A DNA stretch of 64,000 bases, taken from Rhodothermia bacterium (GTDB taxonomy: Bacteria > Bacteroidota > Rhodothermia > Balneolales > Balneolaceae). Below, piece after piece: positions 1 through 64,000 of this stretch. Each line of letters begins with the position of its first letter. The first letter of the stretch is position 1. The notes beneath the pieces are model-generated. The model did not search any database. It was not told the DNA's origin and saw only the letters and a program-made list of their open reading frames with translations. Where the stretch lies: positions 62,001 to 126,000 of the forward strand of contig JAUICM010000002.1 in the NCBI GenBank assembly GCA_030427885.1. The letters are read 5' to 3'. The position numbers and the translations under genes were made by a program.

Positions 1-1902
1 ACTCTGAAGATGCAGGGACTTTATGTAAATATACATTCAAGTACGTATGCCGGTGGAGAGTTACGCGGGCAAATTGTACCAGAAGCTGAAGTTCATCTAA
101 GAGCTAATCTTTCAGGAGCTTTCGAAATCCCGGCGGCAAAAACCATGGCAAGCGGTGGAGTTGTTCTCCAACTTGAAGGAGATTCATTATGGCTTTCAGG
201 TTCATTCCAGAATCTGGCCGATGAATTTGATACTGAAGTAGCAGGTGGCTCTCATCTGCATATTGGTGCTGCAGGGTCAAACGGTGCAATTTCTTTAACT
301 CTGACTCCTTCTCTTGATGAAGGAAATAAGTCGGGCATCTACCTTGCTTCAGAGAATGCATTCGAGCTTACCTCTGATCAGAAAGAAGCACTAATGAACC
401 GAATGTTTTATTTGAATATACATACCAAAGCATTTGCAGGTGGAGAACTCCGTGGACAAGTTGTACCTCAGTCCACAGCAACCTTCTTTGCTAGCTTATC
501 TGGAACAGCTGAGGTGCCCTCAATCAAAACTGACGCTGCAGGAGCCCTGGTTCTTGAACTTCACGATGATACCCTTGTGGTTACAGGATCCTTTACCGGG
601 TTAACAGGTGCATTTGATGCGACTATAGCTGGTGGTTCACATTTACATATCGGTCACAGTGGCGAAAACGGTGCTGTTTCGATACTTATAAACGCAGATG
701 TAGACCTCGATCTTTCAGCTGGTATTTATGCAGCCGATGAAAATAAATTCGAGCTGAGTCCTGATCAGATCGATGCGCTCATGGCCCGAATGATGTATGC
801 TAATATTCATACACTTGCTTTTGCCGGAGGAGAATTGAGAGGTCAGGTTCTTGGAGAAGCCAATGCCTACTTCCGAACCAATCTATCCGGAATTCATGAG
901 ATACAACCTGTATGGACCAATGCTTATGGGGCACTTAATGTAGAGGTGAGTGGTTCAACCGCGATCGTTAGTGGTGGATTCTCAGGTTTGGAATCAGCTT
1001 TTGATGCCAGTATAGCCGGTGGTTCGCATTTACATGCCGGCCCTGTCAGTGCTAATGGTGATGTTGAAGTACTTATCAATGCATCTGTCTCGGAAGATAC
1101 ATCTGGTGTCTACGAACCTGCCATGAACTGGTTTAGCCTCACCGAAACACAACTTTCAGCTTTATATGATGAAGGCATGTATGCCAATATTCATACCACT
1201 GGAAATGCTGCCGGTGAATTAAGAGGCCAACTTTTATTTGGTGATAACAAAGCTCCTGATTCTGCTGAGATCCTGAGTCCTGCAGATAGCAGTGAACTTA
1301 CGATTGGAGGAGATATAACAAGTATGTTTGAAGCTACCTGGGAAGAATCCTCTGATGCTGATAACAATGAAATCTCTTATATATGGCAACTATCAACCGA
1401 TGCTGGCTTTGACAATATTATTGTAAATGCCAATGTTGGCTCAGAAACTTCTTTTACTACTGATTTCGGAGTGTTAGATACTCTGCTGGGTGGACTCGGC
1501 CTCGATATCGGTGGCACAGCAATGGTCTATCACAGAGTGGTAGTAACAGATGGTAGTAATTACACTCAAGGAAATCCTAAAGCAGCAATGCTCGAACGTG
1601 GTATGGTAACAGCAAACGAAACGGAGAACATCGATCCAAGAAAATTTTCACTGGATCAGAATTATCCGAATCCTTTTAATCCTACTACCACCATTAAATT
1701 CACCTTGAGTGAAGCAAGTAATGCAAGCCTGATAGTATACAATATGCTGGGACAGCAAGTAGCTGAATTAGCTAACGAACGACTTTCAGCAGGTGCACAT
1801 ACTTATAATTTTGATGCGAGTCTGTTGTCTTCCGGGATATACATTTATCGTCTCAGAGCTGGTGATAAACAAGTAACCAAACGTATGACTTTGATCAAAT
1901 AA
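1..1902 (+). CDS. CHRD-domain protein with type IX secretion tail (5' partial)
   Basis: The frame is open to the left edge, so the true start lies outside the window; the visible part begins inside a repeat. Three near-identical units are seen with an exact period of 129 residues, marked by GGSHLH at residues 79, 208 and 337 (counting from the ATG at base 10), and each unit ends in an NIH...GGELRGQ stretch. This is the CHRD (chordin) domain pattern. A fibronectin-like segment follows (about 415-530), then a C-terminal T9SS type A sorting domain with NYPNPFNP at 551-558 and a final basic segment. The product is expected to be exported by T9SS and released or anchored at the cell surface. CHRD domains bind partner proteins or metals in animals; the bacterial role is unknown. 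A strong terminator follows. Confidence 0.9.
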   Translation, partial: TLKMQGLYVNIHSSTYAGGELRGQIVPEAEVHLRANLSGAFEIPAAKTMASGGVVLQLEGDSLWLSGSFQNLADEFDTEVAGGSHLHIGAAGSNGAISLTLTPSLDEGNKSGIYLASENAFELTSDQKEALMNRMFYLNIHTKAFAGGELRGQVVPQSTATFFASLSGTAEVPSIKTDAAGALVLELHDDTLVVTGSFTGLTGAFDATIAGGSHLHIGHSGENGAVSILINADVDLDLSAGIYAADENKFELSPDQIDALMARMMYANIHTLAFAGGELRGQVLGEANAYFRTNLSGIHEIQPVWTNAYGALNVEVSGSTAIVSGGFSGLESAFDASIAGGSHLHAGPVSANGDVEVLINASVSEDTSGVYEPAMNWFSLTETQLSALYDEGMYANIHTTGNAAGELRGQLLFGDNKAPDSAEILSPADSSELTIGGDITSMFEATWEESSDADNNEISYIWQLSTDAGFDNIIVNANVGSETSFTTDFGVLDTLLGGLGLDIGGTAMVYHRVVVTDGSNYTQGNPKAAMLERGMVTANETENIDPRKFSLDQNYPNPFNPTTTIKFTLSEASNASLIVYNMLGQQVAELANERLSAGAHTYNFDASLLSSGIYIYRLRAGDKQVTKRMTLIK

Positions 1903-1926
1903 TACGTGGTTCATCTATCACAAACC

Positions 1927-1954
1927 GGCTGCCCTATACAGGGCAGCCTTTTTT
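1927..1954 (+). terminator. Rho-independent terminator after the CHRD gene
   Basis: GGCTGCCC (1927-1934) pairs perfectly with GGGCAGCC (1941-1948) around a 6-base loop and is followed by six T residues. Confidence 0.9.
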
Positions 1955-2061
1955 ATTTGCCATTTAATTCTATCCAATCCGAAGTAAACCAGGCTTCGTA
2001 CTTAACAATGAGAAAACGACGAATAGTTGTTTTAGTTAGTTAGCGAAATACGCGTAGAGAC

Positions 2062-2097
2062 AAGGGGCGTTCCTGAATAAGGGCGCCCCTTTATTTT
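2062..2097 (+). terminator. Second hairpin terminator downstream of the CHRD gene
   Basis: AAGGGGCG (2062-2069) pairs with CGCCCCTT (2084-2091), followed by a T-rich tract. It lies more than 100 bases after the first terminator, so it may be a backup site or may end a short separate transcript from the 1955-2060 interval. No ORF of note lies in between. Confidence 0.55.
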
Positions 2098-2105
2098 CAG
2101 GCATA

Positions 2106-2132
2106 AAAAAAGCCGCTCCAACTGGAACGGCT
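2106..2132 (-). terminator. Rho-independent terminator of the DUF4412 gene
   Basis: On the minus strand AGCCGTTCCA pairs with TGGAGCGGCT (one G-U pair), followed by a run of seven T residues. It sits 22 bases after the stop of the gene at 2155-2913. Confidence 0.85.
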
Positions 2133-2154
2133 TATTAATTTGTTGTCCGGAGGA

Positions 2155-2913
2155 TCAATTCTTCATCATCATTCCGAATATCATGTCGCCAAGGCTAACC
2201 AGTTTTACACCTGTTGGTATTTCAACCATGGCTTTGGCAACACTCGATTTATTTATATCAGTCACTTCAAAAATGGTTTTCCATTCTCCTTCATCCTGTA
2301 CCTCAATCAACATCGGGAATGAACTTGATTTGAATTCCTGGGTGATACGGGTAGCCGATTCCTGCATTGCTATTGGCACATTTTTCCATGGCTCTGCCAG
2401 CATTCCCCAATTCAATTTGATCTCCCCCGTTAACCAGATAGACATGGAATTACCATTTTCTTTATCTGTTACCTTAAGCTCTGTACAGTCGTAGCCTCTG
2501 ACCACTTTTGTTCTGTTTGTGTACACCAACGATGGCATATCATCGGTTTCAACATCAACATCTGCGTCATCGCCACCCATCATAGAAGCCATTGAAAAGA
2601 ATCCTTCCAGTTCCTCTTTAGTGAATTGCAGCGCCTGGTCATTGTCCATCAGAATAACGAAATCCTTTTTATCATTTCTGATCAACAACCCGCTGGCATC
2701 ATAAGAGTCATCCATGAAACTCATTGAATTATCTCCTTTTATGATGATCCTGTCTTTTGCAGCGTAAAGATTCAATTCATTGGATGTAGGCCGGCCATTT
2801 TCTTCACCATAAGCTTTCATTATAATCTGACCTTCGAACTGAGCCTGAACCGGCACGCTGAAAGCTGCCATTACTGTTAAAAAAGCTCCGAATAGTAACT
2901 TTCTGATATACAT
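2155..2913 (-). CDS. DUF4412 domain-containing exported protein
   Basis: 252 residues. An N-terminal signal peptide (basic MYIRKLLF, hydrophobic core, cut near VQAQ at about 25) is followed by a beta-rich domain typical of DUF4412: an opening FEGQIIMKAYG strand, an LYAAKDRIIIKGD segment, and a conserved VRGYDCTELKV strand with one cysteine. DUF4412 proteins are periplasmic or outer-membrane-associated proteins of Bacteroidota relatives with no settled function. The gene reads on the same strand as the upstream mnmA, 67 bases apart, and has its own terminator, so it may be expressed with or without mnmA. Confidence 0.8.
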   Translation of the reverse strand: MYIRKLLFGAFLTVMAAFSVPVQAQFEGQIIMKAYGEENGRPTSNELNLYAAKDRIIIKGDNSMSFMDDSYDASGLLIRNDKKDFVILMDNDQALQFTKEELEGFFSMASMMGGDDADVDVETDDMPSLVYTNRTKVVRGYDCTELKVTDKENGNSMSIWLTGEIKLNWGMLAEPWKNVPIAMQESATRITQEFKSSSFPMLIEVQDEGEWKTIFEVTDINKSSVAKAMVEIPTGVKLVSLGDMIFGMMMKN

Positions 2914-2980
2914 TGATGTGAGATTTAGTTTTGTGATTCGCCCGTTGTAAACGAATATATCGATAAGTTGTTTCGTAAGA

Positions 2981-4111
2981 TCAGGCAGTGATCAGGTCGT
3001 CCATTCCAACACTTACCTTTTTGATCCAGCCACCAGCCACTACATCATCACCTTCATAACAAACAACTGCCTGCCCCGGGGTAATCGCTTCACGGCCAGC
3101 CGGGAAATGCACCTTGATCTCATCATCTCCGGTTTGGGTGATATAACCAATTGCACCATCATCGTTGTAACGTATTGCACCTGTGATCTCCATTTCCTCT
3201 TTAGGAATGCGATCATATTTGATGAGATTAATTTCTTTTGCTGTCAGGGTAGAACTGATCAGATCTCCTTTTTCACCAATGGTGATCGTATTTGTAATCG
3301 GGTTGATATCAGTGACATACACCGGTTTGCCCATCGGCAGATTCAGTCCTCTTCTTTGCCCGATCGTATAAAATGGATATCCCTCGTGTTCTCCCAGAAT
3401 ATTTCCGTCTTTATCCACAAACTTGCCACCCTTCATCTTCTCTTCCAGGCCAGGTACTTTGTCTTTCAGGAATCTGCGGTAATCGTCATCTGGCACAAAA
3501 CAGATCTCGTAGGAATCCGGCTTATTCGCCACATTGAGCAATCCATGATCCTCAGCGATCTGGCGGATTTCTGTTTTAGAGTATCCACCTAAAGGGAAGA
3601 TCGTTCTTGCAAGATGCTTCTGAGCCACACCCCAAAGTGCGTATGACTGATCTTTCTTAGGATCCAACCCACGGGAGATAATATGACGTCCATTTTCTTC
3701 ACGCACTCGTGCATAATGACCTGTTGAAATAAAATCACAACCCAGATTATCAGCCCTTTTAAGCAGCGCAGCCCACTTGATATGAGTATTACATAAAACG
3801 CAAGGATTAGGAGTTCTTCCACCCAGGTAATCATCTACGAAACGATCGATCACCCAGTCCCCAAATTCTTCCCTGATATCGACAATAAAATGTTTGAAGC
3901 CATGATTTACAGCAATATGGCGGGCATCATTCATAGACTCAACGGTGCAGCAACCTGTTTCCTTACCATTATCACCACCACTACGGTGATAATCCCAGGT
4001 TTTCATGGTTATACCGATGACTTCGTAACCTTGTTCTCTAAGCATTACAGCGGCTACAGAGGAGTCTACTCCACCGCTCATCGCTACTAATACTTTACCT
4101 TTTTTACTCAT
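2981..4111 (-). CDS. mnmA: tRNA-specific 2-thiouridylase MnmA
   Basis: 376 residues, full length for the family. MnmA adenylates U34 of Lys, Glu and Gln tRNAs and inserts sulfur from a persulfide relay. The PP-loop SGGVDSS is at residues 12-18. The two catalytic cysteines are visible: C104 in NPCVLC and C204 in YEICFVPDDD (the pair that carries and attacks the persulfide). The central GGRTPNP and TGHYAR motifs and a C-terminal beta-barrel with GQAVVCY are in place. Cytoplasmic. Upstream lies a dispersed palindromic repeat instead of another gene, so this starts its own transcript. Confidence 0.97.
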   Translation of the reverse strand: MSKKGKVLVAMSGGVDSSVAAVMLREQGYEVIGITMKTWDYHRSGGDNGKETGCCTVESMNDARHIAVNHGFKHFIVDIREEFGDWVIDRFVDDYLGGRTPNPCVLCNTHIKWAALLKRADNLGCDFISTGHYARVREENGRHIISRGLDPKKDQSYALWGVAQKHLARTIFPLGGYSKTEIRQIAEDHGLLNVANKPDSYEICFVPDDDYRRFLKDKVPGLEEKMKGGKFVDKDGNILGEHEGYPFYTIGQRRGLNLPMGKPVYVTDINPITNTITIGEKGDLISSTLTAKEINLIKYDRIPKEEMEITGAIRYNDDGAIGYITQTGDDEIKVHFPAGREAITPGQAVVCYEGDDVVAGGWIKKVSVGMDDLITA

Positions 4112-4125
4112 TTGTTTTCTCTCTT

Positions 4126-4201
4126 GTCATATCGAGTGGAACGAGATATCTAACTGGTTCGTGAAACGCTCTGCAGATTTCTCACTTCGTTCGAAATAAC
4201 A
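4126..4201. repeat. Dispersed palindromic repeat, family B (GTCATTTCGA type)
   Basis: The element opens with GTCATATCGA and closes with TCGAAATAAC, an imperfect terminal inverted repeat around internal GAGATATCT / AGATTTCTC arms. It matches the element at 30028-30110, which has perfect 10-bp ends GTCATTTCGA / TCGAAATGAC. It lies in the 274-base gap between mnmA and the AGE gene; the remaining gap holds no ORF I can support. Confidence 0.7.
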
Positions 4202-4385
4202 GAATTCCTACCTCTGATTGATTTGAATGCAAAAGATACAGCTTTTTTCAACGAAGGGCGATCTGTGTTAATTGCTTATTACTATGATGCAGATAGTCTT
4301 GCTGTATCAATTCATTCAATCTTCATACGGTTATTCTTTTTTAAGCAATTAAAAGCATAATCCAACCATTAACACTCCTCTCATT

Positions 4386-6092
4386 ATGACTCACTCAAGA
4401 TTTATAAGACTTCAACTCACTTTTGTAGTATTGCTATTAATTGCTCCACAGTTAATAGCACAAGTTAACCTAACCAGTGAATACCTCATCGACCCTGAAT
4501 TGGGGATATCCGCGGCCGACACAAGTGCCAGATTTTGGTTCGATTCATTTGACGAAACCGAAGGCGCTTTTTTTACAAATGTTGCCCGAAATGGTATCCC
4601 CAGTGATGATGAAAAACAAATGATCACCCAGTCACAAAATGCCTATGGTATGGCACGGGCTTTTCAACTTACCGGAGATACAACTTTTCTGGACTATGGG
4701 CGAAAAGCGCTCGACTGGATGTATGCGAATATGTGGGATACTACCTACGGAGGGTGGTTAAAAAATAGTAATTCAAAGAGTGCTTTCGATCACCATTATG
4801 CTCAGATCGGTCCTTCTGCCATGTTTGAAGCAGGAAATGACTCTGTTGACTGGGAATGGTTCATGAAAGGCCACGATGCTGATCAAAATCTTTGGGATGA
4901 CCGGGAAGATTATTTTGGATATTTCGACAATGCAAATCTTGACTGGTCGGGAAAAGATGGGAAAACATTTGGTTCTACAGTTGATGGCATAACTACACAT
5001 GCACTATACCTTTACTTAATGACCGGCGATGAGGAACATAAAGAGCGACTTCTGCAACTTGGAGATATCATTGTTAATTATTTAGTGCCTTCCATGGATG
5101 AGATGGATTTTGGCTTTAATGAAATATATGACAGCGAATGGGGATGGAATCCGGAAGGTGGATGGTGGGGCGGTGGCGGACGCTTCGACTTTACCGGACA
5201 TATTTCCAAAACCGCATGGTGTCTTGCACGGATTTATCAGGTTGAGCCCAAACCTGAATACCTTGAAGGTGCTAAGAAAATTCTCGATGATGTATTGGCC
5301 AAAGAAGATCAGTACAATGAAAAAATAAGCCAGTGGTGGGAATATGAAGAAGGTCTCACTTCCGGAATCATGAATTATTATCTCACCGGTAAAGACGAAT
5401 ATCTGGAATTTGCTGACCGACAATTAAACCTGATGATTGATAACCTTTGGGATCCTGACTATGGTGAATTCTATTTCTTCAACGATAATGATCATAAAGG
5501 ATCTTATTACAAAACGAGTTATCACTCCGTGGAAATGTTCTACTATATATATCTGTACGGCAACTTGTACCTGTATAATGAACCTGTTTCCCTGTATTAC
5601 AGAATTCAACCCTCATCTGTGGAACGTGAAATTTCTTTGTACCCACTTGCCTTTTTTGATAGCCTGCTCACTGTTACAGAGGTTTCAGTGGATGGAATAG
5701 CATTCAATAATTTTGACGGGCAATCACGTACACTCACTATTGCTCCCGGCGAAGGCGGAGTCTTCAAAGCTACTTTTAAGTCAACTGGTACAATTACTTC
5801 TAATGAAGATGAAATTACCCAGGCCCCGCTCAATTTTGAATTATTTCAGAACTATCCGAACCCGTTTAATCCAACAACCGATATTACTTATTCCGTTACA
5901 AACACCTCGAATCTCACTCTGGAAGTTTATAATCTTCTGGGACAAAAAATTCGAACCCTTGTTAACAAAATACATTCTCCCGGACAGTATCAGGTCAGGT
6001 TTGATGCTACCAATCTGACAAGTGGAGTTTATTTTTATGTATTGAATTCAGGCGGGAAATCGGAATCCAGAAAAATGATCTTACTGAAATAG
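4386..6092 (+). CDS. Secreted AGE-family (N-acylglucosamine 2-epimerase-like) sugar isomerase with T9SS tail
   Basis: 568 residues. A signal peptide (cut after LIAQ near 26) precedes an (alpha/alpha)6-barrel domain of the AGE / cellobiose epimerase superfamily (about 40-400), rich in aromatic motifs such as GWNPEGGWWGGGGRFD and with conserved histidines in FDHHYA and YKTSYHSVE. The C-terminus is a T9SS type A sorting domain with NYPNPFNP at 489-496. Most AGE enzymes are cytoplasmic, so an exported, surface-delivered member is less usual. A secreted thioredoxin-fold-free (alpha/alpha)6 barrel could also be a glycan lyase or hydrolase relative, so substrate and reaction stay open. Monocistronic, ended by a large hairpin. 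Confidence 0.8.
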   Translation: MTHSRFIRLQLTFVVLLLIAPQLIAQVNLTSEYLIDPELGISAADTSARFWFDSFDETEGAFFTNVARNGIPSDDEKQMITQSQNAYGMARAFQLTGDTTFLDYGRKALDWMYANMWDTTYGGWLKNSNSKSAFDHHYAQIGPSAMFEAGNDSVDWEWFMKGHDADQNLWDDREDYFGYFDNANLDWSGKDGKTFGSTVDGITTHALYLYLMTGDEEHKERLLQLGDIIVNYLVPSMDEMDFGFNEIYDSEWGWNPEGGWWGGGGRFDFTGHISKTAWCLARIYQVEPKPEYLEGAKKILDDVLAKEDQYNEKISQWWEYEEGLTSGIMNYYLTGKDEYLEFADRQLNLMIDNLWDPDYGEFYFFNDNDHKGSYYKTSYHSVEMFYYIYLYGNLYLYNEPVSLYYRIQPSSVEREISLYPLAFFDSLLTVTEVSVDGIAFNNFDGQSRTLTIAPGEGGVFKATFKSTGTITSNEDEITQAPLNFELFQNYPNPFNPTTDITYSVTNTSNLTLEVYNLLGQKIRTLVNKIHSPGQYQVRFDATNLTSGVYFYVLNSGGKSESRKMILLK

Positions 6093-6101
6093 TCCAACTT
6101 A

Positions 6102-6160
6102 TGATGCACTTAGGAGGGTATTTATTTTAATCCCCTCCTATTGCATCACTTCTTTTTTTA
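6102..6160 (+). terminator. Terminator after the AGE-family gene
   Basis: A long stem with TGATGCA and TAGGAGGG on the left (6102-6118) pairs with CCCCTCCTA and TGCATCA on the right (6132-6148), then TTCTTTTTTT. Confidence 0.8.
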
Positions 6161-6163
6161 AAT

Positions 6164-6190
6164 TAACTTTGTATTTAAAAGTACTTTGTA
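6164..6190 (+). promoter_or_regulatory. Shared promoter/operator element, copy 1
   Basis: TAACTTTG at 6164-6171 fits the Bacteroidota -7 box TAnnTTTG. The stretch 6166-6190 matches 7316-7340 at 22 of 25 positions and ends with the perfect palindrome AAAGTACTTT (6178-6187). It abuts the start codon chosen for the next gene. The winged-helix protein encoded at 6802-7101 is the natural candidate to bind here; that link is inference. Confidence 0.5.
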
Positions 6191-6795
6191 TGAGTAACGA
6201 ACAAGACTATTTAAAAAACATTGCAGAGATCCGCTCCATGATGGAACGGTCCTCCAAATTTTTATCACTATCCGGCTGGGCTGGCATTATGGCTGGTTTT
6301 TATTCTCTGGCGGGAGCATGGATCGCGTATTCTTATTTTGGATTCGATCCAGATGAGATCTCTTACAGCTCACCTGAACTCACAAAAGTGATTGCGCTTG
6401 CTTTAGGAATTCTGGTGACAGCTTTGGTAACTGCTATTTATTTCTCATGGAGTAAGGCCAATAAAAAAGGTGAAAAAATCTGGAATTCAACTTCACGAAG
6501 ATTATTAGCTAGTATGGCTGTTCCGCTAGCTGTTGGTGGAATACTGATCATCCTCTTGTTGATGAAAGGATTAATTGGTTTGGTTCTTCCGCTGATGCTG
6601 ATATTCTATGGTTTAGCACTGTACAATGCCGGTAATTACACTATTAAGGAAGTGAAGATCATGGGTTTCATACAGCTCATTCTGGGGCTTATCAGTTCCT
6701 GGTATGTTGAGTATGGGCTCCTTTTATGGGCATCAGGTTTTGGCTTGGTTCATCTCATATACGGTATTTATATGTACTTCAGGTACGAGCGGTGA
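6190..6795 (+). CDS. Multi-pass membrane protein of a regulator-linked cassette
   Basis: 201 residues from the ATG at 6190; a longer in-frame start at 6169 would lie inside the promoter element, and the family begins with a short polar helix of the type DYLKNIAEIRSMMERSS. About five to six hydrophobic segments follow, ending in a YFRYER basic tail. The protein resembles uncharacterised membrane proteins that sit next to small winged-helix regulators in Bacteroidota; no enzyme motif is visible. The winged-helix gene starts 6 bases after the stop, so the two are surely co-transcribed and the regulator may sense or control this membrane module. Confidence 0.75.
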   Translation: MSNEQDYLKNIAEIRSMMERSSKFLSLSGWAGIMAGFYSLAGAWIAYSYFGFDPDEISYSSPELTKVIALALGILVTALVTAIYFSWSKANKKGEKIWNSTSRRLLASMAVPLAVGGILIILLLMKGLIGLVLPLMLIFYGLALYNAGNYTIKEVKIMGFIQLILGLISSWYVEYGLLLWASGFGLVHLIYGIYMYFRYER

Positions 6796-6801
6796 TCCAT
6801 T

Positions 6802-7101
6802 GTGAAACTATCATTCGATGACCTACATAAAGCATTCGAAAGCAGGGTCAGGCTTGGTATAATGTCGGCACTGGCCGTAAACGACCAACTTGATTTCAGT
6901 GCCCTGAAAGAATTTCTGGGTGTGACGGATGGCAATCTGGCCACACACATCAAAAAGCTGGAAAAAGAAGATTTCATTGGTGTTGAGAAATCTTTCATAG
7001 ACAATAAACCCAACACCAAATATTACATGACTCCGGAAGGTAAAAAGGCATTTAATGATTACCTGAACCTGATGGAGCAGATCATAAAATCACAAAAGTA
7101 G
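6802..7101 (+). CDS. Winged-helix transcriptional regulator (HTH_34 / PadR-MarR-like)
   Basis: 99 residues with a GTG start 6 bases after the preceding stop. The whole protein is one winged helix: helix pair to residue 25, DFSALKEFLGVTDGNLATHIKKLE as the recognition helix region (about 31-53), then a beta wing with FIGVEKSFIDNKPNTKYYMT and a C-terminal dimerisation helix. This is the short HTH_34 type that normally represses its own operon. A near-identical 25-bp element lies upstream of both membrane-protein genes that flank it, which is the likely operator pair. Confidence 0.85.
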   Translation: MKLSFDDLHKAFESRVRLGIMSALAVNDQLDFSALKEFLGVTDGNLATHIKKLEKEDFIGVEKSFIDNKPNTKYYMTPEGKKAFNDYLNLMEQIIKSQK

Positions 7102-7115
7102 TATAGAAGATTCAC

Positions 7116-7280
7116 ATGAATAAAATTCTTCCCTTCTTTGCAATAGTAATAGGTATAATTTTGATGTCATTTAAAATTACGGAAGACCGGGAACCCGGTG
7201 GAGTACCTTTGTTACTTATTTTTCTGGGAATTGCCTGGTATTCAATCGAACGCAAAAGAAGTAAAACAAAACACGCTTAA
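7116..7280 (+). CDS. Small two-helix membrane protein (54 residues)
   Basis: The ORF begins with ATG 14 bases after the regulator and encodes MNKILPFFAIVIGIILMSFK, a polar KITEDREPGG turn, then a second hydrophobic helix VPLLLIFLGIAWYSI and a basic RKRSKTKH tail. The hydrophobic-turn-hydrophobic-basic layout with a positive-inside C-terminus argues for a real small membrane protein. It sits in the same operon between the regulator and the next promoter element. Function unknown; a role as an accessory to the neighbouring membrane proteins is only a guess. Confidence 0.6.
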   Translation: MNKILPFFAIVIGIILMSFKITEDREPGGVPLLLIFLGIAWYSIERKRSKTKHA

Positions 7281-7315
7281 TCGCCCAGGAACCTTCTCTA
7301 TTTTTTTAACTATAC

Positions 7316-7340
7316 ACTTTGAATTTCAAAGTACTTTCTA
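7316..7340 (+). promoter_or_regulatory. Shared promoter/operator element, copy 2
   Basis: Matches 6166-6190 at 22 of 25 positions. It contains the palindrome CTTTGAATTTCAAAG (7317-7331) overlapping a second one, AAAGTACTTT (7328-7337), and ends 24 bases before the next start codon. Confidence 0.5.
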
Positions 7341-7363
7341 ATAACAATTAATTTCTTAAAATC

Positions 7364-7936
7364 ATGGATATGAACACATCTGATAACTTTCTTAAAAATA
7401 CAGGGTACCTTGCTGCCGGAACCATTGTCCTGCTCCTGATACCTTTTATTGCAATGCAATTTTCCGGTGAAGTAGACTGGAGTATCACCGATTTTATTAT
7501 AGCAGGAGCATTACTCTTTGGAACCGGCTTTTCTTTTCTGATTGTCATCAGGAACTCTGAAAATGTACTTTACAAAGCCGCTACAGGTATGGCTTCTGCT
7601 GCCGGATTATTCCTCGTCTGGTCCAATCTGGCAGTAGGATTGATTGGTAGTGAAAATGAAGCCATTAACCTGGTTTATTTCGGGGTTATTGCCATAGGTT
7701 TGATCGGAGTTTTTCTTTCGAGATTTAAGGCTCAGGGAATGGCGTTTACTTTGTTCGGTATGGCTTTAGCGTGTGTGATTATCGCAGTAGTTGCACTTTC
7801 ACTGGGGATGCAGAATCTACCACACAGCTCCGCTACAGAGATCATTGGTGTTAACGCGCTTTTTATGGTCTTATTCACTCTTTCGGGCATTCTGTATCGC
7901 CATGCAGCACAGGATGAATCCAAGACCGAATCTTGA
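7364..7936 (+). CDS. Six-helix membrane protein of the same cassette
   Basis: 190 residues with about six evenly spaced hydrophobic segments (near 12-30, 41-60, 70-88, 98-113, 119-142, 158-178) and short loops; a histidine pair (LPHSS, YRHAA) lies near the C-terminus. No known family was recognised. Its promoter carries the second copy of the shared 25-bp element, so it is likely controlled with the upstream membrane protein and the winged-helix regulator. The start of the metallo-beta-lactamase follows after 17 bases. Confidence 0.7.
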   Translation: MDMNTSDNFLKNTGYLAAGTIVLLLIPFIAMQFSGEVDWSITDFIIAGALLFGTGFSFLIVIRNSENVLYKAATGMASAAGLFLVWSNLAVGLIGSENEAINLVYFGVIAIGLIGVFLSRFKAQGMAFTLFGMALACVIIAVVALSLGMQNLPHSSATEIIGVNALFMVLFTLSGILYRHAAQDESKTES

Positions 7937-7953
7937 AACTTATAAACAGAAAT

Positions 7954-8862
7954 ATGAATCTTCATAAAAAATATCGTAAAAGAATCATTTTGGGAATTAC
8001 TCCGATTATTTTAACGGGATTATTCCTTCTCTGGCAATCTGAGATCGCAAAGGAGAGGCAGGTTCCGATCGGACCCTTTCAGATAGCTGATAACCTCTAC
8101 TATGTGGGAACCACTAATGTCTCTTCATTCCTGCTCACCGGACCAGAGGGCCACGTACTTATTGATGGAAATTACCCTGAAACTGCTCCCATGATAATTG
8201 AAAGCATCACCAAACTTGGATTTAATATCACAGATGTTAAAGTACTGGTAAATTCCCACGCTCACTCTGATCATGCGGGAGGGCTGGCCGAACTTAAGGA
8301 GACATCTGGTGCAGAATTGTGGGCCAGTACCGGAGATGCTGATGTACTTGAGTCGGGAGGTCGTGAAGATCTGTCTTTTGGTCCCTTACGATTTCTTCAC
8401 TTCATCGGTTTAGGCTCCTTTCCACCGGTTCAGGTCGATCATCGGTTTGAAGATGGAGACACCCTAAAAGTGGGCCCACTCGAACTTACAGCACATGTTA
8501 CGGCCGGACATACCCCAGGATGTACCTCATGGTCGTTTCCAATTAAAGATGAAGATCGTGAATTACTGGCGCTTAATATTTGCAGCCTTACGATGATGCC
8601 TTTCACATCTCTTACAAAACCTGAAAGTTATTCTGGAATTCGGGAAGATTTTGAACAGAGTTTCAAAACCCTCAAAGATCTTCCGGTTGATGTCTTTCTG
8701 GCTTCTCATACCGGATGGTTCAACTTGAGACACAAAATGAAAGAGCAGACCAGTACTGATAAACCTGTTACTCCATTTATTGATCCTGAGGGTTACCGTA
8801 AATTTATTGAACGTGAAGAAAACCATTTTCTTGAAGTCTTAAAAGATCAAAGTTTGAAGTAA
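7954..8862 (+). CDS. Subclass B3-like metallo-beta-lactamase, membrane-anchored
   Basis: 302 residues from the ATG at 7954; an in-frame TTG at 7933 overlaps the previous gene and is less likely. A basic N-terminus and one hydrophobic helix (about 13-28) anchor or export the protein. The MBL fold carries HAHSDH (H102, H104, D106, H107), a GHTPGCTSW motif, and SHTGWF near residue 247. HxHxDH with GHTPG[CS]T and a late SH-type histidine is the zinc-ligand set of subclass B3 enzymes, which hydrolyse beta-lactams with two zincs in the periplasm. Environmental B3-like proteins may act on other lactams or lactones, so resistance is not proven. Probably co-transcribed with the membrane protein before it. 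Confidence 0.85.
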   Translation: MNLHKKYRKRIILGITPIILTGLFLLWQSEIAKERQVPIGPFQIADNLYYVGTTNVSSFLLTGPEGHVLIDGNYPETAPMIIESITKLGFNITDVKVLVNSHAHSDHAGGLAELKETSGAELWASTGDADVLESGGREDLSFGPLRFLHFIGLGSFPPVQVDHRFEDGDTLKVGPLELTAHVTAGHTPGCTSWSFPIKDEDRELLALNICSLTMMPFTSLTKPESYSGIREDFEQSFKTLKDLPVDVFLASHTGWFNLRHKMKEQTSTDKPVTPFIDPEGYRKFIEREENHFLEVLKDQSLK

Positions 8863-8897
8863 AATTATTATGCTTCAAAAAATAGCTCTGATTAAAA

Positions 8898-9398
8898 TCA
8901 GGTCATATACAAGTAAGGCTTCCAGGGCTCTTGGACATTGCCGTTATAATCCCTGAAAAAGGTAATGGGAATAGGTCGGTAAGGTTTCTTCTTCAAAGGC
9001 ATATTGGCCTCTTTCGGGGTCATGTTGCCTTTCTTAACATTACACTTCTCACAGGCTGTAGTAAGGTTTTCCCAGGTATCACCGCCTCCTCTGCTCTTTG
9101 GTATCACATGGTCAATGGTCAGGTCTGACTTCTTACTGCAATACTGGCAGGTGAAACTATCCCTTCTCATAATGTTTCGTCTTGAAAGCACAACTTTTGA
9201 ATAGGGAATCCGGATGTAACTTCTAAGCCTTATCACAGAAGGAAACTGGAATGAATCGCGGGTGGTACGCAGTTCTTTTTGCGGGTCGTCATGCAGTAGC
9301 TCAGCCTTTTCCAGAAAAAGCAATTTCATTGATCGTTGCACGGAGCAGATACTCAATGGCTGATAGTCTTGATTTAACACAAGTACATTAGCATTCAT
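8898..9398 (-). CDS. HNH endonuclease
   Basis: 166 residues. The N-terminal part (MNANVLVLNQDYQPLSI) is the conserved lead-in of a widespread family of stand-alone HNH proteins. Zinc-knuckle cysteine pairs C84/C87 (CQYC) and C116/C119 (CEKC) flank the HNH core: D96-H97 in TIDHVIPKSRGG, N111 and N120. All metal-binding and catalytic positions are present. Such single HNH proteins are common in Bacteroidota and their biological role is unsettled (DNA nicking, repair or defence). It stands alone between two terminator-separated genes. Confidence 0.88.
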   Translation of the reverse strand: MNANVLVLNQDYQPLSICSVQRSMKLLFLEKAELLHDDPQKELRTTRDSFQFPSVIRLRSYIRIPYSKVVLSRRNIMRRDSFTCQYCSKKSDLTIDHVIPKSRGGGDTWENLTTACEKCNVKKGNMTPKEANMPLKKKPYRPIPITFFRDYNGNVQEPWKPYLYMT

Positions 9399-9480
9399 TA
9401 TACAACTGGTTTAGAAGTGGACGTTTGTTGTTACTATGTAAGCAGTTTCTTTCGAAGAGAATCCAGGATAATGAATAATA

Positions 9481-9512
9481 AAAAAGGCGTGCCAGCTTGT
9501 CGCCGGCACGCC
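9481..9512 (-). terminator. Rho-independent terminator of the PiT-like transporter gene
   Basis: On the minus strand GGCGTGCC (9512-9505) pairs with GGCACGCC (9493-9486), an 8-bp G+C-rich stem with an 11-base loop, followed by a T run. It ends transcription 36 bases after the transporter stop codon. Confidence 0.9.
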
Positions 9513-9547
9513 CTATAATGGGGTATTTTAAACTCAAATTCAACAAA

Positions 9548-10681
9548 TTAAAAACCTATGAATTGAAGTATCTCCCGTCTTACATCAGCGTTAATAGATA
9601 TTGCTAACAGGATAGATACCAGCAGTCCGAACAAGGCATAGAGCATGTCCTTACTTACCATCTTTAATACTTTAGTCATTGGCTTACCCATTTCCTTGCT
9701 GGAAACGATACTCATACCTACCTCACGGCCGGCTAAAAGCCCCAGGAATACCCAGGTAGTACTCATCGGAACCGTACTGATGGTAAGTTTATAGATAAGC
9801 AGAATGGAGTAAATGAAATCAATGATAGTAGCAGAACGAATATCAGTAACACGCGATTTCTCGGTAACGATCTGCTGAATTTTGTCCCCTCTCAGGTAAA
9901 AAAGGATACCTAACCCGAAGAAGATGAACAATGCAAAACCAAGGAATTGTGGCATATTTAAAGAACGTGGGAGATAAACCGCTACGTTAGCAGCGTCCTG
10001 CATCACCCAAACTGCCCAAAGTGTACCCGATGTGATCCACTGTACAGGCAACCAGAAGCTTTTGGCTTTTTTCTTAGAAAATTTCTTCTCCAGTGTTGTG
10101 GTTACCAATAACCAAACGGCTAGGCCAAGTCCGAATGCCAGAAAGTACCCGCTTAAACTCTTGCCAAGCACGGAAGTAATACTGGATGCCGAAGTAGCAA
10201 AACAGCTCAACAGAAGGAAGGTAGTGGATACCGGCATTCTCATCCTTGTAAGGATAAGCAGGAAAATTGGTGCAGCTACCTGAAGGAAAGTGAAGTTCTC
10301 GGGAGCCTGGTCAAATCCTTTGGATGCCAGCCTTTGGTAACTTACATCACCATCAAAAATGAAAAAACTGACGGTTACTGTTACCAGAAAGATCCCACCG
10401 ATATATAACCACAGGTGCCACCATTTTTTATCCTGGTTGGAAGCCAGAAAAGTTCCAATGGTTTGAATACTGTCGTTTGCGATCGCAGAATAACCTGCGA
10501 AAATAAAGCCGACCCACATTGCGACCTGGGCATATGGGAAAGTTATTCCGGCTATAAAAAAGAAGAGTCCGATAAGACCAATAAAGATCCTTTCTTCTTT
10601 TATTACTGAATAAAAACCAGTTGGAATTACCGCTTCAACTGGGCTAAGGTCATTCCCCGATTTCTTTTTCTTTTTACTCAT
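9548..10681 (-). CDS. Divergent PiT-family (inorganic phosphate) transporter homologue
   Basis: 377 residues with about ten membrane segments. Two inverted-repeat halves of the PiT fold can be read: ANDSIQTIGT (68-77) with PVSTTF (150-155) in the first half, and MQDAANVAVYL (227-237) with VPMSTTW (304-310) in the second. PiT carriers have G-A-N-D-x-A-N and P-[VI]-S-T-T-H in both halves, so this is a recognisable but diverged member; the second half has QDAAN in place of GANDVAN. The likely job is ion-coupled uptake of phosphate or a similar oxyanion. A run of TTAACA repeats upstream resembles a Pho box and supports the phosphate link. It is monocistronic. Confidence 0.75.
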   Translation of the reverse strand: MSKKKKKSGNDLSPVEAVIPTGFYSVIKEERIFIGLIGLFFFIAGITFPYAQVAMWVGFIFAGYSAIANDSIQTIGTFLASNQDKKWWHLWLYIGGIFLVTVTVSFFIFDGDVSYQRLASKGFDQAPENFTFLQVAAPIFLLILTRMRMPVSTTFLLLSCFATSASSITSVLGKSLSGYFLAFGLGLAVWLLVTTTLEKKFSKKKAKSFWLPVQWITSGTLWAVWVMQDAANVAVYLPRSLNMPQFLGFALFIFFGLGILFYLRGDKIQQIVTEKSRVTDIRSATIIDFIYSILLIYKLTISTVPMSTTWVFLGLLAGREVGMSIVSSKEMGKPMTKVLKMVSKDMLYALFGLLVSILLAISINADVRREILQFIGF

Positions 10682-10748
10682 AGTAATTGGGTTTACTCAA
10701 CGTAGTTGGTTAGTGTGCTTTTTGATCGTGCAAAGGGTACCCAATAAA

Positions 10749-10787
10749 TGTTAACTGAGTGTTAAGGTTTTGTGTTAATCATGTTAA
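10749..10787 (-). promoter_or_regulatory. Pho-box-like array of four TTAACA repeats
   Basis: Read on the minus strand, four exact TTAACA hexamers occur (plus-strand TGTTAA at 10749, 10760, 10773 and 10782) with start-to-start spacings of 11, 13 and 9. PhoP/PhoB-type response regulators bind direct hexamer-like repeats with about 11-bp period (TTAACA in Bacillus PhoP). The array lies 68-106 bases upstream of the PiT-like gene. It could also serve the divergent gene at 10869. Confidence 0.6.
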
Positions 10788-10868
10788 CAAAACTCGTATT
10801 TCAAAATTTGTATATGGTAACCGAAAAGCATAGTATTCCAAAAAAATGGGGACCTACAAACTTAACGA

Positions 10869-11273
10869 ATGGCAATACGGAAGGAACTTGTTCTAAAATC
10901 AGACTTCGAAGAGGTAGAAAAGGTTGAGAGCCTTTTAAATGATTTGCAGAGTGAAATAGGTTTTAATGACGAATTATATGCTAAACTAATGCTGACTGTT
11001 AGTGAAGCGGCAACTAATGGGATCGTCCACGGCAATAAACTGGACCCTTCCAAGAAGGTGGTTTTAACTGCCGAAAGTGATGGCTCAGTGCTTACGATTA
11101 CAACTAAAGATGAGGGAGAAGGATTTGAACCTGATGAAGTTGCTGACCCTCTTGCAGAAGAAAATCTATTGAAACCCAGTGGCCGGGGTGTATTTCTTAT
11201 GAAAGAATATGCCGATGAAGTTGAATATCAGGATGGAGGAACCATACTCGTTCTCAAATTCAAACTTTCATAG
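10869..11273 (+). CDS. RsbW-type ATP-binding protein (anti-sigma factor kinase family)
   Basis: 134 residues, a single GHKL ATPase domain of the HATPase_c_2 / SpoIIAB-RsbW type. The N-box is E46 to N50 in SEAATNGIVHG, the G1 box DEGEGFEP starts at D81, and the GRG loop with FLMKEYAD is at 105-115. Such proteins bind and inhibit an alternative sigma factor or phosphorylate an anti-anti-sigma protein on serine. No partner sigma factor or STAS protein lies in the window, so the target is unknown. It is monocistronic; the converging PAP2 gene ends 3 bases after its stop. Confidence 0.88.
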   Translation: MAIRKELVLKSDFEEVEKVESLLNDLQSEIGFNDELYAKLMLTVSEAATNGIVHGNKLDPSKKVVLTAESDGSVLTITTKDEGEGFEPDEVADPLAEENLLKPSGRGVFLMKEYADEVEYQDGGTILVLKFKLS

Positions 11274-11276
11274 TCG

Positions 11277-12074
11277 CTAGAACGAAACTGAAAACGATAC
11301 TCCTGCCCCTTCTCCTATCATGATCGGACTCATTTGAACTTGCACCTGAGTAGCTCTCATCCGAATATTCAGATGTCTTTTTGAGAGGTAATAGCCCCAA
11401 TAGCTGCCAATAATAGCTCCGGCGGTCACATCCGACAGCCAGTGTTTTCCTTTTGCAATTCGTGCCACTGCTGTTCCAATGGGTATGATCATCAATGAAT
11501 AGGTCAACGGTCCCGGATAGTACATCGCCCATGGAACAAACACAGCGAATGCATTAGACGTGTGGCCTGATGGAAAAGAGTTGTCTGAGGTCTTAAAAAA
11601 ATCGAAATCTCTGGAGCCTTCGTCTTGAAATGGACGTGCGCGGGCAAAAATAAACTTGGTGATATTGGTAGTCACATAGGTATATAACAAAGCCTGGCTG
11701 GAGGTGAATGCCGCATCATGGAATTTCTGATCTTTTGTAAGCAGAGAAGCACCAAAAAGAGACACAGATACTGGAATAATAATCTCAACCGTTCCAAAAG
11801 CGTTAGGGATATTCAACAATTTTGAGTCCCCAAGTCTCTCTTGTGTTTCCTCACTGATATTATGATCACTGAATATCAATGAACCAACAACGATCCCGGA
11901 AATACCCAGCATAATCAGCTCTTTCTTACCAAAATCTTTTGCGGCGTATACAGGGTCTTTTATGAACCATTTTCCAAATCTGGAAGAGGTGTAGGTACTA
12001 TCCTGAGCTATCGCTCCTGTATGGAAAACAGTACAACAGATTACAACGCTGAGTATGAACCTTCTGAGAAACAT
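11277..12074 (-). CDS. PAP2-superfamily membrane phosphatase
   Basis: 265 residues with an N-terminal signal-like segment (cut near AIAQ) and several hydrophobic helices. The three acid-phosphatase motifs are present: KFIFARARPF (KxxxxxxRP), FPSGHTS, and ARIAKGKHWLSD (RxxxxxHxxxD). Members hydrolyse lipid phosphates, commonly undecaprenyl pyrophosphate or phosphatidic/phosphatidylglycerol phosphates, at the outer face of the inner membrane. The N-terminal periplasmic extension of about 100 residues before the first motif is typical of Bacteroidota versions. Not part of an operon. Confidence 0.88.
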   Translation of the reverse strand: MFLRRFILSVVICCTVFHTGAIAQDSTYTSSRFGKWFIKDPVYAAKDFGKKELIMLGISGIVVGSLIFSDHNISEETQERLGDSKLLNIPNAFGTVEIIIPVSVSLFGASLLTKDQKFHDAAFTSSQALLYTYVTTNITKFIFARARPFQDEGSRDFDFFKTSDNSFPSGHTSNAFAVFVPWAMYYPGPLTYSLMIIPIGTAVARIAKGKHWLSDVTAGAIIGSYWGYYLSKRHLNIRMRATQVQVQMSPIMIGEGAGVSFSVSF

Positions 12075-12141
12075 GATAACCGAAAAGCCGCTGATTTAAT
12101 TACCTGAAAATATACGCTGGTAAAGCTATGCTCTCAAAATA

Positions 12142-13467
12142 TTAATTGTTCATCAGTACCAGACGGCCACTTAACTTCAATAGTTCTGTCTCCGCCGTTT
12201 TAGCTTCGATCTGTGCCGATATCAACCGGTTTTCTGCATTCAGCAGGCTTAGTTGGGCTTCTCTGAGTTCAACAGAATTAATGGTGCCTAATCGAAAACG
12301 TTCAAGGGCGATATCCAGAGATTTTTCGGTATAGCTTAGGTTTTCCTTTTCCAGCTCAATCAGGGAAAGAGCATCTTCATATTGAGCAAACATTTGTTGA
12401 ACCTGACCAGTGATCAACAACTCTTGTTGTTGCATTCGCAATTGCTCATTCTTTAGTTCGATCTGTGCATTTTGTCGTCTGCGTTTTTTATTCAGCCCGT
12501 CAAAAAGATTGATCCTGGCGGTGACCCCGTAGTTGAAACCTTTAGTTTCTGAAAACTCAGCGAAACCGCTGCTTGCTTCCGTTCTGTTATAACCATAACC
12601 ACCACCTAATTGTATCTGCGGAAACCATTCCCCGGTTATTTCCCGAATTTCAGCTTCAGCAACTGTTTCATTCAGGCGGGAGATTCCAAGATCCAGATTC
12701 TGGGCATATACATCATTCAAAAGTGAATTCAATTCAAGCGGTTCCTGTAGCTCAATATTATCCTGAACCTTGAAATCAACATTGATCTCGTTATCAGCCA
12801 GTATCTGCGCTACAAGGATCTTGGATCTCTTCAATCCGGTTCCCGATCGTATCAAAGCAGCACGATCAGCATTGTAATCTGCCCGGGCCTGAAGAAGATC
12901 GTATTCCGAACCGGATCCCAAATCTTTTTTGGTCTCGGCAATTCTGATTCGCTCATCAGATATCTCTAAAGTATTCTCCAGAACCTCATAAGCCTGCTGC
13001 TGCCCTACTATCTGGAAGTAAGTGGTTACAATATCAGCCAGGAATTGCTCTACCTCCATCATGTACTGCATTTCGCTGATATCCTGCTGAGCTGAGAGCC
13101 TGTCTGCTGTTGCAAACATTGTGAGTCCATCGAACACAGTCCAGGTAGCATCCACTCCATAACTAAATACCGTGGTTTTAGCTCCCTCATCATTACGATC
13201 AGGTATTGAAGATGAATAGTCGGTTACATTGTCCTGAATACGCTGATTGATAGCTCCATTGGCATTCACTGAAGGCAACATACCTGCATTTCCAATGCTG
13301 TTGTTATTACCTGCTACTTCAGAATTATTCTTAGCTATGCGAATTGAAAAATTCTTCTCCAAACCGATCCGAACAGCATCGTCAATATTCAGAGTTTCCT
13401 GTGCTGCAGCAATGACCGGCATTCCTGCAATTAATACTATCCAAAGGAATTTTTTCATAAAACTCAT
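12142..13467 (-). CDS. TolC-family outer-membrane efflux protein
   Basis: 441 residues from the ATG at 13467, which lies one base after the stop of the RND gene; longer starts would run inside that gene. Signal peptide to about AAAQ, then two OEP repeats of long heptad-rich helices with the usual LNIDDAVRIGLEKN opening and the AEFSETKGFNYGV strand region. It forms the trimeric outer-membrane channel of the tripartite pump encoded by the two genes upstream. Gene order is adaptor, permease, channel, all on the minus strand and tightly packed. Confidence 0.93.
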   Translation of the reverse strand: MSFMKKFLWIVLIAGMPVIAAAQETLNIDDAVRIGLEKNFSIRIAKNNSEVAGNNNSIGNAGMLPSVNANGAINQRIQDNVTDYSSSIPDRNDEGAKTTVFSYGVDATWTVFDGLTMFATADRLSAQQDISEMQYMMEVEQFLADIVTTYFQIVGQQQAYEVLENTLEISDERIRIAETKKDLGSGSEYDLLQARADYNADRAALIRSGTGLKRSKILVAQILADNEINVDFKVQDNIELQEPLELNSLLNDVYAQNLDLGISRLNETVAEAEIREITGEWFPQIQLGGGYGYNRTEASSGFAEFSETKGFNYGVTARINLFDGLNKKRRRQNAQIELKNEQLRMQQQELLITGQVQQMFAQYEDALSLIELEKENLSYTEKSLDIALERFRLGTINSVELREAQLSLLNAENRLISAQIEAKTAETELLKLSGRLVLMNN

Positions 13468-13468
13468 A

Positions 13469-16400
13469 TTAAACGGCCGCTGCCTCATATTCTTTTTCTG
13501 CTTTTCTGATCGCTTCTTCATCGATCAGATCATCATCTGATTTAACCGGAGATAACATCGAGTACATTGCCGGGATCACATATAGTGTAAGCAGACTACC
13601 GATGATCAAACCACCGATTACCGCAATACCCATGGACACCCTGCTTTCAGCTCCGGCCCCAAGTGCTAATGCGATCGGAAGGATCCCCAGTACAGTAGAG
13701 ATACTTGTCATCAGGATCGGACGGAAACGGGCCGCAGATGCATCCAGGATTGCATCCGCGATGGAAAGTCCCTGACGCTGCCTTTGATTGGCAAATTCAA
13801 CAATAAGAATCCCGTTCTTGGTCACCAAGCCAATAAGCATGATCATACCGATCTGGCTGAAGATGTTTACCGTCTGGTTGAAATACCACATACTCAACAG
13901 TGCTCCTGCCAGCGCAAGTGGTACCGTCAACATGATGGTAAATGGATCACGAAAACTCTCAAACTGCGCTGAGAGCACCAGGTACACCAGTGCCAATGCA
14001 AGAATAAAGATGAACAGAAGACTCGATGAACTCTCTACATAATCTCTTGAAGGCCCTGAAAGTGCCGTGGAAAAAGTATCGTCCAACACCCGGGCTGCGA
14101 TAGCATCCATTGCGTCAATACCGTCCGCAATAGTTTTACCAGGTGCTAAACTAGCTGATATGGTTGCTGAAGAGTACCGGTTATAGCGATACAGCTGTGG
14201 CGGACTACTCTGTTCTGCCACCTTTACAAGGTTATCCAGCTGAATGAGTTGTCCGTTGTTATTTCTTACGAACAAGCTTTTCAGATCCACCGGTTCATTG
14301 CGATCACCTCTTCCTACCTGACCGATTACCTGATACTGCTTATTGTTCATGATAAAGAAATCGAAACGCTGACCACTAAGTGATAACTGTAAAGTCTGTG
14401 CCACATCGCGAACAGAAACACCCAGAGCCTGTGCGCGGTCCCGGTCGATCTGTACCTGTAATTCCGGTTTATTGAATTTCAGGTTCACATCCTGATACAC
14501 AAATGTTGGGTCGTTTCTGACCTCTTCCAGAAATGGCGGGATCACTTCTTTAATGCGTTCGAAGTCCTGATTCTGCAATACATACTGTACGGGTAATCCT
14601 CCACGCGAACTACCAATGGTCTGCTCCTGAGATACAAAAGTCTGAGCTCCACTCAATTCAGGTACAAGGGCTGTAAGCCGGTTAGCCACCTCGTCCTGAC
14701 TCTGAGCCCTGAATTCAGGATCTTTCAGAATACCGAATGCAAATCCTGAGTTTACCGCACTGGAGGCACCAAATCCTGGTGAAGTAACCGATATAACAGA
14801 TTCTACTTCCGGAACACTATCCTGTACCATCTGTGAAAGCCGGTCTATGTAGCTGTCCATATATTCAAAGGAAGCTCCTTCCGGTGCCTGGGCAAACATA
14901 CGAACCCGGCTTCTGTCCTCTAATGGTGCAATCTCTTTAGGTACTACATTCATGAACAAATAGATAAGTCCACCACAGGCAAAAATAATGGCAACAGAAA
15001 CCCATCGGTGTTTCATAAATGCAGCCAGGGAATTCTTATACGCCCGGTTCATCGCCACGAAAAATGGCTCTGTTTTATTGTAGAACCAGTTATGTGTTTC
15101 GCGATGCTTGAGCATTTTGGTGGATAGCATTGGGGTGAGTGTCAATGCCACAAATGAGGAAATGATCACTGCTCCTGCGATAACCACTCCAAATTCCCTG
15201 AATAAACGCCCGGTAATACCACCAAGAAAAAGGATAGGCATGAATACCGATACCAGCGCCGCTGTTGTAGCAATAACTGCAAAGAAGATCTCCTTCGATC
15301 CAATGATCCCGGCAATAATAGGCTGCTGTCCGTCTTCGATCTTACTGTAGATATTCTCCAGCACCACGATCGCATCATCCACTACCAAACCGATCGCAAG
15401 AACGATTGCCAGCAGGGTTAGTACATTGATTGAAAAACCTGCCAGATACATAATAAAGAATGTTCCGATCAGAGCTATAGGGATAACAATTACGGGAATA
15501 AAAGTGGTTCTCCAGTCACGCAGGAACAAGAAGATGATCATGATCACAAGAAGAAAGGCCACAAATATGGTCTGCTGAACTTCAGCAATAGAAGCCCGCA
15601 CATACTTGGTCGAATCAAATCCTGTTGCTGTTTCTATATCCGCAGGAAGATCTTTCTTAATATCCTCCACCCTTTTATAAAACTCATCTGCTATCTCGAT
15701 CTGGTTGGCGCCCGGTTGCGGGATAAGAACCACACCTACCATGGGAACTCCATCCCTTTTCAGAATCGTACGTTCGTTCTGTGGACCCAATTCCGCATTT
15801 CCAATATCCTTCAGGCGGATTGTACTTCCATTCGATTCTTTGACGATCAGGTTGTTGAATTCTTCCACTGAGGTCATTCGACCCATTGTCCGAACCGTAA
15901 GCTCGGTTAGCTGTCCTTCGATCCGGCCTGAAGGTAATTCCACATTCTCTTGTGTTAATGCACTTCGCACATCAAGCGGGGTGAGGTCATAAGCAGCCAG
16001 TTTCATCGGATCTAGCCAGAGCCTCATGGAATAGGTTTTATCTCCCCAAATCTGCACATTACTTACACCGGGGATGGTCTGAACCCTTTCCTTAAAATAG
16101 TTTTCTGCCACATCTGTAAGCTGGAGCAGATTCCGGGAATCACTTTTCACATTGAAGAAAACAATGGGGCGGGCATCGGCATCGGCTTTAGAAACCACCG
16201 GTGGATCTGCATCGGGAGGTAACACTCCTACCGCGCGGCCTACCCTTGATTGCACGTCACTTGCTGCGGTTTCCAGATCCACATCCAGATCGAATTCCAC
16301 CGTAATGGTACTTCTACCCTCACGACTTACCGAGGTCAGGTTTTTGATCCCCGCGATCCCGTTGATCTGGTCTTCCAACGGTTCAGTGATCTGCGATTCC

Positions 16401-16576
16401 ATCACATCGGCATTCGCACCGATATAGCTGGTACTTACAGTGATGATGGGCGGGTCAACAGCCGGAAACTCACGCACGGGCAGGTACTGGAACGAGATCA
16501 GCCCGAACAGGACGATCACGATCGAAAATACCGTAGCCAGTACCGGCCGGCGGATACTTAGTGACGAAAGACTCAT
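13469..16576 (-). CDS. RND efflux permease (HAE-1/AcrB type)
   Basis: 1035 residues, the standard length. Twelve membrane helices with two large periplasmic loops after helices 1 and 7 follow from the hydrophobic pattern. The proton-relay aspartate pair is in GLVVDDAIVVLENIY, and the opening RRPVLATVFSIVIVLFG and PVREFPAVDPP segments are typical of Bacteroidota multidrug pumps. It pumps drugs, bile-salt-like or aromatic compounds from the periplasm or inner membrane through the TolC channel using the proton gradient. The start codon is one base after the adaptor's stop, implying translational coupling. The substrate cannot be read from sequence. Confidence 0.96.
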   Translation of the reverse strand: MSLSSLSIRRPVLATVFSIVIVLFGLISFQYLPVREFPAVDPPIITVSTSYIGANADVMESQITEPLEDQINGIAGIKNLTSVSREGRSTITVEFDLDVDLETAASDVQSRVGRAVGVLPPDADPPVVSKADADARPIVFFNVKSDSRNLLQLTDVAENYFKERVQTIPGVSNVQIWGDKTYSMRLWLDPMKLAAYDLTPLDVRSALTQENVELPSGRIEGQLTELTVRTMGRMTSVEEFNNLIVKESNGSTIRLKDIGNAELGPQNERTILKRDGVPMVGVVLIPQPGANQIEIADEFYKRVEDIKKDLPADIETATGFDSTKYVRASIAEVQQTIFVAFLLVIMIIFLFLRDWRTTFIPVIVIPIALIGTFFIMYLAGFSINVLTLLAIVLAIGLVVDDAIVVLENIYSKIEDGQQPIIAGIIGSKEIFFAVIATTAALVSVFMPILFLGGITGRLFREFGVVIAGAVIISSFVALTLTPMLSTKMLKHRETHNWFYNKTEPFFVAMNRAYKNSLAAFMKHRWVSVAIIFACGGLIYLFMNVVPKEIAPLEDRSRVRMFAQAPEGASFEYMDSYIDRLSQMVQDSVPEVESVISVTSPGFGASSAVNSGFAFGILKDPEFRAQSQDEVANRLTALVPELSGAQTFVSQEQTIGSSRGGLPVQYVLQNQDFERIKEVIPPFLEEVRNDPTFVYQDVNLKFNKPELQVQIDRDRAQALGVSVRDVAQTLQLSLSGQRFDFFIMNNKQYQVIGQVGRGDRNEPVDLKSLFVRNNNGQLIQLDNLVKVAEQSSPPQLYRYNRYSSATISASLAPGKTIADGIDAMDAIAARVLDDTFSTALSGPSRDYVESSSSLLFIFILALALVYLVLSAQFESFRDPFTIMLTVPLALAGALLSMWYFNQTVNIFSQIGMIMLIGLVTKNGILIVEFANQRQRQGLSIADAILDASAARFRPILMTSISTVLGILPIALALGAGAESRVSMGIAVIGGLIIGSLLTLYVIPAMYSMLSPVKSDDDLIDEEAIRKAEKEYEAAAV

Positions 16577-16577
16577 A

Positions 16578-17645
16578 TTAGTCCTCCCTGAGGTTAAGGA
16601 TATCGACAGACATACCCGGACGAACCTGAAGCAAGCCCGTGGTTAGCACGGTATCACCAGGCTGAACGCCTTCGGTGATCTGCACTTTAAGATCGGTTCT
16701 CAATCCGGTTTGAACACTGCTTGGCTGAACCAATCCATTTTTAACCAGATACACCTTCTGCCCTTCCAATTCAGGAACAAGGGATATCGTTGGCACCATG
16801 ATAGCATCATCGATGGTAGAAAGGGTCAGTTCCAGATTTGCAAAAGCACCCGGCAGCAAGTTCCCTTCCTTATTATTACTTCGGGCCCTCACCTGTAGTG
16901 TTCTGGTATCAGAATCAATTTTAGGTTCTTTAGCATACACCGTAGCCACCATCTGCTTTTCGATTCCCTGAACAGTGAACAGCACTTTGCTGCCCACTGT
17001 AACCAGTGATGCATATCTTTCGGGAATGGAGAAATCGATCTTGATCGGGTCGATATCCTGCAGAGTAGCTATCTGTGAATTCGGGGAGATATAACTACCA
17101 TCACTCACATATTTCAAACCAAGCTGACCTGAAAACGGAGCACGTACTTCTGTCTTAGCGATCTGAGCTTCGATCAGTGCTACTTCAGCCCGTAGTACAT
17201 TCACTTCATTGAGAGTGGCGTCATATTCTTCCTGACTGATGCCACCTTTATCTAACAACTGCTTCTGGCGTGATTCACGGTCTTCAGCCAGATTCAAACG
17301 GAATTCTGCACGTCGAAACTGAGCCTGCAGATCGCTGTCGTTTATCTTGATGAGCAGGTCACCTTTATTCACGGCCTTCCCTTCTTCCAGATAAATATCC
17401 TGTATGATACCTGCTGTCTCCGTGGACAACTCCACATCTTCATTGGCGATGAGGGTACCGGTGGTGAATATCTTATTTTCGATGGTATCAGGACGCACAA
17501 AGAATGCCTCTACAGAAAGAGTGGAAGATTCCCCTCTGGCTGCTGGTGCCGCCGCAGACGACCCGGCTAAAAATCCTTTTACTTTTGGGTACGCCAATAA
17601 CCCAACAACAATTATAATGGCTGCAATACTCAGAAATCGTTTCAT
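16578..17645 (-). CDS. RND periplasmic adaptor (membrane fusion protein)
   Basis: 355 residues. An N-terminal membrane anchor or signal is followed by the MFP layout: lipoyl half (ELSTETAGIIQDIYLEEGKAV), a helical hairpin (about 105-165), the second lipoyl half ending in EVRAPFSGQLGLKYV, then beta-barrel and membrane-proximal domains. It bridges the RND permease and TolC channel. First gene of the operon; a candidate inverted-repeat operator sits about 100 bases upstream. No local regulator gene is present. Confidence 0.94.
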   Translation of the reverse strand: MKRFLSIAAIIIVVGLLAYPKVKGFLAGSSAAAPAARGESSTLSVEAFFVRPDTIENKIFTTGTLIANEDVELSTETAGIIQDIYLEEGKAVNKGDLLIKINDSDLQAQFRRAEFRLNLAEDRESRQKQLLDKGGISQEEYDATLNEVNVLRAEVALIEAQIAKTEVRAPFSGQLGLKYVSDGSYISPNSQIATLQDIDPIKIDFSIPERYASLVTVGSKVLFTVQGIEKQMVATVYAKEPKIDSDTRTLQVRARSNNKEGNLLPGAFANLELTLSTIDDAIMVPTISLVPELEGQKVYLVKNGLVQPSSVQTGLRTDLKVQITEGVQPGDTVLTTGLLQVRPGMSVDILNLRED

Positions 17646-17736
17646 GTAATACTATTCAATATTGGATGAGTTTGTAAAGGTAACGGTAAATCCAGATAAA
17701 CCAATCCCAAGCTTTTTGAAAGGATGTAAAAAAGTA

Positions 17737-17767
17737 ACAATTGGACATGTGATTTTGGGACAATTGT
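17737..17767. promoter_or_regulatory. Candidate inverted-repeat operator upstream of the efflux operon
   Basis: ACAATTG (17737-17743) and CAATTGT (17761-17767) are perfect inverted arms; the flanking GGACA/GGGACA sequences add a partial direct repeat. It lies in the divergent promoter region between the adaptor gene and the gene at 17872. No regulator is encoded nearby, so the binder is unknown. Confidence 0.3.
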
Positions 17768-17871
17768 ACTCTTACTATAAATATGCATTAAACCTGAATC
17801 AATTGATTTTTATTGATATTGATTTAATTTAAAAGTCGATCAATACAGATTTCCCAAAACAACTAAGTAAA

Positions 17872-18507
17872 ATGAAAAATCCTGAAATCGTAGATTTGCT
17901 ATGTAATGAAAAGGACAACCTTCGAGTTGAAGTAATTGAAATGCAAAAGAGCCTTCATAAAGCATTGCTTGGCTTTATTACTATCGGGGTTGCATTTTCA
18001 GGCATACTATTTCAAAATCCCTTCTCAACAGATGGAAAAACTCTTGGATTCATAATAATCTGTCTTTCTCAGATCGAGTTTGCAATCGCATTGTTTTGTG
18101 CAAGTGTTTTAACAAATGTATTTGTTCATAGTGGTTATCTGGCTGCCTTGGATGAAGAAATCAATAAGCAGGTTGGACTTAACATATCTCTATGGGAAAG
18201 TAATATTCATAAGCATTTTCTTTATAGTCCTAAAGGGGTGTTTTTCTATTGTTCTGCTGTAGTAGGAATTTATTACGTTCTGCTATTTGGTACTCTTATT
18301 TTTTACTCGGTATCCTATGTAGCAAGTAATATATTTTTTTATCTCAACCTCATAGAAGTAGGAATTATATTACTCCTGTTTGGCTTTAGCTTTAACCAAA
18401 GAAGCAAAGTGAAGAACCATGCGAAAAAGGTTTTGGGTTCACCACTTGAGAAGGAAGACAAAAAAGAAAGGGACAAGAAAAAATCAAAGAAAAAGAATAC
18501 AAAATAA
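17872..18507 (+). CDS. Uncharacterised four-helix membrane protein with charged C-terminal tail
   Basis: 211 residues. An N-terminal amphipathic helix (to about 30) precedes two hydrophobic segments (34-52 and 60-85), a cytoplasmic linker of about 45 residues, two more segments (125-145 and 150-170) and a very lysine-rich tail of about 40 residues (EDKKERDKKKSKKKN). Two helical hairpins with cytoplasmic ends look like a small channel or sensor. No family was recognised. It is more A+T-rich than its neighbours and stands alone with its own terminator, which hints at a recent arrival. Confidence 0.65.
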   Translation: MKNPEIVDLLCNEKDNLRVEVIEMQKSLHKALLGFITIGVAFSGILFQNPFSTDGKTLGFIIICLSQIEFAIALFCASVLTNVFVHSGYLAALDEEINKQVGLNISLWESNIHKHFLYSPKGVFFYCSAVVGIYYVLLFGTLIFYSVSYVASNIFFYLNLIEVGIILLLFGFSFNQRSKVKNHAKKVLGSPLEKEDKKERDKKKSKKKNTK

Positions 18508-18510
18508 AAA

Positions 18511-18539
18511 AAGCCGGCTCACATAATGAACCGGCTTTT
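18511..18539 (+). terminator. Terminator after the four-helix membrane protein
   Basis: AAGCCGG (18511-18517) pairs with CCGGCTT (18531-18537), followed by T residues. The reverse strand also carries a T run, so it may serve trxA from the other side. Confidence 0.75.
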
Positions 18540-18558
18540 GTGTTAAGACTATTGCTCT

Positions 18559-18609
18559 GGTTACGATGCTCTGCGTCGTAACCAAATACCGCACCGACGC
18601 AGAGCATCG
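18559..18609. repeat. Nested, mutually exclusive inverted repeats
   Basis: Two stems share bases. Stem 1: GGTTACGA (18559-18566) with TCGTAACC (18576-18583). Stem 2: a perfect 15-bp repeat at 18564-18578 and 18595-18609 beginning CGATGCTCTG. Only one can form at a time. It lies just after the trxA stop on its transcript. Confidence 0.6.
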
Positions 18610-18627
18610 GGGCAAGATATATTAATA

Positions 18628-18954
18628 TTAGTTCAGCTGAGCGTCCAGTTGCTTGGTCAGATGGGTTTTAGGAACCGCACCGATGATCTGATCAACAACC
18701 TGTCCGTCTTTGAAGATCAATAGTGCCGGAATGCTGCGGATACCGTATTTCACAGAAATTTCGGGATTCAGATCCACATTCACTTTTCCGATCTTGGCTT
18801 TTCCAGCATACTCGCCAGCCATTTCTTCTACAACAGGTCCGATCATACGGCAAGGGCCACACCATTCTGCCCAAAAATCAACCAGTACAGGATGCTCTGA
18901 GTTCAGGACTTCTTGTTCAAAGTTGCTGTCTGTAAATTCTACTGTGTTTGCCAT
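18628..18954 (-). CDS. trxA: Thioredoxin
   Basis: 108 residues, one classical thioredoxin fold. The active site WAEWCGPCRM, the cis-proline motif IRSIPALLIFKDG and the core aspartate in LVDFWAEW are intact. It reduces cytoplasmic disulfides (ribonucleotide reductase, peroxiredoxins, methionine sulfoxide reductases) with electrons from thioredoxin reductase. A good Shine-Dalgarno (AAGGAAAG) precedes the ATG. No signal peptide, so it is cytoplasmic. Confidence 0.97.
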   Translation of the reverse strand: MANTVEFTDSNFEQEVLNSEHPVLVDFWAEWCGPCRMIGPVVEEMAGEYAGKAKIGKVNVDLNPEISVKYGIRSIPALLIFKDGQVVDQIIGAVPKTHLTKQLDAQLN

Positions 18955-19099
18955 TTTACTTTCCTTATTTAATTGCTGTTTCCTCTTTCAAACTCGAAAC
19001 AAATATCGTGATTTATCACCAACAATTGCACATTGTTTATCGCTATAGCTGGTATTGCGTTCCTTTATGAAGGATGTATCAATAACTGGAGCTGTAAAA

Positions 19100-19171
19100 G
19101 TCATCCTGAGCGAAAGCGAAGGACTTTGCCGTTTAACCGATAAGATCCTTCGGAAGTATCCTCAGGATGAC
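19100..19171. repeat. Dispersed palindromic repeat, family A (GTCATCCTGA type)
   Basis: GTCATCCTGAG (19100-19110) and CTCAGGATGAC (19161-19171) form perfect 11-bp inverted ends around an internal GAAGGAC...GATCCTTC pair. It sits between trxA and dnaE. Confidence 0.75.
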
Positions 19172-19195
19172 ATCAAAGCTTAAACAGATTTCAAG

Positions 19196-22100
19196 CTACG
19201 ACGCAAATACCAGTTCCACTGATTCTTCTCCCAGCACTTCCCGAAGGCCCTTTAGTAACTCATCATTGGGCTCCACCACAAAATTCCGGACATTCATTTT
19301 TATCGGGCCGTTGGCTTCTTTACTGTGCACCGCCATCTTCACCATGGTATTACCTTTGTTCAGCTCAAACAGGGTCTGCACCTGATTCAGATCATCTTTG
19401 GTCAATCCATCTGTATGCACGTTCAGTTTCAGCCTGAGTTTATCCATGTTATTCTCACGAAGGTTCTCCACCCGTTCAATATGCGTTACGATCACACTGT
19501 TTCCACGTTCCCGTTTTGAATATCTGCCGGTGATGTGAACCACATTATCCACTTCGATCAATGGTGCATATTTATCAAATTCCTTGCTGAACACTGCCAC
19601 CTCGATGGATGAATGGAGATCTTCCACCATCAGAAAAGCAATCGGCCGGCCTTTCTTATCAACGATCTGCCGCTTTCCTGTAATGATGGCAATGAACCTC
19701 AACACGGAATCATGTTGCAAACGGTTTATGTGCTCATCACTCAGATTCTGTTTCCCGAATAACTGAATGTCTTCCTTGTACCGGTTCAGCGGATGTCCGG
19801 ACAGATAGAACCCGATCAGCTCCCGCTCTTTGTTAAGCCGTTCGATACTGCTCCATTTTGGAACCGGTTTGAGCTGAGGCTCCTGAAGTATGGCTCCACC
19901 GGATGCTCCACCAAATAAATTACCCTGGTTCAACCTGGCCTCTTCCTGCTTCCGGGTGGCATACGCCAAAATATCTTCCACGCCCATCAACAGCTGAGCC
20001 CTGTTGTCATCGAGCTCATCAAATGCACCGGCCTGAATCAGAGATTCCAGAGTTCTTCGGTTGCAGATCCTGAGATCTACCCGTGAAGCAAAATCAAATA
20101 CGCTTTTATACAATCCGTTTTCTTCCCGCTCTTCCACAATATGAGCAATGGCTGAGGAGCCCACGCCTTTGATCGCCGACATTCCGTACTGAACACGCCC
20201 GTCTTTTGCCACAAATTTACCACGTGCTGTATTGATATTCGGAGCATCCACCTCAATACCCATGCGCTGACATTCTTCAATGAATGATGCCACTTTCTTG
20301 ATGTCACTCATGTTGTGACTCATCACCGCAGCCATATATTCAGCCGGATAATTGGCTTTGAAATACATGGTATGATAGGCAACCACCGAATATGCTGCGG
20401 AGTGGGATTTATTGAATCCGTAACCCGCAAACATGGCCATCTTCTCGAATACCTCTTTGGCTGTTTTCTCCTCGTAGCCCAATTCTTTGGCCTGCTTCAC
20501 AAATTTCTCTTCTTCAGGAGGAAGGAGTTCCGGTTTCTTTTTACCCATGATACGGCGAAGTACATCCGCTTCTCCCAGTGAGTAGCCACCCATCTGCTGC
20601 GCCACTTTCATGATCTGCTCCTGGTAGATCATGATACCGAAGGTCATATCCAGCAGCGGAACCAGATCCTCATGATCGTACTCCACTTTTTCGCGACCAT
20701 GTTTCCGCTCGATGTAATTCGGAATGAACTGCATCGGCCCCGGCCGGTAGAGGGCGTTCATAGCGATCAGGTCATTAATATCCGTTGGCTTTAGGTCTTT
20801 GAGATACTTGCGCATCCCTTCGCTCTCAAACTGGAAGGTGCCCAGTGTTCCACCCTTCTGGTACAGCCGATAGGTTTTTGGATCATCCAGCGGGATGTCA
20901 TCCAGATTATATTCTTTACCGTGATTCTCTTTTACATATCCGATCGCCGTTTTCAGAATAGACAGGGTCTTCAATCCAAGAAAGTCCATCTTCAGCATCC
21001 CGGCGTATTCGATCACGCTGCCATCAAACTGGGTCACGGTCAGGTCGGCGTCTTTGGCAGTACTCACCGGAATGAATTCTGTGAGGTCGTCCGGTGCAAT
21101 GATGATTCCTGCCGCATGAGTTCCGGTGTTCCGAACCGATCCTTCAAGTACATAGGCCATCTTCAGGGTTTCGGCTTCAAGACCTTCCCCATCTCTGATC
21201 TCCCGTAATTCTTTTACCTCTGAAAAAGCATCATCCAGTGAAGTACCCGGACGTTCAGGCACCAGCTTGGCGATCCGGTCGGCATCCTGAAGCGGCAGAT
21301 CCAGCACCCGTGCTACATCCCGAACCGATGAACGGGCTGCCATGGAACCAAAGGTGATGATATGCGCTACCTGATCTTTGCCATATTTATCCACCACATA
21401 CTCGATCACTTTCTGGCGGCCGTCGTCATCAAAATCAATATCGATATCGGGCATGGATACCCGTTCCGGATTCAGGAAACGCTCAAACAGCAGGTCGTAC
21501 TTCAGGGGATCGATATTGGTGATACCTGTACAATAGGCCACCACCGATCCTGCAGCCGAACCCCGGCCCGGACCCACATATACCCCCATATCACGGGCAG
21601 CAGCTATGAAATCCTGCACAATGAGGAAGTAGCCCGGAAATCCCATGCTTTTGATGATCCCCAGCTCCAGCTCGATCCGCTCCTTCACTTCATCGGTGAA
21701 ATCGGGGTAGCGGGTCTTTGCTCCTTCCATAGTAAGGTGACGCAAATAATCATCCTCCCCTTCAAAACCTTCCGGGATATCGAACTTAGGCAGGATCACA
21801 TCCCGCTTCAGCTTGATCGGCTCGATCTTATCTACAATTTCCTGAGTATTCGCGATCGCCTCGGGCATATCCACGAACAAGGCCTTCATGACATCAGTGT
21901 CTTTGAAATAAAATTCCTCATTTGGAAAACCGTAGCGATAATCTCTTCCCCGGCCGATAGGGGTACTCACCAGTGTCCCGTCATCGATACAGATGAGGGC
22001 ATCGTGTGCTTTGGCGTCTTCCTGCTCAAGGTAAAAAGCGTTGTTTGAGGCTACTAGCTTCACTCCGTACTTCTTCGAAAACTCCTGAAATACTTCATTC

Positions 22101-23407
22101 ACCCGCTGTTCTTCATCCAGACCATGATTGATCACTTCCAGATAAAAATCATCCCCAAAGGTGTCCATCCACCATTTCAATTCCTCTTCAGCATATTCCA
22201 CCCCTTTATTCAGGATAAGGTCGCCCAGCAGGCCGCGTGTTCCGCCACTCAGGCAGATCAGGTCTTCGCTGTATTTGGCGATCACCTCTTTATCGATCCG
22301 GGCGAATTTATAGTAATAGCCTTCCGTGAAACCAATGGAACTCAGCTTAGCCAGGTTCTTATATCCGTTCTGATTCTTGGCCAGCATCGGGATCTGGAAT
22401 TTCCGGTCCCTGTTTTCGCGCGTAAATTTCTTTTGGTGCCGGTCGTCCACCACATAGAACTCGCAACCTACGATCGGCTTGATACCCTGGGCATTTGCTT
22501 CCGATACAAAGGCAAAAGCTCCGTACATATTCCCCATATCGGTGAGGGCCACGGCCGGCATGCCCAGCTCTTTGGCTTTGGCCACCAGCTCTTTTACCCC
22601 GGCAGTGGCCTGCAAAACCGAATACTTGGAATGGCAGTGCAGGTGGGTGAAAACGACACTGTCGTCGAGTTTTATTTCTGGAACATCGTCACTCGACGAA
22701 CCGTCCGAGGTAGTCTCCTGACTTACTTCCTCGTCTTTTTTTTTAAGCCTCGAAGGGGATACCAGGTCGATGTAATTTTCCCGGACGATATAGCTCTGTG
22801 CCGAATTGTATAATTTTGTCTCCACCGGGAAGTTCACATTGATCACACCCAGCCGGACCAGCTCCAGAAAAGCACGGGTCGTTGCTTCCACATCAGCGGC
22901 CGCATCGTGGGCATCTTCAAATCCGGTATTGAATAATTTATGGTGAAGCTCCCCTAAAGTGGGCCATTTGTAGCCACGCCCACCGGGGATGGCACAGTAC
23001 TCCGTACTTTCATCCTTGGTGTCGATCTTGGGCTTATCCATGATGGCCGACGGGATCTTCTTGCGCAGGAACTCGGCGCCCATCACGCTTTCATCGAACG
23101 ACACATTGTGCCCGATCAGGAAATAGGAGCGGTCAATGTCTTTGCGGAACTGTTGCAGCACAAACTCGAGATCCTGCCCTTCTTTATGGGCTCGTTCAGT
23201 AGAAATACCGTGGATCTTCTCAGAGTTAAACGGAATGGTAAAGCCTTCGGGCTTAACGATATAGTTCCCGCTCGACATGAGTTTACCGGTGTGATCATGC
23301 AGCTGCCAGGCCAGCTGAACCAGCCTCGGCCAGTTGTCCAGGTCGGATATCGGAGCGGAATAATCACGGGGGAGACCGGTGGTCTCGGTATCAAAGATCA
23401 GGTACAT
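19196..23407 (-). CDS. dnaE: DNA polymerase III alpha subunit fused to an N-terminal DnaQ-type 3'-5' exonuclease
   Basis: 1403 residues, about 240 longer than a plain DnaE. Residues 1-190 are a complete DEDDh exonuclease: FDTETTG (D6, E8), GHNVSFD (D105) and AHDAAAD (H167, D172). The PHP domain begins with HLHCHSKYS at 255. It looks degenerate: TDMGN has M291 where active PHP domains have His, and the NDxHY motif reads NNAFY (455-459). The polymerase core has the catalytic PDIDIDF at 653-659; the helix-hairpin-helix and OB-fold regions follow, the latter at about 1225-1310. The chromosomal replicase would thus carry its own proofreader. Monocistronic. Confidence 0.95.
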   Translation of the reverse strand: MYLIFDTETTGLPRDYSAPISDLDNWPRLVQLAWQLHDHTGKLMSSGNYIVKPEGFTIPFNSEKIHGISTERAHKEGQDLEFVLQQFRKDIDRSYFLIGHNVSFDESVMGAEFLRKKIPSAIMDKPKIDTKDESTEYCAIPGGRGYKWPTLGELHHKLFNTGFEDAHDAAADVEATTRAFLELVRLGVINVNFPVETKLYNSAQSYIVRENYIDLVSPSRLKKKDEEVSQETTSDGSSSDDVPEIKLDDSVVFTHLHCHSKYSVLQATAGVKELVAKAKELGMPAVALTDMGNMYGAFAFVSEANAQGIKPIVGCEFYVVDDRHQKKFTRENRDRKFQIPMLAKNQNGYKNLAKLSSIGFTEGYYYKFARIDKEVIAKYSEDLICLSGGTRGLLGDLILNKGVEYAEEELKWWMDTFGDDFYLEVINHGLDEEQRVNEVFQEFSKKYGVKLVASNNAFYLEQEDAKAHDALICIDDGTLVSTPIGRGRDYRYGFPNEEFYFKDTDVMKALFVDMPEAIANTQEIVDKIEPIKLKRDVILPKFDIPEGFEGEDDYLRHLTMEGAKTRYPDFTDEVKERIELELGIIKSMGFPGYFLIVQDFIAAARDMGVYVGPGRGSAAGSVVAYCTGITNIDPLKYDLLFERFLNPERVSMPDIDIDFDDDGRQKVIEYVVDKYGKDQVAHIITFGSMAARSSVRDVARVLDLPLQDADRIAKLVPERPGTSLDDAFSEVKELREIRDGEGLEAETLKMAYVLEGSVRNTGTHAAGIIIAPDDLTEFIPVSTAKDADLTVTQFDGSVIEYAGMLKMDFLGLKTLSILKTAIGYVKENHGKEYNLDDIPLDDPKTYRLYQKGGTLGTFQFESEGMRKYLKDLKPTDINDLIAMNALYRPGPMQFIPNYIERKHGREKVEYDHEDLVPLLDMTFGIMIYQEQIMKVAQQMGGYSLGEADVLRRIMGKKKPELLPPEEEKFVKQAKELGYEEKTAKEVFEKMAMFAGYGFNKSHSAAYSVVAYHTMYFKANYPAEYMAAVMSHNMSDIKKVASFIEECQRMGIEVDAPNINTARGKFVAKDGRVQYGMSAIKGVGSSAIAHIVEEREENGLYKSVFDFASRVDLRICNRRTLESLIQAGAFDELDDNRAQLLMGVEDILAYATRKQEEARLNQGNLFGGASGGAILQEPQLKPVPKWSSIERLNKERELIGFYLSGHPLNRYKEDIQLFGKQNLSDEHINRLQHDSVLRFIAIITGKRQIVDKKGRPIAFLMVEDLHSSIEVAVFSKEFDKYAPLIEVDNVVHITGRYSKRERGNSVIVTHIERVENLRENNMDKLRLKLNVHTDGLTKDDLNQVQTLFELNKGNTMVKMAVHSKEANGPIKMNVRNFVVEPNDELLKGLREVLGEESVELVFAS

Positions 23408-23984
23408 AAATTGCCTGTGTGGTCTGCTAACATGCGTTCATTTTCTGATGGAATATAGCAGATGAAGCGCTCCTTATCTCAGGAAGTTTTCCACAAGTTG
23501 TTGACGAACTCTAAATGCTAACTCTTCCACCACTCCTTCTTCTGTCATTCGGTGTTTATCTTGATCTATGGCACTTTTGACCGGGCAAAAGTACCCAAAA
23601 CCCTCCGTAAGAAATGAAGATCCCGTGATTACCATACTCCGATGATCTTCCATTGACTGGCTACTTCCTGCCTCCATAATTATTCCCATCGCATTTCTTC
23701 CGGTTCCTGTTTGGATACCTTGAAATAGAATCTCCAGCCTTTCATTGATATCTAAACATATTTATCCTCTCAAGGGAATATTGTTTTTGTCCCTCCCGGG
23801 GGGACAGAGTCAAAACTTGTTTTGGCTCAGGGAGAGGACGGAGGCATTGCTTAAGAGATCTTTCACTGCGCGAATAATAACCACTCTCTGTACTCAGAAC
23901 AGAGGATGAATAAGAATTTTGTTAGAAATATTTGACAGAAGTAGATTACATGTAAGTGATTGATTCGTATTAGAGCATTCGTTA
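23408..23984. other. Gene-poor boundary region left of the A+T-rich island
   Basis: 577 bases between dnaE and the ABC permease. A 71-codon minus-strand frame (23474-23689) has no recognisable domain and is not called as a gene. Two adjacent hairpins are present: GTCCC (23789-23793) with GGGAC (23801-23805), and AGTCAAAA (23808-23815) with TTTTGGCT (23820-23827), inside a block resembling the G/C-block repeats seen at 27773-27815 and 30267-30327. From about 23900 the sequence becomes strongly A+T-rich. Confidence 0.5.
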
Positions 23985-24806
23985 TCAAGCCTGAGAGAAA
24001 TAGTCTAAAAACTTATTACTTACTAAATACAGAGCTAGTAAAGATATTATATAAAATAATATAGGAAATAATATGATATCTATATTATGAGTAACACTAA
24101 AAACTATCAACAAATATTGGTAAGAAATATTAATCGGGTCAGGTAAAATTTGTAATATATTCTTTAACGTTTCTCCCCATTTAAAATCTATATATATGCT
24201 GTTAAGTATATATGGAATTACAGATGCAAAAATAATAATCAAAACTGTAAAGAAATTAGAAATAATTACTTTTTTAGTGATGAATGAGATTAAATCAAAT
24301 ACAGTAATAATTAGTATAGTTGCGAAAAAAAGTATATAGATATATGTAATTAATGTATAGACAAAAACAGAATATTTAATTGCAAGTAGAAAAACAACCG
24401 GTATAATAAAAATAGTTCCAAAAAGTAAGGCATCTACGTACCTTCTAAAAGTATACAGAAAATAGATTTTACGACTATTAATGCCCGATGCATTTAAGAT
24501 TCTAATTGTTGCTCGATTAGTAAAAATTGCTCCTCTTATTCCTAAGATATGGATTTCAAAAAGATAAAACATGCAAACCATAAAATTTATCAATGAAATA
24601 AATGTACTAATTTCAACATCTCTATACCCTCCAAACTTAATCGAATCTGGAACTGTATTTTCAACCCATGTTATTTCATAGAAAAGACCTATATACAACA
24701 GAATTACCAAATAAAAAAAACTAATTAAAGTAAATGTAATTTTATTGATCTTTAGACTTCCAGAAAGACCCTTTGATATTTTATAGTATTCACCTATTTT
24801 TATCAT
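23985..24806 (-). CDS. ABC transporter permease of the peptide island
   Basis: 273 residues, six hydrophobic segments (near 28-48, 68-92, 118-140, 150-176, 186-210 and 230-268), fitting an ABC-2-type permease half. The first cytoplasmic segment is basic (MIKIGEYYKISKGLSGSLKI). There is no large extracellular loop, so a MacB-type protein is unlikely. The start codon overlaps the ATPase stop by one base (TAATG), so the two are coupled and should form one transporter. Extremely A+T-rich. No close family recognised. Likely cargo by context is the small cysteine-rich peptide or something that the peptide affects. Confidence 0.75.
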   Translation of the reverse strand: MIKIGEYYKISKGLSGSLKINKITFTLISFFYLVILLYIGLFYEITWVENTVPDSIKFGGYRDVEISTFISLINFMVCMFYLFEIHILGIRGAIFTNRATIRILNASGINSRKIYFLYTFRRYVDALLFGTIFIIPVVFLLAIKYSVFVYTLITYIYILFFATILIITVFDLISFITKKVIISNFFTVLIIIFASVIPYILNSIYIDFKWGETLKNILQILPDPINISYQYLLIVFSVTHNIDIILFPILFYIISLLALYLVSNKFLDYFSQA

Positions 24807-25510
24807 TATATCAAATTTATTATATAATCAATTTTTAATGATTTATTATTTTTTATTTCTTTAGTTATTAATCCATCCTTCATACATATAATTGTATTAA
24901 TTTTATTACTAATTTTATCAAGTTCATGACTGATAATAACTACAAGTTTCCCATTTTCTGCTTCAGCACCAAGAATCATTAATAATTTTTTTTTATTTAA
25001 AATGTCTAATCCTTCAAAAGGTTCATCCAATATGATAACTTCTGATTCAATCGAGAATGCAATGAGAAGCATCACTAGTTTTTTTGAACCTTTTGATAAT
25101 TCACCAAATGTTTTACCCTTAACCTGATTAAGATCAAATTCTTCTTCTAACTTAGAAATTAAATCTTCTCTATATCTTTTCTCTTGACGAGACAGTATTT
25201 CAAAACTCTTTAAATAATCTTTTACCTTTAACTGATCAGGAACTGTTTCAATTTCTGGTAAATATGATGCTGTCGGATTTTCCTCAAAAATTTCCCCCTT
25301 TCTAATATTTACTTTTCCAGAATATTTATTCTCAATACCTAAAATGCAGTTCATTAGGGTTGACTTACCAGCTCCATTCCTCCCAATAATCAAGTAAATT
25401 TTTCCAGAAAATAGCTCTGCTGATACATTATTTAATATAATGTTATCTCCCTTCTTAACACTTACCTTATCAATGTTAATTTTAAATTTGTTATTGGATT
25501 TTATAGTCAT
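24806..25510 (-). CDS. ABC transporter ATP-binding protein of the peptide island
   Basis: 234 residues. Walker A GRNGAGKST at 43-51, signature region FGELSKGSKKL at 135-145, Walker B VIILDEPFEGLD at 158-169 and an H-loop in VVIISHELD near 197 are all visible. The signature reads LSKGS in place of LSGGQ, a modest departure seen in ABC-2/bacitracin-export type ATPases. Its start lies 20 bases inside the end of the propeller gene. The 60 bases from 24841 are only 15% G+C by my count, against 47% for the 60 bases from 22921 in dnaE. Powers the permease encoded next. Confidence 0.9.
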   Translation of the reverse strand: MTIKSNNKFKINIDKVSVKKGDNIILNNVSAELFSGKIYLIIGRNGAGKSTLMNCILGIENKYSGKVNIRKGEIFEENPTASYLPEIETVPDQLKVKDYLKSFEILSRQEKRYREDLISKLEEEFDLNQVKGKTFGELSKGSKKLVMLLIAFSIESEVIILDEPFEGLDILNKKKLLMILGAEAENGKLVVIISHELDKISNKINTIICMKDGLITKEIKNNKSLKIDYIINLI

Positions 25511-26438
25511 ATATCGAAATCCTGCTAAGTGTATCTTCCAGTGCTATTAACTGACTATTTGTCAAAATCTTAAAGTCATTAATATATATTGGGACGTAAT
25601 AACTATATTTATATTTAGTTGAAATTGCTGAAAATACATGCCCAATTTTTCTCTTATCTTTAGTTTTTGTTGAGCCTAAATTATAAAAGAATACATGTAA
25701 TGAACTATCTACCAATGAAAGGTTTTTGGTAGCTGTAATTATAGAATCTCTTTCCCCGATAGGTAAAGTAACTCGCTCAACCATAGCGTTATTCTCCCAC
25801 CGAAACAAAACCGGTCTAAACAAATAGGATACAAACAATGTTTCTTCATAGGAAATAATTCTCTTGAAAATATCTAAATCAAAAGGTTGAGAATCATCAA
25901 AACTAAATGATTTTTCAATATTACCATTGAGTTCCATTTTTTGAACTAAATTTCTATTACTAAACAAAATTATTATTTGTTCATCTTCAATGCATCCTAC
26001 TTCATACGGAATCCCTTCTAGATTTAGAATATCTTTTAAATCTAGATTTTCATCATAGATTTGTAGTCTCGGCAATGACCAATCATACACAATAATACTG
26101 CCTCTACAAGCAATCAAATTTGCATTATGTTCTATCAACAATTCTCCCGGACCTCTTCCACTTCCACCTACTCTTTTTATTAAACGGCCATCCTCATTAA
26201 ACATTAATATCTGAGAGCTATATTTATCAAGAGCATAAATATTACCAATTGAACTCTTAGATACAGCTAAGAAAAAGTAGTCTTGATCAAAAAGCTTTAT
26301 TGATATTTTCTTCTCTAAACTTAATTTTTTTATTAAAATATCGCTTTGTTTTAACTCAATATCTTTTATTTCATTAGCACTTGATAATGTGCACCCCACT
26401 ATCAAGAAAAGAACCATATAAATTTTCTTTCTTTTCAT
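25491..26438 (-). CDS. Six-bladed beta-propeller lipoprotein of the peptide island
   Basis: 315 residues from the ATG at 26438; a longer in-frame start at 26507 would overlap the peptide gene. The N-terminus MKRKKIYMVLFLIVGC fits a lipoprotein signal with Cys16. Blade-like repeats follow, with AVSKSSIGNIYALDKYSSQ, the hallmark GSGRGPGEL turn, and IIVYDWSLPRLQIYDENLD. This matches 6-bladed beta-propeller proteins (DUF5128 group) of Bacteroidota, of which 53703-54854 encodes a distant relative in this window. Likely surface or periplasmic. It overlaps the ATPase gene by 20 bases, so it belongs to the operon. Its role could be to bind, receive or protect against the peptide; this is inference. 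Confidence 0.8.
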   Translation of the reverse strand: MKRKKIYMVLFLIVGCTLSSANEIKDIELKQSDILIKKLSLEKKISIKLFDQDYFFLAVSKSSIGNIYALDKYSSQILMFNEDGRLIKRVGGSGRGPGELLIEHNANLIACRGSIIVYDWSLPRLQIYDENLDLKDILNLEGIPYEVGCIEDEQIIILFSNRNLVQKMELNGNIEKSFSFDDSQPFDLDIFKRIISYEETLFVSYLFRPVLFRWENNAMVERVTLPIGERDSIITATKNLSLVDSSLHVFFYNLGSTKTKDKRKIGHVFSAISTKYKYSYYVPIYINDFKILTNSQLIALEDTLSRISIYDYKIQ

Positions 26439-26490
26439 AAAAATTGAAGAGAGAAATGGGATTTTAGAACCATCTCTCTCTCTTACTTTT

Positions 26491-26712
26491 TTAGAACCAA
26501 CTGGCAATTGTACATCCTGCTTCAGCTACTGCACACCCGCCTTTACAAATATTTCTAGATGCACCATCCCAAAAAGTATCTCCACTAAAATTTTTGTCAC
26601 ATCTAGCATAACAGCCATCTGCTTTTTCAAGACAAGTTAATTCTGCTTTTACATTCTTTGGAAAAGCTGATAATGTCATCAGTATCAACGTAAGAATTGT
26701 TAGCTTTCTCAT
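26491..26712 (-). CDS. Secreted cysteine-rich peptide with mirror-symmetric cysteines
   Basis: 73 residues. A Sec signal peptide (MRKL basic start, hydrophobic core, cut after VKA at 23) leaves a mature peptide of 50 residues. The six cysteines are at 27, 34, 38, 56, 60 and 67, spacing C-x6-C-x3-C-x17-C-x3-C-x6-C; each mirror pair sums to 94. That pattern fits two antiparallel helices stapled by three stacked disulfides (27-67, 34-60, 38-56), as in helical-hairpin peptides. The turn NFSGDTFWDGAS is rich in Gly/Asp/Trp. A good Shine-Dalgarno (AGAGAGGA) precedes the ATG. The neighbouring propeller and ABC genes follow at once. I do not recognise the family; toxin, bacteriocin or signal are all possible. 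Confidence 0.75.
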   Translation of the reverse strand: MRKLTILTLILMTLSAFPKNVKAELTCLEKADGCYARCDKNFSGDTFWDGASRNICKGGCAVAEAGCTIASWF

Positions 26713-26833
26713 AATAATCCTCTCTAATTTAATTAGTATTGACCACCAGATTTCCCCAGCAGTGTTCTTTTTTTAATTTATTATTACAAGCCTTATCCAC
26801 AAGTATATTAAATATCTAATTTGTGACATTTCC

Positions 26834-27169
26834 TTAAAGCACCTCATCTTTATATTGTTTTAAAGTCATTCCGCAATGAAATACTAAGTACTTATGAAGA
26901 GCCTTTTCATCAGTAAAACCTAAGTTTATTGCAATCTTGTATCCTATTGCTTCAGGATCCTTTACAATTTCTTTTGTAATAGACCTTAACCTAAACTCTT
27001 TCAAATAAATTTTCGGATTGACTCCAAACTCTTCTGTGAATCTTCTTGAAAAATATGCTCGCGAATAGCCAACCGCTTCAGCCCATTCTGAAACGGTGAG
27101 TATTTCCATTCCTCTTTCTTCGAGTATTTGAACTGCCCTAGAAATACCCTCTTTTTTCCTCTTCTCCAT
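26834..27169 (-). CDS. Stand-alone AraC-type DNA-binding protein
   Basis: 111 residues that consist almost wholly of an AraC/XylS DNA-binding domain: first helix-turn-helix in LTVSEWAEAVGYSRAYFSRR (about 24-43), linker helix EFGVNPKIYLKEFRLRSI, and second helix-turn-helix in YKIAINLGFTDEKALHKYL (about 77-95). No sugar-binding or sensor domain exists, so the ligand, if any, is not sensed by this chain. It is first in line on the minus strand, 121 bases before the peptide gene, and shares the A+T-rich composition; it is the natural regulator of the peptide-propeller-ABC operon. Confidence 0.85.
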   Translation of the reverse strand: MEKRKKEGISRAVQILEERGMEILTVSEWAEAVGYSRAYFSRRFTEEFGVNPKIYLKEFRLRSITKEIVKDPEAIGYKIAINLGFTDEKALHKYLVFHCGMTLKQYKDEVL

Positions 27170-27903
27170 GACTAACTAATTTAAATGTAAATTTTTACTA
27201 CCCATATTTCACGAGTGAAAACCACTCCATCTGTTACATAAATAGTTGTTTTGAATATTCATAAATACAAACATCTACAAGATAATTTTTGCCCACCAAT
27301 TATTTCCATGCCCACCTCGCTTTACTCCGTGTGATATTGTTGGTTAATAAGAGCGCACAGGCGATTAAGTAGCCTGTGAGATTACCTCCCCGGCCTGTCG
27401 TCCTGAGCGAAGCGAAAGATCCTTCAATACCTCTCCTTTTGTTGGTCATTATGTATGTGGAGTACATCCTCATACCACGTAAGACCAGGTTCCCGGGCAT
27501 TCCTTACAAGATTCTTCCCTCCACTCACATTCGCTCGCTCCGCTTAGAATTCAAATCGCAAAACCTGTCCCGCTTGCGGGGCATTTGGTTTTGTGTAGAA
27601 TTCGGAGGATTGAATGCCCGGAAGCTGTTCCAGACGGGAGCTTTTGGTTCTGGAGCCTGCCCTGAGGAAGCTCAGGGTCGGCACAAAAGTACAGGTAGCC
27701 GTTGATCTGCTCCCATGCCACATTAAAGCTTACTGCCCCTGCAAAGATCCTGAATCGAGTTCAGGATGACGACACCCCTCCCCGCCATCCGGCGGTACTC
27801 CCCTCAAGGGGAGACTTTCTCTCAAATTTAACATTCCCTCCATTTACTTTCTCCTGCATTACACATATAATATACATATACACTAAAAGAAGGAGAAACG
27901 ACG
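27170..27903. other. Repeat-rich boundary region right of the island
   Basis: 734 bases without a supportable gene. It holds a family A fragment at 27397-27427 (GTCGTCCTGAGCGAAG), a palindrome CCCCGCAAGCGGGG on the minus strand near 27570, a full family A hairpin at 27747-27770 (ATCCTGAA...TTCAGGAT then GAC), and a G/C-block repeat at 27773-27815 with CTCCCCTCAAGGGGAG. Short open frames here are made of these repeats. The A+T-rich tract 27820-27900 is the umuD promoter region. Confidence 0.55.
27866..27895 (+). promoter_or_regulatory. Probable promoter and ribosome binding site of the umuD homologue
   Basis: TATAAT at 27866-27871 lies in an A+T-rich, near-palindromic tract (ACATATAATATACATAT). 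The strong Shine-Dalgarno AAGGAG at 27890-27895 is 8 bases before the ATG and fixes the start. I cannot identify a LexA box. Confidence 0.4.
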
Positions 27904-28386
27904 ATGAATGGCTTCCGGTCCTACGCTGCAATAGCGGATAATGATGATGAACAAGAACTGCTTAAACTGACCCGCAAGATCGAAACGGGCTTTCCCTCTC
28001 CGGCGGGAGATCACCTGGAAAAAGCCCTGAGCCTGGAGGATCTGATCGTGCGCCGGCCTACTTCTACCTTCTATGTGCGCGCCGAAGGTGAGGCCATGAA
28101 GGCTTCGGGCATCCATCCCGGCGACATCCTCGTGATCGACCGCTCCCTCACGCCGCGCAACGGCTCCATCGTGATCGTGACTTTATGCGAGGAGGTCATC
28201 ATTCGGCGGCTCATCAAAAAGGGAAGCCGGGTATTCCTCGCCTCCGACGACCTGCGTTACACGCCCATCCCCATCAGGGAGGAAACCGACTGGATGATCT
28301 GGGGCGTGGCTACGCATCTGATCCATAAGTTCCGGGATAAAGTGGAGAAGGATAATGAGGAGGGGGAATATGAGTATCAGCTTTGA
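27904..28386 (+). CDS. umuD: UmuD homologue lacking both catalytic residues
   Basis: 160 residues. The alignment to UmuD is clear without gaps through the core: GFPSPAGD (29-36; UmuD cuts just before GFPSPA), FYVRAEGEAMKASGIHPGD (57-74) against UmuD YFVKASGDSMIDGGISDGD, and IVIVTLCEEVIIRRL against IVIAAVDGEFTVKKL. The catalytic Ser60 position is Ala64 (codon gcc) and the Lys97 position is Arg101 (codon cgg). Family knowledge: S24 peptidases need this Ser/Lys pair for self-cleavage to UmuD'. The protein should not cleave itself. The frame is otherwise intact, with good codon use and a strong ribosome binding site, so it is not obviously a pseudogene. umuC follows after 290 bases of repeats. 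Confidence 0.88.
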   Translation: MNGFRSYAAIADNDDEQELLKLTRKIETGFPSPAGDHLEKALSLEDLIVRRPTSTFYVRAEGEAMKASGIHPGDILVIDRSLTPRNGSIVIVTLCEEVIIRRLIKKGSRVFLASDDLRYTPIPIREETDWMIWGVATHLIHKFRDKVEKDNEEGEYEYQL

Positions 28387-28412
28387 GGTGCAACTCAGGC
28401 TTCCTTCTTATT

Positions 28413-28519
28413 GTCATCCCGGACTTGATCCGGGATCTGTGAGGGTTCACAGCGTTGTTAGCATTAATACTCAATCAACGTATCACTCACTACAGATCCT
28501 GAATCAGGTTCAGGATGAC
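28413..28519. repeat. Composite palindromic element (family A pair) between umuD and umuC
   Basis: Two inverted family A hairpins face each other: ATCCCGGA...TCCGGGAT (from 28413, opening GTC) and ATCCTGAA...TTCAGGAT (ending GAC at 28519). Inner arms GCGTTG and CAACGT form a smaller inverted pair. The same outer-plus-inner layout recurs at 37085-37214. After it, to 28676, there is a G/C-block repeat (CCCCTCCGTTGGAGGGG near 28558) and the umuC ribosome binding site GGAGAGGG. Confidence 0.75.
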
Positions 28520-28676
28520 TGCCTTAAATTTCTCGACGGGGTTAACCCATCCCTCAATCCCCTCCGTTGGAGGGGAAGCTCGCTGATCTTCTTCCTGTCT
28601 ATCAACAACGAGTCTTCCTCTCCCTGGGAAGCCTGTGCTGAACTGGCTTCCGTAAGAAAACAAAGGAGAGGGTCTC

Positions 28677-30008
28677 ATGTATCTTGATAACCTCCCATCC
28701 AACCCACCCTCTATCGTGTATGCGATGATCGATTGCAATAATTTCTATGCATCGTGCGAACGTGCCTTTGATCCGACCCTGGAGGGTAAGCCCATCGCCA
28801 TTCTGTCGAACAACGACGGCTGCGTGATCGCCCGCTCCCAGGAAGCCAAGGATGCCGGTGTTCCCATGGGGGCTCCGGAATTCAAGCACCGGAAGGAGTT
28901 CAAACAAAAAGGAGTAGTGATTCGATCTTCCAATTATGCGCTGTACGGAGATATGAGTCACCGCGTGATGGAAACCCTGCGCTATCTGGCCCACGACATC
29001 GAGGTGTACAGCATTGACGAGGCTTTTGCGGAACTTTCCACCAATATCTACGATGACCTTGATGAATACGGCCGGGTAATCCGCGAAACGGTTTATAAAT
29101 GGACGGGGCTCCCGGTATCTGTGGGAATAGCCACCAGCAAGACCCTCGCCAAGATCGCCAATCACATCGCCAAGAAAGACCCGGATCTGAAAGGAGTCTT
29201 CAGCCTGTGTGATCATCCCGAAACGGATCGCTATCTGGAACAAACTCCGGTGCAGGGCATCTGGGGCATCGGGCAGGGACTTACCATCCGGCTAAATCGC
29301 TATGGCATCAACAATGCACTTCAACTCAAAGAAACGGTAAGCAACAAAAAGTGGGTGCGAAAGCATCTGGCGGTGACGGGACTCCGGACGGTACTGGAAC
29401 TCAACGGCTTCCCCTGCTCTGGTTTGAGTAGTGGCCGGGATTCGCGCAAAGGCATCCTCACTTCCCGCATGTTCGGCAAACCCCTGTATGAGTTGAATGA
29501 TGTGCAGGAAGCTGTGGCTACCTTCATAAGCAGAGCAGCGGAGAAACTAAGGGCACAAAACTCAGTGGCTTCAGTGGTTCATGTAAACCTGATCGGAGAT
29601 AAATACGAGGACATTCGCCGGAAGTATAAATTCGGAGCGGGATATCCCCTTCCTGTTCCCACGGCTCATACTCCAACCATGATCAAAGTGGCAAAGGCGC
29701 TCACCCGACAACTGTTTGAGCCGGGACGCAAATACAAGAAGGCGGCGGTGATGTTCACGGGTATCGTCCCCAACAGCGAAGTGCAAATGGACTTATTTGA
29801 ACCTGCTTTGTTTACACAACGCCAGTTCCAGCTCATGGAATGCATGGACCGGATCAATTCGAAATTCGGACGAAACCATGCAGCCTTTGCTGCAACCGGT
29901 CTGCACAAGAAAGGCGATCACCGAAATAAATGGCTAATGAACCAGAACTATCTGAGTAAGCGTTACACCACCCGCTGGGATGAGTTACTGGTGGCGAAGG
30001 CGAAGTGA
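28677..30008 (+). CDS. umuC: Y-family DNA polymerase UmuC (Pol V catalytic subunit)
   Basis: 443 residues, full length. Catalytic motifs are intact: MIDCNNFYASCERAF (first Asp, steric-gate region) and VYSIDEAFAEL (Asp-Glu pair). The GIATSKTLAKIANHIAKK fingers/palm segment, helix-hairpin-helix QGIWGIGQGL and little-finger domain follow. QMDLF near residue 377 is a beta-clamp binding motif. It performs error-prone bypass of lesions with UmuD'2 and RecA. In E. coli umuD and umuC overlap; here they are 290 bases apart with repeats between, and the partner UmuD looks unable to self-cleave, so regulation of this polymerase is probably altered. Confidence 0.95.
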   Translation: MYLDNLPSNPPSIVYAMIDCNNFYASCERAFDPTLEGKPIAILSNNDGCVIARSQEAKDAGVPMGAPEFKHRKEFKQKGVVIRSSNYALYGDMSHRVMETLRYLAHDIEVYSIDEAFAELSTNIYDDLDEYGRVIRETVYKWTGLPVSVGIATSKTLAKIANHIAKKDPDLKGVFSLCDHPETDRYLEQTPVQGIWGIGQGLTIRLNRYGINNALQLKETVSNKKWVRKHLAVTGLRTVLELNGFPCSGLSSGRDSRKGILTSRMFGKPLYELNDVQEAVATFISRAAEKLRAQNSVASVVHVNLIGDKYEDIRRKYKFGAGYPLPVPTAHTPTMIKVAKALTRQLFEPGRKYKKAAVMFTGIVPNSEVQMDLFEPALFTQRQFQLMECMDRINSKFGRNHAAFAATGLHKKGDHRNKWLMNQNYLSKRYTTRWDELLVAKAK

Positions 30009-30027
30009 GCGCTGATTATACTGAGTT

Positions 30028-30110
30028 GTCATTTCGACCGTACGCGAGAAATCTAACAGGTTTCGGTACATCAAAGAACTCTTCAGATTTCTCGTTTCAC
30101 TCGAAATGAC
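30028..30110. repeat. Dispersed palindromic repeat, family B
   Basis: Perfect 10-bp inverted ends GTCATTTCGA and TCGAAATGAC enclose GAGAAATCT / AGATTTCTC inner arms. Same family as 4126-4201. Confidence 0.75.
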
Positions 30111-30266
30111 ACAGAGGAAGTTATCCAGAGCGGAGCAAAGGATCTGCACAAGGTTAGATGCTGATATTTATTCCTGCAGACTCATCGCTTCGTTCTGAGT
30201 GACTATTCTACCTTATACATATCACAGCGCGAAGGGCTGAACCCCTTCGCTTGCGTTCATGAGAAA

Positions 30267-30327
30267 AGTCTCCCCTTGAGGGGAGATGATTGAACGAACA
30301 GGTACTTTGTTCAATCCGAGGGGTGTT
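30267..30327. repeat. Dispersed two-hairpin repeat, family C, copy 1
   Basis: Hairpin one is TCTCCCC..GGGGAGA. Hairpin two is GATTGAAC (30288-30295) with GTTCAATC (30309-30316). A GAGGGGTGTT tail follows. Aligns end to end with 35962-36022. Confidence 0.7.
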
Positions 30328-30509
30328 GTGGTGCCAGGCAGCTCAGTACACCCTCCGCTTTTTTGATAGTCTGCCTGCGAGGAGCCCGGAAATTCTTGAG
30401 GTGTACTATGTATTCGACGAAGCAATCCCGTAGATTTGGGCGTTGCCCCCTGAGATTGCTTCACACCGACTAAAGTCGGGACTCGCAACGATGAATTAAA
30501 TCAGAACAA

Positions 30510-31436
30510 ATGTCACTACTCCTTATTGCCAAAGACCGGGATATGAACCCATGGAAAGAAGCCTTGCTTGCCGTGGATAAAAATCTGGATGTGGAGGTAT
30601 GGCCACGGGTGGAACAGAAAGACCGGGTTACCTTTGCCGTGAGCTGGAATCATCCCAAAGAAGTGCTTGGTGCTTATCCGAATCTGAAAGTTGTGAGTTC
30701 TCTCGGTGCCGGTGCTGATCATTTGTTGAAAGACGAAGCCATTCCTGAATCTGTGAAACTGGCCCGGGTGATGATCCCTTCTCTGAAGTCACAAATGGGT
30801 GAATATGTACTGAATGCCATTCAGAATTACCGCTTTCATACGTCCAGATATGTGGACCAGAAAAGGGAAGCCTACTGGAGTAAACATGATGCGGTTCCGA
30901 AATCAGATTGCGCAGTTGGAATACTTGGGATGGGTGAAATGGGTGAGGCTGTGGCTGATTTGTTATTGAATAATGGTTTTCTGGTTAATGGTTGGTCTGT
31001 TACTAAGAAAGGCATTGAAGGCGTGAATTCCTTCGGAGCAAAAGAACTGGATGATTTTTTGGCTCAAAGCAATATCCTGGTGTGCCTGCTTCCACTCACC
31101 AAAGAAACCAATGGTATTCTTGAACTGGATCTATTCAAAAAAATAAAGCAGCCCTCCTACCTGATCAATGTGGCGCGGGGTGGTCATCTGGTTGAGGAAG
31201 ATCTGATCTACGCCCTGGATACCGGCGTACTCAGCGGGGCCTGCCTGGATGTGTTTGAGGAAGAGCCCTTGCCTGAAAATCATTTATTCTGGAACCGGCC
31301 CAAGATCATGATCACCCCGCATGTGGCTTCCATCACTGATCCTAATGAAGCAGCCGCACAGATCGTGGAGAATTACAAGCGGTCCTTGTCGGGAATGGAG
31401 TTGTTGAATGAGGTAGATCGGGGGAAAGGCTATTAA
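30510..31436 (+). CDS. D-isomer-specific 2-hydroxyacid dehydrogenase (GhrA-like)
   Basis: 308 residues. NAD(P)-binding Rossmann motif GILGMGEMGEAVADLL (about 130-145) and the catalytic trio are visible: Arg in INVARGGHLVEEDLI, Glu in DVFEEEPLPENH, and His in MITPHVAS. The short, GhrA-like layout fits a glyoxylate/hydroxypyruvate reductase that turns glyoxylate into glycolate or hydroxypyruvate into glycerate with NADPH; a related 2-ketoacid is possible. Cytoplasmic, monocistronic, flanked on both sides by repeats. Confidence 0.9.
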   Translation: MSLLLIAKDRDMNPWKEALLAVDKNLDVEVWPRVEQKDRVTFAVSWNHPKEVLGAYPNLKVVSSLGAGADHLLKDEAIPESVKLARVMIPSLKSQMGEYVLNAIQNYRFHTSRYVDQKREAYWSKHDAVPKSDCAVGILGMGEMGEAVADLLLNNGFLVNGWSVTKKGIEGVNSFGAKELDDFLAQSNILVCLLPLTKETNGILELDLFKKIKQPSYLINVARGGHLVEEDLIYALDTGVLSGACLDVFEEEPLPENHLFWNRPKIMITPHVASITDPNEAAAQIVENYKRSLSGMELLNEVDRGKGY

Positions 31437-31453
31437 GTACTTGTAAACTGTGA

Positions 31454-31478
31454 GATTCCGGATCGAATCCGGGATGAC
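31454..31478. repeat. Family A palindromic repeat, single hairpin
   Basis: ATTCCGGAT and ATCCGGGAT arms around a 3-base loop, ending in GAC. It sits between two convergent genes and may help end transcription. Confidence 0.65.
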
Positions 31479-31488
31479 TACAGTACTA

Positions 31489-31881
31489 TCAAAAGATCAG
31501 TTTCACTAAACTGTATCCAATCCATACAAAAAGAAGGCCGAGCATCACCTGACCTCCGGCATTAAGAATGGAAAACCCGATATGACCTTCCTGCCATAGA
31601 AGAAAAGTATCGTTCACAAAGGTTGAGAACGTGGTGAATCCTCCGAGTAACCCGGTAAACAGGAATAACCTCATTTCAGAACTCATCCAGCCTTTTTCAG
31701 CAAATAAACCGGCTGCAAAACCGATGATCAGACAACCCAGAATATTGGTAACGGCAATACCGACGGGAAACTGGGTTTCTTTAAAATAATTGTCTATTGA
31801 GATGGAAAGCACAAAGCGGGAAGCGGCTCCCACGAAGCCACCTGCCCCAACTACCAAAATGCTTACCAGATTGAATTGCAT
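31489..31881 (-). CDS. crcB: Fluoride channel CrcB (Fluc)
   Basis: 130 residues with four membrane helices. Family motifs are present: GGFVGAASRFVLS near the start, NILGCLIIGF in helix 2, and GLLGGFTTFSTFVND in helix 3, the last carrying the polar track and central sodium-site residues. Fluc proteins are dual-topology dimers that expel fluoride. The gene follows ilvE by 5 bases on the same strand, so it is probably read through from ilvE. No fluoride riboswitch can be fitted in that gap. Confidence 0.93.
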   Translation of the reverse strand: MQFNLVSILVVGAGGFVGAASRFVLSISIDNYFKETQFPVGIAVTNILGCLIIGFAAGLFAEKGWMSSEMRLFLFTGLLGGFTTFSTFVNDTFLLWQEGHIGFSILNAGGQVMLGLLFVWIGYSLVKLIF

Positions 31882-31886
31882 GTCGC

Positions 31887-32975
31887 TTACACTGAAACAC
31901 TGTGAACCCAGCCATGCGGGTCATCCAGTTTTCCGTATTGGATCCCAGTGATGGTATCGAACAATTTCTCTGCAAAAGCGCCGATCTTGCCATCGCCGAT
32001 ATGAATGGTTTTTCCGTTATGCTGAATAGAACCAACCGGTGAGATAACTGCGGCTGTACCTGAACCAAATACTTCAGTCAGTGTTCCGTTTTCGGCAGAC
32101 TCAAATACTTCATCAATGGTGATACGTCGCTCTTCTACTTTTATACCCCAGTCCTTTGCGAGCTGAGTCACCGAATTTCGGGTAACGCCTGCAAGTACTG
32201 AACCCGTAAGTTGTGGAGTAACCAGTGTATCTCCCATCAGGAAGTGAATGTTCATGGTCCCCACTTCCTCAATATATTTCTTCTCGATAGCATCGAGCCA
32301 GAGTACCTGGGTGTATCCTTCTTCCTGTGCTTTTTTAGCAGGAAGGAAACTCGCCGCATAATTCCCGGCGGTTTTAGCTTCACCAGTTCCACCTTTTACC
32401 GCACGAACGAAACCATCGGGAGTGGTAAGAGATACCGGGTTGAACCCCTCTGCATAATATGCGCCTACCGGAGAGGTGATTATATAATAGCTGTATACAC
32501 CTGATACACGGGCTGCCAGATAGTTGTCACTGGCGTAAATAACCGGACGAATATACATGGCTGTTCCCGATTTTTTAGGAATCCATTGTTTATCAAGCCT
32601 GATCAGTTCTTCCAGAGCCGTAATGAATGTTTCGTAGTCTGTTTCAGGTACGCACATTCTTCGGCAAGAGCGGTTGAATCGCTCAAAATGCATCTTTGGC
32701 CGAAAGATATTGACTGTGTTCTCATCCACATAAAACGCTTTCATTCCTTCGAATACAGCCTGACCGTAATGCATTACATTCATGGCTGGGGTGATCTCAA
32801 TGGGACCAAATGGCTTAACCTCGGGTTCGCCCCAGGCGCCATCTCTGTATTCCATATGGAACATATGATCGCCAAACAGACGTCCGAATTGCAGGTTATC
32901 GAAATCTACCTCTCCTATTCTGCTTGATGTTGCTTTTTCTATTTTTAATGCGGGTTTGGTCATTATATCGTTCAT
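31887..32975 (-). CDS. ilvE: Branched-chain amino-acid aminotransferase
   Basis: 362 residues from the ATG at 32975. Upstream in-frame starts reach into the ppc coding region and add a non-homologous lead, so they are rejected. The protein has the fold-type IV layout of eukaryote-like BCAT II: FGRLFGDHMFHMEY, the RPKMHFERFNRSCRRMC segment, PLP-lysine region GGTGEAKTAGNYAAS, and EVGTMNIHF with GSGTAAVISP for phosphate binding. It moves amino groups between Leu/Ile/Val and 2-oxoglutarate. crcB follows 5 bases downstream. Confidence 0.95.
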   Translation of the reverse strand: MNDIMTKPALKIEKATSSRIGEVDFDNLQFGRLFGDHMFHMEYRDGAWGEPEVKPFGPIEITPAMNVMHYGQAVFEGMKAFYVDENTVNIFRPKMHFERFNRSCRRMCVPETDYETFITALEELIRLDKQWIPKKSGTAMYIRPVIYASDNYLAARVSGVYSYYIITSPVGAYYAEGFNPVSLTTPDGFVRAVKGGTGEAKTAGNYAASFLPAKKAQEEGYTQVLWLDAIEKKYIEEVGTMNIHFLMGDTLVTPQLTGSVLAGVTRNSVTQLAKDWGIKVEERRITIDEVFESAENGTLTEVFGSGTAAVISPVGSIQHNGKTIHIGDGKIGAFAEKLFDTITGIQYGKLDDPHGWVHSVSV

Positions 32976-33036
32976 CGTCTCTAAATAAAAAGCTTCTCTT
33001 AAAGGTGGAAAATACCACTTTATTACATGGGATACA

Positions 33037-35841
33037 TCACCCGGTACTCTGCATTGCAGCTGCAATTGCATTAATATTCAAAAATATCAACTCGGTCAGT
33101 TCCTCGCGTTCTTTATCTGTAGAAACATTATCCCATCTTTTCAACAGTTCTCTTTGAACAATATTGAGTGGATAGGTGAACGGATTCCTGAATTTGATCG
33201 AATTCTGAATAACCGGATTATGTTCAAGGATACTTGAACTTTCGGCTATCGTTGTGATACCCTCAAAGGCTTTTTCCAGATCATCATTTAACCTGTTATG
33301 GAAAGTAAGATCCTTCGGATCGTTGTAGATCAGTGATGTAGCCAGGTGCGTGCGGGCGATCTCACGTTGCGAGTTATTCAATACCGTGTAGAAGAAGGTC
33401 CATTCTTTGAACCATCGTTTAATGATCTGCTGTCCATCCGGATATTTGTCAAAGATGTATTTCAGACCTTCGCCAATACCATACCAGCCAGGAACATTAT
33501 AGCGAACCTGAGTCCAGGCAAACACCCATGGGATCGCGCGCAGGCTGTCAAAGGTAAGTGCACCAGCAGCTCCTCTCGAAACCGGTCGGGATGCAATAGG
33601 TAATTTACCAATGTGTTCAATAGGTGTGGTTTTGAAATACCAATCCCAGAAGTGCTCATCATCAATGAGATCCCGGTATGATGACATCGTTTTCGAAGCC
33701 AGATCCTGCATCATATCCCATTCGTAATCTGAATCACTGAGGTAGCCCGGCTTATTTTTCTGAGCCATTGTTACCTGAACCATGGCGTGTACCAGCTGTT
33801 CGAGGTGTCGGTGTGCAATAGATGGTAATGAATATCTGAATGAGATCACTTCTCCCTGCTCGGTAAAACGAATAGTTCCATTATTACTTACCGGAGGCAT
33901 CGCCACGATCGCTTTGTTCGACTGTCCTCCACCACGGCCTACGGTTCCTCCGCGACCATGGAATAATCTGAATTTCACATTATGCTTACGGCAAACCATA
34001 CCCAGGGCATACTGAGCTTTATTCAGGGCCCAGTTCGCCATCCAGTATCCACCATCTTTGTTACTGTCAGAATATCCCAGCATGATCTCCTGGAAATTAT
34101 CCCGGGCTTTGATCTGCTTGCTGAACAACGGATGTTCAAACATTTGTTCCATCAGGTCGTGGCTCGCCTCAAGATCTTCAATGGTCTCGAACAGCGGTAC
34201 AATATCCAGAGGTGTGGAGATCTCGCCTTCATTCAGTGACCACAAACCAAGTTCTTTAGCAATAAGCATCACTTCGAGCATATCGCTCACACCATGAGTC
34301 ATACTTATGATATAGCTGCCAAATGTATTGGGATCGAGTTCCAGCATATCGCGGATCTCTTCAAATACAGACATCACTTTGTTAGCCACTTCAGAACGCT
34401 CACTTTTGAACGGACTCAGCGGACGTGGATTTTCTAATTCCTTAACCAGTACTTCGATCTTCTCTTCTTCACTTAGTCCGGCATAATCTTTAAGCACTTT
34501 TCCTTTCTGAAGAAGTTCTTCTACTGTCTGCTCATGCAGGTGGCTGTGCTGACGTATATCCAGTGCCGTTAAATGGAAGCCGAAGGTCCTGGCACAAACA
34601 ACAAGGTCCTGTAATCTTCCCTGCTCACTGATTCCTTTCAAACCATTTTCGATCAGGCTGTTCCGGATCAGTTCAAGATCATTCACAAAGTCAGCCGCTG
34701 TATATTTCTGAGCCAGCTTCAGAATTGCATCTTTATCTTTTGATAAAACTGCTACCTGCTCATCAATATATTGCATCATATGCGTGAGCTTTCGTCGGTA
34801 TGGCTCCCGCTGATATCTTCGTTCATACAGATCGCTGAGTGGATTGGCTGTCTCTTCGTCGTGGAGTGAAGCCCGCAATGCATCCGATATATCAGTCTGC
34901 TTGTAGGATAAACTCAGATATCTTCTCAGGTGATCTAATTTCTTGTGATAGAGCTGAAGCGCGGTTTTACGCTGCTCCACCATCGTTTTCCAGGTAACTG
35001 AGGAAGTTACATTGGGGTTACCATCACGGTCACTTCCTATCCAGGAGCGGTATTTAAGTACGATAGGTATGTCATCGCCGGCTTCACCATAATAGGTCTC
35101 AAGAGCCATTCTGATATCGTTGTAGAGCGTCGGGATCACATCCCAGATGGTATGCGAAAAGAAAAACAATCCATTCTCCACTTCATCTTCAACCGACATC
35201 CGTTCGGCACGGACTTCATCTGTCATCAGCAATAATCTCAGTTGATTCTGCACTTCCTTCCTGCGGTACTTTTCCTCTTCCTGAGTATAAGTATTCTTGC
35301 CAAGGCTGCTTATCATCTCACTGATCTCATGCTGTTTGGTGAGGATACTGCGGCGACGTGCTTCCGTGGGATGTGCTGTAATGGTTGGCTGAATATCCAT
35401 GTTCTCGAACACTTCTATAGCTTGTTCGAGCGTATACCCAGCCTCTTTCATCCTGTAAACTGCTTCCAGAATACTTTCGTTGCGGGGATTCTCCGGAGTT
35501 TCTTCAAACTCGCGTTTTCGGTTGATCCTGCTTATCTCATGCTGTTCGAGGGAATTAACCAGATGGAAAAAGGTGGTGTAGATCCGCAGAAACTCTTTGA
35601 TCTCTTCTGCGCCCAGCCCTGATACTTTGTCGATCAGTTCCTGAAGTTTCTTATCATCGCCGTCATCAAGTCCTTCTTTAGCCATTTTGGGAAGATCCCC
35701 GAGAAGCTCGATGAATTCTTCGCCGTAATTCTCCAGGCTTATGGACTCCAGCTTTTCCGTTAATATTGTAATGTTCTTTGCCAGGCTTTCACTGATCTTA
35801 TTCTCTTCAGCGAATTGCCTTATGGTCGATTCCCATTGCAT
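33037..35841 (-). CDS. ppc: Phosphoenolpyruvate carboxylase
   Basis: 934 residues, full length. It carboxylates PEP with bicarbonate to oxaloacetate, refilling the TCA cycle. Motifs: TAHPTEARRRSI with the catalytic His (about 156), GSDRDGNPNV, GYSDSNKDGGYW, and the glycine loop FHGRGGTVGRGGG. The C-terminus ends in QSTG, where most bacterial enzymes end QNTG, the end that lines the active and allosteric sites. Cytoplasmic and monocistronic; the ilvE start lies 61 bases after the stop. Confidence 0.97.
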   Translation of the reverse strand: MQWESTIRQFAEENKISESLAKNITILTEKLESISLENYGEEFIELLGDLPKMAKEGLDDGDDKKLQELIDKVSGLGAEEIKEFLRIYTTFFHLVNSLEQHEISRINRKREFEETPENPRNESILEAVYRMKEAGYTLEQAIEVFENMDIQPTITAHPTEARRRSILTKQHEISEMISSLGKNTYTQEEEKYRRKEVQNQLRLLLMTDEVRAERMSVEDEVENGLFFFSHTIWDVIPTLYNDIRMALETYYGEAGDDIPIVLKYRSWIGSDRDGNPNVTSSVTWKTMVEQRKTALQLYHKKLDHLRRYLSLSYKQTDISDALRASLHDEETANPLSDLYERRYQREPYRRKLTHMMQYIDEQVAVLSKDKDAILKLAQKYTAADFVNDLELIRNSLIENGLKGISEQGRLQDLVVCARTFGFHLTALDIRQHSHLHEQTVEELLQKGKVLKDYAGLSEEEKIEVLVKELENPRPLSPFKSERSEVANKVMSVFEEIRDMLELDPNTFGSYIISMTHGVSDMLEVMLIAKELGLWSLNEGEISTPLDIVPLFETIEDLEASHDLMEQMFEHPLFSKQIKARDNFQEIMLGYSDSNKDGGYWMANWALNKAQYALGMVCRKHNVKFRLFHGRGGTVGRGGGQSNKAIVAMPPVSNNGTIRFTEQGEVISFRYSLPSIAHRHLEQLVHAMVQVTMAQKNKPGYLSDSDYEWDMMQDLASKTMSSYRDLIDDEHFWDWYFKTTPIEHIGKLPIASRPVSRGAAGALTFDSLRAIPWVFAWTQVRYNVPGWYGIGEGLKYIFDKYPDGQQIIKRWFKEWTFFYTVLNNSQREIARTHLATSLIYNDPKDLTFHNRLNDDLEKAFEGITTIAESSSILEHNPVIQNSIKFRNPFTYPLNIVQRELLKRWDNVSTDKEREELTELIFLNINAIAAAMQSTG

Positions 35842-35961
35842 CTGCTACTTCTTTTTTTGTGTTCTTGATGTGTGTTGTGAATGAGGACCTCCAATGTAAC
35901 TAATATTTTGCGCTTTTTTTATTATAGGATTATTGTCTTTGATTTTATGATTTTCAGAGTT

Positions 35962-36022
35962 AGTCTCCCCCTGAGGGGAGATGATAGAGCGAATGGTTCT
36001 TTGTTCTATCTGAGGGGTGTTA
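35962..36022. repeat. Dispersed two-hairpin repeat, family C, copy 2
   Basis: TCTCCCC..GGGGAGA hairpin, then GATAGAGC (35983-35990) with GTTCTATC (36003-36010), then GAGGGGTGTT. Relative to copy 1 one base pair of the second stem has changed on both sides (T-A to A-T). Confidence 0.7.
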
Positions 36023-36090
36023 TGTTCTGGTAGTTAGCAACTCGTAACACTCTAAATCGCCCCCTCCGTCATCCTGGGCCACCCTCCTCC

Positions 36091-36474
36091 GTCATCCTGA
36101 ACTTGTTTCAGGATCTTACGATTCAACCTCTCAACGTTTTATACCAATCCTTTAACTGTGGATTATGCTGCTTTACCAAATTCCACTTCCACTCTTTATG
36201 CCATCTTTTCAACTGCTTCTCTCTTGCAATTGCATCGCTTATTGAATCATATTCCTCAGCATATACAAGAATATTCGTTTTATACTTCGTTGAAAATTCT
36301 GAACCCCTGACCTGCTTATGTTCCCATACACGTCTTGAAATATCATTGGTCACACCAATATATAATGTGCTTCTTCTGAAATTCGTAACCATATAAACAT
36401 ATCCCTTGCTCATGTTTGTAAGACTGATTAATGTACACGTCCTTACAAAGATCCTGAAACAAGTTCAGGATGAC
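36091..36474. mobile_element. Candidate GIY-YIG element bounded by perfect inverted 27-bp repeats
   Basis: The left end (36091-36117) begins GTCATCCTGAACTTG and the right end (36448-36474) is its exact reverse complement over 27 bases; each end is itself a hairpin (ATCCTGAA / TTCAGGAT). The GIY-YIG gene fills the interior, 5 bases from the left copy and 34 from the right. The same ends, without a gene between them, make up the composite repeats at 28413-28519 and 37085-37214. Mobility is inference; I see no clear target-site duplication. Confidence 0.5.
36123..36413 (-). CDS. Small GIY-YIG nuclease
   Basis: 96 residues, one GIY-YIG domain. The two signature strands are GYVYMVTN (4-11) and LYIGVTND (17-24), with the catalytic Arg at 27/28 (SRRVWEHK), Glu65 in AIAREKQLKRW and an Asn83 in KQHNPQLKDW. 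All catalytic positions are filled. It belongs to the short, stand-alone group (COG2827-like) that abounds in Bacteroidota and has no agreed function. It lies between inverted copies of the family A repeat, which makes a nuclease-repeat partnership worth testing. Confidence 0.92.
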   Translation of the reverse strand: MSKGYVYMVTNFRRSTLYIGVTNDISRRVWEHKQVRGSEFSTKYKTNILVYAEEYDSISDAIAREKQLKRWHKEWKWNLVKQHNPQLKDWYKTLRG

Positions 36475-36504
36475 CAGGATTCTTGATATATCAATAAACC
36501 AACC

Positions 36505-37074
36505 ATGCATAACAAAACCCGCTGCGGATGGGCCGAGGGCCAGTTCGAACAATATGTGACTTACCACGATGAAGAATGGGGTGTACCGGTTCATGACGAC
36601 CGAAAGCATTTCGAGTTTCTGATCCTCGAGGGTGCCCAGGCCGGATTAAGCTGGGCCACCATATTAAAACGAAGAGATGGCTATCGGGAAGCTTTCGCCG
36701 ATTTTGATCCGGAAGTAGTAGCCCAATACGACGAAGAGAAAATTCAAAAACTGCTTCAGTTCGAAGGCATCATACGTAATAAACTCAAAGTGCGGGGAGC
36801 CGTTACCAATGCCCAACAGTTTCTGGAAGTACAAAAAGAATTCGGCAGCTTTGATCAATACATCTGGAGTTTTGTTGGTGGTAAACCCATTGTGAACCAT
36901 TGGAAAAACTTGAAAGAAGTCCCTGCCACTACTAAAGAATCAGACGCACTTAGCAAAGACCTTAAGAAGCGCGGATTCAAATTTGTGGGAAGCACCATCA
37001 TGTACGCTCATATGCAGGCATGCGGCCTGGTGAATGACCATACCGTGGATTGTTTCCGGTATGGGGAGGTTTAG
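36505..37074 (+). CDS. tag: DNA-3-methyladenine glycosylase I
   Basis: 189 residues, full length. It removes 3-methyladenine from alkylated DNA. Family features: RCGWAEGQFEQYVTYHDEEWG at the start (zinc Cys and His), the base-pocket residues FEFLILEGAQAGLSWATIL, and the C-terminal zinc-binding GLVNDHTVDCFR. The helix-hairpin-helix glycosylase core is intact. It starts 30 bases after the right end of the GIY-YIG element and reads away from it. Confidence 0.96.
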   Translation: MHNKTRCGWAEGQFEQYVTYHDEEWGVPVHDDRKHFEFLILEGAQAGLSWATILKRRDGYREAFADFDPEVVAQYDEEKIQKLLQFEGIIRNKLKVRGAVTNAQQFLEVQKEFGSFDQYIWSFVGGKPIVNHWKNLKEVPATTKESDALSKDLKKRGFKFVGSTIMYAHMQACGLVNDHTVDCFRYGEV

Positions 37075-37549
37075 TATTTCTTTTGTCATGCTGAGCCATG
37101 TGCTGAACTTGATTCAGTATTGATTCAGCATCTGTAGAGAATATAACGTTGATACATTTCCCAGTTAGAACAACGTATTACTCCCCACAGACCCTGAAAC
37201 AAGTTCAGGGTGACGACTATAAGTTGTTATTCCTGAAACCACACTTCCACAGTTTCCCTCGTCGCGTAGCTCTGCTGGGTGATGCCCTCCGGAAGCCTGC
37301 CTTTGTCGGCAGACAGACTCCTGCTTCCATTCCGGTGAACCTTTTTCAGGTTTCTCGCCTCACAAAGTCCTGCGCCCCCTTTATCCCCTTCCGCCAGCTG
37401 GAGGGGAAGCTCTTCAAACTATTTTCTTGTTCCTCAATTTCTATCCACGTTCTCAGAATGACTTCGAATTCCAGCCCTGCTTGGAGGTCTGAAATTGCTA
37501 TCTTAAGCGAAACATTTATCAAGACGAATCGTGATCCAATCCGCTAAAT
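37075..37549. other. Repeat-filled intergenic region
   Basis: 475 bases without a supportable gene. It contains the composite family A element listed next, a GCCTGCC...GGCAGAC hairpin near 37292-37313, and a G/C-block repeat with CCCCTTCCGCCAGCTGGAGGGG near 37384-37407 resembling those near 28558. A 132-codon open frame across it is made of these repeats. Confidence 0.55.
37085..37214. repeat. Composite palindromic element, family A
   Basis: A left unit opening GTCATGCTGA faces a right unit CCCTGAAACAAGTTCAGGG ending GTGAC. Inner arms AACGTTG (from 37145) and CAACGT (37171-37176) match those of the element at 28413-28519. Confidence 0.7.
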
Positions 37550-38965
37550 ATGAATAAATACTTTTCTTTTTTTCTTCTGGCTCTCGTCAGTCTTTCCTGC
37601 TCATCGAAGCAGGAAGCTATAACAGCCATTGAAAATGATCTCCTGCCCACTTTCTATGTGGAAGGAGAAAAACCGGATCCCGCCAGTATTGAGGAGCGGA
37701 TGGAACATCATAACGTCCCGGGCATAAGTGTGGCGGTTTTCAGGAATGGAAAGTTAGACTGGGCTAAGGGCTATGAATAGCTGATAAGGAATCGAATACA
37801 CCTGTAACCCCCGCAAACCCTCTTTCAGGCAGCCTCCATAAGTAAACCCGTTTCAGCTATGGCCGTGCTGGATATGGTTGAAGACGGTACCCTCGATCTT
37901 GATACGGACATAAATGAATATCTGACTTCCTGGAAGCTTGCAGATAACGAGTTCACTGTTGATGAAAAAGTGACTCTCCGTCGTATTTTGAATCATAGTG
38001 CAGGTACCACAGTCTGGGGATTCCCGGGCTATTCCAGAACCGGAGATATTCCGGATGCAGTCGGAGTGGTAAGCGGTAAAGGCAATACGGACTCGATCTA
38101 TGTGTACAAAATTCCGGGAGCCAGCTGGCAATATTCCGGTGGCGGATATACCGTAATGCAGATCGCCCTTTCTGATGTGGAACAGAAACCTTTTGAAGAG
38201 ATTATGGCTGAGAGAGTTCTGAAGCCTTTAGAAATGAATGCATCTACCTATGAACAGCCTTTGCCTGAGTCCCTTTACGATAGAGCTGCTACGGGTTATC
38301 GTGGAAATGGTGATGAAGTGGATGGTAAATGGCATGTCTATCCAGAACAGGCGGCCGCAGGGCTCTGGACCACTCCTACCGACATCGGAAAGTATGCCAT
38401 TGCTATTCAGAATTCGCTTGATGGTAGTACAAACAGTGTATTAGATCCCGAGACTACCAAAGAAATGCTCACTCCCGGAGATAACAACCATGCTCTTGGT
38501 CCCGGCATAAGATTCAATGGTTCTTACTTCGGTCATGGCGGAGCTAATGAAGGGTATAGAAATGATTTCTTTGCTTCCATGGATGGCGGGAATGTGGTTG
38601 TCATCATGACGAACTCCGATGCTGGTTATCCTCTCTTGTCTGAACTAATGCAGGCGATCTTCAGACACTATGGATGGTCTGGTCCGGAACCTACAGTGAT
38701 CACACGGGCAGATCTTCCATTGGAATACCTGAATAGTTTTACAGGTACCTACAATATCCCTGCATTGGGAAACCTTACCCTGGCAGTTAAAGATTCATCC
38801 TTAGTGATACTACCCGGCGAAGTGGTATCGAATCAGGCAATACTGGTTCCGGTAAGCGATTCTACATTTTTTGATATGTCTGATGGTACTCAGATCCAGT
38901 TCCATATTAAGAAGGGAATACCTTCAGGATTTGAAGTTCAGGGATTTACAGGTACAAGAATCTAA
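37550..38965 (+). pseudogene. Serine beta-lactamase-like hydrolase broken by two nearby one-base indels
   Basis: The first 76 codons (lipoprotein-like start, LVSLSC) run to WAKGYE then TAG at 37778-37780. Shifting frame there gives ADKESNTPVTPA, and shifting back near 37817 gives LFQAASISKPVSAMAV, which continues to 38965. One lost G in GGA (37775 area, giving GYGIADKE) and one extra A near 37816 explain both, and they compensate. The catalytic SISK (S-x-x-K) lies just past the damage; YSGGGY and FGHGGAN are intact downstream. Repaired, it would be about 471 residues with a C-terminal DUF3471-like domain. The downstream piece alone could start at the ATG at 37859 but would lack SISK. Real decay or sequencing error cannot be told apart here. 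Confidence 0.8.
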
Positions 38966-39031
38966 GATTGATGTATGAAATTAAACTGAGTTGTATTTGT
39001 TTATAAAACCATACTTCCCCACTTTCACTGA

Positions 39032-40336
39032 ATGAATTCTGATTCCAATCCCAAGCCAGCTCAGAAAGAAGAACGCCTTCCACGCAAACTGGGCGTCTGG
39101 GGATTATGGCTGCTGGTGGTCAATGGTTTGATAGGTGCCGGAATTTTTGGACTTCCGAGTGGAGCCGCTCGTCTGGCTGGTGAATACAGCGTGTTCATTT
39201 ATGTGGTCTGTGCCCTGCTTATGCTGCCCGTGATCCTTTGTTTTGCAGAATTGGGGAGTTATTTCAGAGGAACTGGTGGACCTGTTAGGTATGGTACGGA
39301 AGCCTTTGGACCGTTCATCGGGTTTCAGAGTGGTTGGCTGTATTATGTGGCCCGTCTCATTTCCTTTTCTGCCAATTCGGTACTACTGGTGGAGAGTATT
39401 GGGTATTTCTATGAACCCGCAGCTCAGGGCATCGGACGTATCCTATCACTGCTCATTATTTGTGGCGGACTGACTTTTATAAACATCCTGAGTTCTGTGG
39501 AGTCGATCCGGTCACTTGCTGTTTTTACGGTGCTCAAGTTTGCGGTTCTGATCCTGCTTGTGTTTGGAGGAGTTGCTTTACTCGGGTCAGAAATCATACC
39601 AGACCTTTCTGGTCCGACTCCCCCTGCAGGTGATCTTGGAGCTGCCGCTTTACTACTTATTTATGCTTTTGTGGGATTTGAAGGCGGGGTGGTTCCTGCC
39701 GGGGAATCAAAAAATCCGGAGAAGGATATGCCCCGGGCTCTGATATTTGGCCTCGGTTCTGTAGTAGTGATCTATATGCTTGTTCAGTTGGTTTCCCAAA
39801 CGTCAGTCCCTGATCTGGCAAGTTCAACCTCTCCACTACTGGATGCTTCGGACGCGCTTTTTGGACATGTAGGTGCTGTCATTCTCATGATTGGTGTGAC
39901 CACCTCCGTAACAGGGAACCTGGTGAGTAATTTCTTTTCCACCCCACGCCTTACATATGCCCTTTCTCTGGATAACTCGCTTCCCGACTGGTTCGGGAAT
40001 GTACATCCTAAATACCTGACTCCGGCAAACTCCATTTTCTTTTTTGGATTACTGGCTTTTGCGGGAGCAGCCATGAGCACTTTTACTGTGCTTGCCGCAA
40101 TGACGGTGCTTTCACGTTTGTTTCTGTTCATTATCACCTGTGCAGCTGTTCCAAAACTCCGTCCACAGTTTCAGGGTGAAAAGAATTTTACACTCAGGGG
40201 TGGTATACTCGTTCCCATACTTGGCATTCTGGCTTGTGTCTGGCTGATGTTCCAGGTGAGCTTCACCAACATCTGGATGACGGGCCTCTTTATATTAATC
40301 GGTTGCGGCTTGTATTGGCTGGCACGAAGAAAATAA
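39032..40336 (+). CDS. APC-superfamily amino-acid permease
   Basis: 434 residues, about twelve membrane helices. The first helix carries the unwound substrate-site motif NGLIGAGIFGLPSG, and helix 6 reads YAFVGFEGGVVPAGESKNPEKD, both diagnostic of APC transporters. It imports or exchanges an amino acid or amine; the substrate cannot be set from sequence. The DinB-like gene follows 19 bases after the stop, so the two may be co-transcribed. Confidence 0.9.
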   Translation: MNSDSNPKPAQKEERLPRKLGVWGLWLLVVNGLIGAGIFGLPSGAARLAGEYSVFIYVVCALLMLPVILCFAELGSYFRGTGGPVRYGTEAFGPFIGFQSGWLYYVARLISFSANSVLLVESIGYFYEPAAQGIGRILSLLIICGGLTFINILSSVESIRSLAVFTVLKFAVLILLVFGGVALLGSEIIPDLSGPTPPAGDLGAAALLLIYAFVGFEGGVVPAGESKNPEKDMPRALIFGLGSVVVIYMLVQLVSQTSVPDLASSTSPLLDASDALFGHVGAVILMIGVTTSVTGNLVSNFFSTPRLTYALSLDNSLPDWFGNVHPKYLTPANSIFFFGLLAFAGAAMSTFTVLAAMTVLSRLFLFIITCAAVPKLRPQFQGEKNFTLRGGILVPILGILACVWLMFQVSFTNIWMTGLFILIGCGLYWLARRK

Positions 40337-40355
40337 GCATCAAAATTTTGTTCAT

Positions 40356-40865
40356 ATGACTGTTAAGGATCTGAAAACTTTTTACGATTACAACTATTGG
40401 GCCAACCAAAAGATCATATCGGTAATACAGCAGTTAACACCGGATGAATTCATAAAAGATGTTGCTGGTGGATATGGTTCAATCCGGAATACACTGGTTC
40501 ACATTCTAAGTACAGAATGGGGATGGCTAAGTCGCTGTGGTGGCCAGAAACGGGGTCCCAGTTTAAAAGCAGACAATTATCCTACGGTTGACCTTATCAT
40601 AAGCGACTGGAAAAAAGTGGAGAAGTATATCCTGGAGTTTCTTTCCCAATTGTCTGACACAGATCTTACCAACAATGTCGAATATCCCGGAAAAGACGAC
40701 GTCATTCGTTCTATGCCTGTCGGGGAATTACTGCATCATTCCATCATTCACGCCGCCCATCATCGAGGGCAGATCGCAGTATTGTTACGGGAACTTGGTT
40801 ATTCTCCCGGTAGCTTCGATATCCTTTTCTTTTATGCTGAAAGAAATGGAGTTCAGGCCTGGTAG
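40356..40865 (+). CDS. DinB-family protein
   Basis: 169 residues, a four-helix DinB/YfiT-like fold. The metal-binding histidines are seen as His in RNTLVHILSTEWGWL (about 49) and the HxxxH pair in LLHHSIIHAAHHRGQI (about 128-139). The family includes thiol-dependent S-transferases (bacillithiol, mycothiol) and many uncharacterised stress proteins. A second, distinct DinB-type gene lies at 50642-51166. Confidence 0.88.
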   Translation: MTVKDLKTFYDYNYWANQKIISVIQQLTPDEFIKDVAGGYGSIRNTLVHILSTEWGWLSRCGGQKRGPSLKADNYPTVDLIISDWKKVEKYILEFLSQLSDTDLTNNVEYPGKDDVIRSMPVGELLHHSIIHAAHHRGQIAVLLRELGYSPGSFDILFFYAERNGVQAW

Positions 40866-40938
40866 AACCTTAAGATCCTATCTTTAATTCAACATATGGT
40901 TTCGCTTCTTTATTCCTGAAATCTCATTCTGTATAAGT

Positions 40939-41346
40939 TCAATGCGGCAGCTTATTCTGTACCATCCCATACACGGCTGCTCCGAGAAATGCACTTAATA
41001 AAGGAACGAGAATGATCATATAACCGCCACCAATAAGCGCATATATTGGACCCGGACAAGTTCCTGCCAATCCCCAACCCAGGCCAAAAATTAACCCGCC
41101 GAGGATATATCGTTTGGTCTTTGAGTTATCCTTTTCCCCGATCTCGATCGGGTTCCCGTCTATGTCCTTGATGTTGAACTTCCGGATCAAAAAGATGGAA
41201 ATCACCCCAGTGAGTATTGCCAGTGCAAAAATTCCGTACATGAAAATATGATTAAACAGAAACATCTCTTGTATCCTGAACCAGGATACCACTTCTGTTT
41301 TCATCAGTATAAAACCAAAGTAAATGCCGATAAATATAAATCTCAT
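40939..41346 (-). CDS. YeeE/YedE-type transporter, second half-protein
   Basis: 135 residues from the ATG at 41346, 8 bases after the stop of the first half; an earlier in-frame start would lie inside that gene. Four hydrophobic segments and the conserved cysteine motif GWGLAGTCPGPIYALIGGG (DUF6691 type). Together with the upstream gene it makes up the thiosulfate/sulfur-compound carrier that is one chain in YeeE. Membrane cysteines relay the sulfur compound. Downstream partners in sulfane-sulfur handling lie at 43206-45913. Confidence 0.9.
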   Translation of the reverse strand: MRFIFIGIYFGFILMKTEVVSWFRIQEMFLFNHIFMYGIFALAILTGVISIFLIRKFNIKDIDGNPIEIGEKDNSKTKRYILGGLIFGLGWGLAGTCPGPIYALIGGGYMIILVPLLSAFLGAAVYGMVQNKLPH

Positions 41347-41354
41347 GATAGCCT

Positions 41355-41921
41355 CTACTTCAGAATTAATGGAATAAGAAACTGAGCGGATATCATTCCA
41401 CCCAAAAAGAAGCTGATCGTGGCGATAAGGGATGCTTTTTGGAAATTTGCCATCCCCGTTATTCCGTGTCCCGCCGTACAACCGCTGCCATAACGGGTTC
41501 CGAAACCGATAAGAAATCCTCCAAGTACCATAATGATCATACCAGGTAATGTGAGAATGTTATCCCAGTTAAAAACCTCAACCGGCATAAAGCCGTCAAA
41601 ATTTGTGATACCATAGGTTTTCAGTGCGTCTGTTGTGCTGGCAGTGATAGCAATCTGATAATTATCTGGAGTAAAGTATAAGGCTACAGCACCTCCGATA
41701 ATGATTCCTAAGGCTAGTTGCAGGTTCCAGCCTCCGGTCTTCTTCCAGTCATAGTTAAAAAACGGAAGTTTGCTTGGTATAACAGCCGCACATACATGCC
41801 GGTAACTGGATGAGATGCCAAAGGCTTTATTGCCGACAATAAATAATATAGGGACCATTAGTCCCAGTAGTGGTCCCGCCACATACCATGGTATGGGACG
41901 AGCCAGTAATTCGTATAACAT
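41355..41921 (-). CDS. YeeE/YedE-type transporter, first half-protein
   Basis: 188 residues from the ATG at 41921, which gives the family's usual MLYELLARPIPWYVAGPL opening; a GTG at 41996 would add an unrelated lead. About five membrane helices, SYRHVCAA in the first half, and the hallmark GTRYGSGCTAGHGITG with its cysteine. The protein pairs with the next gene as a split YeeE/YedE transporter for thiosulfate or persulfide-type sulfur. Operon with 40939-41346. Confidence 0.92.
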   Translation of the reverse strand: MLYELLARPIPWYVAGPLLGLMVPILFIVGNKAFGISSSYRHVCAAVIPSKLPFFNYDWKKTGGWNLQLALGIIIGGAVALYFTPDNYQIAITASTTDALKTYGITNFDGFMPVEVFNWDNILTLPGMIIMVLGGFLIGFGTRYGSGCTAGHGITGMANFQKASLIATISFFLGGMISAQFLIPLILK

Positions 41922-42113
41922 TGGGTCGATGTTGAGTGAGTGTTGTATAAATAGCAGCTGAGTGAGAGCTGCTAAAAAGTGAACTCTATAATACACATAT
42001 GCGAATATGCTTCCAACATTCTATTTAGAAACACCCAACCGTATATTTATATACTAATAACTCTAACTTGCTTTGTACCAAACATTTGCAATACTATACG
42101 CCTGCACATTAAG

Positions 42114-42154
42114 AGGACTTCAGGGGATTAAAAGGGTTTACTAAATGAAGTCCT
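42114..42154 (+). promoter_or_regulatory. Inverted repeat in the cytochrome c leader
   Basis: AGGACTTCA (42114-42122) and TGAAGTCCT (42146-42154) are perfect 9-bp inverted arms 23 bases apart, ending 36 bases before the cytochrome start codon. It may be an operator or a leader hairpin; no T run follows. Confidence 0.35.
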
Positions 42155-42190
42155 AAATAAATAATAAAACAGATAATAGGGGTAATTATC

Positions 42191-43171
42191 ATGAAAAAAG
42201 TGTTGGGTATTATTGCGCTCAGTTTGGTAGGTCTTGTGCTCGTTTTTGTTCTTTATATAAACCTGAGCTGGGATAAAACTTATGACGCTCCCTATCCGGA
42301 AATTACCATCAGCACTGATTCTACTATCATTGCTCATGGAAAGCATCTTGTGTATGGAGCCGCACATTGTGCGAGTTGCCATGTACCTTCGGATAAACTG
42401 GCTGATGTAGAGGCAGGAAAAGATGTACTGTTATCTGGTGGGTGGCAATTCCACATTCCACCGGGAACACTACGGGCATTGAATCTGACCCCGGATCCCG
42501 AAACGGGAATCGGAAAACTCACCGATGCCGAGATTGCCAGAACTATGAGGTATGCTGTTGGTAGTGATGGAAGACCAATTTTTCCACTCATGCCTTTTCA
42601 GAACATGAGCGATGATGATGTAGCAGCGATAATTTCTTTTCTTCGTTCACAGGAACCTGTTGCTCATAAAGTTGAACGAACGGAATATTCATTTTTAGGA
42701 AAGGCAATTTTGACATTTGGTTTGATAAAACCCGAGGGTCCCACTGGAACTCCACCCGTTTCAGTAACGAAGGATTCCACGGTCGAATATGGTAAATACC
42801 TTGCTAACAGTGTAGCCAACTGTGCCGGATGTCATACCAACCGCGATCTTATGACCGGAGCATTTATCGGACCCCGTTTTGCCGGTGGCATGAATATGCC
42901 CCCCGAAGAAGCATCTCAGGGTTATGGATTTATTACTCCGAATCTGACACCACACGAAACAGGTGTTTTAGCTAAATGGAATGAAGATGCTTTTCTTAAA
43001 AGGTTCAAATCGGGACGTTTGGTTGCAACTTCCCCCATGCCATGGGCCAGTTTCTCGAGAATGGATGACATAGAGCTGAAAGCTATATATCGCTACCTTA
43101 AATCTCTGGAACCTGTTGAGAATCCGATCCCAAAAACGGTATTTGCGCCCGGTGAAGCTATACCTGAATAA
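42191..43171 (+). CDS. Membrane-anchored diheme cytochrome c
   Basis: 326 residues. An N-terminal uncleaved anchor helix (4-24) is followed by two cytochrome c domains with CASCH (60-64) and CAGCH (211-215). Candidate distal ligands are methionines in PLMPFQNMSDDD and SPMPWASFSRMDD. The two-domain arrangement with NLTPDPETGIG and NLTPHETG motifs is that of the electron-transfer subunit of alcohol/aldehyde-type dehydrogenases. It is transcribed away from the sulfur genes on both sides; a role in sulfur oxidation is possible but not shown by the sequence. Confidence 0.9.
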   Translation: MKKVLGIIALSLVGLVLVFVLYINLSWDKTYDAPYPEITISTDSTIIAHGKHLVYGAAHCASCHVPSDKLADVEAGKDVLLSGGWQFHIPPGTLRALNLTPDPETGIGKLTDAEIARTMRYAVGSDGRPIFPLMPFQNMSDDDVAAIISFLRSQEPVAHKVERTEYSFLGKAILTFGLIKPEGPTGTPPVSVTKDSTVEYGKYLANSVANCAGCHTNRDLMTGAFIGPRFAGGMNMPPEEASQGYGFITPNLTPHETGVLAKWNEDAFLKRFKSGRLVATSPMPWASFSRMDDIELKAIYRYLKSLEPVENPIPKTVFAPGEAIPE

Positions 43172-43177
43172 TATATA

Positions 43178-43207
43178 AGTACCCGGGATAATCTAATTCC
43201 GGGTACT
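43178..43207. terminator. Bidirectional hairpin between convergent genes
   Basis: AGTACCCGG (43178-43186) pairs with CCGGGTACT (43199-43207), 12-base loop. It separates the cytochrome gene from the TauE gene and overlaps the latter's stop codon. T runs are poor. Confidence 0.55.
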
Positions 43208-43958
43208 AAAACAAATTGCTTCCCAGGATATACACACCCATCACTACCAGGAAGAAACCAAATCCTCGTTTTAGTTTATGTTGCGGGATAGTCTGGCTGA
43301 GACGTCCTCCTACAAAACTACCCACTATACCTACTATGGTGAAGATGACGAGCAGATTCCAGTTCACACTGAGATCTTCCTGGCTCAATACATCGATGTA
43401 TTTGTAGAATCCCATCAGGCTCTTAGCGGCAATAATAAAAAGACTGGTTCCTACCGCTATCCTCATATCCAATCCGCCTATAAGTACAAGAGCGGGGATA
43501 ATAAGAAAACCACCACCGACACCTACCAGACCGGTAATCACTCCTACCACCAAACCTTCGGTCATGATCAGCCATTTTGGAGAAATATGGCCTTCTTTCT
43601 TCGCAACGCCATTTCCTCTTATCATCATAAAAGCAGCAAGTATCATCACCACTGCAAAGATCATGAGCTGTGTGTTTCCTGACAGAAACTGGGATATTGC
43701 TGCTCCGCCATAGGTTCCGATCATGCCTGGTATTCCAAAAAATACCACACTTCTCCAATCAACTTCCTTTCGTATGGCATAGGGGATGGCTCCAACCAAA
43801 CTGATCGAAGCAACAATGCCTAGTGATTCCGCGATGGCGACCTTTTCAGGTTCACCAACTAAATAAACGAGTACAGGTACCGTAAGAATAGAACCGCCCG
43901 AACCCAGAAGTCCGAGAGAGATTCCAATTAAGAGGGCACCCAAAAGGGCCCATACCAT
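43206..43958 (-). CDS. TauE/SafE-family anion exporter
   Basis: 250 residues, about eight membrane helices. The two internal repeats each carry the family's G-rich motif: GISLGLLGSGGSILTVPVLVYL near the start and VVGVITGLVGVGGGFLIIPALV near 130. Members export sulfite or other organosulfonate-derived anions. The start overlaps the stop of the CstB-like gene by one base (TAATG), so the two are translationally coupled, and export of sulfite made by that dioxygenase is a natural fit. Confidence 0.92.
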   Translation of the reverse strand: MVWALLGALLIGISLGLLGSGGSILTVPVLVYLVGEPEKVAIAESLGIVASISLVGAIPYAIRKEVDWRSVVFFGIPGMIGTYGGAAISQFLSGNTQLMIFAVVMILAAFMMIRGNGVAKKEGHISPKWLIMTEGLVVGVITGLVGVGGGFLIIPALVLIGGLDMRIAVGTSLFIIAAKSLMGFYKYIDVLSQEDLSVNWNLLVIFTIVGIVGSFVGGRLSQTIPQHKLKRGFGFFLVVMGVYILGSNLF

Positions 43959-45376
43959 TAAACAACCTCAGCTAAATAGTTATTTCTTTCCAGCCATGGT
44001 TCCACAGCATCGTCGATGTGTATCACATCGTATCCTTTACTTTCCAGCAAAGCGGTCGCAAATGAAGCCCTTGCTCCGGATTTACAATGAACCAATAATG
44101 GTTTATCACCCGGAACCTCATCAAGCCTGTCAAGCAGGCGGGTGTGCGCAATATTAATGGCATCAGGATGGTGGCCTTCATCAAACTCTGTTTTTTTACG
44201 AACATCTAGCAAGTTGTAATTTCCGGTACTCATCAGCTCGTCTACATCCATAAACGAAATAACCTTTGTAGTTGCCAGGCTGGTTCCGCTGGCGATCAGT
44301 TCTGATGGTGTTGCATATCCTTTTACCTTATCCAGGCCGATACGAATCAGGTCAATCACCGCTTCCTCTATTTTATCATCTTCAACGATCAGATAAATAT
44401 CCTGCTCTTCTGTTACAAAAGAACCTGCTATTGTATTGAACTGTTTATCCATGGTTGCAAGAAGTGATCCATCAAGGTGTCCAGCCATAAACTCTGTCCT
44501 GAACCGGGTATCTAAAACCACGTCCGCATCACCTTTGGAATTCGATATGATCTCATCAATGCTCATCTTTGAAGGTGATGGAAGATCTCCCAATACTTTT
44601 GGACCCAGTTTATTATCACGCTTCATCCTTGCAAAATATAATGGCGGTTCTGGCTGACCGTCCAGGATGTAATCCACAAAATTCTGCTCAGAAATTGTTG
44701 CTTTGATCGAGTTGTTAAAACGTTGCTCATAACCTACGGTCGATTCCGGTACAGCCCCTAAAGCTTTACCACAGGCACTGCCTGCTCCATGTCCCGGCCA
44801 TAACTGCAAATATTCCGGCATGGTTTTAAATTTCTCCAGTGACTTATACAGTACTTTAGCAGAACCTTCCATCACACCTGCCTGACCTGCAGCTGTTTCA
44901 AGCAGATCCGGCCGGCCAACGTCGCCAACAAATACAAAATCACCCGAAAGAAGTCCCATAGGCTCATCCGCTGCCGCACCATCCGTTACCAGATAACTCA
45001 CGTGCTCAGGGGTATGCCCAGGACTATAAACTGTTTTGAATCTGATATTTCCAATATTGAACTGATCCCCATCTTTCAACAATTGATGGTTGTATTCACT
45101 TCCGATCACCCACTCATATTTCCAGTCAGCATCGCCTTCATCCGATACATAGATCTTAGCGCCCCTTTCTGCCAATTCTCTCATTCCCGACAGATAATCC
45201 GCATGAATATGAGTTTCCGCTGCTGCCACAATTTTAAGGCCATTTTTTTGGGCCACTTCATCATAGCGGGAGATATCTCTCATGGGATCAATAACGATCG
45301 CTTCTCCTGACCGCTGGCATCCTATCACATAGGCATATTGCGCCAGCTTTTCTTCAAATATTTGCTCAAAAAACAT
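43958..45376 (-). CDS. Persulfide dioxygenase-rhodanese fusion (CstB-like)
   Basis: 472 residues in three domains. An ETHE1-type metallo-hydrolase (1-245) has THIHADYLSG (H56, H58, D60), SPGHTPEHVSY, SGDFVFVGDVGRPDL and WPGHG for the single iron. A first rhodanese domain (about 262-355) has no cysteine and is non-catalytic. A second (about 370-470) keeps the active loop HCKSGAR with C431. CstB-type enzymes oxidise low-molecular-weight persulfides with O2 to sulfite or thiosulfate. It is followed by the coupled TauE exporter, and preceded by a separate rhodanese. No ArsR- or CsoR-type persulfide sensor is encoded nearby. Confidence 0.93.
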   Translation of the reverse strand: MFFEQIFEEKLAQYAYVIGCQRSGEAIVIDPMRDISRYDEVAQKNGLKIVAAAETHIHADYLSGMRELAERGAKIYVSDEGDADWKYEWVIGSEYNHQLLKDGDQFNIGNIRFKTVYSPGHTPEHVSYLVTDGAAADEPMGLLSGDFVFVGDVGRPDLLETAAGQAGVMEGSAKVLYKSLEKFKTMPEYLQLWPGHGAGSACGKALGAVPESTVGYEQRFNNSIKATISEQNFVDYILDGQPEPPLYFARMKRDNKLGPKVLGDLPSPSKMSIDEIISNSKGDADVVLDTRFRTEFMAGHLDGSLLATMDKQFNTIAGSFVTEEQDIYLIVEDDKIEEAVIDLIRIGLDKVKGYATPSELIASGTSLATTKVISFMDVDELMSTGNYNLLDVRKKTEFDEGHHPDAINIAHTRLLDRLDEVPGDKPLLVHCKSGARASFATALLESKGYDVIHIDDAVEPWLERNNYLAEVV

Positions 45377-45517
45377 GTTTCACTCCGAGCTGGTTAAATC
45401 TTCTTTATTCCGCCTCAAAAATACCACTTCTGCCTCTATTGAGAAACTCTATATCTGATATTTACAGGGCGGGATTTATTGTTAAAATGATCTTATATAA
45501 GGCGATCCTGCCTTTAA

Positions 45518-45913
45518 TTATTTCGCGGCTTCGAACCCGGCGCTTACAAGTTGCGAATACCCGCCGATGTTGTACACTTTTTCAAACCCATTCTTTTTCA
45601 TTATTTGCAACGCACTATTGCTCCGGTTTCCACTCCTGCAATACACATAATACGTTTCATCTTTATCAAGACCGTTTAGCTTTGATTGGAAATCCCCGCT
45701 TGTCACATCAAAATTGAAATTCGTAATGTCCAGATGCCCACTTTGATGTTCACCAACAGACCTTACATCAATTACCAGACCTTTTTCTTGCTGATACTTC
45801 TTTTTGAATTCTTCAGCACTCAAACGATCGGTTCCGTTACCTGCTGATTTCGATTGAAATAAAACAAAGCCAAGTATGGCAACTGCAAAAATGATTAATA
45901 CTGTCTTCATCAT
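45518..45913 (-). CDS. Exported single-domain rhodanese
   Basis: 131 residues. An N-terminal hydrophobic segment (3-19) acts as signal or anchor. The rhodanese domain has VIDVRSVGEHQSGHL and the active loop YCRSGNRS with the sulfur-carrying Cys. Likely in the periplasm as a sulfane-sulfur carrier. It lies 141 bases upstream of the CstB-like gene on the same strand and probably belongs to that unit. Confidence 0.9.
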   Translation of the reverse strand: MMKTVLIIFAVAILGFVLFQSKSAGNGTDRLSAEEFKKKYQQEKGLVIDVRSVGEHQSGHLDITNFNFDVTSGDFQSKLNGLDKDETYYVYCRSGNRSNSALQIMKKNGFEKVYNIGGYSQLVSAGFEAAK

Positions 45914-46029
45914 AACTTCTGATTGAGTTGATTAATTATTATTCGATTGATCCTGTTCGAAATATCACAACATACTATTTCTCTGATCATTCCTGTTTCA
46001 ACAGGTTTAAACTAAGGGCTCTCACCGGG

Positions 46030-46051
46030 TTGTTACAACATGTCATAACAA
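46030..46051 (+). promoter_or_regulatory. Candidate GntR operator
   Basis: TTGTTA (46030-46035) and TAACAA (46046-46051) are inverted arms 10 bases apart, 33 bases before the GntR-family start codon and in the divergent gap to the rhodanese gene. Autoregulation is a common habit of GntR proteins; the link is inference. Confidence 0.35.
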
Positions 46052-46084
46052 GTATCTTATCTCTGTCTAATCAATGGAACAACC

Positions 46085-46867
46085 ATGTCTACAAAACCGA
46101 GATATGAACAAATAGCGGACCACCTCAGAACAGAGATCGAGAAAGGAGAGTTTCTTCCCGGGGATAAGCTTCCATCAGAAAAAAGATTATGCGATTATTT
46201 TGATGTTAGCAGGATCACGATCAGACAAGCCCTTAAATCTCTTGAAACAGAAGACCTCATCTTCAAGAAGCAAGGACTAGGCGCTTTTGTGCGTGAAGAA
46301 CCTGCAAAACAAAACCTGGTACAGCTCACCGATTTTTCTGAAGATATGCGCCGCGCCGGCCACAGGAGCTCTTCAAAACTGATCCGTTTCAAGAAGGTAG
46401 AAGCTGATACTGAAATTAATACTACGCTGGAAGTCCCCCCTTCCAGTCCCCTTATTCGTGTAGACCGGGTCCGGATCGCTGACGACATCCCGGTTGCCTT
46501 CGATGTAACCTGGCTGCCGGCCAGTTATGGTCACCTGCTCCTGGATGAAGACCTGAACAATCGAACTATTTACGAGATTCTTGAAGGCACCTATTCCATT
46601 CCGATATCTGCAGGTCGTTATAAGATCACTGCCGCTGCTGCAGATGAATATGTTGCGAAGCATCTGGGTGTCGAAGTGGGAAGTCCTGTACTTGAGATCG
46701 ACCGTTGTTCGCGAACTACTGCCGGGAAAAAGGTGTATTTCCAGAAAAGATATAATAATCCAAAGTATATCTCGTACGATATTGAGTTATTCAGGAATGA
46801 TAATGTTGAGGGTTCATCCAAAGACGGATTGCCGCTCAAGGAATTCACCCCCCGATTTTATTTCTAA
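46085..46867 (+). CDS. GntR/HutC-family transcriptional regulator
   Basis: 260 residues. The winged helix has PRYEQIADHLRTEIEKGEFL, the LPSEKRLCDYFDVSRITIRQAL recognition region and the GLGAFV wing (1-75). A UTRA ligand-binding domain (about 95-245) has the SPLIRVDRVRIADDIPVAF segment typical of HutC-type regulators, which respond to small metabolites such as sugar phosphates, urocanate or fatty-acid derivatives. The nearest downstream genes are two M16 peptidases, 69 bases away on the same strand. Whether it controls them is unknown. Confidence 0.92.
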   Translation: MSTKPRYEQIADHLRTEIEKGEFLPGDKLPSEKRLCDYFDVSRITIRQALKSLETEDLIFKKQGLGAFVREEPAKQNLVQLTDFSEDMRRAGHRSSSKLIRFKKVEADTEINTTLEVPPSSPLIRVDRVRIADDIPVAFDVTWLPASYGHLLLDEDLNNRTIYEILEGTYSIPISAGRYKITAAAADEYVAKHLGVEVGSPVLEIDRCSRTTAGKKVYFQKRYNNPKYISYDIELFRNDNVEGSSKDGLPLKEFTPRFYF

Positions 46868-46936
46868 TTCTATTTGACTCTAAGCATAATATTATCATAT
46901 TGAAATCATCTTATCTTACCACAAACTATAACCATT

Positions 46937-48445
46937 ATGAACACTACTAAATACGTCAAGACCCTCCTAATTCTCCTGGTTGTATTTGTAGCCGTAAGTA
47001 GTACCACATCGGCTCAGAATCTGGAAGAATTTGAAAAAAAAGTAACCGAATTCACCTTAGATAACGGATTACATTTTATTATTATCGAAAGGCATGATGC
47101 ACCCGTTGTGAGTTTTTATACTCATGTAGATGTGGGAGGCATTGATGAACCAAAGGGAAATACTGGTATCGCCCACATTTTTGAACATCTCGCTTTCAAA
47201 GGCGATGACTATGTTGGAACCACCAACTGGAAAGAAGAGCAAAAAGTAATTGACAAGATGGATGCTGCTTACCGAAGCTGGCTCTATGAATCCTATAAAA
47301 CAGTACCCGACAGCGCTGTGCTTAACTCAAAATGGGAGGAATTCAAATCTCTTCAGGAAAAGGCAAAAAGCTATGTTAAGAACAACGAGTACTCCGAGAT
47401 CATCGACCGAAATGGTGGAACCGGAGTAAATGCCAGCACAGGTTCTGATATGACTGATTATTACCTGAGCCTTCCATCTAACAAGATAGAACTGTGGTTC
47501 AGCCTGGAATCCGGAAGGTTCCTCACCCCTACTTTCCGGGAGTTTTATGTGGAAAAGGAAGTAGTTCGCGAGGAGCGAAAGATGCGAACTGAATCAAGTC
47601 CGACAGGCCGTTTGTTTGAGGAATTCCTCGCAGTAGCTTTTACAGCGCATCCTTACGGCAGACCAGTTGTGGGCTGGAACTCCGATATCACTGCCACCAG
47701 CATTCAGGATGCTAAAGAATTTTATAAAAAATACTATGTCCCTTCTAATATCACTATTGGTATTGCCGGAGATGTGGATCCTAAACAAGCCAAGAAATTA
47801 GCCGAAACCTATTTTGGCAAAATGCCTGGAAAAGGTGTTGAGTCCCCTCCTGTTACTACGAAAGAACCGGAACAACGCGGAGAACGGCGCTTTGATATGG
47901 TTGAAACATCTCAGCCTGTTCTCATGATCGGATACCATGGCGTTTCAGAAACAGACCCGGATTTCGAAGCACTTTCATTGCTGAATCGGGTTCTCTATTC
48001 AGGCCGAACCTCAATCATGTATAAATCATTGGTTGAGGATAAAAAACTAGCCCAACAGATTCAGTATGCTGATGGTTTTCCGGGCACAAAAGATCCCGGA
48101 CTTGCCGTGATCCTTGCCCTGCCAAACAGCGGTGTGGATCTTGATACACTTGAATTAGCCATTTATGATGAAATTGAAAATGTAAAAGAAGGCGGGATCA
48201 CACAGGATCAACTCGATCGGGTTCGAACCAATTTGAGGGCTAATACCATACGTGGACTGGCTAACAACATGGGACTTGCAGTCAATTTTGTAAACACACA
48301 TGTATCTCAGGGTGACTGGCGGGATGTATTCAATCAGCTCGATCGATATGAAGCGGTTACCGTAGAGGATCTGGTTGAAGTAGCCAACAAGTATTTCATA
48401 AAGAAGCACCGAACCGTTGGCAGAATTGTCAATGCGGAATCCTGA
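46937..48445 (+). CDS. M16 metallopeptidase, catalytic partner
   Basis: 502 residues. Signal peptide (cut near TTSAQ), then the inverted zinc motif HIFEH (H80, E83, H84) and the distal Glu in VEKEVVREERKMR. The second M16 half (about 260-480) has the usual inactive fold. An insertion of about 60 residues (95-160) separates HxxEH from the distal Glu region. Periplasmic or outer-membrane-associated. The next gene encodes a partner without the zinc motif, as in heterodimeric M16B pairs that degrade peptides in a closed chamber. Confidence 0.93.
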   Translation: MNTTKYVKTLLILLVVFVAVSSTTSAQNLEEFEKKVTEFTLDNGLHFIIIERHDAPVVSFYTHVDVGGIDEPKGNTGIAHIFEHLAFKGDDYVGTTNWKEEQKVIDKMDAAYRSWLYESYKTVPDSAVLNSKWEEFKSLQEKAKSYVKNNEYSEIIDRNGGTGVNASTGSDMTDYYLSLPSNKIELWFSLESGRFLTPTFREFYVEKEVVREERKMRTESSPTGRLFEEFLAVAFTAHPYGRPVVGWNSDITATSIQDAKEFYKKYYVPSNITIGIAGDVDPKQAKKLAETYFGKMPGKGVESPPVTTKEPEQRGERRFDMVETSQPVLMIGYHGVSETDPDFEALSLLNRVLYSGRTSIMYKSLVEDKKLAQQIQYADGFPGTKDPGLAVILALPNSGVDLDTLELAIYDEIENVKEGGITQDQLDRVRTNLRANTIRGLANNMGLAVNFVNTHVSQGDWRDVFNQLDRYEAVTVEDLVEVANKYFIKKHRTVGRIVNAES

Positions 48446-48474
48446 TCACAGACTAATTTCAAAACTACATTATC

Positions 48475-50535
48475 ATGAAACGTATTTTATTACTCTTTCT
48501 ATCTGTATTGATCTCGGCTTCTGCATTTGCTCAGAAGCGATACGACCAGATCAAGTATCCTGAACTCAACGAATTCAAAAAAGCTGACGTTGAGGAATTC
48601 ACCCTCGATAACGGGATCACGTTCTTCCTGGTTGAGGACAAAGAACTCCCGCTAATTCGTGTGAATGTGACCGTCAGAACTGGTGGTTTGCTTGAGCCAG
48701 AGGATAAAGCCGGACTTGCAAGTCTTACTGGTTCCGTTATGCGCGAAGGTGGCTCTGTAAACTACCCGGCAGATGAACTTAACGAGCTACTGGAAAATAA
48801 ATCTGCCTATATAAGCACCTATATTGGCTTTGGATCCGGCGGGGCCAGTATGAATCTTCTTAAAGAGGATTTTAACGAACTCCTGCCGGTCTTTGTGGAT
48901 GTGATTCAGAATCCGGATTTTCCGGAAGACAAGATCGAACTCGAAAAAATACAGACCAAATCGAGTATCGCCCGCCGGAACGACAATCCCCAAAGTATCG
49001 CATCCCGCGAATTTCAGAAATTGATCTACGGAGAAGATACTCCTTATACCACGCAGACCGAGTATGCGACTTTGGATGCCATCACCCGTGAGGACCTGGT
49101 TGATTTCCATGATCAGGCCTTTGTTGGAAATAATATGATGATCGGTGTGATAGGTGACTTCGATACCAGCGAAATGAAACGCAAACTTGAAGAAGCATTC
49201 GGCAGTCTGGACGCCGGAACAGAAACCAATCTCCTCTATCCTGATATCAAGTATGATTATCCATCAACAGTTAACCTGGTAGACAAACCTGATGTAACCC
49301 AGAGCACCGTGTTTGTGGGCCATATTGGCGGACTTCGGGAAAACCCGGATTATGCAGCTCTTCAACTTCTTAATGAAGTACTCAGCAGTGGTTTCTCCGG
49401 GCGCCTGATGCAAACCGTTCGAACCGATCTTGGATTGGCTTATGCTGTTTTTGGTAACTATTCGAGCAACATCAATTATCCTGGTATTTTCTATGTTGGG
49501 GTAATGACCAAAAGCTCCACCACAGCCGAAGCAATAGATGCCATGCTGGTGGAAGTCAAAAAATTACAGGATGAACCCGTTGGCAAGGAAGAATTGGCTG
49601 CTGCCAAAGACCGCTTCCTGAATTCTCTGGTCTTCCGCTACGATAGTAAGAATAAAATTCTTAACGAACGGATCAGCAACGAATACAACGGCCTCCCTTC
49701 CGATTACTTCGATCAGTATGTGGAAGATCTCAAAAAAGTATCCAGTGCGGATATTCAACGGGTAGCAAAACAATACCTGAAACCCGAACAGGTTCAGATA
49801 CTTGTTGTTGGTAATGCTGCAGAAATAGGAGATCAGCTTGATAAGTATGGAACCGTAAATGAAGTGGACATCACCATACCAACCCCTGATTCTGGTGAGG
49901 AAGAAGTTGCCGGTGATGCCACCCAGGGAAAAGCTCTACTGGATAAAATGTCTGCTGCTATTCTTGGAAATGCAAAACCTGAATCCATTCAGGTTAAAGG
50001 TACTGTATCTCAGGTTACACCAATGGGGAACATGGATATCGGTACGGATGTTAATTACAATTATGCCGAATTCAGTATGACCGCCGAAATGAACACCCCA
50101 CAGGGCGTAATGACCCTGGAGCTGAAAGACGGAAGCGGCAAAATAAAAATGATGGGTCAGGAACAACCTCTTCCCCCAACTGCTACCGGCCCCATGTATG
50201 CTGAATTTGAAACAGATTACCTTAATGTCTCATTAAAGAAAGACCAGTTTAGTGCAGAGTTTATCGGTACAGAAAAAATTGGTGGCAAAGACTTTCCAAT
50301 ACTCAGGATCTCAGGTGATAATACCGTCACTTTCGTACTTGATCCCGACACTTTCCTTCCTGCTAAATCCCGAAGCAGCTCTTTTAATCCACAGAAAGGG
50401 GCAAACGTTGAATCGGTCACTGAGTATTCCGATTGGAAAGAGGTGGATGGTTTCAAATATGCGTTTAAGCAAATTTCCATGGAGGATGGCACTAAAACCT
50501 CCGAAACAGTAGTTGAATCTGTTTCCGTAAACTAA
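48475..50535 (+). CDS. M16 metallopeptidase, non-catalytic partner with C-terminal extension
   Basis: 686 residues. Signal peptide (to AFAQ), two M16 domains (about 35-440) and an extra C-terminal domain (about 470-686) that resembles outer-membrane lipoprotein-carrier-like beta folds, with GNMDIGTDVNYNYAEFSM. Where the catalytic partner has HxxEH this one has LASLTGSVMREGG, so it cannot bind zinc there. The pair is 29 bases apart and should form a heterodimer, this chain supplying substrate-binding residues. A strong terminator follows. Confidence 0.92.
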   Translation: MKRILLLFLSVLISASAFAQKRYDQIKYPELNEFKKADVEEFTLDNGITFFLVEDKELPLIRVNVTVRTGGLLEPEDKAGLASLTGSVMREGGSVNYPADELNELLENKSAYISTYIGFGSGGASMNLLKEDFNELLPVFVDVIQNPDFPEDKIELEKIQTKSSIARRNDNPQSIASREFQKLIYGEDTPYTTQTEYATLDAITREDLVDFHDQAFVGNNMMIGVIGDFDTSEMKRKLEEAFGSLDAGTETNLLYPDIKYDYPSTVNLVDKPDVTQSTVFVGHIGGLRENPDYAALQLLNEVLSSGFSGRLMQTVRTDLGLAYAVFGNYSSNINYPGIFYVGVMTKSSTTAEAIDAMLVEVKKLQDEPVGKEELAAAKDRFLNSLVFRYDSKNKILNERISNEYNGLPSDYFDQYVEDLKKVSSADIQRVAKQYLKPEQVQILVVGNAAEIGDQLDKYGTVNEVDITIPTPDSGEEEVAGDATQGKALLDKMSAAILGNAKPESIQVKGTVSQVTPMGNMDIGTDVNYNYAEFSMTAEMNTPQGVMTLELKDGSGKIKMMGQEQPLPPTATGPMYAEFETDYLNVSLKKDQFSAEFIGTEKIGGKDFPILRISGDNTVTFVLDPDTFLPAKSRSSSFNPQKGANVESVTEYSDWKEVDGFKYAFKQISMEDGTKTSETVVESVSVN

Positions 50536-50553
50536 TGCCTTATTAATTATTTG

Positions 50554-50586
50554 AAGCCCGGCATTATTAGATGTCGGGCTTTTTTT
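50554..50586 (+). terminator. Terminator after the M16 operon
   Basis: AAGCCCGGCAT pairs with ATGTCGGGCTT (one G-U pair) and is followed by a run of T residues (50580-50586). Confidence 0.9.
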
Positions 50587-50641
50587 GTAGCCATTTTGCT
50601 CCCAAATCATTATATAAAGCGAAACTAATTCTGGTAGTATT

Positions 50642-51166
50642 ATGAAAGTTTGGGAAGACGAATACCCTGAATCATCCGAGTATATTCGATTTTATACCGG
50701 GTATGTTGAGCTGATCGAAAAAGACAATATCATTAACACGCTCAACTCACAGATGCACGAAGTCTATACATTGATCAATTCTGTGCCGGGCGATAAAGCT
50801 TATTATGCCTATGCAGATGGTAAATGGACCTTCAAGGAAGTGATCGGCCACATGATCGAAACAGAACGGGTATTCGCATTCCGGGCCTTCGCGATCAGCC
50901 GGGGAGAAACTCAACCCCTTCCAGGTATGGATCAGGAAGCGTACATGAAGGACAACAACTATAATAAGCGAAGTACTTCCAATCTCGCCAATGAATACCT
51001 CGCTGTTCGTGTGGCCACCATTCACCTGCTTAGTAACATGACCAAAGAAATGATCGCGAAGAAAGGAACCGCCAGCGGAGCTGAAGTAACCGTACGTGCC
51101 CTTGCCTTTATCATAGCCGGACACGAATTACATCATCTGAATCTTCTTAAAGAGAAGTACCTGTAG
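50642..51166 (+). CDS. DinB-family protein (DinB_2 type)
   Basis: 174 residues, four-helix bundle. Metal-ligand histidines are visible in WTFKEVIGHMIETERVFAFRA (about 66) and IIAGHELHHLNLLKEKYL near the C-terminus, the HxxHH arrangement of this group. Likely a metal- and thiol-dependent transferase or stress protein. Its last 20 bases overlap the end of the convergent glycosyltransferase gene. Confidence 0.9.
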   Translation: MKVWEDEYPESSEYIRFYTGYVELIEKDNIINTLNSQMHEVYTLINSVPGDKAYYAYADGKWTFKEVIGHMIETERVFAFRAFAISRGETQPLPGMDQEAYMKDNNYNKRSTSNLANEYLAVRVATIHLLSNMTKEMIAKKGTASGAEVTVRALAFIIAGHELHHLNLLKEKYL

Positions 51167-52190
51167 CTTTCAGAGGAATTTCGGGGATCACAGTACTGTT
51201 CGTTCCTGCCCCCAGTGCTATCACGCGTTGTGCCAGATATCGGATATCACACACTTCCGGGAGCTCCACCTTTTTACCAAAACGGATCCAGTTACGCAGA
51301 CGGGCCACGAAATCATCTCCAACTTCATACACCACATCTCCGCCCAGCTCTTCGATGGCTGCTGCATTACACAGTTGCTCATATTGATTTTTGATCGGGA
51401 TCACCATCAACTTCTTGTTCAGATACATTGCTTCTGAAGGCCCTTCAAATCCTGCTGAACAAAGGAATCCTACCGAACTTTCGATACTATTAAGAAAAGG
51501 AATATGTCCGACTGGCTTCACGCTGGTATTCCCAAAATGATATTCCTTTTCGCATTCCGGAGAGAAGATCTCCCAATCTATTTCAGGAACTTTATTAAAG
51601 ATCGAGACCAGGGAATGATGTGAGAATGCTGGCAAATACACTGTAACATGATTTCCCTCGGTGGGCTTAAGATCCAGAATCTCCTGACGCAATACCGGCG
51701 GCTCAATAAAATTATCGTAGCGGATGTAATGGGTGCCCAGATATTCATCACATGGAGCAAAATGCCGGATGATTCCTTCAGCCAGAAGAGATTTCTTATA
51801 CGGACGTGGTGACTTCACTGACATAAACGAAGCCTGGTGACTCAAACCAACGCTTCTCACTCCGGCCAGTTTAGCAGCCCAGGCAGTTACCGGTTCGAAG
51901 TCGCACAAAACAAAGTCATAATCTTCCAGAGGGATTGACTGTACGTCCTGCATAAATGTTACAGGCTTAAGGTTTATAGCGGTCTCAAACAGATCCACAC
52001 TTCCTTTACTATCGTATGTCAGGCTGATCCCTCTTTTTTTGAAATCAACCCCTCCGTCCAGATCCATGTGAAAATTGTATCCACTCAACAAAACATCCAC
52101 TTCTACAAACTCGCGAAGAATAGGAATAAGTGCTTTTGCCCTGTTGATATGTCCGTGACCTGTTCCCTGAACACCGTATAGAATTTTCAT
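51147..52190 (-). CDS. Glycosyltransferase (GT-B, MJ1255-like)
   Basis: 347 residues. The N-terminal Rossmann half opens with KILYGVQGTGHGHINRAKAL, a glycine-histidine loop shared with MurG-type and MJ1255-like transferases; the C-terminal half has GFLCSAGFEGPSEAMYLNKKLMVIP, the nucleotide-sugar binding site pattern. It should move a sugar from a nucleotide donor, probably to a lipid. The start overlaps the phosphoesterase stop by 4 bases (ATGA), so the pair is coupled and presumably acts in one envelope-lipid pathway. Acceptor unknown. Confidence 0.85.
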   Translation of the reverse strand: MKILYGVQGTGHGHINRAKALIPILREFVEVDVLLSGYNFHMDLDGGVDFKKRGISLTYDSKGSVDLFETAINLKPVTFMQDVQSIPLEDYDFVLCDFEPVTAWAAKLAGVRSVGLSHQASFMSVKSPRPYKKSLLAEGIIRHFAPCDEYLGTHYIRYDNFIEPPVLRQEILDLKPTEGNHVTVYLPAFSHHSLVSIFNKVPEIDWEIFSPECEKEYHFGNTSVKPVGHIPFLNSIESSVGFLCSAGFEGPSEAMYLNKKLMVIPIKNQYEQLCNAAAIEELGGDVVYEVGDDFVARLRNWIRFGKKVELPEVCDIRYLAQRVIALGAGTNSTVIPEIPLKATGTSL

Positions 52191-53005
52191 CCGATCATCA
52201 CCTTTGAGTTGTTAACCGAATGAGTCTGTATTAGCTGAGTAATACGGGGATTATCTTTCAGCACCGCATCTTCTTCATATCGGTATAAACTCCATTCATC
52301 CCCATCGTATTCGAGTGAAGTCAGATTTTCGATCCAGTCTCCGGAATTGAGATAGATCACGGAACCTTTGTCATTTTCATATCCTCTGATCTTCGGCTGG
52401 TGAATATGTCCGCATACCACATAATCGTAGCCTTCATCGATGGCCAACTCCATAGCAGTTACTTCAAAGTCATCCACAAAACTTACTGCCGTCTTAACCC
52501 CGTTCTTAATTTTTTTTGAAAGTGAGATCTTTCCAAAACCCAGTTTCATGGAAATGAAATTTACCCACCGGTTGATCAGAATAAGCAGCTCATATCCATG
52601 CCCGCCCAGTTTTGCCAGCCATTTGGAATATTTCATGGTCACATCAAAAATATCGCCGTGGAAGAACCACACTTTTTCACCATTCAGTTCTAACACCAGT
52701 TTATCACGGATAAACAGAGGCCCCAGCTGCAGGCTTGAGATCTTGCGCAGGGTTTCGTCGTGATTTCCCGTGAGATAGTAGATATCCACTCCGTTGGTCA
52801 TCATCGTGATCAGGGTCCGGATCACATGCATGTGGGCTTCGGGCCAGTAATATTTCTTGAACTGCCACATGTCGATGAAATCACCGTTGAGGATCACCCT
52901 CTTTGGGTCGATTGAATTCAAATACTGAACCAACTCCACTGCATGGCACCCAATGGTTCCGAGATGCACGTCTGATATCACTACCGTATCGAGAGGTCTT
53001 TTCAT
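52187..53005 (-). CDS. LpxH-like metallophosphoesterase (UDP-diacylglucosamine diphosphatase family)
   Basis: 272 residues from the ATG at 53005. The five calcineurin-like metal motifs are complete: SDVHLG, NGDFIDMW, TGNHDE, FFHGDIFD and CGHIHQP. The layout with a long helical insert (about 115-190) fits the UDP-2,3-diacylglucosamine diphosphatase family of lipid A synthesis. Many Bacteroidota have extra paralogues paired with glycosyltransferases, so the substrate may be another nucleotide-lipid or sugar-nucleotide diphosphate. Coupled by a 4-base overlap to the glycosyltransferase. Confidence 0.85.
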   Translation of the reverse strand: MKRPLDTVVISDVHLGTIGCHAVELVQYLNSIDPKRVILNGDFIDMWQFKKYYWPEAHMHVIRTLITMMTNGVDIYYLTGNHDETLRKISSLQLGPLFIRDKLVLELNGEKVWFFHGDIFDVTMKYSKWLAKLGGHGYELLILINRWVNFISMKLGFGKISLSKKIKNGVKTAVSFVDDFEVTAMELAIDEGYDYVVCGHIHQPKIRGYENDKGSVIYLNSGDWIENLTSLEYDGDEWSLYRYEEDAVLKDNPRITQLIQTHSVNNSKVMIG

Positions 53006-53160
53006 AGCCTGATAATTGATGATTAATGACAAATAACGTCAATTAGTGTTATCAGAGAGTAGCTACAGCATTACTATTTGGTAACGGAACTGTTAAGGGA
53101 ACGTAACCTGTGTTTGGCTCTTTAAGCTTATATTGGACTAAAGACAACCAACCAAACTTT

Positions 53161-53616
53161 ATGCCTGACCAAATTTCCCAAAAAATTGTACATGTACATC
53201 TCAGTAAAGATGATGTTTTTAAAACCACCCTGACGGCAGGGAATCACGAGCTTCTGGCTGATGAACCCAGGAATGTACCAGGTGGCAATGACCAGGGGTC
53301 CGATCCCTACGACTACCTCCTGATGTCACTGGGTTCATGTACCGCGATGACCGTGAAGATGTACGCCCGTCAAAAGAAATGGCCACTCGAAGATATATTC
53401 CTGGAAATGAGGCACAGCAAACGACATGCTGAAGATTGTGCTAATTGTGAAGTTCCGGAAGCTAAGATCGATGTGATCGAAAAAGAATTGATCATAAAAG
53501 GAGACCTGAGCCAGGAGCAACTAGACAAGCTGCTTGAGATCTCAAAGAAATGTCCGGTTCATAAAACGCTGGTTGGAGAGCTTGAGATCGAAAGCATCCT
53601 TTCTGTGAATATGTAG
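53161..53616 (+). CDS. OsmC/Ohr-family peroxide-resistance protein
   Basis: 151 residues from the ATG at 53161; a GTG at 53110 would add an unrelated lead. Both redox cysteines are present: SLGSCTAMTVKMYARQKKWPL (about 61) and KCPVHKTL (about 132). OsmC proteins reduce organic hydroperoxides; the YxxQKKWPL variant is the OsmC-like (YhfA/COG1765) group. Additional cysteines in DCANCEVPEA suggest a metal site or extra redox pair. Monocistronic, cytoplasmic. Confidence 0.92.
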   Translation: MPDQISQKIVHVHLSKDDVFKTTLTAGNHELLADEPRNVPGGNDQGSDPYDYLLMSLGSCTAMTVKMYARQKKWPLEDIFLEMRHSKRHAEDCANCEVPEAKIDVIEKELIIKGDLSQEQLDKLLEISKKCPVHKTLVGELEIESILSVNM

Positions 53617-53702
53617 TCCAGATTATTTCGATTTCGGATTAATGCTTTATTACATTATTCTGTTCTTCACTTAGTTTAATGGTAACTAATTGATTATTAG
53701 TC

Positions 53703-54854
53703 ATGCTACAGAAACTGAATTCTAAGATTTTTGCTTTAATACTGCTTCTAAGTATCACTGTATCCTGTAAATCCAAAGTCGAATCTGAATCTACTTTCGA
53801 AGAAAGAATATTCACCCCCATTGAAGACCTTAGGATAGAGGACACTGATGAGCATTTCATTGGTAAGATAGGCCATATTGCCATTGGCATGAATAATGAG
53901 ATCTATATCGCTGACGATGCTAAACTCACCATTCATATGTATGACGCAGAAGGCCATTTCCTGAAAGAGTTTGGAAGAGAAGGCCGTGGCCCCGGAGAGT
54001 TTCTTTATATCGGAGGAATAAAAACCTTCCCGGATGGCAGGCTTGCTACCTGGGATCAAAGAAACCAACGAATCAGTGTTTTTTCTTTTAACGGAGAATT
54101 TATAACCAGCCACAATGTTAATTCAGGATTAAACGGTATGGAACTCTTTAAGGTTAATCCAAACGGAGAATTCTTTGTTAAAAGAATGCTGCGAGCAAAG
54201 AGAAACGGTCGAAATAATGCAGATATTAGCATGGCATGGTTGCACGTATCCAAAGACGGACAGGTAACTGATACACTTCATATTCTTAAGGATCCTAATG
54301 AAAACCGTGGATTTGTTTACTTTTCGCCATCAGGCCCTTCTTTTAGTTTCATAGAGTTAACTATTTCCGCTCTAAGTCCATTCGGATACTTTATCGTAGG
54401 TAGGAATACCGACTATAAACTTGAGTTAAGAAAATCTTCAGGAACTGTTACCATATCTCATGATTACATCCCGGTTAAATTGAAACCCGAGGAAGAAACG
54501 CGATGGAAAAGATCCTTAAACAGGGTTGCTGCACAAGGGAATGATGTGGACACTAGCATACCAGATACTAAACCCGTTTATAAACAGATTCTGACTGATT
54601 CAGAAGGCCGCATCTGGATCCATAGATATACAGAAGCTGATTATTCTGAATCTCCTATTTATACTGAAGAAGGCGGCTGGTGGGAAGCGGCGGCTTTCGA
54701 TATCTTTTTGGATGATGGCAGCTTTCACGGATCTGTAAAATTTCCACATGGTTTTAATTTCACCGATGCTAAAGGGAACTTTGCTTACGGGGTGCTCACA
54801 ACAGATGATCTGGCGGAACATGTGGTGCGTTATAAACTTACTCCCAATCGCTGA
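53703..54854 (+). CDS. Six-bladed beta-propeller lipoprotein
   Basis: 383 residues. Lipoprotein signal with ITVSC (Cys22). The propeller repeats include GHIAIGMNNEIYIADDAKLTI, the hallmark FGREGRGPGEF turn (about 92-102), and the WDQRNQRISVFSFNGEF blade. Same broad family (DUF5128 / 6-bladed beta-propeller) as the protein at 25491-26438, but here in ordinary base composition and without a peptide or ABC transporter beside it. Function unknown; presumably envelope-exposed. Confidence 0.88.
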   Translation: MLQKLNSKIFALILLLSITVSCKSKVESESTFEERIFTPIEDLRIEDTDEHFIGKIGHIAIGMNNEIYIADDAKLTIHMYDAEGHFLKEFGREGRGPGEFLYIGGIKTFPDGRLATWDQRNQRISVFSFNGEFITSHNVNSGLNGMELFKVNPNGEFFVKRMLRAKRNGRNNADISMAWLHVSKDGQVTDTLHILKDPNENRGFVYFSPSGPSFSFIELTISALSPFGYFIVGRNTDYKLELRKSSGTVTISHDYIPVKLKPEEETRWKRSLNRVAAQGNDVDTSIPDTKPVYKQILTDSEGRIWIHRYTEADYSESPIYTEEGGWWEAAAFDIFLDDGSFHGSVKFPHGFNFTDAKGNFAYGVLTTDDLAEHVVRYKLTPNR

Positions 54855-54929
54855 TTGAGCTGATTATTAATTAGTTTAAGCAAGCACTTCCCTCCTCTCT
54901 TTTCTATATTCCGTTCAAATATTAGAGAT

Positions 54930-56282
54930 ATGACTACAGAGGAAATTACTCAGTTAATTCAGGAACTGGACGTTCGAAATGTAAAGTTCGGGGTCACCGA
55001 CATTGACGGTATTTTACGGGGAAAAATGATCAGCACGGAGAAATTCCTGAAGGCTCTGCATTGCGATATCGGTTTCTGTAATGTGATCTTCGGGTGGGAT
55101 GTGAATGATGCCTGCTATGATAACACTGAAGTGAGTGGCTGGCATACCGGATACCCCGATTCTTTTGCTACTGTTGATCCAGGCTCCTATCGTAAAATTC
55201 CCTGGGAGGATAATAAACCATTCTTTCTGGGTGATTTCTCTTCCTCTGATGATATGAAAGAAGTTTGTCCACGATCACTTCTGAAAAGGATCCGAAATGA
55301 AGCGTTGGAACTTGGATATTCACCAAAATTCTCAGCTGAGTACGAATGGTTTAATTTTGATGAAACTCCCCACAGCCTCCGGGACAAAGGATATGCCGAT
55401 CCGACCCCAATGACCCCGGGTATGTTTGGATATTCCCTGCTGAGGGCCTCACAAAACAGTGAGTATTTCAATGAACTCTTTGACCGTCTTCATGAATTTG
55501 GTATTCCGCTGGAAGGAATTCATACCGAAACAGGTGATGGTGTGTATGAAGCCGCCATAACGTATGATGACATTCTTGAATCAGCAGACCGTGCAGCGCT
55601 GTTCAAAACAGCGGTTAAAGAGATCGCTTCTCAGTTTGATCTGACTGCCAGCTTCATGGCAAAGTGGAATCCCAAGCTTCCGGGGTGCAGCGCGCATCTG
55701 CATCAAAGTCTGTGGGATGATAAGGGAACTAACCTCTTTTATGATCCAGAAACCGAAAACCATATTAGTAAGCTGTTAGAACATTATCTGGCCGGTGTTC
55801 TGCATTGCCTGCCTCACCTTTTACCGATGTATGCCCCCACTGTGAATAGCTACAAACGCTATGTGGAAGGTTCCTGGGCAGCGACCACAGTCAGCTGGGG
55901 TATCGAAAACAGAACCACTGCACTCAGAGTGATCAATCACAGTGAAGATTCCATGAGATTGGAAAATCGTGTTCCCGGTGCTGATTCAAATCCGTACCTG
56001 AGCATGGCAGCAAGTCTGGCTTCCGGACTATATGGGATCAGGAATAAACTCACTCTGAATCTGCCCGCTACCATAGGAAATGAGTACAAAAATGCAGGTT
56101 CAACACCCTTGCCCTCTGACCTTCATAAAGCAACCGAAGCTATGAAGAGATCTGAGATACCTAAGGAATTGTTTGGGGAAGCATTTGTGGATCACTTTAT
56201 AAGAACCCGGGAATGGGAATGGAGACAGTATGACCCACAGGATCGCAACTGGGAAATGAAACGATATTTCGAAATTATATAG
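54930..56282 (+). CDS. Glutamine-synthetase-family ligase
   Basis: 450 residues. The GS fold is clear: N-terminal beta-grasp part (KFGVTDIDGILRGK), the metal/ATP site KFSAEYEWF, EGIHTETGDGVYE, the ammonia/substrate loop region CSAHLHQSLWD, and RVPGADSNPYLSMAASLASGL. There is no adenylylation tyrosine segment. The overall length and motif spelling fit the gamma-glutamyl-polyamine/amine synthetase group (PuuA, GlnA3-like) better than housekeeping GS. It should join a carboxylate (glutamate or analogue) to an amine with ATP. It leads a tight three-gene operon with a kinase-like and a HAD phosphatase-like gene. Confidence 0.9.
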   Translation: MTTEEITQLIQELDVRNVKFGVTDIDGILRGKMISTEKFLKALHCDIGFCNVIFGWDVNDACYDNTEVSGWHTGYPDSFATVDPGSYRKIPWEDNKPFFLGDFSSSDDMKEVCPRSLLKRIRNEALELGYSPKFSAEYEWFNFDETPHSLRDKGYADPTPMTPGMFGYSLLRASQNSEYFNELFDRLHEFGIPLEGIHTETGDGVYEAAITYDDILESADRAALFKTAVKEIASQFDLTASFMAKWNPKLPGCSAHLHQSLWDDKGTNLFYDPETENHISKLLEHYLAGVLHCLPHLLPMYAPTVNSYKRYVEGSWAATTVSWGIENRTTALRVINHSEDSMRLENRVPGADSNPYLSMAASLASGLYGIRNKLTLNLPATIGNEYKNAGSTPLPSDLHKATEAMKRSEIPKELFGEAFVDHFIRTREWEWRQYDPQDRNWEMKRYFEII

Positions 56283-56293
56283 CAGTCTGACAC

Positions 56294-57337
56294 ATGTCAT
56301 TTATTGATTTTAACGCCATTGTAAGTGAAGCCTGGGAAGCCTACGACAATTCCAGGGAGATCGTTCGCATCGAAGATATCAGTGCCAAGGTATCTACAAA
56401 TCACGTATACCGGATCACCTTAAAAGATCACAATATCATTGTGGCGAAACTCTCCTATTTCGGACGTTTTGAGCATTTCGTAGAAGATCATTCCATCATC
56501 AACGCGCTTTCTAATAACCTGCCCGGACCGTTTGAGAATTTTCTGGCACGTTCACTCATGAAAGGAAATGAGCTGTTCGTACACCGGCACCAAAGTGAGG
56601 TGATCGATGCATGGGTGGTTTTCTACCGCCCAATCAAGATCCGGAATAAACTTCCCCGAAAGTTGAATGAACACCAGATCAAACGTCTTGCACAGGAAAT
56701 GGCGAAGTTTCATAAAGCATGCCACACGGTAAGGGGCACTCTCCCTAAATCAGCCAAAAGTATGAATGTGGATATCAACGACCTGGTGGCCACACTGGAT
56801 TCTGATGAGGGCAAATTTCAGTTTCATAAATACATCGACCTGATCTATGATCAGTGTGAGACTTTCAAGAAAAATTATGTAGCACTGGATGCCGATTCTA
56901 TGGATGTGATCCCTGTTTTTGTGGACTGGAACATCGGTAACTTCTCCGTCACCAATACCTTTCAACTATTTTCGAGATGGGATTACGACTGGTTCAGAAT
57001 GAGTTCGAGGGTCATGGATTTCTATTTCTTCAGCCGGGTGGTTTCTGAAGTGGGTGACCGCACCATTTTCACCTATAACATTGATGTGTTAATGCACGAA
57101 CGATTCCAGCTGTTCCTGAAAGAATATCACAAGATATTCCCCCTCACTGAAAAAGACATTTTGATCCTGAAAGAAACATACCGCTTCTTCCTGCTCACTT
57201 ATGTGGTGAAGTACGGCCGATATTTCTTTCACGAGATCTTTGCTAATAAACTCCAGCAGGAAGTATTCGAAACCCATCTTCCGTCCATTGAAAAAAAATT
57301 CGACCCTAAACCCTTGCTCAAAGCCCTGGATCTGTAA
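56294..57337 (+). CDS. Aminoglycoside-phosphotransferase-like small-molecule kinase
   Basis: 347 residues. The N-lobe has a VYRITLKDHNIIVAKLSYF strand pair with the ATP-lysine. The catalytic loop is VDWNIGN (D211 to N216), where classic APH has HGDxxxxN, and the metal-binding Asp is in DYDWF (230-234). This is a diverged but apparently competent APH/choline-kinase fold. It starts 11 bases after the GS-like gene and ends 2 bases before the HAD gene, so the three act together. A substrate that is ligated, phosphorylated and dephosphorylated is suggested; its identity is unknown. Confidence 0.8.
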   Translation: MSFIDFNAIVSEAWEAYDNSREIVRIEDISAKVSTNHVYRITLKDHNIIVAKLSYFGRFEHFVEDHSIINALSNNLPGPFENFLARSLMKGNELFVHRHQSEVIDAWVVFYRPIKIRNKLPRKLNEHQIKRLAQEMAKFHKACHTVRGTLPKSAKSMNVDINDLVATLDSDEGKFQFHKYIDLIYDQCETFKKNYVALDADSMDVIPVFVDWNIGNFSVTNTFQLFSRWDYDWFRMSSRVMDFYFFSRVVSEVGDRTIFTYNIDVLMHERFQLFLKEYHKIFPLTEKDILILKETYRFFLLTYVVKYGRYFFHEIFANKLQQEVFETHLPSIEKKFDPKPLLKALDL

Positions 57338-57339
57338 TT

Positions 57340-58188
57340 ATGGAATACCCTTCTTTTTTTGATATTGCAAAAGAATACAAAGTGATCATGCTGGATTCCT
57401 ATGGCGTGGTTAAAAACCATAAAGGCCTCATTGAAGGAATCCCAAATACGATCGACTGGATCAAGAAAGAAGGCAAGGCTTTCAGGTTACTTACCAATGA
57501 TGCCTCCCGAAGTCAGGAACAGCAAAAAGAAAGCCTTGGCAGACTGGGACTGAAAAATATTGATCTCCATGAGATCATTACTTCAGGAATGATGGCTAAA
57601 CAGTTTCTGGAACAAAAGATCACCTCCGGAAAGATCGCATATCTGGGAACTGAGAACTCTGCTGAATATATCCTGCAATCAGGTCTTGAGCACATTGCGG
57701 TAAGTGATATCGATATGGATAATATTGATGATATCTCCGCTTTTGTGTTTCTGGATGATGAAGGTTTTGACTGGAATACTGACATCAATAAAACGGTGAA
57801 TCTGCTTCGCAAGAAGACCATGCCTGTGATCCTGGCCAATTCCGACAAATATTACCCGGTAGCCAAACATGATGTAGCCGTTGCCACAGGTGGTATTGCT
57901 AAACTGGTTGAAAGTATGCTCAGTAAAAAATTCATCCACTTCGGGAAACCCGATTCCCAGATGTTCATGTATGCTTATGAAGGCCTGATCGAAGAATATG
58001 GATTCATCGACAAAAAAGACATTCTGATGGTAGGTGATACACTTGGAACAGATATTCTCGGAGGTAATAAATTCGGAGTAAAGACCATGCTGGTACTTTC
58101 GGGAAATACCAGAGAAGAGAATGTAGATATCAATATCAAATCCAGTGGAATCATCCCGGATTACATCTGCCGGTCTGTGATTGAATAA
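57340..58188 (+). CDS. HAD-IIA family phosphatase
   Basis: 282 residues. HAD motifs: LDSYGVV (nucleophile D19; Tyr21 stands where most HAD phosphatases have the acid-base Asp, as in the DxWGV-type IIA subgroup), TNDASRS (motif II), FGKPDSQMF (motif III Lys) and VGDTLGTDILGG (motif IV). A C2-type cap lies between motifs II and III. Relatives dephosphorylate sugar phosphates, PLP or nucleotides. Third gene of the ligase-kinase-phosphatase operon, 2 bases after the kinase. Confidence 0.88.
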   Translation: MEYPSFFDIAKEYKVIMLDSYGVVKNHKGLIEGIPNTIDWIKKEGKAFRLLTNDASRSQEQQKESLGRLGLKNIDLHEIITSGMMAKQFLEQKITSGKIAYLGTENSAEYILQSGLEHIAVSDIDMDNIDDISAFVFLDDEGFDWNTDINKTVNLLRKKTMPVILANSDKYYPVAKHDVAVATGGIAKLVESMLSKKFIHFGKPDSQMFMYAYEGLIEEYGFIDKKDILMVGDTLGTDILGGNKFGVKTMLVLSGNTREENVDINIKSSGIIPDYICRSVIE

Positions 58189-58492
58189 TCCACCTTAATC
58201 GACCTCTGAAATACTGGCGAAACAAGTGATCCTGAAATGAGTGTGTCCCGACAGCTATCGGGACAAATAATTCCACACCGGCTCACAATTTTCAATTTAT
58301 CCGAAATGAACATGGACCTTTGGAATTATTTAGCAAATGGAAGGAGAACGCGCCTGGATTTAAGCGTCTTGATCTTTTCGTTCTTTTGGATCAAGCCAAA
58401 AGGACAAGACCTTAAGCAGTATCTACTTACTTGGCATTGTATAATTTCCACCGATTCCCGTACTTCATCTTAATTAACAATACGGGGTACAT
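58189..58492. other. Repeat-bearing gap
   Basis: 304 bases with no supportable gene. TGTCCCGA (58244-58251) pairs perfectly with TCGGGACA (58258-58265). Further on GTCTTGATC (58366-58374) pairs with GATCAAG (58389-58395), with an outer AAGAC at 58406-58410, a second small palindromic repeat type. A 78-codon open frame running through both is not coding. Confidence 0.55.
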
Positions 58493-59161
58493 TTGATAAC
58501 AAAAGTTCTTGAAAGGCTTTCTTTCGTGGTCATACTGGGTCAGCTTCGCTCGGCCGGACTGATCTTCTTCATTGTATTCAGCTTCGTTCCCTTTTTTGGG
58601 GTTCGCCTGCTTGGCTGGGATCCGGTAATGATGCTGGTTGCTTATTTCGCTGACAGGATCGTCTATCTGATATTCTACTCCATAATGAACCGGGTCATGC
58701 TCAACAGAGGAAATGTTCAGGAAAAACCTTCCATTGTAAAAGAGATATTCGTTGTAGCTGTTTGCTCTTACATGATGCTTCAACTCGGGGCTTTTATCTT
58801 TTCTCTGGGTGGCACCCTCGAACTTGACGAACAAATTCAGGAGCTGGGCATCATCCTGTCCTGCATTGTTGTTTTCTATGGATTCATGTTCTTCCGTGGA
58901 CTTCAAACGACCGATCCTGCATCCTGGAAAGACAATACATTTATTAACGCCATCGGGATCACATTACTTTCGGGCTTTATAGGTATGATCTCTTTCTTCA
59001 GTGCCATTTTTCTTGCTCAGTTTGCAGACGGGACTTTTGCAGCTGCCTTTTTCGGAACCGGTTACGGCATCATGATCTTTGTGTTTGTACTACTCCGTTT
59101 GATCAGTGACCTGATCTTCTTTGCTTTTGCCAATACACGAGTTAAAACAAAAGAAGGATAA
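58493..59161 (+). CDS. DUF6498-like membrane protein
   Basis: 222 residues starting at TTG; an in-frame stop 18 bases upstream and the lack of another start for 45 residues support this choice, with GGGG 9 bases before it. About six membrane helices: RSAGLIFFIVFSFVPFFGV, MMLVAYFADRIVYLIFY, VVAVCSYMMLQLGAFIF and three more. The WDPVMMLVAYFADR segment with a conserved acidic/aromatic face resembles DUF6498 proteins of unknown role. Monocistronic. Confidence 0.75.
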   Translation: MITKVLERLSFVVILGQLRSAGLIFFIVFSFVPFFGVRLLGWDPVMMLVAYFADRIVYLIFYSIMNRVMLNRGNVQEKPSIVKEIFVVAVCSYMMLQLGAFIFSLGGTLELDEQIQELGIILSCIVVFYGFMFFRGLQTTDPASWKDNTFINAIGITLLSGFIGMISFFSAIFLAQFADGTFAAAFFGTGYGIMIFVFVLLRLISDLIFFAFANTRVKTKEG

Positions 59162-59166
59162 TCAGC

Positions 59167-60477
59167 TTAGTTGTTCATCTGTGATAACCGGTACATGAGA
59201 ACCGCCGCTCTTTTAGCCTGATTTGGCAGGGCTTTAAGATAACCAAGTTCACCAATAGTATGTCCATCTGTTCCGCTCATTCCCAATGCATCGATAGCCA
59301 TATCCACATACTGAGCTGTAAATGATACATCCGCAGCTCCGGCTCTAAGCGGATTCACAGCCACCACTTCACCGAGCCCCAGGTCTTCACTTACTTTACT
59401 GTAGATTTCCAGGAGCTTTTCATTTCCAGCTGTTGGTGCCATAGGCGGATACCCATCTCCAAATTCGATCTCAGCCTGAGTTTGAGGAAGGTGATCATTT
59501 ACAATAGCTGTCATTCTCTTCTTCACCCGTTCCAGTTGTTCTTGTGAAATAGCCCTTATATCACCTGTTACCAATGCCGATTCAGCAACTACATTGTTCT
59601 TCCCGAATGCCGTACCACTGCTCGAACCCGGATCGTGTGTTATTGCTGTTCCTCCGATGATCTTCCCTGGATTAAAGGTCAGATATTCCTCATCCCGTAA
59701 TTCATTATAAAAAGTGGTCAGAATTCGGGAAGCTTCATAAATGGCACCTGCTCCTATATCTTCCCTGAATACCTGAGAAGAATGCGCCCGAACCCCTTTT
59801 ACCGTCAGTGTCCAGCCAACGGATCCTCTTCTGGAGATATTAGCTGTTTCCGGATTGCCATCCCCATTCTCGAAGCCAAGAGAGATATCCGCGTATTTAG
59901 CGGCATCGATCAATGCTTTCTTTGACAACTCAAGCGGACGGCCGCTAAGTTCTTCATCACCTGTCATAACTACCGTGATATCCAGATCATCGAGCACACC
60001 AGCTTCTTTAAGAGCTCCGAGTGCCTGCAGCATGATCACGTTTCCACCTTTCATGTCTGCGATCCCCGGACCTTTTGCAACGGAATCGTTCACCATTTCA
60101 AATTTCTGAAAAGGACTGTCCGGTTCAAATACCGTATCCAGATGACCGATCAGTAATAATTTCTTTTTGGCATTCTTTCCGCGATACGTTGCCACCAGAT
60201 GTCCCGCTCTGTTGAATGAACTACCATCGGACCACTCATAGCTAAAACCAAGTTTCTCAAACTCTGAACCCAGAATATCCCCTACTTCGCGAACACCTTC
60301 AAAATTCATGGTCCCGCTATTCATATTCACAGTTTTGATCAGCAGCTCAAGAGCCCGTGTATTGGTATCATCGATATAGGAAGTCATTTTCTTCTCAATA
60401 TCTGAAACCTGTGCACTGACTGAGCCTATTGTGATACATAAAATTCCTAAAATACCTGATATTAATCTGGACAACAT
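59167..60477 (-). CDS. Exported M20-family metallopeptidase (glutamate carboxypeptidase-like)
   Basis: 436 residues from the ATG at 60477, chosen because AAAGGAAAG lies just before it and a clean signal peptide (to SVSAQ) follows; longer frames start in non-coding sequence. Zinc motifs: LLIGHLDTVF, GIADMKGG, and TGDEELSG with the catalytic Glu; dimerisation/lid domain about 215-330; a late His in SGTDGHTIGE. Related enzymes (CPG2) remove C-terminal glutamate from folate-like or peptide substrates in the periplasm. Confidence 0.92.
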   Translation of the reverse strand: MLSRLISGILGILCITIGSVSAQVSDIEKKMTSYIDDTNTRALELLIKTVNMNSGTMNFEGVREVGDILGSEFEKLGFSYEWSDGSSFNRAGHLVATYRGKNAKKKLLLIGHLDTVFEPDSPFQKFEMVNDSVAKGPGIADMKGGNVIMLQALGALKEAGVLDDLDITVVMTGDEELSGRPLELSKKALIDAAKYADISLGFENGDGNPETANISRRGSVGWTLTVKGVRAHSSQVFREDIGAGAIYEASRILTTFYNELRDEEYLTFNPGKIIGGTAITHDPGSSSGTAFGKNNVVAESALVTGDIRAISQEQLERVKKRMTAIVNDHLPQTQAEIEFGDGYPPMAPTAGNEKLLEIYSKVSEDLGLGEVVAVNPLRAGAADVSFTAQYVDMAIDALGMSGTDGHTIGELGYLKALPNQAKRAAVLMYRLSQMNN

Positions 60478-60643
60478 CTTTCCTTTATTTGAACAGTTAC
60501 ACTTTGATTTCATTCTTTTAAAATAGTAATAAGGTGAATTAATATTGATCAGTACTTCTTCTATAATATTTATAGGCAATTGAGATCAATTTTGATCACG
60601 AGATTGAATACATTTTGGTGAGTTAAAACATAATTACAGAATC

Positions 60644-61033
60644 ATGAGTTACTATTTTAATACTACAATAAGCGGAAAAGATTTTGATGAAGTGATCGAA
60701 CAGGTCACCGGAGAATTATCAAAAGAAGGATTCGGGGTCCTGACTGAGATCGATGTTCAGGCCACACTGAAAAAGAAACTTGATATCGATTTTAAGAAAT
60801 ACCGGATCCTCGGAGCCTGCAATCCTCCGTCAGCCCACAAAGCAATCTCTGCAGAAGATAAGATCGGGGTATTCCTGCCATGCAACGTGGTTGTCACCGA
60901 GAATGAAGCTGGTGATATCGAGGTTGCAGCGGTTGACCCTGTTGCCTCAATGATGGCTGTTTCCAACGATGCCCTTGGCGAAGTCGCCACCGACATTCAA
61001 AGCAGACTTAAACGGGTGATTGAAAGTCTTTGA
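60644..61033 (+). CDS. DUF302 domain protein
   Basis: 129 residues, the standard single DUF302 domain: DFDEVIEQVTGELSKEGFGVLTEIDV at the start and ILGACNPPSAHKAISAEDKIG in the middle, with the conserved FLPCNVVVTE strand. Two cysteines (in GACNPP and LPCNV) are conserved in many members. The fold binds small ligands or metals; function unknown. No signal peptide. Confidence 0.92.
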   Translation: MSYYFNTTISGKDFDEVIEQVTGELSKEGFGVLTEIDVQATLKKKLDIDFKKYRILGACNPPSAHKAISAEDKIGVFLPCNVVVTENEAGDIEVAAVDPVASMMAVSNDALGEVATDIQSRLKRVIESL

Positions 61034-61047
61034 CCAGAACTTCTTGG

Positions 61048-61866
61048 TTATTTGTATTTAGGATTTACAGTTCCAGAAAGTATTTTTTTTGCAAATACAG
61101 CCGCTGATAACTGCTCCTGATTGGGAGGATTTGAAGGCAAATAATCACCGTGATCACATTTCCGGCTTTTTGAGATGGGAACGTGATACACGTTTTCAGG
61201 TACATGCTCTTTTTTTCTCCTTCGGGCTTTAGGGCCTCTCAAACCTAAAGCAAATCCTAATGTATCCCCTATGAACAAAAATGCCTGAAAGAGATCCCCA
61301 ACCGGATAAGCAAATTTAAGCACTTTATCCTTTCTGGATGTTAATACAGCAATTCTTTCTGCATGGGATGAGGCATAAAAATAATCGTCTCTATTTGCCA
61401 GGCTATAGTCATCTATTGCTGCCGCCATCAGACACATCTGACCTAAATTTCTTCCATCTTTTCGGATAAAATCAGCTGTATTCATTGCTACCCTGTTTCC
61501 AAGACTGTGTGCTACAAATGAAAACCGGATATCGCGATTCAGATCCTTAATAAATTTAATAAGCTCCCTGGAAGTATCATCTGCATCTCTACCCTCAAAA
61601 GGATAACTGATGGCGTTCAAGAAGTGATCCCCGGGCCAAAGAACAGAAACAAGACCACATTTTGAGTCCAGTCCCAGAAGATTAGCAAAATCAATTAGCT
61701 TTTCTCTTCCATCATCTTCGCCAACATTAAAACCATGGATTAAAAAAATAATTTCTTTCTCTGTATTAAGATCATCCCAGTTTCCTAAACCGGCAGTGTT
61801 TTCAAGTGTACCTTTCAGTACTGCTCCGCCTACTTTTTTGTCTCTGAAGTTAAGGATGTACTTCAT
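61048..61866 (-). CDS. Alpha/beta hydrolase (DUF900-like)
   Basis: 272 residues. IIFLIHGFNVGEDDGREKL carries the oxyanion-hole HGF motif, and the nucleophile elbow is VAHSLGN (Ser about 123). A later Asp (KDKVLK) and His (CDHGDY) can complete the triad. Related to the DUF900/Esterase group. A basic patch (GPKARRRKKEH) follows. The start overlaps the upstream membrane-protein stop by 4 bases (ATGA), so the two form a coupled pair. Substrate unknown; lipid or ester cleavage near the membrane is possible. Confidence 0.85.
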   Translation of the reverse strand: MKYILNFRDKKVGGAVLKGTLENTAGLGNWDDLNTEKEIIFLIHGFNVGEDDGREKLIDFANLLGLDSKCGLVSVLWPGDHFLNAISYPFEGRDADDTSRELIKFIKDLNRDIRFSFVAHSLGNRVAMNTADFIRKDGRNLGQMCLMAAAIDDYSLANRDDYFYASSHAERIAVLTSRKDKVLKFAYPVGDLFQAFLFIGDTLGFALGLRGPKARRRKKEHVPENVYHVPISKSRKCDHGDYLPSNPPNQEQLSAAVFAKKILSGTVNPKYK

Positions 61867-62558
61867 TTTGATTTAAAGCTTTTTGAAACTGATTGTATTG
61901 CTGAAACAATATCTTTAGCTATTGGAGCTATAGGAACCGCCACTATTCCAATTACTATCGACTGAACAATGATTGCAAATGGTGTCACGTCATTAGTTAA
62001 CGCAAAATTTTCTTTTCCAAAGGCAATTGTGAGCCCTACGACTACGGATATAAGTATCGAAATAATTGAAGCTGCTTTTCTTACACCACTAATATATTTT
62101 GTATTTGCGTTAGCTATCGCAGCATCTATTCTTGAATCCAGGGCAAGTTCATATCTTCCCAATGCACTACGCTCGTCCTTATCCAGCTCATCTCCGGATC
62201 TTAACTTGATTGCTACATTTGTAAGTAGATCTTTATCAATTACTCCAACACTTTCGGCCAAATCTGATGCTAACTCTTTAGTAAGTCCGATTCGGGCACC
62301 CTGTCGTATCGTTTTAGATAACTCACCACTATCTTTACTGTTTCTAAACAGAGATTCCAAGTAGTGAGTAGCATTATTTCCGTATGCAACTTTCAGAGCA
62401 TTCATTACTCCAGCTCCTAATTCTGTGGGTATTTTACTGAACCCTATGGAACCTACTTTTAACCATTCCCCTCCTTTCAAACCCTCAACTATTCCGAAAG
62501 ATGCAGTACCTAATGCACCTGCTGCAAGTATGATATCCACCAAATGTGTGCCTTCCAT
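61863..62558 (-). CDS. Uncharacterised membrane protein coupled to an alpha/beta hydrolase
   Basis: 231 residues. One N-terminal hydrophobic segment (6-25), a soluble helical region of about 130 residues rich in charged residues, and two C-terminal membrane helices (about 165-185 and 193-215) ending in a basic SVSKSFKSK tail. A strong Shine-Dalgarno (GGAGG) precedes the ATG. No family recognised. The 4-base overlap with the hydrolase gene indicates stoichiometric production, so it may recruit, restrain or be the target of that enzyme. Confidence 0.75.
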   Translation of the reverse strand: MEGTHLVDIILAAGALGTASFGIVEGLKGGEWLKVGSIGFSKIPTELGAGVMNALKVAYGNNATHYLESLFRNSKDSGELSKTIRQGARIGLTKELASDLAESVGVIDKDLLTNVAIKLRSGDELDKDERSALGRYELALDSRIDAAIANANTKYISGVRKAASIISILISVVVGLTIAFGKENFALTNDVTPFAIIVQSIVIGIVAVPIAPIAKDIVSAIQSVSKSFKSK

Positions 62559-62733
62559 AAAACCTCCAATTTCATAATTAACTGTATTACAGTATTTAAA
62601 TAATTGACATGAATGGAATTACATATAAGAATCTTTAAAAATCAAATTAAAAATTTTCTTATTGATCTGAATTCAGTTACATCATAAAGTATTACACTAT
62701 TAGAAATGAAAAGCCTTGGTACCTATGGCCTCT

Positions 62734-64000
62734 TTATACTTCCTCTATAGCATAAGCATCAATCGGGATACAGGAGCAAACCAGGTTACGGTCGCCATAC
62801 GCATCATCCACACGAGCCACACTTGGCCAGAATTTGTTGTATCTGAGTTCCTCAACCGGGAAGACGCCTTTTTCACGAGGATAAGAACGTTCCCAGGTAT
62901 CAGCGGTAACTACTCTCATGGTATGAGGTGCATGCTTTAACACATTGTCTTGTGCATCCGCTTTTCCTTCTTCGATCTCACGGATCTCATTTCTGATTCC
63001 GATCATAGCATCACAGAAACGGTCCAGCTCTTCTTTACTTTCACTTTCGGTTGGCTCGATCATCAAGGTGCCTGCAACAGGGAAACTCATAGTTGGAGCG
63101 TGGAAACCATAATCCATCAAGCGCTTGGCAACATCCACCGCTTCCACACCTGCAGATTGTTTATAAGGTCTGAGATCTATGATGAACTCATGTGCAGAAC
63201 GTCCTGATTTGCCGGTGTACAGTACTGGATAATGATTCTTCAACCTGTCTTTCATATAGTTTGCATTCAGGATGGCATAACGGGTTGCGTCTGTAAGTCC
63301 TTCCGCTCCCATCATTCTGATGTATGCATAAGAGATCGTCAAAATACTCGCGCTTCCGTAAGGTGCCGCTGAAATAGCCTGTATTCCCTGCTCACCACCT
63401 GACTCAACCACAGCATGTCCTGAAAGGAACGGTGCCAAATGTTTTGTTACACCAATCGGACCCATTCCCGGTCCGCCACCACCGTGAGGGATACAAAATG
63501 TTTTATGCAGGTTCAGGTGACATACATCAGCGCCGATCTCGCCCGGACTTGTCAAGCCTACCTGGGCATTCATATTAGCTCCATCCATATACACTTGTCC
63601 GCCGTGTTTGTGAATCACTTCGCAGAAATCTTTTACTTTATGTTCAAACACCCCATGTGTAGATGGATATGTGATCATCAATGCGGCGAGACGGTCACTG
63701 TATTTTTCAGCTTTTTCATTCAGATCTTCGCTCGAAATATTACCATGGCTATCAGTAGCAACAACTACAACTTCCATACCTGCCATCACTGCACTTGCCG
63801 GATTCGTTCCATGCGCCGATGCTGGAATCAGCGCAACATTACGATGTCCTTCTCCCCTGCTCTTATGATACGCCCGGATCGTCATAAGGCCTGCATATTC
63901 TCCCTGAGCTCCGGAGTTTGGCTGGAGCGAGATCGCATCGAAGCCGGTTATCTCGCATAACCAGGCATTCAATTCATCAAATAATTGGGTATAGCCTTCC
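62734..64000 (-). CDS. gcvP: Glycine dehydrogenase (decarboxylating), C-terminal part
   Basis: The frame is open to the right edge ([20 protein letters not shown] is a conserved mid-protein sequence), so the N-terminal half lies outside the window. It is the P-protein of the glycine cleavage system, which decarboxylates glycine on PLP and hands the aminomethyl group to lipoyl-GcvH. The PLP lysine motif [23 protein letters not shown] and [11 protein letters not shown] are intact, and the end ([15 protein letters not shown]) is normal. About 422 residues are visible. Confidence 0.96.

Follow-up and report, generated by a model that had tools for sequence, protein, structure and literature searches.

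Gene content of the locus

The window, by which we mean the whole 64,000-nucleotide stretch of Balneolaceae DNA analyzed here, contains five minus-strand genes for a stand-alone regulator, a cysteine-rich exported peptide, a propeller lipoprotein, and the ATPase and permease of an ABC transporter; a terminator-like RNA hairpin is predicted in the gap that follows the peptide gene (Table 1). The source genome is 4.15 Mb in size and groups with Balneolaceae. The initial annotation had described these genes as tightly packed, and the open reading frame listing bears out both their positions and the overlaps claimed for them, 20 nt between the propeller stop and the ATPase start and 1 base shared by ATPase and permease. 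Its further statement that all five share an extreme A+T content holds for the region as a whole, at 28.5% G+C versus 44.1% in the rest of the window, where the lowest other 3185-bp stretch has 39%. The effect is graded, however, with the propeller (29%), ATPase (26%), and permease (25%) well below the less extreme AraC (35%) and peptide (36.5%) genes. Values of dN/dS between close relatives lie at 0.08-0.34, amounting to purifying selection on the homologous genes, so these reading frames are real genes.

Table 1. Features of the cassette, in window coordinates.
Feature	Position	Strand	Remarks
AraC/XylS-type stand-alone DNA-binding protein	26834-27169	minus	111 aa; two HTH, sensor domain absent; probable operon activator
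Sec-exported six-Cys peptide	26491-26712	minus	73 aa; mature part ~50 aa; predicted alpha-hairpin
Terminator-like RNA hairpin, peptide/propeller gap	26439-26490	minus	core stem ~26447-26482, then short T run
Six-bladed beta-propeller lipoprotein, DUF5128/NHL-like, exported	25491-26438	minus	ATG start, 315 aa, lipobox IVGC
ABC transporter ATPase	24806-25510	minus	ABC_tran E 2.3e-24
ABC permease	23985-24806	minus	~6 TM segments by hydropathy

The propeller reading frame was listed as 25491-26507 with a TTG start, but the ATG at 26438 is the more likely start because it yields a signal sequence with a lipobox, leaving a gap of 52 nt between the peptide and propeller genes. The protein scores 39.3 bits (E 5.6e-10) against Pfam DUF5128 (PF17170), above the curated cut-off of 22.9, and its AlphaFold model (pLDDT 80.5) finds NHL domains as its best PDB matches, with E-values to 6.8e-16, which together make it a DUF5128 member with an NHL-type propeller fold. 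A search of the propeller against plasmids gave no match. A second DUF5128 propeller lies in the window at ~53802-54185, and the genome holds at least 13. The regulator belongs to the AraC/XylS family by its double HTH DNA-binding domain, with matches to Pfam HTH_18 (E 1.3e-12, 48.2 bits) and HTH_AraC (30.6 bits). The ABC_tran assignment of the ATPase was confirmed in six further loci. The permease has no family in Pfam or NCBIfam, and a single-sequence search of 296 genomes returned one strong match (G092, E 2.3e-28); permease homologs could be aligned. Comparison with known anti-phage defense systems in PADLOC gave generic ATPase-domain matches only. On one side the cassette adjoins an S24-peptidase/UmuD-like gene and a gene for a UmuC-like polymerase (27904-30008); the other side has a dnaE-like gene, for DNA polymerase III alpha.

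Recurrence of the cassette in Bacteroidota

The search for the peptide, first as a single sequence and then with profiles, ignored gene context and took in family-, class-, and phylum-level sets of genomes. Significant matches carrying the cysteine pattern described below comprised 16 peptides in 15 loci, namely the window, two loci in G270 (Fodinibius halophilus), and one each in G405, G420, G092, G425, G419, G050, G058, G492, G004, G074, G385, and G243. The propeller is the next downstream gene in all 15, and genes for an ABC ATPase and permease then follow in each of the 12 loci uncut by a contig end; the contigs end within the loci of G425, G385, and G243, which were left out of this count. 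The neighborhood search that the initial annotation had proposed therefore comes out in its favor, since homologs of the peptide never occur without the propeller or, in complete loci, without the ABC genes. G092 has two tandem peptides on one propeller/ABC set, the G050, G058, G492, and G004 loci code for an ATPase with two permeases, and the G004 and G074 loci additionally hold MauE-like and thioredoxin-like genes. An HTH regulator precedes 9 of the 15 loci, of AraC type in the window, G405, G420, G092, G425, and G419 and of LuxR type in G004, G074, and G385. The AraC gene that had been counted as a member of the set is thus part of it in Balneolaceae only; elsewhere there is a LuxR-type regulator or none.

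The peptide family is sparse, with members in about 10 of 394 genomes sampled from the phylum; carriers outside the source genome include Fodinibius halophilus and a Balneolaceae MAG. Scanning the collection with a closer subset of the peptides returned four loci, none of them additional. Weak single-sequence matches (E > ~0.01) were set aside as chance, as were weak profile matches at L068-L070, L080, L082, L084, and L086; matches of both kinds have neither the cysteine pattern nor a propeller. No RiPP modification enzyme was recognized among the neighboring reading frames of the 12 complete loci, no C39 peptidase or dedicated exporter was seen adjoining the cassette, and no outer-membrane exit for the peptide was found in these searches.

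A palindromic six-cysteine peptide

The peptides, which have no model in Pfam or NCBIfam and no relative in the PDB, follow the pattern C-x6-C-x3-C-x(10-17)-C-x3-C-x6-C after a Sec-type leader in all cases but one. In 14 of the 15 intact peptides the spacing is palindromic, so that three nested cysteine pairs have identical position sums, and this mirror symmetry is kept across loop lengths of 10, 11, 12, and 17; if six cysteines were placed at random in 50 residues, such symmetry would arise with p = 0.003 per peptide. The exception, in one of the G270 loci (G270a), has lost both its first and its last cysteine, as would be expected if those two pair. In the G419 peptide the leader is frameshifted at a long poly-T run (L067, ~5849-5862), by sequencing error or real decay, and the cysteine spacing is unchanged.

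AlphaFold models the peptide as a helical hairpin, with helices at residues 20-41 and 47-72 and a pLDDT of ~90 over residues 31-60, and nested disulphides predicted at C27-C67, C34-C60, and C38-C56 would staple this hairpin together. A Foldseek search with this model gave no significant PDB match. A profile built from the short-loop members only finds both the window peptide (E 5e-5) and that of G050 (E 3.7e-9), so short- and long-loop peptides constitute one family. Mature peptides of the family are anionic or near neutral, with net charges of 0 to -9. Between the window and G405 the mature peptide is conserved best, at 60% versus 28-35% for the other proteins, and no positive selection on the peptide was seen; this combination speaks against a fast-evolving toxin.

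Expected dosage and divergence of the parts

The RNA hairpin between the peptide and propeller genes has a minimum free energy of -20.1 kcal/mol and a z-score of -5.46 in the window. At the equivalent position a hairpin with z <= -4 is predicted in 9 of 13 loci, its sequences mostly unrelated, and the gaps between the AraC and peptide genes give z -0.2 to -2.2. The loci G270b, G270a, G092, and G058 have no significant hairpin. A terminator-like structure behind the peptide gene suggests that more peptide than propeller would be made, and it makes a single uniform transcript over the set, for which the initial annotation had proposed a check by RNA-seq, unlikely.

In the high-G+C trio G050/G058/G492, the peptide, the propeller, and the first permease are strongly divergent in G492 (dN 0.25-0.29), whereas the ATPase, whose gene is situated between those of the co-diverging proteins, has a dN of 0.06-0.09, close to the background set by a flanking HD-domain gene (dN 0.05). 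In this one species trio, then, the parts able to meet the peptide diverge together and the cytosolic ATPase does not.

Related cassettes in the source genome and beyond

The window locus is one subtype of a multi-copy class of AraC/Cys-peptide/propeller cassettes in its own genome. This genome contains five more stand-alone AraC regulators related to that of the window. In 4 of the 5 cases the regulator precedes a short exported Cys-rich peptide, accompanied by a nearby propeller and by a gene of thioredoxin-like or DoxX-like type; one of these cassettes (C1, L112) has its propeller and its thioredoxin-like gene encoded on the opposite strand. The fifth regulator stands before a predicted lipoprotein of 230 aa. 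This group (L110:3117-4508; C5, ~495,100-496,500) has the regulator closest to that of the window, at 45% identity; the lipoprotein, whose Cys-containing C-terminal tail has the form CGQATADC...CAAKNC, resembles a peptide joined to a prodomain, and a membrane protein of 79 aa comes after it. Signal-peptidase-I-like genes were noticed by eye in or beside Cys-peptide/propeller cassettes at L112:3674-6285 and L167:5341-8186.

Further cassettes with peptides of other than hairpin type occur in G026, G077, G092, G061, G074, and G270. The ABC pair is present in 0 of 10 such cassettes versus 12 of 12 with the hairpin peptide (one-sided Fisher p 1.5e-6, a guide only, since the cassettes are partly related loci), and it therefore belongs to the stapled-hairpin subtype; the thiol-redox genes belong mostly to the other cassettes. 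In G074, a second cassette (L096:10631-14714) lies beside the hairpin one; it comprises genes for a MauE-like protein, a redoxin, a propeller, and one more Cys-rich peptide, with a near copy of the LuxR-type gene at each end. In several genomes cassettes of both types are found directly upstream of RND pump genes (L049; L166, L167, and L170), and the RND proteins at those sites are 53-73% identical, which suggests that the types may be exchangeable alternatives for one site beside RND genes.

A model for the function of the cassette

The account that we favor, tentatively and at somewhat short of even confidence, is that the cassette codes for an alpha-hairpin peptide, secreted and stapled by disulphides, and for dedicated proteins that handle it or protect the producer. 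In this model the AraC-type protein would turn the operon on, and the peptide would be overproduced by way of the hairpin 3' of its gene, exit by Sec, and fold in the periplasm into a helical hairpin with three nested disulphides. The exported propeller would be its cognate partner, and that the two bind each other is probable. The ABC ATPase and permease would recognize either the peptide or the peptide-propeller complex at the inner membrane and drive its removal or delivery, allowing the producer to tolerate or release it; we give an even chance to the ABC pair acting on the peptide at all, whether in export, immunity, or uptake. A functional parallel, without membership, would be a bacteriocin or signal peptide protected by a lipoprotein and transporter of the LanI and LanFEG type. 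An interbacterial role of the cassette is conceivable but somewhat doubtful.

This model draws on the invariable propeller and ABC neighbors, the tracking of the ABC pair with peptide type, the cysteine symmetry, the hairpin fold, and the co-divergence, and further on the RNA hairpin in 9 of 13 loci, the tandem peptides of G092 sharing one set, and the two-permease loci; nor was a RiPP enzyme, C39 peptidase, or dedicated exporter seen beside the cassette. Against it stand the charge of the peptide, unlike that of most membrane-lytic bacteriocins, and its being the best-conserved part with no sign of positive selection, unlike an arms-race toxin. In addition, Sec alone reaches only the periplasm, four loci have no significant RNA hairpin, and the co-divergence comes from one species trio.

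The strongest rival, although an unlikely one, is cell-cell signaling. If the peptide were a secreted pheromone, with the propeller as receptor, an ABC pair for its release or clearance, and the AraC or LuxR protein in the response circuit, then the regulators in front of 9 of the 15 loci, the expected peptide excess, the conservation of the mature peptide, and the several parallel cassettes per genome would all fall into place. The AraC regulators have no sensor domain, however, the cassette contains no kinase, and nothing was found that would link the envelope to the regulator. Less probable again is a reading modeled on methylamine dehydrogenase, in which peptide and propeller would join in a single complex or enzyme of the envelope whose maturation depends on dedicated redox or ABC factors; the MauE and CxxC thioredoxin-like genes of the sister cassettes and of the hairpin cassettes G074 and G004 would argue for it. 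The peptide has no conserved Trp or other cofactor-like residue, though, the propeller is closest to NHL domains and not to MauB, and a MauB/MauA-like complex is made less likely by the terminator-like hairpin, which argues against 1:1 dosage, and by the two peptides per propeller in G092.

There is a slim chance that the ABC pair works instead on the propeller, in the manner of NosD-NosFY, for delivery of a periplasmic cargo or cofactor, with the peptide as a scaffold or metal-binding chaperone. An ABC pair and a periplasmic repeat protein do share an operon here, the peptide is Cys-rich, and thiol genes occur in related cassettes, but no metal enzyme or cofactor gene was noticed in the neighborhoods read, and the symmetric spacing suits disulphides better than a metal site. 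The low G+C island could also suggest unrelated AT-rich genes thrown together on an acquired segment, an explanation with next to no probability that is refuted by the conserved gene order, which is the same in 12 complete loci whose genomes span low to high G+C, G050 and G058 at 60% among them.

Comparison with known systems

The databases and open literature that were searched bear out the statement of the initial annotation that no named system has this exact gene set; the open papers, to which the literature search was limited, contained nothing on DUF5128, on NVEALA by name, or on such a cassette. Lantibiotic and bacteriocin self-protection by a LanI lipoprotein and a LanFEG ABC transporter is similar in that a single operon codes for a small exported peptide, a lipoprotein, an ABC ATPase, and either one permease or two, with peptide in excess. 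The cassette differs in having a Sec signal in place of a dedicated exporter, a propeller in place of LanI, a Gram-negative host, and a peptide that is not cationic, and in having no modification enzymes. The ATPase scores 73.8 bits against the LanFEG model TIGR03740, below its cut-off of 309.75, and generic ABC models score higher; membership fails on the want of a LanFEG-level match and of modification enzymes and on the Sec export. The NVEALA peptides (PF14055) are likewise short, exported, and from Bacteroidota, and their profile matches none of 13 members of the present family and nothing in the source genome.

Methylamine dehydrogenase systems comprise the MauB propeller, Cys-rich MauA, and MauE/MauD. 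The sister cassettes resemble them in their propeller, Cys-rich small protein, MauE, and thioredoxin-like gene, and the maturation pair of MauE and a MauD-like thioredoxin is present in these and in G074. The window locus has neither gene, its propeller is six-bladed and NHL-like, and its peptide has no quinone-forming residue pattern. In sactipeptides such as thuricin CD, as in the present peptide, Cys recurs at every fourth residue within a hairpin of nested topology, but here the cysteines lie on both arms, and no radical SAM enzyme was noticed in the loci read. In alpha-hairpinins and the twin-CX3C small proteins (small TIMs), a helical hairpin is held by nested disulphides between two C-x3-C motifs, much like the clamped hairpin predicted here; the peptide has an extra outer Cys pair, is bacterial and exported, and showed no sequence relation to them in our searches.

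Secreted peptides with dedicated handling proteins are known already; the wider class of Cys-peptide/propeller cassettes stands a fair chance of being an undescribed kind. It is possible, if not quite as probable as the model above, that these cassettes represent a Bacteroidota-type secreted-peptide system for cell-cell interaction, several copies to a genome, in which an HTH-only regulator, a Cys-stapled peptide, and a cognate propeller would be combined with one of several exchangeable handling modules, ABC where the peptide is a stapled hairpin and thioredoxin/MauE where it has another Cys fold. The arrangement of a palindromic six-Cys peptide gene followed at once by those for a DUF5128-type propeller and an ABC pair is a signature by which a peptide family that lacks a database model can be recognized, and it offers a concrete, testable role for a large and functionally uncharacterized propeller family. 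Should the peptides act between cells, environmental bacteria would be a new source of disulphide-stapled helical hairpins.

Follow-up and report, generated by a model that had tools for sequence, protein, structure and literature searches.

The Ssn family of GIY-YIG nucleases, said to have been described in Nature Communications in 2025, reportedly cuts only single-stranded DNA at repeats (NTS) and modulates transformation in Neisseria meningitidis. That system combines a small GIY-YIG enzyme with a multicopy palindromic repeat, a link to transformation and many homologues that each have their own sequence, and the unit analyzed here appears to share these features. REPIN/RAYT systems offer a second comparison: there a nuclease gene lies between palindromes that are dispersed as pairs, and enzyme and repeat are cognate. 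The RAYT enzyme is a Y1 (HUH) tyrosine transposase, and its palindromes carry a GTAG tag. A further superfamily, the CGTC-tagged REPs, has a CGTC head, an 8-bp stem beginning with AT, a 5-nt loop and a short tail, and its members form outward-facing dimers with spacers of 20–100 bp (Di Nocera et al., 2013; PMC3733652). In 2013, this class was reported without an associated dedicated transposase (PMC3733652).

Here, we analyzed a window of 64,000 nucleotides (the whole stretch of DNA presented above) in which a GIY-YIG gene lies between two inverted REPs. Comparison with homologues in other genomes revealed that the association between gene and palindrome is real, general and specific. No earlier link between GIY-YIG genes and REPs was found in the literature searched.

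A GIY-YIG nuclease gene between two outward-facing REPs

The unit occupies positions 36091–36474 of the window. Its two arms, at 36091–36117 on the forward strand and 36448–36474 on the reverse strand, are 27 nt long, 100% complementary and 330 bases apart, and between them lies a gene of 96 residues on the reverse strand (36123–36413). The sequence-only reading had described the arms as exact reverse complements located 5 and 34 bases from the gene, and these distances and coordinates were correct. The gene product matched the Pfam GIY-YIG family (PF01541, E=2e-15). The catalytic Tyr, Tyr, Arg, Glu and Asn of the GIY-YIG superfamily were invariant in the homologue alignment, and the window protein keeps all of the invariant positions (Y7, Y18, R28, H32, E65 and N84); its GIY-YIG fold is not in doubt. 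The nearest solved structures by sequence were UPF0213 GIY-YIG proteins (PDB codes: 1ywl and 1zg2; E=0.002 and 0.02), which are weakly similar and equally small single-domain proteins. The unit is bordered by a phosphoenolpyruvate carboxylase (PEPC) gene (33037–35841, reverse strand) on one side and a 3-methyladenine DNA glycosylase gene (36505–37074, forward strand) on the other.

As single-stranded DNA, each arm is a hairpin (z about −3.4 to −4.2) that consists of GTC, an 8-bp stem ATCCTGAA/TTCAGGAT, a 5-nt loop and a CTT tail, and the unpaired GTC head is on the side facing away from the gene. A C precedes the left arm and completes a CGTC tag; because the right arm reads GGTC, the full tag is present on the left arm only. 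An Rfam search at the unit returned no known RNA.

The genome-wide count of the 27-mer, named as a check in the sequence-only reading, yielded 21 copies at up to three mismatches in the 4.15-Mb genome and 0 for the reversed control. The 17-nt core of the repeat was found in 85 copies, compared with 11 for its control, and several further GTC-tagged repeat families are present in the same genome. Within the window, a single REP matching the family of the unit in sequence lies at 27744–27770 (reverse strand), and a REPIN at 28413–28519 consists of two REPs with outward heads and a 59-bp spacer that holds no gene. The same layout recurs at about 37085–37215, where a second REP sits in the loop of the left one. 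The composite repeats that had been noted at 28413–28519 and 37085–37214 therefore turned out to be gene-less pairs of outward REPs, the left member of the latter being a REP nested in a REP. The sequence of this nested REP (37086–37133) was also seen in the downstream flank of locus L089 of the relative G016. Another palindromic repeat, AGTCTCCCCTTGAGGGGAG, was observed at 27798–27818, 30265–30298 and 35962–35993; one of its copies overlaps a weak match to the Rfam family whalefall-1 that falls below the threshold (21.4 bits, with a cut-off of 37).

Judged by its sequence, the window repeat is a CGTC-tagged REP and a member of the published superfamily. It has the CGTC head, the stem of 8–9 bp starting from AT, the loop of 4–5 nt and the short tail, and, as in that class, it is multicopy and occurs mostly in outward dimers, neighboring REPs in the pooled loci being outward in 24 cases, inward in 7 and tandem in 12. 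It differs from the described repeats (PMC3733652) in that its tail is CTT rather than the usual CCA and that, in most cases, a GIY-YIG gene takes the position of a transposase.

GIY-YIG genes and REPs are paired across many phyla

To survey this pairing, we collected 60 stretches of up to 20 kb each around GIY-YIG genes of the window's genome and its relatives. The first hairpin scan demanded a near-perfect stem beginning with AT and missed many loci whose flanks held longer or imperfect REPs; therefore, we used a flank-alignment statistic with control genes. A repeat common to both 200-bp flanks was found at 89% of 75 loci but at only 5.9% of 628 control genes, and at 80 further loci from many phyla the corresponding values were 79% and 8%. 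The sequence-only reading had proposed looking for other GIY-YIG genes between repeats, and both surveys bore it out. GTC-tagged hairpins were concentrated next to the genes: in the related genomes, their density was 4.3/kb within 50 bp of the gene and 0.03–0.17/kb beyond 300 bp, and in the 80 further genomes it was 8.4/kb within 50 bp and 0.09–0.17/kb beyond 500 bp. A GTC hairpin was detected within 200 bp at 60 of the 80 further loci, on both sides at 41 of them, whereas hairpins with control tags were found within this distance at 1–7 of the 80. The tag TGG scored at 25 of the 80 loci, and these are GTC hairpins read from the opposite strand. Within 50 bp of the gene at these loci, 59 hairpin heads faced outward and 8 inward.

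A gene tied to its repeats would be hard to maintain if most homologues lay away from repeats or if the repeats were as frequent where the gene is lacking. Neither was the case. Either a flanking repeat or a GTC hairpin was present within about 200 bp of 144 of the 155 homologues, a combined criterion for which the separate rates give a chance expectation of about one in eight, and the window-type REP was found in 0 of 30 homologue-free order-level genomes. The remaining 11 homologues had no detectable REP; two of these REP-less paralogues lack Arg28, and this loss of a catalytic residue is suggestive only. The window genome itself has two GIY-YIG paralogues that bear the motif described below but no REP (L085 and L086); both have lost Arg28 and one has also lost His32, and they are possibly domesticated or decaying.

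Thirty-eight of 40 GIY-YIG homologues on viral-classed contigs (L271–L319) were flanked by REPs, and in records of a plasmid collection the pairing was seen, by the scanner or by reading the flanks, in alpha-, beta- and gammaproteobacteria, a cyanobacterium and a Spirosoma. The Neisseria gonorrhoeae homologue, which we take to be the published Ssn orthologue, sits within arrayed dRS3-like CGTC REPs; over its whole length, it shares 34% identity with the window protein. The pairing is not peculiar to Bacteroidota and recurs across many phyla.

REP type follows the nuclease

Flank similarity was next compared between nucleases of different genomes, with a null in which flanks were permuted among the paralogues within each genome. 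Nuclease pairs with at least 50% identity had a shared flank score of 5.7, compared with 1.6 ± 0.37 for the null (p=0.0005), although part of this similarity may come from a leader that travels with the gene. When the REP hairpins were considered alone, nearest nuclease neighbors carried REPs more alike than in permutations within phylum groups, and the same held across groups (p=0.001). At least two copies of the window-type REP were present in all nine order-level genomes with the cognate nuclease clade, compared with 2 of the 49 without it. Moreover, the same 24-mer was found beside homologues in Bacteroidota, Balneolota, Elusimicrobia and an alphaproteobacterial MAG (L194, L195 and L204, together with Bacteroidota loci), and an identical 24-nt REP in groups this distant suggests joint horizontal transfer of gene and repeat. 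The pairing is not absolute, because a second, dRS3-like REP type tracks its cognate clade loosely and occurs in some genomes without a close cognate nuclease.

These results show how far the resemblance to REPIN/RAYT, suggested in the sequence-only reading, extends. The layout, with outward REPs around the gene and around gene-less spacers, agrees with that system, as do the flanking of the enzyme gene by cognate REPs and their co-diversification. Membership of the RAYT family did not hold: the enzyme is a GIY-YIG protein rather than a Y1 (HUH) tyrosine transposase, and the tag is CGTC rather than GTAG.

The unit is absent from this site in relatives

The comparison of related strains that the sequence-only reading had called for gave a uniform answer. 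The PEPC and glycosylase genes are adjacent in 15 relatives, in each case with no GIY-YIG unit in between. The empty sites hold no REPIN, with one exception that carries a REP of a different type; in one relative, the aligned sequences had diverged too far for exact junctions to be read. In another comparison, one relative was found to contain two units about 95% identical in different surroundings, and their upstream homology stops a few bases beyond the REP. In divergent paralogues, too, the similarity extends to the outer edge of the REP, which lies about 62 bases ahead of the start codon. About a tenth of the listed homologues in relatives are interrupted by stops. The empty site, the near-identical units, the shared REP edge and the stops fit a mobile unit.

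A promoter-like motif is shared with competence genes

Between the right REP and the start codon lies the motif TTGTAAGG-N16-GTCTTAC (36418–36448, reverse strand), which abuts the REP and ends 4 nt before the start codon. The genome contains 15 exact copies of this motif and 33 with at most one mismatch. It was found in exact form before 29 of 58 GIY-YIG genes, and hence accounts for only about half of them, compared with 3 of 810 other ORFs. When up to one mismatch was allowed, 17 of 30 comEC genes and 16 of 30 comM genes in the relatives were preceded by the motif, compared with less than 1% for shuffled motifs. The genes downstream of the motif include GIY-YIG paralogues, comEC, comM, radC, ssb and recQ (ComM, RadC, ComEC, SSB and RecQ were identified via Pfam), as well as an integron-type tyrosine recombinase, Y1 transposases, several four-helix-bundle genes, DUF559 nucleases and a WYL regulator. 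The motif was not recognizable before the proteobacterial GIY-YIG genes examined.

We also considered a leader hairpin, TTGTAAG...CTTACAA. A promoter fits better, because all 15 exact matches share one length even though 12–22 nt were allowed. As comEC and comM are markers of natural transformation, the motif is most simply read as a competence promoter, which may belong to an alternative sigma factor. An earlier description of the motif as a marker of the competence regulon was not found in the literature searched.

Further copies of the motif accompany other small elements. At 27400–27509 (reverse strand) the window contains the relic of a GIY-YIG gene, in which a copy of the motif (27479–27509) is followed by a few codons of a cut-off gene start, MRMYSTYIMTNKRRG. 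Across the 33 motif sites, many small mobile genes seem to have latched onto the candidate competence regulon. Locus L084 (G000:C5:516892-536891) is an integron-like chromosomal array with at least 10 attC-like repeats (TAACGACCCGGCGTTTAAGCGG ... CCGCTTGAAACGCTTGTTA) near an integrase carrying the competence-like motif, and in the relative G023 two GIY-YIG genes (L091 and L092) lie between such attC-like repeats.

Alternative explanations

Several readings could account for a nuclease gene between palindromes. The layout would be expected of a REPIN/RAYT-like mobile system in which the GIY-YIG enzyme is the transposase of the CGTC REPs, nicks their single-stranded hairpins and inserts REP pairs elsewhere, with the gene-bearing unit as the autonomous element and the REPINs as its non-autonomous counterparts. 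Outward REPs around gene and spacer alike, the site empty in 15 relatives, the two nearly identical units of one genome, whose upstream homology breaks off just outside the REP, the homologues broken by stops and the REP copies that follow their cognate gene all favor it. However, GIY-YIG enzymes are hydrolytic nucleases for which strand-transfer activity is not known, no target duplication or junction was identified at the loci compared, and recombination or transfer on integron cassettes could account for the spread of the closest copies. We regard this system as quite possible while falling short of probable; spreading of the REPIN/RAYT kind by the enzyme is a plausible hypothesis. Homing would reverse the relationship, in that a parasitic nuclease gene with no host role would enter pre-existing REP pairs that its enzyme cuts and would not spread REPs. 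A gene in the place of a REPIN spacer, the cognate specificity of nuclease and REP, and the missing gene at the orthologous site in relatives are what homing predicts, but a homing endonuclease gene interrupts its own target and here both REPs are complete and unsplit. The homology between paralogues also includes the upstream REP and the leader, so that gene and REP travel together, and the relatives' empty sites hold no REPIN, apart from one site with a REP of another type. Homing therefore appears unlikely.

It is highly improbable that the REPs are ordinary terminators or mRNA stabilizers that surround a small, horizontally moving gene by chance. REPs are known to follow genes and may function as hairpins in the RNA (PMC3733652), and small laterally acquired genes are often intergenic; on the other hand, other genes of the same stretches are rarely flanked (only 2% of small controls reached the inverted-repeat threshold), the REP type depends on the nuclease sequence, and the heads point outward on both sides. 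A different objection concerns the motif, which might mark a DNA-damage or single-strand-DNA stress regulon instead of competence and make the nuclease a repair or stress gene. The presence of recQ, ssb, radC, the integron-type integrase and the WYL regulator among the motif genes speaks for it, since radC, ssb and recQ belong to the DNA-damage (SOS) regulons of Bacteroidetes (PMC8565304). We give this reading little credence: the motif recurs before comEC and comM across the order, and TTGTAAGG-N16-GTCTTAC is unlike the SOS motifs published for Bacteroidetes, CTAA-N5-TTAG and GGA-N5-TCC (PMC8565304).

A probable competence-expressed, REP-specific nuclease

We consider it probable that the unit consists of a competence-expressed, REP-specific single-strand GIY-YIG nuclease and its cognate CGTC-type REPs. 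According to this model, the sequence-specific nuclease and the REP palindromes would form one unit, and the gene would be transcribed from the promoter common to comEC, comM, radC, ssb and recQ. Sharing a promoter with competence genes, the enzyme would be produced at the time when imported single-stranded DNA is processed in the cell, and it would recognize and cut the REP hairpin in single-stranded DNA. Such cutting may alter recombination of the incoming or recipient strands, and the REP-flanked unit and gene-less REP pairs would probably be copied or kept at new sites.

If Ssn is as reported, the similarity to the Neisseria protein and the gene–repeat association seen in the flank and hairpin surveys make the window unit an Ssn relative in another phylum. 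It differs from Ssn in that several paralogues with different REP types occur in one genome, in that the window unit stands at a site empty in relatives, and in that the promoter-like motif before its gene also precedes comEC and comM. Our analysis adds that the repeats are CGTC REPs, that the pairing is broad and its partners co-diversify, that the site is empty in relatives and that the motif is shared with competence genes; the Ssn paper may already report part of the repeat identity and of the breadth and co-diversification.

A bolder version of the competence-nuclease model can be advanced only tentatively, and we are rather doubtful of it. CGTC REPs across bacteria would be spread by small GIY-YIG single-strand nucleases that hijack transformation: expressed from the competence promoter, they would cut REP hairpins in the single strands that occur during DNA uptake and so copy REP pairs, together with their own gene, to new sites. 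If true, this would define a class of selfish elements driven by competence, analogous but unrelated to REPIN/RAYT.

Significance

CGTC REPs have been without a partner enzyme since 2013; a general candidate can now be named, and its pairing with the repeats is specific and extends over many phyla. Through the shared motif, the nuclease is grouped with competence genes in a Bacteroidota-like order, and the motif provides a bioinformatic marker for the putative competence regulon of that order. The spread of small palindromes thereby becomes a testable question about DNA uptake.
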